Below are positions 1-16,009 of a stretch of 16,009 bases of DNA, one piece after another. The notes under the pieces are model-generated. The model saw only the letters and a program-made list of their open reading frames with translations. It was not told the DNA's origin and did no database searches. Both the position numbers and the translations under genes were made by a program. Every line of letters starts with the position of its first letter. Position 1 is the first letter of the stretch. The DNA is from Bradyrhizobium sp. CCH5-F6 (GTDB lineage Bacteria; Pseudomonadota; Alphaproteobacteria; Rhizobiales; Xanthobacteraceae). The stretch lies in the NCBI RefSeq assembly GCF_001556045.1, contig NZ_LSIC01000136.1, forward strand, positions 1-16,009, in the 5' to 3' direction.

Positions 1-1
1 G

Positions 2-535
2 GAATGGTGGGCGAGATCATCTCGGAATGCTGGGCGACATCGAGCGGAATCCGCAAACACAGCACCAGCACCGGAAGTTACCCAGCTTAAGGTCAACGAA
101 AAGAAGTGGACCGCCACCTTGATGAAGGCCGGGTGGACGGTCCTGCCGAACGTCATCTTTGAACGCCAGCGTGCCCTGGGGCTGGATGCGATCGACATCA
201 ACATCATCCTGCACATCGCGTCCTATTGGTGGACGGCAGAAGGCAAGCCGTTTCCGTCCAAGCGAACCATCGCAGCGGCCATGGACATCGAACCGCGGAC
301 CGTTCAGCGCAGGATTGCTGCCATGGAAGCGGCTAGACTAATCAGGCGGGAAGAACGGCGCAGCTCAGCAAACGGTAGCCAGACCAATGTCTACCACCTG
401 GACGGCCTGATCGCGGCCGCCAAGCCATATGCGCTCGAAAAAATCCAGGAGCGTGATGAAAAGATTCAGGCAAAGGCCGCAAGGGCAAGCAGGAAGGGCA
501 AGCCCAAGCTTTCGGTTGTGAAGGGAGGGGCCTAA
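2..535 (+). CDS. Winged-helix (HTH_36-like) DNA-binding protein, 5' end outside window
   Basis: Probable DNA-binding regulator or replication-initiator-like protein. A helix-turn-helix is visible in the stretch reading PSKRTIAAAMDIEPRTVQRR (about 245-310), followed by a wing-like segment (LIRREERRSSANGSQTNVYHL) and a charged Lys/Arg/Ala-rich tail. The first usable starts are TTG 119 and ATG 122, and neither has a convincing ribosome binding site. The frame stays open to base 2 with no ATG, GTG or TTG upstream. Residues just before the ATG (KVNEKKWTATLMKAGWTVLPN) look like the conserved N-terminus of this family, so I think the true start lies left of the window. If the ATG is used the product is 137 aa. 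It ends 7 bp before the tRNA-like gene. Proteins of this type are frequent on plasmids and integrated elements; its exact role is unknown. Confidence 0.75.
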   Translation, partial: EWWARSSRNAGRHRAESANTAPAPEVTQLKVNEKKWTATLMKAGWTVLPNVIFERQRALGLDAIDINIILHIASYWWTAEGKPFPSKRTIAAAMDIEPRTVQRRIAAMEAARLIRREERRSSANGSQTNVYHLDGLIAAAKPYALEKIQERDEKIQAKAARASRKGKPKLSVVKGGA

Positions 536-542
536 CCAGCTT

Positions 543-649
543 CGCGCCGTAGCTCAACCGGATAGAGCCCTGCCGTTCTTTGAAATCCTAGCTGACACTT
601 GGAGAGTAGGGGCAGGAGGTTGCAGGTTCAAGCCCTGCCGGCGCGTCCA
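543..649 (+). tRNA. tRNA-Arg(UCU)-like gene with a 36-nt anticodon loop
   Basis: All tRNA parts except the anticodon loop are canonical. The 7-bp acceptor stem is perfect (543-549 with 639-645), followed by T8 and A9. The D-stem GCTC/GAGC (552-555, 565-568) closes a 9-nt loop containing GG. The T-stem GCAGG/CCTGC (622-626, 634-638) closes the loop TTCAAGC, and a T discriminator and CCA are encoded (646-649). The anticodon stem CTGCC/GGCAG (570-574, 611-615) closes 36 nt instead of 7. The loop starts GTTCTTT; taking T576 as U33 puts TCT in the anticodon positions, and the body resembles bacterial tRNA-Arg. Relative to a normal tRNA, 29 nt are extra (about 582-610). Within them CCTA (587-590) can pair with TAGG (607-610). 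It could be a tRNA with an insertion, a decoy, an attachment-site remnant or a decaying tRNA. The cloverleaf is seen directly; the amino-acid identity is inferred. Confidence 0.65.
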
Positions 650-677
650 TACCCCCGGTTTTTAGTTCACTTTGAAT

Positions 678-703
678 CGTGCAATCGTATTTGCGATTGC
701 ACG
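678..703. terminator. 10-bp hairpin downstream of the restriction-modification gene
   Basis: The repeats CGTGCAATCG (678-687) and CGATTGCACG (694-703) are perfectly complementary around a 6-nt loop. They lie just past the stop of the minus-strand gene ending at 710 and after the tRNA-like gene on the plus strand. No T-run follows on either strand, so this is not a textbook intrinsic terminator. It could act as a 3'-end stabiliser or a weak bidirectional terminator. A second, overlapping pairing (CACGGT 700-705 with ACCGTG 714-719) is mutually exclusive with it. Confidence 0.4.
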
Positions 704-709
704 GTCGTC

Positions 710-3607
710 CTACACCGTGAGTTTGTCGGTCGTGACCAAGTCTTTCAGCTTCTTTGCTGACGGCGGGATTCCAGGCCCAACGACCGGCTTGCCATCGGCT
801 TCAGCCGAGGCGACAGCTTCGTTCAGCTCCAGCAGTGCTTCCAACACATCGGCCTTCTTGGACATGCCGTAAGCGTCGCGTACGGCGTCGTCCAGCGCTT
901 TATGTGCTTTCTTCAGGGCGTGTTCTCCGGGCCCTTCGATCGCCCGATATAGCTCTCGTAGTGAAAGCTCATGCTTCGCCCGCAGATGTGATCGCAAGCG
1001 CCGCACCTCGACCGCCCGCTTGGCGACGAGGCGAACCGCCTCGGTTGTCGGCTGCTGAGGCCAGGGGAAGCTGTCGAAGACGGTATCCGACGTATAGCGA
1101 AAGTCTGCCTTCAGCGTTGAGCAGCGATTGATGAACCACTCCCAATGGATGCCCGACTGGAGGATACCGAAAGAGTAGTCATCTTCCAGCGCGAACACGC
1201 TCAGTGCATCATTCGGATGAATGGCCGTCGAAACAAATTCGAAGATCGGCCGGTGTGTGACCCGTGCACATACGATGTATCGCGACAGCGGGGCGAGGGT
1301 CCGCATCAGGTCTTCGCGCGGGTAGGACATCAGCCACCAGCGCTTTAAAAAGTTTTCGTGGTGCTTGTTGACCTTCGCCTCGGGATCGTCGTCCAAGGCT
1401 TCCTTATTTCGTGCACGCTCCTTCTTTGCCGCTTCCTTCCGTGCGGGGAGCACCGTCTGCTCCAGATGCTCAAACGGTTGCTTGAATGCCTTGGCCTTCA
1501 AAAGATCGCGCGGCTGAAAGTCGATGACGTATCTGCATTCGAGTTTGTCTACAGCGCCGAGGAAGTCGTCGGCGATCAAGAACGGGAAGAGCACCTGCGC
1601 GTTCGCCTTGTTGGCCTTCATCATCGCTTTCGCTTCGGTCGGCTCTAGAAGGAAACCCTTGTGACCGTGTGTCTGACCCTGGTAGCAGCCGCCTTTTTCA
1701 GCGTTCGCCTTGATGCGTTCCGCTTGGCTCACGTCAGTCGAAAACGAGAGCGAGGTATTGATCTCTTCCAAATCTTTGTAGTCCCAACCCCCGGCGGGGT
1801 CGTTTCCCGACTGGATGTATAGGCGTTTCTTGCCATCGTCCTCGCCCTTTACCCAGTTCACGATCGATACGTGGACGACCGCGTCGCCTGACCACGGCAT
1901 AGTCGAGACCGCTTCGGTGATCGTGCCATCATGCTTGACGATATGGTCAAGGCCGCTGATGCGGGAATAATTCTGGCGAATCGTGTTTGTGCCGACCAGG
2001 CCCGCCCTCTGACCCGGCTTAAGCTGGTCGTGCGCTTTCCTAAACCAGTAGACGCAGTAGTCGGCCCGTCCGTCGATATCCGGAAAAGCCCCTCGAATAG
2101 TGTTGAGATAGGCGCGTCCGAATTCTTGCTGGGCCTTGTTCTTGCTCTGGTACGGCGGATTGCCGATGATCGTATCGACCTCGGGCCATTCTGACAGCAG
2201 CGCGTCACGGCACAGGATATTTCCGTCGAGATTGTCGAGAGGAAGAGCATCATCTTCCGCCAAGGGCAATTCGATCTGGTCGCGCTCCAGAACATCGGCG
2301 GCCTCGTTCAAGGCGAGCTTTTTCGCGAGCATCAGCGTGACTTTTGTAAGCTCGACGCCGAAAGAGTCCCGATCAACGCCAAAAAATTGACGAGGACTAA
2401 TGAGTGACGTGGCCTGGGCCTGCTTCTGAATGGTCTTCCAGCTGAACTCTTTGTCCAGCCTGGCCATGAGTCTGATTTCGAGGCGTACCATCTCTCTGTA
2501 GGCGACATAAAGGAAATTGCCGCTGCCACAGGCCGGATCGAGCACACGGAAGTTGAGGAGCGCTTTTCTAATCTCCAACAGCTCCGTCATTGTCTTTGCG
2601 GCGTCAATACGCTCCCGCCAGGGGCGCACGATCGTAGGCCCGACGATCCGTTGAATGTCGGCCTCGTGAGTGAAATGCGCGCCATAGGCGTGCCGTTCTC
2701 CCTTATCCATGCTCTGCTGGAAGATGGTGCCGAAGATCGCTGGATTTATCTTGGCCCAGTTCTGCCAAGCGGCCCCTTCATCCTTCTTGCCGAGCAGCTC
2801 CAGCTCTTTCTTGGTCAGCTCGACGGGCGCAACCGTGGCAAAAAGACCGCCGTTGAAATAGGGAACGCCTTTGTAGCGACCGCCCTTGGCAGCTGTCTTG
2901 TTGTTCATCTGCTGGAACAGGCCGCCAAAAACATCGTATGAGTTTTGCCCGTGCTCAAGGCAATCCTGCACCAGTCTCAGGGTCGTTCCGGCCGGCATCA
3001 TGTCGATGTCTTCGGCAAACATCGCGACGACCGCCTGCAACACGAAACGCTGCGCCTGCTCTCGCGGAACGCCGCGTGCGACCATCGATCGGAACAGCTG
3101 AGCGACCTTTGCTGCAGCAATACGCGAAACCTCTTCGCGGTCGTTGCCGAAAAGAGGGTCCGGATTGTCCGCGAACAGGAAGTTTAGCGCCGTGTAGCGG
3201 TTCGGCAGGTCTTCGAGCCGCACGATATCCACGGGCTCGTTGAGCTGCTTGTCGAAATCGTAAATCCAGAACTCTTTGAAGTTGCACAGAACGACGTAAC
3301 GAGGGCGATTGGGAACCGCGTTCAGCCAGTAGTCGAAAGCCTGTTGGTAATGAAGATGCAGCTTTTCGCTGCCCTTCTTCATTTCGATAAGAAGTCGCGG
3401 CTTCCACACCAGGTCGGCGAAGTTCGTTCCTTTGCCTGAAGCCTTTTTCACTCGGTATTCGAGTTCGGCACCGGCCTCTTTGTAACCCTTATGGCCGAAA
3501 GCCTGGAATAGCCGGTCGCAAAAAACCTGAGCTTCTCCCTTCTCGTCACCCTTCAGGGTTTTTGCGTAAGCGACGAATGCCTCAATTCCCTTTGCGAGTT
3601 CGCTCAT
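710..3607 (-). CDS. MmeI-like (Type IIL/IIG) single-chain restriction-modification enzyme
   Basis: Predicted bifunctional enzyme (965 aa) that transfers a methyl group from SAM to adenine N6 and cuts unmethylated DNA. The N-terminal nuclease core is D65-x9-E75-M-K77, the same D-x9-E-x-K spacing as MmeI. The methyltransferase domain has motif I DPACGSGNFL (357-366) and the catalytic motif NPPY (483-486). The C-terminal third, including SFGILQSGIHWEWF and the TSDTVFDSFPWPQ stretch, fits the target-recognition region of this family. Length is close to MmeI (about 920 aa). The ATG at 3607 overlaps the stop of the upstream gene as ATGA, which points to translational coupling. No lesion is visible. 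Some relatives annotated as class I DNA methyltransferase lack the nuclease, but here the catalytic residues are present, so I favour full restriction-modification. The recognition sequence cannot be read from the protein. Confidence 0.9.
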   Translation of the reverse strand: MSELAKGIEAFVAYAKTLKGDEKGEAQVFCDRLFQAFGHKGYKEAGAELEYRVKKASGKGTNFADLVWKPRLLIEMKKGSEKLHLHYQQAFDYWLNAVPNRPRYVVLCNFKEFWIYDFDKQLNEPVDIVRLEDLPNRYTALNFLFADNPDPLFGNDREEVSRIAAAKVAQLFRSMVARGVPREQAQRFVLQAVVAMFAEDIDMMPAGTTLRLVQDCLEHGQNSYDVFGGLFQQMNNKTAAKGGRYKGVPYFNGGLFATVAPVELTKKELELLGKKDEGAAWQNWAKINPAIFGTIFQQSMDKGERHAYGAHFTHEADIQRIVGPTIVRPWRERIDAAKTMTELLEIRKALLNFRVLDPACGSGNFLYVAYREMVRLEIRLMARLDKEFSWKTIQKQAQATSLISPRQFFGVDRDSFGVELTKVTLMLAKKLALNEAADVLERDQIELPLAEDDALPLDNLDGNILCRDALLSEWPEVDTIIGNPPYQSKNKAQQEFGRAYLNTIRGAFPDIDGRADYCVYWFRKAHDQLKPGQRAGLVGTNTIRQNYSRISGLDHIVKHDGTITEAVSTMPWSGDAVVHVSIVNWVKGEDDGKKRLYIQSGNDPAGGWDYKDLEEINTSLSFSTDVSQAERIKANAEKGGCYQGQTHGHKGFLLEPTEAKAMMKANKANAQVLFPFLIADDFLGAVDKLECRYVIDFQPRDLLKAKAFKQPFEHLEQTVLPARKEAAKKERARNKEALDDDPEAKVNKHHENFLKRWWLMSYPREDLMRTLAPLSRYIVCARVTHRPIFEFVSTAIHPNDALSVFALEDDYSFGILQSGIHWEWFINRCSTLKADFRYTSDTVFDSFPWPQQPTTEAVRLVAKRAVEVRRLRSHLRAKHELSLRELYRAIEGPGEHALKKAHKALDDAVRDAYGMSKKADVLEALLELNEAVASAEADGKPVVGPGIPPSAKKLKDLVTTDKLTV

Positions 3608-4917
3608 CCCGCTTTTCTCTCGGTGTCAGCGTCATGCTCCAAAAGCTGCACATCTAGGCTCGGAATCTCCGGCATGGCCTTGCCGGCGATGGCCTGAAGG
3701 TCTCCGACCATGCCAACCGTGGAGTCGACGACCGCCAATATCTGCGTCTCGCGCTTGGCCCACTGGCGCCCCATGAATTTGCGTTCCCTATCGAGATCGT
3801 CGCGCATGTCGTTGAATTTCTCGACTACGGCTTCCACCCGCTGCTTGAATTTGGTTCCGGTCAGGTAATGGTAGACCTGCTCCATCTTTGTCTGCTGCCC
3901 TTGCTGGACGAGACGAGAGCTGCTCACGTCGACCAGCGCTTGGCGCAGAGCGACGGCAACCGGCAAGGCACAGCGCGGGTGAGCCACCCATATGCCGTCA
4001 ACCAGGTCAAAATGCTCAATGTGTTTGGGCAGGGTATGAGAAACGATGAGCGCCACATCGGCCCCGGAGCGGCGCTGATCGTCGCGCAACTTGGCCAGCC
4101 ACCCATCGCTCCAGGCTTTGGTGCGCTTGGTCTCCCACAGGATGATGCCAGCAGGCTGGCCAAGCTGGCCATTGACCTGCTGGATCATATCGGCACCAAG
4201 TTCACCCTTGCCGACGGGCTCAATGACGTCCATGGGAAAACGGCTCTTCAGAAGTTCCTCAAGCTCAAGTTCGAGAACCTCACCCTGCGACTGCTGCGAT
4301 CCTTGCTCGGCCTTACGCTTCAGCTCCTCGATGGTCCGCGTCATCGACTCTATGGTCTGGTCTTTCTCCGCAACCCGCAGCCGTGCGGCCTCATCGGCTT
4401 CCTGCCGGGCTTTTGCGTGAATCTGGTCGACCGACGCTTGGACGCGCTTTTCGATGGTTAGATCGAGTTCACGCTTTTCCTCATCGAGCGCCCGCTGCTT
4501 GCGCATCAGCTCGGCCTGGGCCTGCTGCGCTTCGGCAAGCTTGAGGTTGTTGGCCTCCAACGCTTGGCGGAGCTCGGCCGTCTCATCTGCCTTCGCCTTC
4601 AATTCGGCTGCGGCAGCTTCGCGCGCCTTTTTGGCCTCAGCGGCAACCAACTGGCTCCTCTCCGCGGCCAGGCGTTGCTTGACTTGGTCATCGAGCGTTT
4701 CCCGATCCTTAGCGAGCTGTTCGCGCTGCTGGCTCAGCTCCTCGGATTTGCGCGCGACCTCGGCATCCTTGCTGGCAAGCTGTTCCTGAAAACGTTGGCG
4801 AGTCTCCGCGAGGAGGGGGGCCGCCAGTGACTCCGTCAGCCGGATTTCGTAGTTGCAATTGGGGCAGTTGAGGAGGGGTTCGTGCGCAGTTCCAGCCACG
4901 GTTGCTTTGAATGACAT
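3604..4917 (-). CDS. DUF2130 coiled-coil protein with PD-(D/E)xK-like core
   Basis: A 437-aa protein matching the DUF2130 type. The N-terminus has one CPNC knuckle (C18, C21). Residues about 35-205 form a long Glu/Ala/Lys/Gln-rich coiled coil. A globular C-terminal half begins around GEVLELELEELLKSRFP. It contains D243 (GELGADM) and E262-T-K264 (ILWETKR), the layout of a PD-(D/E)xK nuclease fold. I infer DNA binding or cleavage; the biochemical role of DUF2130 is not established as far as I know. The start ATG is preceded by a G-rich Shine-Dalgarno-like stretch. It begins 16 bp after the toxin-antitoxin remnant and overlaps the restriction-modification gene by 4 bp, so the two were probably selected to be made together. 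It could be an accessory nuclease, a sensor or a structural partner of the restriction enzyme. Confidence 0.85.
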   Translation of the reverse strand: MSFKATVAGTAHEPLLNCPNCNYEIRLTESLAAPLLAETRQRFQEQLASKDAEVARKSEELSQQREQLAKDRETLDDQVKQRLAAERSQLVAAEAKKAREAAAAELKAKADETAELRQALEANNLKLAEAQQAQAELMRKQRALDEEKRELDLTIEKRVQASVDQIHAKARQEADEAARLRVAEKDQTIESMTRTIEELKRKAEQGSQQSQGEVLELELEELLKSRFPMDVIEPVGKGELGADMIQQVNGQLGQPAGIILWETKRTKAWSDGWLAKLRDDQRRSGADVALIVSHTLPKHIEHFDLVDGIWVAHPRCALPVAVALRQALVDVSSSRLVQQGQQTKMEQVYHYLTGTKFKQRVEAVVEKFNDMRDDLDRERKFMGRQWAKRETQILAVVDSTVGMVGDLQAIAGKAMPEIPSLDVQLLEHDADTERKAG

Positions 4918-4933
4918 GAACCCCCCAGTACCT

Positions 4934-5476
4934 TTAGGCCGGAATGAACGTGATCCGGCCGGCCTCGCCGCGCTTCCTGTGCGGCTTTACCGTTATTTCG
5001 ACATCCTGGTCGAACGCTGTCAGCATCCGCATCAGCTTTTCCACTGAAACCAGCTTAAATTGACCCCGGAGCAGCTTGGATAAGTCAGGTTGTTTCATTT
5101 CGACCAGTCTAGCGGCTCGGTCTCCTTTTGTTGCCTTATAAATAGACTCGGCGTCCCGCAGGCGTTGCCGAATCAGGTCAACGTGCCTTTGCGGTGTGGC
5201 AATTCCCCTGGTGGATTTCTTCTGAAACGCGTGCAGGACGTACAGGACCCTCCAGCCGCGTTGTGTAGGCCGTCCGATAGGTATCGCCGTCAAAGTTGTC
5301 GCGAATCTCCAGTACACCGCTGAAGCCTTTAAGCGGCTTCGCATTGCGCGGATGTTCGCCGAGCTGCGCTTCAAAAAGGGACTGGCCGATCTCGCTTCAG
5401 GCGGCCACGGGGAACGGGGTGCCCCCAGCCTGCAGCTTGACAATACAACCTGACAGACATCCACTGCACAATCCAT
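4934..5476 (-). pseudogene. Degraded HigB/HigA-type toxin-antitoxin pair, fused remnant
   Basis: The 180-aa frame is a composite of two broken genes. Its middle (VLYVLHAFQKKS...HVDLIRQRLRDAE) is the C-terminal half of a RelE/HigB-like toxin. The preceding toxin part is in another frame: SEIGQSLFEAQLGEHP and GVLEIRDNFDGDTYRTAYT read from about 5395 to 5250, with the shift at about 5245-5253 and a stop (TGA 5399-5397) just upstream. The frame then runs without a toxin stop into AARLVEMKQPDLSKLLRGQ and VSVEKLMRMLTAFDQDVEI. That is the second half of a HigA/XRE antitoxin with its N-terminal part deleted. The pair therefore lost active toxin by at least one frameshift, and antitoxin by deletion-fusion. 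The C-terminal HTH half might still be expressed as the first cistron of the defence operon and might bind its old operator; that is speculation. Confidence 0.75.
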
Positions 5477-5517
5477 GATTTTATCTATCTATACCTACAA
5501 TCGGTATTGGGGTGGCC
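5477..5517. promoter_or_regulatory. AT-rich divergent promoter region
   Basis: This 41-bp gap separates the minus-strand operon from the plus-strand ATPase gene. It is clearly more AT-rich than its surroundings (TTTTATCTATCTATACCTAC) and is the only place from which both transcripts could start. TATACCT on the plus strand and GATAAAAT on the minus strand are possible -10 elements. No convincing -35 pair was found, so the exact promoters are not assigned. The HTH half of the toxin-antitoxin remnant could be the local repressor if it is still made. Confidence 0.4.
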
Positions 5518-8202
5518 ATGACAGGCGACAGCGATTTATTTGATTGGTGTGCGGCACGTCCCAGCTGGCAACAGGAAGCCATCCGGCTCTTGACCGCCAA
5601 GCCCAAGCTGGACGCTGAAGAACTCGACCAGCTTGAGGAGGCAGTAAAGAGGGACGCAAGGATCGCTGCGGGAACGTCGCCGGTCTGGCCTGCCTTGACA
5701 AAGACGCATCTCAAGGCCGGCAACAAGTTCGCTCCCGTCACCGTTCTGGGCTCGATCGGCCCGCTTCGCAACATCGACCGTCTGGCGGCGGGGCAACCAC
5801 CGATCAAGTTTGCTATCAATGGCATCACACTCATCTACGGGGCCAACGGTTCGGGCAAGAGTGGCTATTGTCGCGTCGCCAAGAAAATCTGCCACTGTCT
5901 GCATGACGTGACCTTGCGCGGCAACGTGTTCGAGCCGGCCTCAGCCGATCCACGCGAAGTCACCCTGACCTTCCGTGTCGATGGGGAAAAGGCCCGTACC
6001 GTCGTTTGGGATGATCGGAATGCGCCGCCGCCCGAACTGGGCCGCATATCCGTCTTCGACAGTGATGCGGCCGGGCTTTATGTCGACGCTGAGCGCAACA
6101 TCGAGTTTTTACCCTTCGAACTCGCACTGCTGACCAATCTCGCTGAGGCGGTCCGCACCCTAGACGGGCGCTTCAGGGCCGAAGAGGCGCGATTGGTCAA
6201 AGCCCACCAGGCCCCATTGCCGCAGGGATATGACAAGCCCACGAAAATCTCGACCATGCTGGCAAGGCTGAAAGCTGACGAACAGCTACCAGACGAGGCT
6301 TCCATGCGGTCTTTCGCCGTGTGGGAGGAGAAGGACGAGGCTGATCTTCAGGCAATCAAGCTGGAGCTGGGGAGCGACCCGGCACTTGTTAAGAGGGTCA
6401 AGGAGGCGGCCAAGTCAGCGGTCGATACGTTTGTCGCCGATGCGAACGCTATCTTTAAGGCCCTCGGCAACGATGGCCTAGCGGCCCTGAAAGAGGCGCG
6501 GCAGAAGGCTGCTCAGTCACGGGACGCCGCGAAAGCAGCCGCTTCCGCCCTTGCAGCTGAATCAGCGGTCCCGCAGCTGGGCAGCGATACTTGGCGTCAG
6601 ATGCTGATGTATGCGCGCGATTTTGCGGCCGAAGCGTTTCCCACCGTTGAGCCGCCCCAGCTGGCTAATGCCAATACGTGCGTGCTCTGTCATCAGCCGC
6701 TCGATGCGCAGGCACAAGAACGCTTGGCCGCTTTTGATGCGTATGTTGAAGGCCGCGCCAATGCCGACGCTGAGGCCGCCAAAAAGGATTTTGGCGAAAG
6801 GGCCAAAGCGATCCTCGACCTCAAAATCGTTGGCGGTCAGGACATCAAGGACAAGCTGGTTAATTTCGTCGAAGCATCGAAACCCCGCCAAGCGCTGGTG
6901 GATCGGCTTGACCAGTTTTACACCGCCAGCCAAGAGCGCCACAGTCTTGCTTCATTAGCCATTAAGGCCGTCGACTACGCGAGTCTTGGTGGTCTCCCAG
7001 ATCTAGACCGCATTGTGATCGACGATCTGGTGGCAGAAGCCACTGTCCTCGCGAAAGAGATCGACGACCTGAAACCGACGCCGGATCAGGCCGCCAAACG
7101 CATTCAGCGTCAGCAAAAGCTCGATGAACTTGAAGCGCGGAAGAAGTTCTCCGCCGATATTGAAACGTTCGTGGCGCGGCGCAACTCGCTTGAGCTGCTG
7201 GTCAAGACCAAGGCTTGCACGACAGCCTGTTCGGTGGCCGGCATTACGTCGCTCATTACGCGTATGCGGCGCAAGGTTTTGACCACATCCCTGCAAAATA
7301 GCCTTCAGGACGAGATCGGCGCCCTCGACCTCGGGCATCTGCCGCTAAAACTGTCTGACCGGGGAGAGGTGGGCAAGAGCAAAGTCCAGATCGGGCTGGA
7401 GGCGAAGCAGAAGGTCGGCAAGAACAGCGACATTCTGAGCGAAGGGGAAAAGCGCGCACTTGCTCTGGCAGGCTTTCTTGCCGAGCTGAAAGAGGTCGGC
7501 GTGAGGCACGGCATCGTCGTTGATGATCCGGTATCGTCGCTTGACCACGCCCGGATGGAGGCGGTTGCAAAGCGGCTGGTGAAAGAGGCAAAAGCCGGTA
7601 GGCAAGTGATCATCTTCACGCACAACCTGTTCTTTCATCACGCCGTATTCGAAGAAGCTAAGGATATGAAGGTCCCCCTGCGGCAAGAATGGATTGCCAA
7701 GCATGGTGACGGACGCTTCGGCATTATCGATGACGGCCAGCAACCGTGGGTTTCGATGAGCGTTACAAAGAGGCTTCCGATCATCGATGGTCTGCTCAAA
7801 GCAAAGAAGCCAACGTATTCGGAAGCCGACGAGGCCGAGCGATCGTTTGTGACTAGTATCTACACCAAGATGCGCGAGACCTGGGAGCACACCATCGAGG
7901 AAGTTCTATTCGCCGGCGTGGTCGGGCGATTTCGACCAAACGTGGCCACCATGCAATTAAGAGCAGCCCATGTCGACAAGTCGGACTATGAGACGGTGTA
8001 CGCTGGAATGACGCGGTGCTCCAAGTACTCCGGCCATGATCAAGCCGCAGGCGTCCCCGCCGATCTACCCAAGTTCACGGAGATCGAGGCGGACTTTAAC
8101 AAGCTCAACTCATATGTGGTTGCGGCGAATACCCGCCGGAAAAAACTCGAGGACGAAGGCCGCAATTCTGAAAAGAGTCCGATGCCAGCTGACACTCTTT
8201 GA
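5518..8202 (+). CDS. Zinc-hook AAA ATPase of the PrrC/RloC (AAA_13) type
   Basis: An 894-aa ABC/Rad50-like ATPase. With the GTG at 5512 counted as residue 1, it shows: Walker A GANGSGKS at 110-117; coiled-coil arms with a zinc-hook knuckle C390-V-L-C393; an ABC signature LSEGEKRALAL from 642; Walker B GIVVDDPVSSLD at 667-678; and an H-loop FTHN with H704. This is the order of RloC and the ATPase half of PrrC, bacterial anticodon nucleases that guard restriction systems. The C-terminal domain holds R788-x3-E792 followed by H820 and H842. EcoPrrC uses Arg-x3-Glu plus a later His as its ribonuclease triad, so a tRNase activity is plausible but not shown. ATG 5518 is chosen over GTG 5512 because MTGDSDLFDW fits the family's N-terminus; both have only G-rich upstream sequence. 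The gene is divergent from the restriction-modification operon. A generic SMC-like defence ATPase without RNase activity is the alternative. Confidence 0.88.
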   Translation: MTGDSDLFDWCAARPSWQQEAIRLLTAKPKLDAEELDQLEEAVKRDARIAAGTSPVWPALTKTHLKAGNKFAPVTVLGSIGPLRNIDRLAAGQPPIKFAINGITLIYGANGSGKSGYCRVAKKICHCLHDVTLRGNVFEPASADPREVTLTFRVDGEKARTVVWDDRNAPPPELGRISVFDSDAAGLYVDAERNIEFLPFELALLTNLAEAVRTLDGRFRAEEARLVKAHQAPLPQGYDKPTKISTMLARLKADEQLPDEASMRSFAVWEEKDEADLQAIKLELGSDPALVKRVKEAAKSAVDTFVADANAIFKALGNDGLAALKEARQKAAQSRDAAKAAASALAAESAVPQLGSDTWRQMLMYARDFAAEAFPTVEPPQLANANTCVLCHQPLDAQAQERLAAFDAYVEGRANADAEAAKKDFGERAKAILDLKIVGGQDIKDKLVNFVEASKPRQALVDRLDQFYTASQERHSLASLAIKAVDYASLGGLPDLDRIVIDDLVAEATVLAKEIDDLKPTPDQAAKRIQRQQKLDELEARKKFSADIETFVARRNSLELLVKTKACTTACSVAGITSLITRMRRKVLTTSLQNSLQDEIGALDLGHLPLKLSDRGEVGKSKVQIGLEAKQKVGKNSDILSEGEKRALALAGFLAELKEVGVRHGIVVDDPVSSLDHARMEAVAKRLVKEAKAGRQVIIFTHNLFFHHAVFEEAKDMKVPLRQEWIAKHGDGRFGIIDDGQQPWVSMSVTKRLPIIDGLLKAKKPTYSEADEAERSFVTSIYTKMRETWEHTIEEVLFAGVVGRFRPNVATMQLRAAHVDKSDYETVYAGMTRCSKYSGHDQAAGVPADLPKFTEIEADFNKLNSYVVAANTRRKKLEDEGRNSEKSPMPADTL

Positions 8203-8210
8203 AGCATGGG

Positions 8211-8534
8211 TCATTGACCCTCGGGCGGAATTCGGTCACCGCAAATGCCGCAATCTTTATGAGCTTCCGTGCGCGGAATAACTCTGGTTTGTCCGCAGTT
8301 CGGGCAGGAAGCCTTCATGCCTGCCGGCACGAAAATTGGTTCCGGCTTTTTGACTGGCGGCCAACCCTTGTAGGTGCCGGGTACAAACCGGACTTGCCAC
8401 TGACGATCCTCGTTCTTTCGGACAGAATAGCCGTTGTCCCGCAGTGAATCCTTGTTGGCGTGCCAAATAGGCCAAAACCCCGGCTTGACCGGCCCCCATT
8501 TCGCATGCCGCGGCGCCCACCTGGGTTTCGACAT
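8211..8534 (-). CDS. Hypothetical protein with C-terminal zinc ribbon
   Basis: A 107-aa protein, not recognised by name. Two CxxC knuckles, C77-P-N-C80 and C95-G-I-C98, form a likely zinc ribbon at the C-terminus. The N-terminal part is basic and rich in Trp and Pro, with a short segment GYSVRKNEDRQWQVRFVPG that looks like a beta hairpin. ATG 8534 is preferred over the adjoining TTG 8537 because a strong AGGAGG lies 4 nt upstream. The gene converges on the ATPase gene, with 8 bp between the stops and no hairpin terminator seen. Function is unknown; nucleic-acid binding would suit a small zinc ribbon. Confidence 0.7.
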   Translation of the reverse strand: MSKPRWAPRHAKWGPVKPGFWPIWHANKDSLRDNGYSVRKNEDRQWQVRFVPGTYKGWPPVKKPEPIFVPAGMKASCPNCGQTRVIPRTEAHKDCGICGDRIPPEGQ

Positions 8535-8592
8535 CAAGCCTCCTGCCTATCGATACAATCGAGAGCAGTTAAGACATTCAAGTGCTCGGGAA

Positions 8593-8847
8593 CTAGTGTC
8601 GCTTCACGCGACTGGTAAGCGGGTCGGCCTTATTATCCAGTATCTTCAGAATCCCGACCGCTTTCAGCCGAGCGCTTCTCATCCATGTCTCGTCGATTCT
8701 ACCATTGACCACCGCCGCCTCTCCAGCGGCTGCCTTCAACACGGTCTCTATCGCTTGCGCTGCATCGTTGATCGCGACGGCGTACATTTCGTGACCGATT
8801 TGATCTTTGTCCTTGGTGACCAAGACCGTCACCATCCAACGCGCCAT
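8593..8847 (-). CDS. Small conserved-looking hypothetical protein
   Basis: An 84-aa protein starting MARWMVTVLVTKDKDQIGHE. ATG 8847 is chosen over an upstream in-frame ATG (8886) because AGGAAA sits about 6 nt before it. The sequence alternates beta-like and helical stretches (MYAVAINDAAQAIETVLKAA) and ends in a basic LTSRVKRH tail. I associate this type with short hypothetical proteins of Rhizobiales and sphingomonads, by recall only. No signal peptide, membrane segment or catalytic motif is visible. Confidence 0.6.
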   Translation of the reverse strand: MARWMVTVLVTKDKDQIGHEMYAVAINDAAQAIETVLKAAAGEAAVVNGRIDETWMRSARLKAVGILKILDNKADPLTSRVKRH

Positions 8848-9275
8848 GTGAATTTCCTGGTTAGCCCGTGAGGGGCGCGTCGGCACATACGATCCGCCAT
8901 TTCCTAACCAGTTGCGTCCACGGGTTTCAACCGGGATATCGTCGAGCAGCTCACGTTGAAGCCGGAGGCAACTTCCTCCATCCGGCTTCGCCGGAAGCGG
9001 GCTCTACTCGCTTCGCTCTCCGAGCCGCCTGCGGCGCCTCGGCCCTTCGGGTACCCTTCTCTACCGATCTCGTCGCTGCATCCGGTCCCGCGTGCCGCCT
9101 TCGGTGTCGCTATGCTCATGCTCCTGCGGGGGGCCGTTTTCTGCTGAGGCGATGCGGCATTGGCGCGCTGATCGAGCCTGCGGCCTTAAGGCGAAGCCCG
9201 CCCGGCGACGCATGCGTATAACGCGACCAAGACATAGGTGACCTTGCCGTGACGAGCGGCCGCTGGTTTTGCCCG
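8848..9275. other. GC-rich non-coding stretch between small genes
   Basis: No intact gene is supported here. The stretch has several short hairpins, for example TCCGGC/GCCGGA around TTC at 8980-8994 and GAGG/CCTC at 8964-8977. Near its left side is a possible recombinase remnant, described separately. The remaining open frames have no recognisable protein pattern. Confidence 0.45.
8914..9000 (-). pseudogene. Possible C-terminal fragment of a serine resolvase
   Basis: A minus-strand reading gives MEEVASGFNVSCSTISRLK before a stop. This resembles the C-terminal helix-turn-helix of Tn3-type resolvases, which typically ends in a motif like YNVSHSTISRL. Nothing upstream in this frame or its neighbours looks like the catalytic domain, so at most about 30 residues survive. 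The match is short and based on pattern recall, so it is only suggestive. If real, it records a lost transposon or phage recombinase at the edge of this non-coding block. Confidence 0.3.
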
Positions 9276-9998
9276 TCATACCGCCGACCCGGGCGGGTCT
9301 TCCTTGACACCGCGGGCGACGATCCGCAGCGTCGCGTCGGGTAGAGGCCGCTGCAGCTTTTAGCGCTTCGTCCGAAGGAGCCGTCGTCCAAGTCTCAACC
9401 TCTTCCGGCGTCGTCAGGATCACCGGCATCGCCTTCGGGTAGACGGCGCCGATCTCGGCGTTCGGCTCCGTCGTGAGGAATGCGTAGAGGTCATTCGTGG
9501 TCTCGCCTTCCTTGACCTTCCGCACGGACGTTCAGTTGATCCAGATGCCGGCGAAGCAGGCGAGGGGACGGGGCTCATCGAGCGCGAACCAGATATCGCC
9601 GCCTTCGGCCTTGTTGAACTCACTGAACGAATTGAACGGTACCACGCAGCGGTTTTCGACGCCGAGCCAGCGGGTCCAATGTTTGCTCTTCACGTTGCGG
9701 ATGTTGGTCGTGCCGTTGTCCGGCTCCATTCTGAGCAATTCATTGAAATCGACGGTCTTGCCCTTGGCCTGCAGTTCTTCGGCCCGCTTTTTAGTGGCGG
9801 CCATCAACGCCTTTGATGACGACGGCATTCCCCACCGCGCGGTGGCGAGCTCGCGGCCCTGGCTCCGTTGCGGACGATCGGCGCCTGGTAGTCCGGAAAC
9901 ACCCCCGGCATCGGTGCCAGATTGCCAACGTATCGGTTCACGACGCGAAACGGCGCGATGATGGCAGCCTAGTTTGTCGTGATCGAATAGAGGTTATG
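9276..9998 (-). pseudogene. Broken SRAP (SOS response-associated, YedK/HMCES-like) gene
   Basis: SRAP proteins form a covalent bond between Cys2 and abasic sites in single-stranded DNA. The minus strand carries almost a whole SRAP protein, but in pieces. The N-terminus reads NLYSITTN, a TAG stop (9971-9969) where Gln is expected, then GNLAPMPGVFPDYQAPIVRN. A frameshift follows at about 9855-9861. The reading then continues RELATARWGMPSSSKAL through SKHWTRWLG and CVVPFNSFSEFNKAEGGDIWF to a TGA (9534-9532) where Trp is expected. It resumes in frame with SVRKVKEGETTNDLYAFLTTE and AMPVILTTPEEVETW. An extra A in the run at 9358-9361 then shifts the tail LQRPLPDATLRIVARG out of frame, ending at TGA 9278-9276. 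The initiating Met-Cys, including the catalytic Cys2, is missing. At least four lesions make this a clear pseudogene. Confidence 0.85.
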
Positions 9999-10012
9999 CC
10001 GACGTCGGCATA
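9995..10012. repeat. 18-bp perfect palindrome at the 5' edge of the SRAP remnant
   Basis: TATGCCGACGTCGGCATA is identical to its own reverse complement. It lies exactly where the SRAP start codon and Cys2 codon should be. It may be an operator-like site or the scar of the rearrangement that removed the start. No second copy was noticed in the window. Confidence 0.5.
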
Positions 10013-10113
10013 TAAAGATTGCACATTTCAGCGGTCGCTCTCGGCGGGCAACGACATCGCCAGGCCGCGGCACTTCCCGTGACCGAACACCACTTGGTTT
10101 GCATGTCCAGCCG

Positions 10114-10410
10114 TCACGATGACTTCCTCACCCCGTTCTGTTCAAATGATCGCATCACGATGCCGTCGAGAATCTTGCCGGCAGCGGCCCGAACCTTTCG
10201 CTCAGTATCTCGAGGCATCGGTGGCAGCTTTTGGCTCGCCACGAGATCGGTAAGTTCCCTATGTATATCCGTACGGAAGCCACGCGGGTCATCCGCCATT
10301 TCCGACAGAAGCTGAAATAGCGTCATGAGCATGAACTGGATCGCCATGTCGGCTCCCATCTGCTCGGCTTGGTCAGCCGTGATGAAAGACCACGTGTTCT
10401 GATGTTTCAT
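10114..10410 (-). CDS. Hypothetical protein, 98 aa
   Basis: The product starts MKHQNTWSFITADQAEQMGA and continues with a Met/Leu/Phe-rich amphipathic helix (MAIQFMLMTLFQLLSEMADD) and a basic C-terminal half (ERKVRAAAGKILDGIVMRSF). ATG 10410 is preferred to an upstream in-frame start at 10473 because that extension would overlap the preceding gene; the ribosome site before 10410 is weak. It lies 22 bp downstream of the 68-aa gene ending at 10433 and probably shares its transcript. Function is not recognised. The hydrophobic stretch is interrupted by polar residues, so I do not call a membrane helix. Confidence 0.55.
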   Translation of the reverse strand: MKHQNTWSFITADQAEQMGADMAIQFMLMTLFQLLSEMADDPRGFRTDIHRELTDLVASQKLPPMPRDTERKVRAAAGKILDGIVMRSFEQNGVRKSS

Positions 10411-10432
10411 CGCTATTTCACCACACCTGACC

Positions 10433-10639
10433 CTATCCTGTGTAGGTCCGAAAGCGTCCGCGCGTGTAGGCATGCGATACGGCGTTCCTCAACTCCGCTA
10501 TCTCCGATTCCAGGAGATTGTTCGCAATGATTAGCGCGCGAACAGCCGCACGCGGATCGCCGTCGCAGACGGCGATCGCCTGGTCGACGGCGGCTTCAAG
10601 ACCGTTGTCGTGTTCGTTCGGCTGGGAGACCGAGGACAT
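10433..10639 (-). CDS. Small hypothetical protein, 68 aa
   Basis: An acidic, helical product. Its core DQAIAVCDGDPRAAVRALII and following LLESEIAELRNAVSHAYTRG resemble a short hypothetical family I associate with Bradyrhizobium-type genomes (recall only). No clear Shine-Dalgarno precedes ATG 10639. It is upstream of, and probably co-transcribed with, the 98-aa gene. Its promoter region, together with that of the plus-strand gene at 12285, was split by the IS630 insertion. Confidence 0.6.
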   Translation of the reverse strand: MSSVSQPNEHDNGLEAAVDQAIAVCDGDPRAAVRALIIANNLLESEIAELRNAVSHAYTRGRFRTYTG

Positions 10640-10771
10640 GGTCTGATCTTGGTTGGCCGTCGATGATGCATGTTCGTATTTTGTTCTCGTGGAGTCAAGT
10701 GCGCTGGACCTACTCCCAACGAGGTGGGCCAGGTCGCCTCCGTCGGCCTGATTCGAATTTGCCCGCGGCTA

Positions 10772-10790
10772 GTGGTTCATCACAGTGATT
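10772..10790 (+). repeat. IS630 left terminal inverted repeat
   Basis: GTGGTTCATCACAGTGATT is the exact reverse complement of the right end at 12220-12238. A mismatch follows, then three more matching bases (TGA). The outer neighbour is the target TA. Confidence 0.92.
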
Positions 10791-11061
10791 TTGACGTTTT
10801 GATACCGAGCCATTCGAGGATCGGCAGGGTTTCCGGCGGCACGAGGATTTCGATGCTTCTGGGGACGCCGGGTTGACGTCGGATGAAGCCGTTTCGTTCG
10901 AGGGTGACGATCATCTGGTGGACCGAAGGCGGGCTGACGCGGAAGTGGCGCTGGATGTCGGCTTCAGCGGGTGGACGTCCGAACATGTGGGCGTAGGTAT
11001 GGATGAAGGCCAGGTAATAACCCTGCTTCTCGGTGAGGCGCGCGCCTGATTTTTGACTCAT
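10780..11061 (-). CDS. LexA-like winged-helix protein carried by the IS630 element
   Basis: A 93-aa protein with only a DNA-binding domain. LTEKQGYYLAFIHTYAHMFG, PPAEADIQRHFRVSPPSVHQ and IVTLERNGFIRRQPGVPRSI follow the LexA N-terminal pattern: helix 1, the recognition helix after a P-P-S-V-H turn, then a wing ending in R-S-I-E-I-L. The LexA peptidase domain is absent. ATG 11061 is chosen over a TTG at 11088. Only 38 bp separate it from the divergent transposase start, so it is well placed to regulate the transposase. Its stop lies inside the left terminal repeat, so an end-binding or regulatory role within the element is likely, though inferred. It may be annotated as MarR- or LexA-family elsewhere. 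Confidence 0.8.
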   Translation of the reverse strand: MSQKSGARLTEKQGYYLAFIHTYAHMFGRPPAEADIQRHFRVSPPSVHQMIVTLERNGFIRRQPGVPRSIEILVPPETLPILEWLGIKTSKSL

Positions 11062-11099
11062 CGTTGGATTCGTCCCGGCCTCCGACAAGGAGGCAAAGC

Positions 11100-12221
11100 A
11101 TGAATGTACGTTATCGGGTCGAATTGAGCCAAGCCGAGCGCGACGAACTGACGGAGATGCTCGGCAGCGGCAAGAACGCCGCCCGCAAGCTTAAGCGGGC
11201 GCAGATTTTACTGGCGGCCGATGGAGGCTGCCGCGACGAGGAGATTGCCCGGACCGTGAGTGTCAGCCTCTCCACCGTCGGCCGGACCAGGCGCCGCTTC
11301 GTGGAAGGCAATCTGGAGCGGGCCCTGAGCGAGGAGCCGCGTCCGGGCGCTGAGCGCAAGCTGACCGGCAAGGAGGAAGCCCTGCTGGTGGCGACCGCAT
11401 GCGCCAAGCCGCCCGCTGGCTGCAAACGCTGGACGCTGACGCTGCTGGCCGACACGATGGTCAAGCTCACCGATCACAACAGTCTGTCGGGCGAGACCGT
11501 GCGTCGCCGGCTGGCCGAGAACGACCTCAAGCCGTGGCGCAGGGACATGTGGTGCATTCCCCATGTCGACGGCGAATACGTTGCCCGCATGGAGGACGTG
11601 CTCGACCTCTACGCCGAGACGCAGAATCCCGCCCGGCCGCTGGTCTGCTTCGACGAGACCCCCATCCAGCTGATCGGCGAGGTGCGCCAGCCGGTCCCGG
11701 CCCAACCGGGACAGCGCGAGCGCTACGATTACGAGTATCGCCGCAACGGCACCGCCAATCTCTTCGTCACCTTCGATCCACATCGGGGCTGGCGCAACGT
11801 CAAGGTCACCGACCGCCGCGCCGCCGTGGACTACGCCCACTGCATGCGTGATCTCGTCGACGTCCATTATCCCGACGCCGCCTGCATCCGTGTCGTGCAG
11901 GACAATTTGTCGATCCACAAGCCTGGGGCGCTGTATGAGGCCTTCGCGCCCGCCGAGGCCCGGCGCATCCTGCGCCGCCTCGAATTCCACTTCACCCCGA
12001 AGCACGCCAGTTGGCTCAATATGGTCGAGTGCGAGATCACCGTGCTACAGCGTCAGTGTCTCGGCCGCCGCATCGACGATCCCAAAAGGCTCCGAAACGA
12101 GATCGCAGCATGGCAAAAGAGGCGGAATAAAACCCGAGCCCGCATCAAATGGATGTTCACAACAGACAAAGCCCGCACCAAACTCGGCCGCGCCTATCCA
12201 GCCACCGCCAAAGAGTCATAA
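11100..12221 (+). CDS. IS630-family DDE transposase
   Basis: A 373-aa transposase. An N-terminal HTH region (DEEIARTVSVSLSTVGRTRR, about 46-65) is followed by a second HTH around SLSGETVRRRLAE. The RNase H-fold core has the full triad: D185 (CFDETPIQL), D268 (VQDNLSIHKPG) and E310 (WLNMVECEI). ATG 11100 has an ideal AAGGAGG 6 nt upstream, so the in-frame TTG at 11064 is not used. It cuts at the terminal repeats and joins to TA dinucleotides. There is no frameshift or truncation, so the element may still be active. The LexA-like gene faces it across a 38-bp shared regulatory gap. Confidence 0.95.
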   Translation: MNVRYRVELSQAERDELTEMLGSGKNAARKLKRAQILLAADGGCRDEEIARTVSVSLSTVGRTRRRFVEGNLERALSEEPRPGAERKLTGKEEALLVATACAKPPAGCKRWTLTLLADTMVKLTDHNSLSGETVRRRLAENDLKPWRRDMWCIPHVDGEYVARMEDVLDLYAETQNPARPLVCFDETPIQLIGEVRQPVPAQPGQRERYDYEYRRNGTANLFVTFDPHRGWRNVKVTDRRAAVDYAHCMRDLVDVHYPDAACIRVVQDNLSIHKPGALYEAFAPAEARRILRRLEFHFTPKHASWLNMVECEITVLQRQCLGRRIDDPKRLRNEIAAWQKRRNKTRARIKWMFTTDKARTKLGRAYPATAKES

Positions 12222-12238
12222 TCACTGTGATGAACCAC
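12220..12238 (-). repeat. IS630 right terminal inverted repeat
   Basis: AATCACTGTGATGAACCAC mirrors the left end over 19 bp without mismatch and is followed by the target TA. The transposase stop codon (12219-12221) overlaps its first bases. Confidence 0.92.
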
Positions 12239-12284
12239 TAGCATGGTTCTGTGGTAGAAGGAACTTGTGCGGGGGTGTGCATCG

Positions 12285-12512
12285 ATGCCCATCTATCGCC
12301 TACTACAAAATTCTCCGCTGGGCCCGGATGAAATAGCGGTTTTGACCAATGCTTATGAGCGCACCTTGCGCAAGCTCAGCTTGGTTGATCGCGGTGATCC
12401 CATCGCAGAATTGATCGCCAAAATAGTTATTGAACTTGGTCAGCGCGGCGTTCGCGACGCGAAACAATTATCCCCCTCGCCATTAAAGAGCTTGGCGTCG
12501 AATAGGCGGTAG
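12285..12512 (+). CDS. Small hypothetical protein with an apparently frameshifted C-terminus
   Basis: The 75-aa product starts MPIYRLLQNSPLGPDEIAVL and continues with helices (YERTLRKLSLVDRGDPIAEL, IAKIVIELGQRG). This resembles a short hypothetical family frequent in Bradyrhizobium-like genomes (recall). Its last residues, LSPSPLKSLASNRR, look wrong. Adding one C to the run of five at about 12472-12476 would give LSPLAIKELGVE and a stop, which fits the helical pattern and the family end better. ATG 12285 is preferred over GTG 12267 by N-terminal similarity; the ribosome site (GGGGGTG) is weak. The IS630 element sits 46 bp upstream and may have removed or replaced its promoter. Confidence 0.6.
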   Translation: MPIYRLLQNSPLGPDEIAVLTNAYERTLRKLSLVDRGDPIAELIAKIVIELGQRGVRDAKQLSPSPLKSLASNRR

Positions 12513-12519
12513 GGGAGCC

Positions 12520-12609
12520 ATGCTATCGGCAGTGATTATGGGTTTGGTCGGACTTGTGGTGGTGATCGGGATTGCCATCCTGATAAGCCATTTCAACGCC
12601 CGCGCGTGA
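12520..12609 (+). CDS. 29-aa single-span membrane microprotein (candidate)
   Basis: A short frame reads M-L-S-A-V-I-M-G-L-V-G-L-V-V-V-I-G-I-A-I, then L-I-S-H-F-N-A-R-A, stop. About 20 uninterrupted hydrophobic residues form a convincing transmembrane helix with a polar, basic C-terminus. The upstream AGGGGAG is a good Shine-Dalgarno core, but only 2 nt from the ATG, which is close. It begins 7 bp after the preceding gene, so an operon is possible. Such microproteins are commonly missed by gene callers. A chance frame in GC-rich DNA cannot be excluded. Confidence 0.45.
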   Translation: MLSAVIMGLVGLVVVIGIAILISHFNARA

Positions 12610-12934
12610 ACAGTCGCCATCAGAAAGTTAAGACCGCCTCAGCCTGGCCCCTTCGTCGGACAACACGAAGCGCAGATATGATGGCGTTTAGCGCGACGCC
12701 AAACGCGGCGGCCGGGGAATCTATGACTTTACCGCGGCTAGATCCGCGCAAACGGAAAGCCCTCCGACTGTTCGGACGACGCAAATGCCCATCGCTGATG
12801 AACTCCAGTGCGGCGCGTTCAATCCACAACGACGGTGACCTATCCCCACAGTCGCGCAGGTGGCTCTGGCGTGGTTTGGGCGACTCACGCTAACCCATCA
12901 ATCTCAACCGCCTCACTGCACCAAAAGGACAAAA
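12610..12934. other. 325-bp stretch without a supported gene
   Basis: Open frames exist on both strands (for example plus 12606-12893 and minus 12620-12829), but they have no ribosome site, no protein pattern I recognise and mutually overlapping positions. I see no repeat or hairpin of note. Confidence 0.4.
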
Positions 12935-13117
12935 ATGGTTGCAGCCAACCGTGAACTGCCGGCTTCTGGTTATGCGCTCGAAGTGGACGGCCGACTCAAA
13001 ACCGAATTTGCAACCAAAGACGGCGCAAGGGCAGGTGGAGAAGAACTAAAGAAACGTTTTCCCATGCTTCAGATCAGGATCTATGACGCGCAGACGAATT
13101 CGCGCGAGGAAATTTAG
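12935..13117 (+). CDS. Small hypothetical protein, 60 aa
   Basis: The product begins MVAANRELPASGYALEVDGR and continues LKTEFATKDGARAGGEELKK and RFPMLQIRIYDAQ. It looks like a compact alpha/beta fold with a charged C-terminus. ATG 12935 has AAAAGGAC just upstream, a good ribosome site; the longer frame from 12860 is not needed. It resembles short hypothetical proteins of Rhizobiales (recall), with no assigned function. It ends 66 bp before the left repeat of the IS110-type element. Confidence 0.65.
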   Translation: MVAANRELPASGYALEVDGRLKTEFATKDGARAGGEELKKRFPMLQIRIYDAQTNSREEI

Positions 13118-13183
13118 CTCAAGTCTAGGCGGATTCTCTGCTTGTGCGCATCCGCTAGCCGCGGACCGGGCTCTCGTGTTGGG

Positions 13184-13196
13184 GTGGACGGCCCCC
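13184..13196 (+). repeat. IS1111-type left subterminal inverted repeat
   Basis: GTGGACGGCCCCC, an exact inverted match of 14561-14573, 58 bp upstream of the transposase start. Confidence 0.82.
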
Positions 13197-13254
13197 TTCC
13201 GCCACACTGCGTGGCAAGATGAGGTCGTCGCTGACCCAAACGAAGGAGCCGCCC

Positions 13255-14295
13255 GTGGAAACGATTGTTCGCATCGGTTTGGATACGTCAAAGAGCGTAT
13301 TTCAGTTGCATGGCGTTGACGGGACCGAGCAGCCGGTTTTACGGCGTAAGTTGAGGCGCGGACAGGTTTTGGAGTTCTTCAGTCGTTTGCCGCCTGCGCT
13401 TGTCGCGATGGAGGCGTGCGGGGCATCGCACTATTGGGCGCGGGAGTTGCAATCGCTCGGGCACGAGGTGGTGATGATCCCGCCGCAATATGTCAAACCG
13501 TATGTGCAGCGCGGGAAATCCGACGCTGCGGACGCCGAGGCAATTTGCGAGGCGGCAAGCCGGCCGAAACTGCGCAAAAACTTTGTGCCTATCAAAAGCC
13601 CCGAGCAGCAGGGCGCACAGATGGTGGCGCGCGTGCGCAACCAGTTCATCGGTAGGCGGACCCAGCTCGCCAACTCGATCCGCGGCTATGCCGCGGAATT
13701 CAGCTTTACAGCGCCCAAGGGACTTTCGCGGCTTCAACAATTGCTGATCGACATTCAGGCTGACGCGACAGTCCCGGAGTTGACGAAGGAGTTGGTGGAC
13801 GCTTTGGCAACAGAACTGACGCGCGTCGATGACCAGATCGCCAAGCTCGACAAGAAGCTCATGCAACTACACCGGAGTAACGAGATGAGCCGACGGCTGG
13901 CGGCTATTCCGGGCGTTGGTCCGATCGGCGCGACGCTGCTGTCGATCAAGGTCGTGGATGCACGCGCGTTCAAGTCGGCAAGAAATTTTGCCGCCTGGCT
14001 TGGCCTGACACCAAAGAATCACTCGACGGCCGGAAAGAACCGGCTTGGCGTGATTACACGCGCCGGTGACGGCATGTTGCGAACCGTTTTGGTGGCCGGC
14101 GCGACGGCTGTGATCGCAGATATGCGCCGACGGGAAAGTCGCTCCTGGCCTTGGCTGAAAGACATCATCGCACGCAAGCCGCCGAAGCTGGTGGCCATAG
14201 CGTTGGCAAACAAGCTGGCGCGGATCGCCTGGAAACTGATGGTCAGCGGCGAGCGGTACCGACCTGCAAGCAACGTCATGCCGATGCCGACATAG
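13255..14295 (+). CDS. IS110-family (DEDD) transposase/recombinase
   Basis: A 346-aa recombinase. The N-terminal RuvC-like domain has the full DEDD set: D10 (GLDTSKS), E53 (VAMEACG), D90 and D93 (KSDAADAE). A coiled-coil spacer leads to the C-terminal Transposase_20 domain with AAIPGVGPIGATLL and the NHSTAGKNRLG motif, whose serine (S257) is the expected nucleophile. GTG 13255 is chosen because AAGGAG lies 6 nt upstream and family proteins start at this point; ATG 13219 would add 12 unrelated residues. IS110 enzymes use an RNA guide encoded in the element to choose target and donor sites. No lesion is seen. Confidence 0.95.
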   Translation: METIVRIGLDTSKSVFQLHGVDGTEQPVLRRKLRRGQVLEFFSRLPPALVAMEACGASHYWARELQSLGHEVVMIPPQYVKPYVQRGKSDAADAEAICEAASRPKLRKNFVPIKSPEQQGAQMVARVRNQFIGRRTQLANSIRGYAAEFSFTAPKGLSRLQQLLIDIQADATVPELTKELVDALATELTRVDDQIAKLDKKLMQLHRSNEMSRRLAAIPGVGPIGATLLSIKVVDARAFKSARNFAAWLGLTPKNHSTAGKNRLGVITRAGDGMLRTVLVAGATAVIADMRRRESRSWPWLKDIIARKPPKLVAIALANKLARIAWKLMVSGERYRPASNVMPMPT

Positions 14296-14560
14296 ACTTG
14301 AACGAAATGCAGAGCTTGGCGCCAGACCGGCAGGTTTGACGCTGGGGGCGGAACTTGCAGGACAGGAAGAGGTGGTACGTTCGGCGCGAGCCGGTCAGTG
14401 AAATGCTCCGCTCGGTTTACCGGCAGAAAATGCCGCTCTCGTGTTTGGATCTCACTGTCCGCGAAGCCCATCTTGGCCAGTGGTCGCAAGACCTGAAAAC
14501 AGGCCGGACATATGAGCGCAAGCGATCCGAGCATGCTGCCAGAGCCAATCCTTGCAAGTC
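14296..14560 (+). ncRNA. Candidate bridge/seek RNA region of the IS1111-type element
   Basis: The 265 bp between the transposase stop and the right repeat hold no gene. In IS1111-type elements this end encodes the guide RNA that pairs with target and donor DNA. Small stems are visible, for example CCTG-AAAA-CAGG at about 14502-14513, but I could not derive the full fold or the guide loops by eye. The RNA is expected from the family, not demonstrated; its ends are unknown. Confidence 0.4.
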
Positions 14561-14573
14561 GGGGGCCGTCCAC
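14561..14573 (-). repeat. IS1111-type right subterminal inverted repeat
   Basis: GGGGGCCGTCCAC, an exact inverted match of 13184-13196, 265 bp after the transposase stop. Confidence 0.82.
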
Positions 14574-14666
14574 ATATGAACCGAGCCGCTGACGCTTCTC
14601 GGCCGTCCCGGCTTCGATCCCTTGCGCGATACGGTGTCGCTCGCCGGAGGCTCTCGCGTTAGGGGC

Positions 14667-14703
14667 CGCCGGCATTGCATGCCGGCGCCGCTATCACTGC
14701 CCC
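14667..14703 (+). repeat. REP-like palindromic unit, copy 1
   Basis: A 9-bp stem CGCCGGCAT/ATGCCGGCG with a TGC loop (14667-14687) is followed by the tail CCGCTATCACTGCCCC. Copy 2 lies 88 bp downstream with the same architecture. Confidence 0.7.
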
Positions 14704-14754
14704 GAACGCGGGTGCCTTGTTAACCGGTCTCGCGACTGCAGTCGCCTCGGTGCC

Positions 14755-14791
14755 CGCGGGCATTGCATGCCCGCGTCGCTATCACTGCCCC
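14755..14791 (+). repeat. REP-like palindromic unit, copy 2
   Basis: The stem CGCGGGCAT/ATGCCCGCG with a TGC loop (14755-14775) is followed by TCGCTATCACTGCCCC. It differs from copy 1 by one swapped base pair in the stem and one tail base. Confidence 0.7.
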
Positions 14792-14833
14792 TTCGTCGGC
14801 TGCCTTCTCTCTTGCCTCCGCTGCGCTTCGGCC

Positions 14834-15238
14834 TCAAAGGGACGGCGCTGACCAGTCGTATGGCAACTCTGCGCGTGCCAACGGTGTGCTCGGTTCTTCG
14901 GTTCGAGGGTGGCGTGGCTGCCAAGCCAATTGTATTGGGGTCGTCGCGGGGCGTCGGCCCGCCTTGGCGCATTTGCGGCGGCGCAGCCGGCTGGCGAGAT
15001 CGTGCACGAAGGTGGCCGGCGGATGCTTCACCGCCGCGAGGTTGACCTCGCTCGGCGTCTTGCAGCGCGCGCACCTGATCTCAAGCCAGGGGTGGCCTCC
15101 ATTTACGGCGAATGCGCGCTCCGTGTCCCCGTCACCGTCGCGGAGAGTGAGAGTGCGGGCCGGGTCCGACGCGACGGGTTGAAGATCGGGGGAGAGGCCT
15201 CCGGCGCCCGTCGCGGAGAACCGCGATGTCTGGACATA
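14834..15238 (-). pseudogene. Probable remnant of a zinc-ribbon hypothetical gene
   Basis: The minus strand is open from 15238 to the stop at 14834 with strongly gene-like, GC-ending codons up to about 14950. It reads RTLTLRDGDGDTERAFAVNG, then HPWLEIRCARCKTPSEVNLA and FVHDLASRLRRRKCAKAGRR. This looks like a small zinc-ribbon protein. The first knuckle CARC is intact, but the second is R-R-K-C, with CGC where a Cys codon (TGC) would be expected. There is no ATG, GTG or TTG in the frame before GTG at about 15033, which is inside the domain, and the tail after GRRPATT loses any pattern. I infer a decayed gene antisense to the ArdC leader. I cannot name the family. Confidence 0.4.
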
Positions 15239-15972
15239 CCGCCCGAGTTCGTGCCGGCAACGACCGAACGAGCCTTTACACCGAAATCACTGACAAGATC
15301 ATAGCCGAGCTGGAGGCCGGCCGTTTTCCGTGGGTTCAGCCCTGGGGGACGGCGTCGATCAAGGCGCCGCTCGCGATGCCGCGCAACGCGTCGACGCAGC
15401 GCGGATATTCCGGGATTAACGTGCTGATCCTATGGGGTGCCGTTATCGAGCACGGCTTTTCGGGACAGAGCTGGCTTACCTTCCGCCAGGCACTCCGGCT
15501 CGGCGGCCATGTCAGAAAGGGCGAGCGGGGAACGACCGTCGTCTATGCCGATCGCTTCACCCCAGACGACGAACGTCGGCGCGCCACGGAGGCCGGCGAG
15601 GAGCCGGGTGCCATCCCGTTTCTCAAGCGCTTTACCGTCTTTAACACGGATCAATGCGATGGCTTGCCCGAGGATGTCGCTGCTTTGGTGGTCCCGCCGC
15701 CACCAGGCCAGATTGAGCCGCGAGCCGAGGCCTTGATCGCGGCGACCGGCGCGGATTTCCGCATCGGCGGTGCGCGCGCCTACTACAACACGACGGGCGA
15801 TTTCGTACAGGTGCCGCCGCCGGCTGCCTATTTCGAACCGATCAACTGGCACCGGACCGCTTTCCATGAGCTCGGTCATTGGACCGGCCAGGCATCCCGC
15901 CTCAACCGCGACCACACCGGTTCGTTCGGCTCAAAATCATACGCGCGCGAAGAGCTGGTCGCCTTATCTTGA
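15226..15972 (+). CDS. ArdC-type antirestriction metallopeptidase, C-terminally truncated
   Basis: ArdC-like proteins pair an N-terminal ssDNA-binding domain (DUF1738) with a zincin-like peptidase domain and protect incoming plasmid DNA from restriction. Here LYTEITDKIIAELEAG, FPWVQPWG, RGYSGINVLILWG and SWLTFRQALRLGGHVRKGER match the N-terminal domain. The zinc motif H214-E-L-G-H218 is present. ATG 15226 has GGAG 7 nt upstream. The product stops after YAREELVALS (248 aa). Relatives I know continue EELVAEM and run to about 300 aa, so the third metal ligand region and C-terminus are missing. Sequence after about 15963 is unrelated, suggesting an insertion or rearrangement whose rest lies beyond the window. 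Probably inactive as a peptidase, though DNA binding could remain. Confidence 0.8.
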   Translation: MSGHTARVRAGNDRTSLYTEITDKIIAELEAGRFPWVQPWGTASIKAPLAMPRNASTQRGYSGINVLILWGAVIEHGFSGQSWLTFRQALRLGGHVRKGERGTTVVYADRFTPDDERRRATEAGEEPGAIPFLKRFTVFNTDQCDGLPEDVAALVVPPPPGQIEPRAEALIAATGADFRIGGARAYYNTTGDFVQVPPPAAYFEPINWHRTAFHELGHWTGQASRLNRDHTGSFGSKSYAREELVALS

Positions 15973-16009
15973 CTCTGTGATCCTGTCTCAGAATCAGGCA
16001 TGGAGCCGC

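Follow-up and report, generated by a model that had tools for sequence, protein, structure and literature searches.

A possible mobile defence cluster in Bradyrhizobium built around an RloC-like ATPase and a DUF2130 protein

The DNA analysed here (the window, 16,009 nucleotides of Bradyrhizobium sp. CCH5-F6) carries a restriction-modification gene, a DUF2130 gene, a toxin-antitoxin relic and an ATPase gene, preceded by an HTH gene and a tRNA-like RNA (Table 1). The original prediction had coupled an MmeI-like enzyme to a DUF2130 protein; both assignments were borne out, and the stop of the DUF2130 gene overlaps the start of the MmeI gene by 4 nt. Pfam profiles MmeI_N, MmeI_hel and MmeI_Mtase match the enzyme, as does the end of MmeI_TRD (only profile positions 146-206 of 207), and the D65-x9-E-x-K, PACGSG and NPPY motifs are all present. 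Its sequence places an N-terminal D-ExK nuclease, an N6 methylase and a recognition domain (TRD) in one chain, the layout of MmeI-like Type IIL/IIG enzymes. A PADLOC run, one of the checks proposed with the prediction, calls this protein REase_MTase_IIG (1792 bits, residues 1-963) and assigns the ATPase to class PDC-S06, which we take to be a single-gene candidate system.

Table 1 Features of the locus, with positions in the window
Feature	Coordinates	Strand	Evidence
DnaD-like / replication-initiator-like HTH protein, 138 aa from TTG; frame open to window edge	119..535	+	Pfam, PHROGs, dN/dS
tRNA-like RNA: cloverleaf with extended anticodon arm	543..649	+	Rfam, hand-set stems, diverged copies
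MmeI-like Type IIL/IIG restriction-modification enzyme, 965 aa	710..3607	-	Pfam, PADLOC, motifs
DUF2130 protein, 437 aa: CPxC motif, long helix, predicted PD-(D/E)xK-like domain (D243, E262-x-K264)	3604..4917	-	Pfam, alignments, model, structure comparison
HigB-HigA toxin-antitoxin relic, 180 aa, fused by deletion	4934..5476	-	Gp49 and HTH_37 fragments (Pfam); comparison with the pair in L088
41-bp gap, relic ORF start (5476) to RloC ATG (5518)	5477..5517	.	
RloC: ATPase resembling Rad50, with zinc hook and, near the C-terminus, the anticodon-nuclease triad	5518..8202	+	Pfam, PADLOC, motifs, PMC2610378 definition
Conserved 108-aa ORF convergent with RloC	8211..8537	-	Conservation in relatives

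The DUF2130 assignment is firm (Pfam E 1e-74), and the family is abundant (7999 of 7999 scored candidates matched). A D...ExK site conserved across DUF2130 alignments falls inside the predicted PD-(D/E)xK-like domain, which resembles McrC when the model (pTM 0.36) is compared with known structures. Foldseek alone returned no match to the model at E ≤ 0.001, and a PDB sequence search gave one chance-level match only (E 0.95).

The ATPase gene, which has an alternative in-frame GTG start at 5512, has an AAA_13 match and encodes the ABC ATPase motifs GANGSGKS (Walker A), LSEGE (the LSxGE signature) and DDPVSSLD (Walker B/D-loop). The zinc-hook CxxC (C388/C391) and the triad R786-x3-E790-x49-H840 are both invariant in 26 sequences, with a Ser two residues before the His, and helices flank the hook in the model (pTM 0.46). 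According to the defining passages of PMC2610378, RloC combines a split ABC ATPase, a CxxC zinc hook and Arg-x3-Glu-x36-52-His, often with a Ser before the His. The ATPase, predicted earlier as a zinc-hook protein of PrrC/RloC type, matches this published sequence definition, from which anticodon-nuclease activity is predicted; ATPase, hook and triad, the latter with x49, are all shared with RloC as published (Davidov and Kaufmann 2008, PMC2610378; Klaiman et al. 2014, PMC3874168), and the window copy differs in the DUF2130 gene and HigBA relic alongside it. Rad50 was the best fold match of the model (Foldseek, E 5.6e-8), PrrC and RloC structures were absent from its 50 fold matches, and a PDB sequence search returned SMC and Rad50 only. 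Rad50-Mre11/SbcCD and McrBC are pairs of an ATPase and a DNA nuclease, as RloC and DUF2130 may be; the ATPase in the window differs in bearing its own predicted RNase domain, and the likeness of the DUF2130 domain to McrC is one of modelled structure.

That known PrrC and RloC genes accompany Type I restriction systems, as also claimed, was overstated for RloC: the abstract of PMC2610378 describes linkage of RloC to a Type I system as rare, and a passage of the paper gives only eight of 72 as mapped. No Type I (hsd) families appeared among the Pfam matches of the window proteins scanned, and the link to a Type Ic locus that marks PrrC was not found within the window.

The ATPase had been described as facing the DUF2130 pair over 41 bp; the gap is real, but the facing gene is a HigBA relic that had been missed. 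The relic joins parts of two genes, one for a toxin of Gp49/HigB type and one for an antitoxin of HTH_37/HigA type, which in pUSDA94-1 stand separately at the same place (123 and 113 aa). Relative to pUSDA94-1, the window lacks about 150 bp spanning the HigB/HigA junction, and the HigB part is split over two frames; the copy is thus fused and frameshifted rather than an intact pair. On the other side of RloC, the 108-aa ORF has neither Pfam nor PHROGs matches and is conserved in L017, L088 and L087 (72-82% DNA identity; dN/dS 0.014 versus L087).

Among RloC homologues of at least 52% identity, DUF2130 was present in 11 of 11 distinct loci in the stretches examined, directly adjoining in 8; these loci are mutually related and do not represent 11 independent events. 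At about 43% identity or less, DUF2130 occurred in 1 of 66 genome loci, 29 of them shortened by contig ends, and in none of the 37 with full flanks. One of those lacking it (L037, RloC identity 36%) is itself from Bradyrhizobium, and DUF2130 is absent too from four more distant plasmid loci (L092-L095). Common residence in defence-rich DNA could alone bring RloC and DUF2130 together, a point against joint function.

MmeI, DUF2130 and RloC might be independent systems clustered by a shared mobile region, a possibility that we consider real but short of an even chance. Such hitchhiking would fit the DUF2130-free distant loci, the wide turnover of neighbours, which include DUF4011/DUF3320 helicases (L013, L016), Fic (L090, L157) and TerB/DEAD sets (L088, L089, L091), and the reduction or absence of MmeI in relatives. 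The proximity of RloC and DUF2130 argues the other way: it is found in all the closer loci, while no more than 29 of the 248 family genomes have a DUF2130 match at E ≤ 1e-20, and it survives the turnover of neighbours and spans distant DUF2130 subfamilies. The original prediction of an integrated locus with three co-occurring genes thus holds in part: RloC and DUF2130, with or without HigBA, recur together in Bradyrhizobium, whereas MmeI is no regular partner.

MmeI matches at E ≤ 1e-60 were present in 5 of 248 family genomes, including the window's own. At RloC/DUF2130 loci the intact gene was found only in 99.97-99.99% identical copies, and among 75 genome RloC loci L009-L011 have the intact gene, L017 has a stub and L054 a 25% relative. 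In the two closest other homologues (62-63%; L154, L155) the gene does not follow DUF2130 in overlapping frames as it does here; tblastn of 16 kb for each found neither DUF2130 nor RloC, a search that a distant DUF2130 subfamily could escape. We therefore rejected a conserved trio of MmeI, DUF2130 and RloC. In a single three-part system, MmeI would silence RloC as EcoprrI silences PrrC, with DUF2130 coupling both. The 4-nt overlap would suit this arrangement, and a C-terminal MmeI stub lies at the same place in the diverged relatives L017 and L088, so the arrangement predates their split from the window lineage. The other relatives examined have RloC and DUF2130 without MmeI, and published work reportedly gives RloC an internal switch of its own and shows its activation in hosts deficient in restriction-modification; on balance such a system is highly improbable.

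The altered tRNA noted earlier is indeed tRNA-like, scoring 42.4 bits against RF00005 (E 5.3e-8, gathering score 29) in an Rfam scan of 480-760, although default ARAGORN and a whole-window Rfam scan missed it. With hand-set segments, a measurement made on 9 copies, the window copy pairs 7/7 in the acceptor, 4/4 in the D and 5/5 in the T stem, with 5 bp in the anticodon stem. Acceptor, D and T arms are common to tRNA-Arg genes, and tRNA-Arg(tct) gave the best score for the two ends among 150 ordinary tRNAs, a comparison biased by loci fetched through similarity to the element. Unlike in tRNA-Arg, the anticodon arm holds 29 extra nt, its stem halves lying 36 nt apart rather than around an ordinary 7-nt loop; in some copies the extension is a clear hairpin beside a bulge with an Arg-like or Glu-like triplet. 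The predicted folding energy is ordinary for shuffled sequence (z -1.07), with 31 of 200 shuffles equalling or beating it. In 2 of 12 copies (pUSDA94, B. yuanmingense) the minimum-energy fold is no cloverleaf, and RNAalifold on a MAFFT alignment recovered the acceptor and T stems, mis-pairing the middle where the alignment slips. A self-splicing or archaeal-type intron was rejected: known group I/II introns are generally longer than this addition, and its layout does not resemble a bulge-helix-bulge.

The element accompanies the upstream HTH gene (Pfam DnaD_N 1.2e-8, HTH_36 3e-8; PHROGs replication initiation O-like 1.1e-8), which has a dN/dS of 0.07 versus pUSDA94-1. Among 19 plasmid records examined, drawn from 179 with an HTH match, 8 carry the RNA after the gene (two pUSDA94 plasmids, L126, L128, L135, L137, L140, L187), spanning alpha-, beta- and gammaproteobacteria. 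The other 11 do not (L127, L129, whose sequence stops 173 bp past the gene, L130, L136, L138, L139, L141, L142, L186, L188, L189); the HTH gene is found with and without the RNA about equally often. The HTH gene occurs in 6 of 398 genomes, with the RNA in one (G743, L145) of the five besides the window; a viral HTH locus (L190) showed no such RNA. A pattern search for the extended arm matched 4 of 398 genomes, one (G788) with no HTH gene upstream and another (G911) rejected because a normal tRNA and a coincidental match together account for it. It also matched 57 times in viral_contigs, where 20 (18 distinct) were extended in ARAGORN intron mode, some doubtfully, and 2 had an HTH gene (L230, L239). 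Because the whole element recurs behind the HTH gene in other lineages, an integration-site scar is not supported.

Could the RNA nevertheless be part of the defence unit, acting as a decoy for RloC, as its target or as its antidote? It ends 60 bp from the MmeI gene and is close to RloC in two lineages that have diverged (the window type; L017 and L088), and the reported targets of RloC are tRNAs, cleaved in the anticodon loop. We consider this highly improbable: the element tracks the HTH gene in other lineages, is missing from 8 of the 11 closer RloC loci in the stretches examined, and was not accompanied by RloC in the six short stretches searched by tblastn (L126, L128, L133, L137, L140, L145). 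The altered tRNA thus goes with the HTH gene rather than, as first proposed, with the defence genes, and the two seem to form a separate, little-described plasmid unit; we found no description of the RNA in the literature searched. More tentatively, they may be an undescribed mobile-element unit whose tRNA-Arg-derived RNA, with its extended anticodon arm, counters anticodon nucleases (RloC is one such) as a decoy, a sensor or a spare, or controls plasmid replication through the HTH protein.

The reading that we favour, at roughly even chances, is a mobile defence cluster of separable units. Its core would be RloC, sensing DNA breaks in the manner of Rad50 and cutting tRNA anticodons, and DUF2130, as a PD-(D/E)xK-type nuclease; a HigBA pair, broken in the window, often separates the two. 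In the window lineage the gene of the MmeI-like Type IIL enzyme comes after DUF2130, the two frames overlapping. MmeI may methylate host DNA and cut unmethylated incoming DNA, and DUF2130 may cut or trim DNA. Should the invader survive or breaks accumulate, the RloC ATPase would sense DNA ends and its C-terminal domain would cleave tRNA, halting translation until the threat is over. The altered tRNA and HTH gene would be an adjacent plasmid unit, not required for defence. As predicted, no named defence system with this gene combination was found in the literature searched; the defence genes all fall into known families.

A recurring DUF2130 partner would make PDC-S06-type RloC a unit of at least two genes in one bacterial group, and DUF2130, an abundant family mentioned once each in three papers of the literature searched, would gain a functional setting. 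The tRNA-like RNA, in turn, lends itself to testing how mobile elements confront defences that cut tRNA.

The RloC ATPase and the DUF2130 nuclease-like gene form, on defensible grounds, a recurring pair within one group of Bradyrhizobium-type RloC loci. A DUF2130 profile built from four members and searched against 84 loci (75 genome and 9 plasmid) matched in 15: L009-L017, which are every genome locus with an RloC identity of ≥52%; L087-L091, which are all five fetched Bradyrhizobium plasmid loci (five of the six records counted); and L020 (Litoreibacter), in which DUF2130 lies directly downstream of RloC. Because L009 and L010 (labelled Bradyrhizobium) and L011 (labelled Afipia) are 99.97-99.99% identical to the window across 12.8-16 kb, they were counted as a single observation. 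With identical copies merged, all 11 loci of this close group carry DUF2130. In eight (the window type, L013, L014, L015, L017, L087, L088 and L091) it is beside RloC, that is, separated by nothing but HigBA-type genes or remnants; other genes intervene in L012, L016 and L090. Among more distant RloC genome loci, 29 of which are shortened by contig ends, DUF2130 was present in 1 of 66. Of the 37 whose flanks are complete, the profile found it in none, nor did it match in L037, a Bradyrhizobium locus with a 36%-identity RloC.

Further support is indirect: in the protein database, 11 of 31 RloC rows (P0002-P0032) have a longest contig equal in size to that of one of the 120 DUF2130 rows listed, at least two of the 11 being whole chromosomes. 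DUF2130 occurs at E ≤ 1e-20 in 29 of 248 family genomes. When 28 of the 34 matches outside the window were surveyed, an ABC/RecF/AAA_13-type ATPase was the next gene in six (L159-L161 and L180-L182), a lower bound and a biased rate, as nine neighbours were chosen by eye for Pfam scanning. Giant open reading frames (1570-1998 aa) adjoin RloC or DUF2130 in L013, L014 and L016, those of L013 and L016 being DUF4011/DUF3320 helicase-nucleases.

Features of the window, most of a 23.3-kb contig from a draft genome 84% complete
Feature	Position	Strand	Remark
HTH gene	119-535	+	
tRNA-like RNA	543-649	+	Rfam tRNA model, 42.4 bits
MmeI-like enzyme	710-3607	-	
DUF2130	3604-4917	-	
HigBA relic	4934-5476	-	
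41-bp gap			between HigBA relic and RloC
RloC	5518-8202	+	
Small conserved ORF	8211-8537	-	108 aa, convergent with RloC
Transposase	11064-12221	+	
Transposase	13219-14295	+	
ArdC-like protein	15226-15972	+	ArdcN 4e-43; zincin metallopeptidase 2.5e-29

The predicted RloC-type zinc-hook ATPase was borne out: the window protein has the split ABC ATPase, CxxC zinc hook and Arg-x3-Glu-x36-52-His that PMC2610378 gives as defining the family. Zinc-hook and triad residues are invariant across 26 RloC sequences (lowest identity 39%), and the predicted fold is similar to that of Rad50/SMC. PADLOC, proposed as a check, returned PDC-S06 models on top (545.8 bits), with PrrC far weaker (30.6 bits); a passage of PMC11811056, which does not include the mapping, places PDC-S06 among candidates coinciding with DefenseFinder-named systems. 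The small convergent ORF is kept in three relatives (dN/dS 0.014 against one of them), and a family search gave no match. One transposase bears a DDE_3 domain and is presumably IS630-like; the other is of IS110 type. The ArdC-like anti-restriction protein lies 7 kb from RloC, and ardC linkage is noted for two RloC genes in PMC2610378.

The original prediction of one integrated locus held best for RloC and DUF2130; what can be defended is narrower and in part different. Its parts list was otherwise good but missed the HigBA relic. On pUSDA94-1, HigB (123 aa) and HigA (113 aa) sit between DUF2130 and RloC; in the window they are fused by deletion, with HigB in split frames, and matches to both genes, more diverged, lie in the same interval of L013 and L014. 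The MmeI-like enzyme retains its nuclease motif (D65-x9-E-x-K) and methylase motifs. In L017 and L088 it is reduced to residues 902-965 immediately after DUF2130, so the DUF2130-MmeI arrangement is older than their split from the window lineage. Beyond these remnants, MmeI tracked neither RloC nor DUF2130 in the loci examined, and it is defensibly a lineage-specific addition to the pair.

No description of the pair or of the tRNA-like RNA was found in the literature searched, which included few subscription journals and no bioRxiv preprints, so this absence is weak evidence. Among nine alpha/gamma copies of the RNA, the T stem is complete in nine, the acceptor in eight and the D stem in seven, and RNAalifold gave two-sided changes in 7 of 12 acceptor and T-stem pairs. 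Minimum-energy folds place a five-base bulge (UUCUA or UUCGA) adjoining a hairpin in 4 of 12 copies (Caulobacter, Methylocaldum, genome G414 and Spongiibacter); the arm is less regular in the remainder, and two of the 12 do not fold as a cloverleaf. The bulge triplet admits an Arg reading (UCU, UCG) or, shifted by one base, a Glu reading (UUC). ARAGORN identity varies by copy (Ser, Glu, Arg, His, Ala or Thr); among 150 tRNAs, a biased sample, tRNA-Arg was closest to both ends of the window copy.

Copies in L017 (B. yuanmingense), L088 and L089 (pUSDA94) are 85-86% identical over 96 nt and also differ within the added segment. Comparable RNAs also come after HTH genes of this family elsewhere. 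Plasmids with such a pair are those of Caulobacter (L126), Methylocaldum (L128), Spongiibacter (L137), Xanthobacter (L140) and Paraburkholderia (L135); it also occurs in two genomes, G414 (L133) and G743 (L145), and on viral-collection contigs L230 and L239. In a Burkholderia cenocepacia record (L187) two tandem elements follow the HTH gene (1921-2045 and 2102-2228), with additions of ~50 nt each. The HTH gene lacks the RNA at least as often as it has it, namely in 11 of 19 plasmid records and in 4 of 5 other genomes. One locus-tag number is missing at the RNA site in six PGAP records, which suggests an RNA gene omitted from the annotation; however, numbering is unbroken in L137 despite its RNA, and L142 shows a gap where we found no RNA. 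Eight viral-collection loci (L198, L203, L210, L214, L217, L222, L224 and L241) hold tRNA-like genes with 34-47-nt additions by ARAGORN, without an HTH match upstream. The altered tRNA can defensibly be assigned to a separate plasmid unit, one that merits study in its own right.
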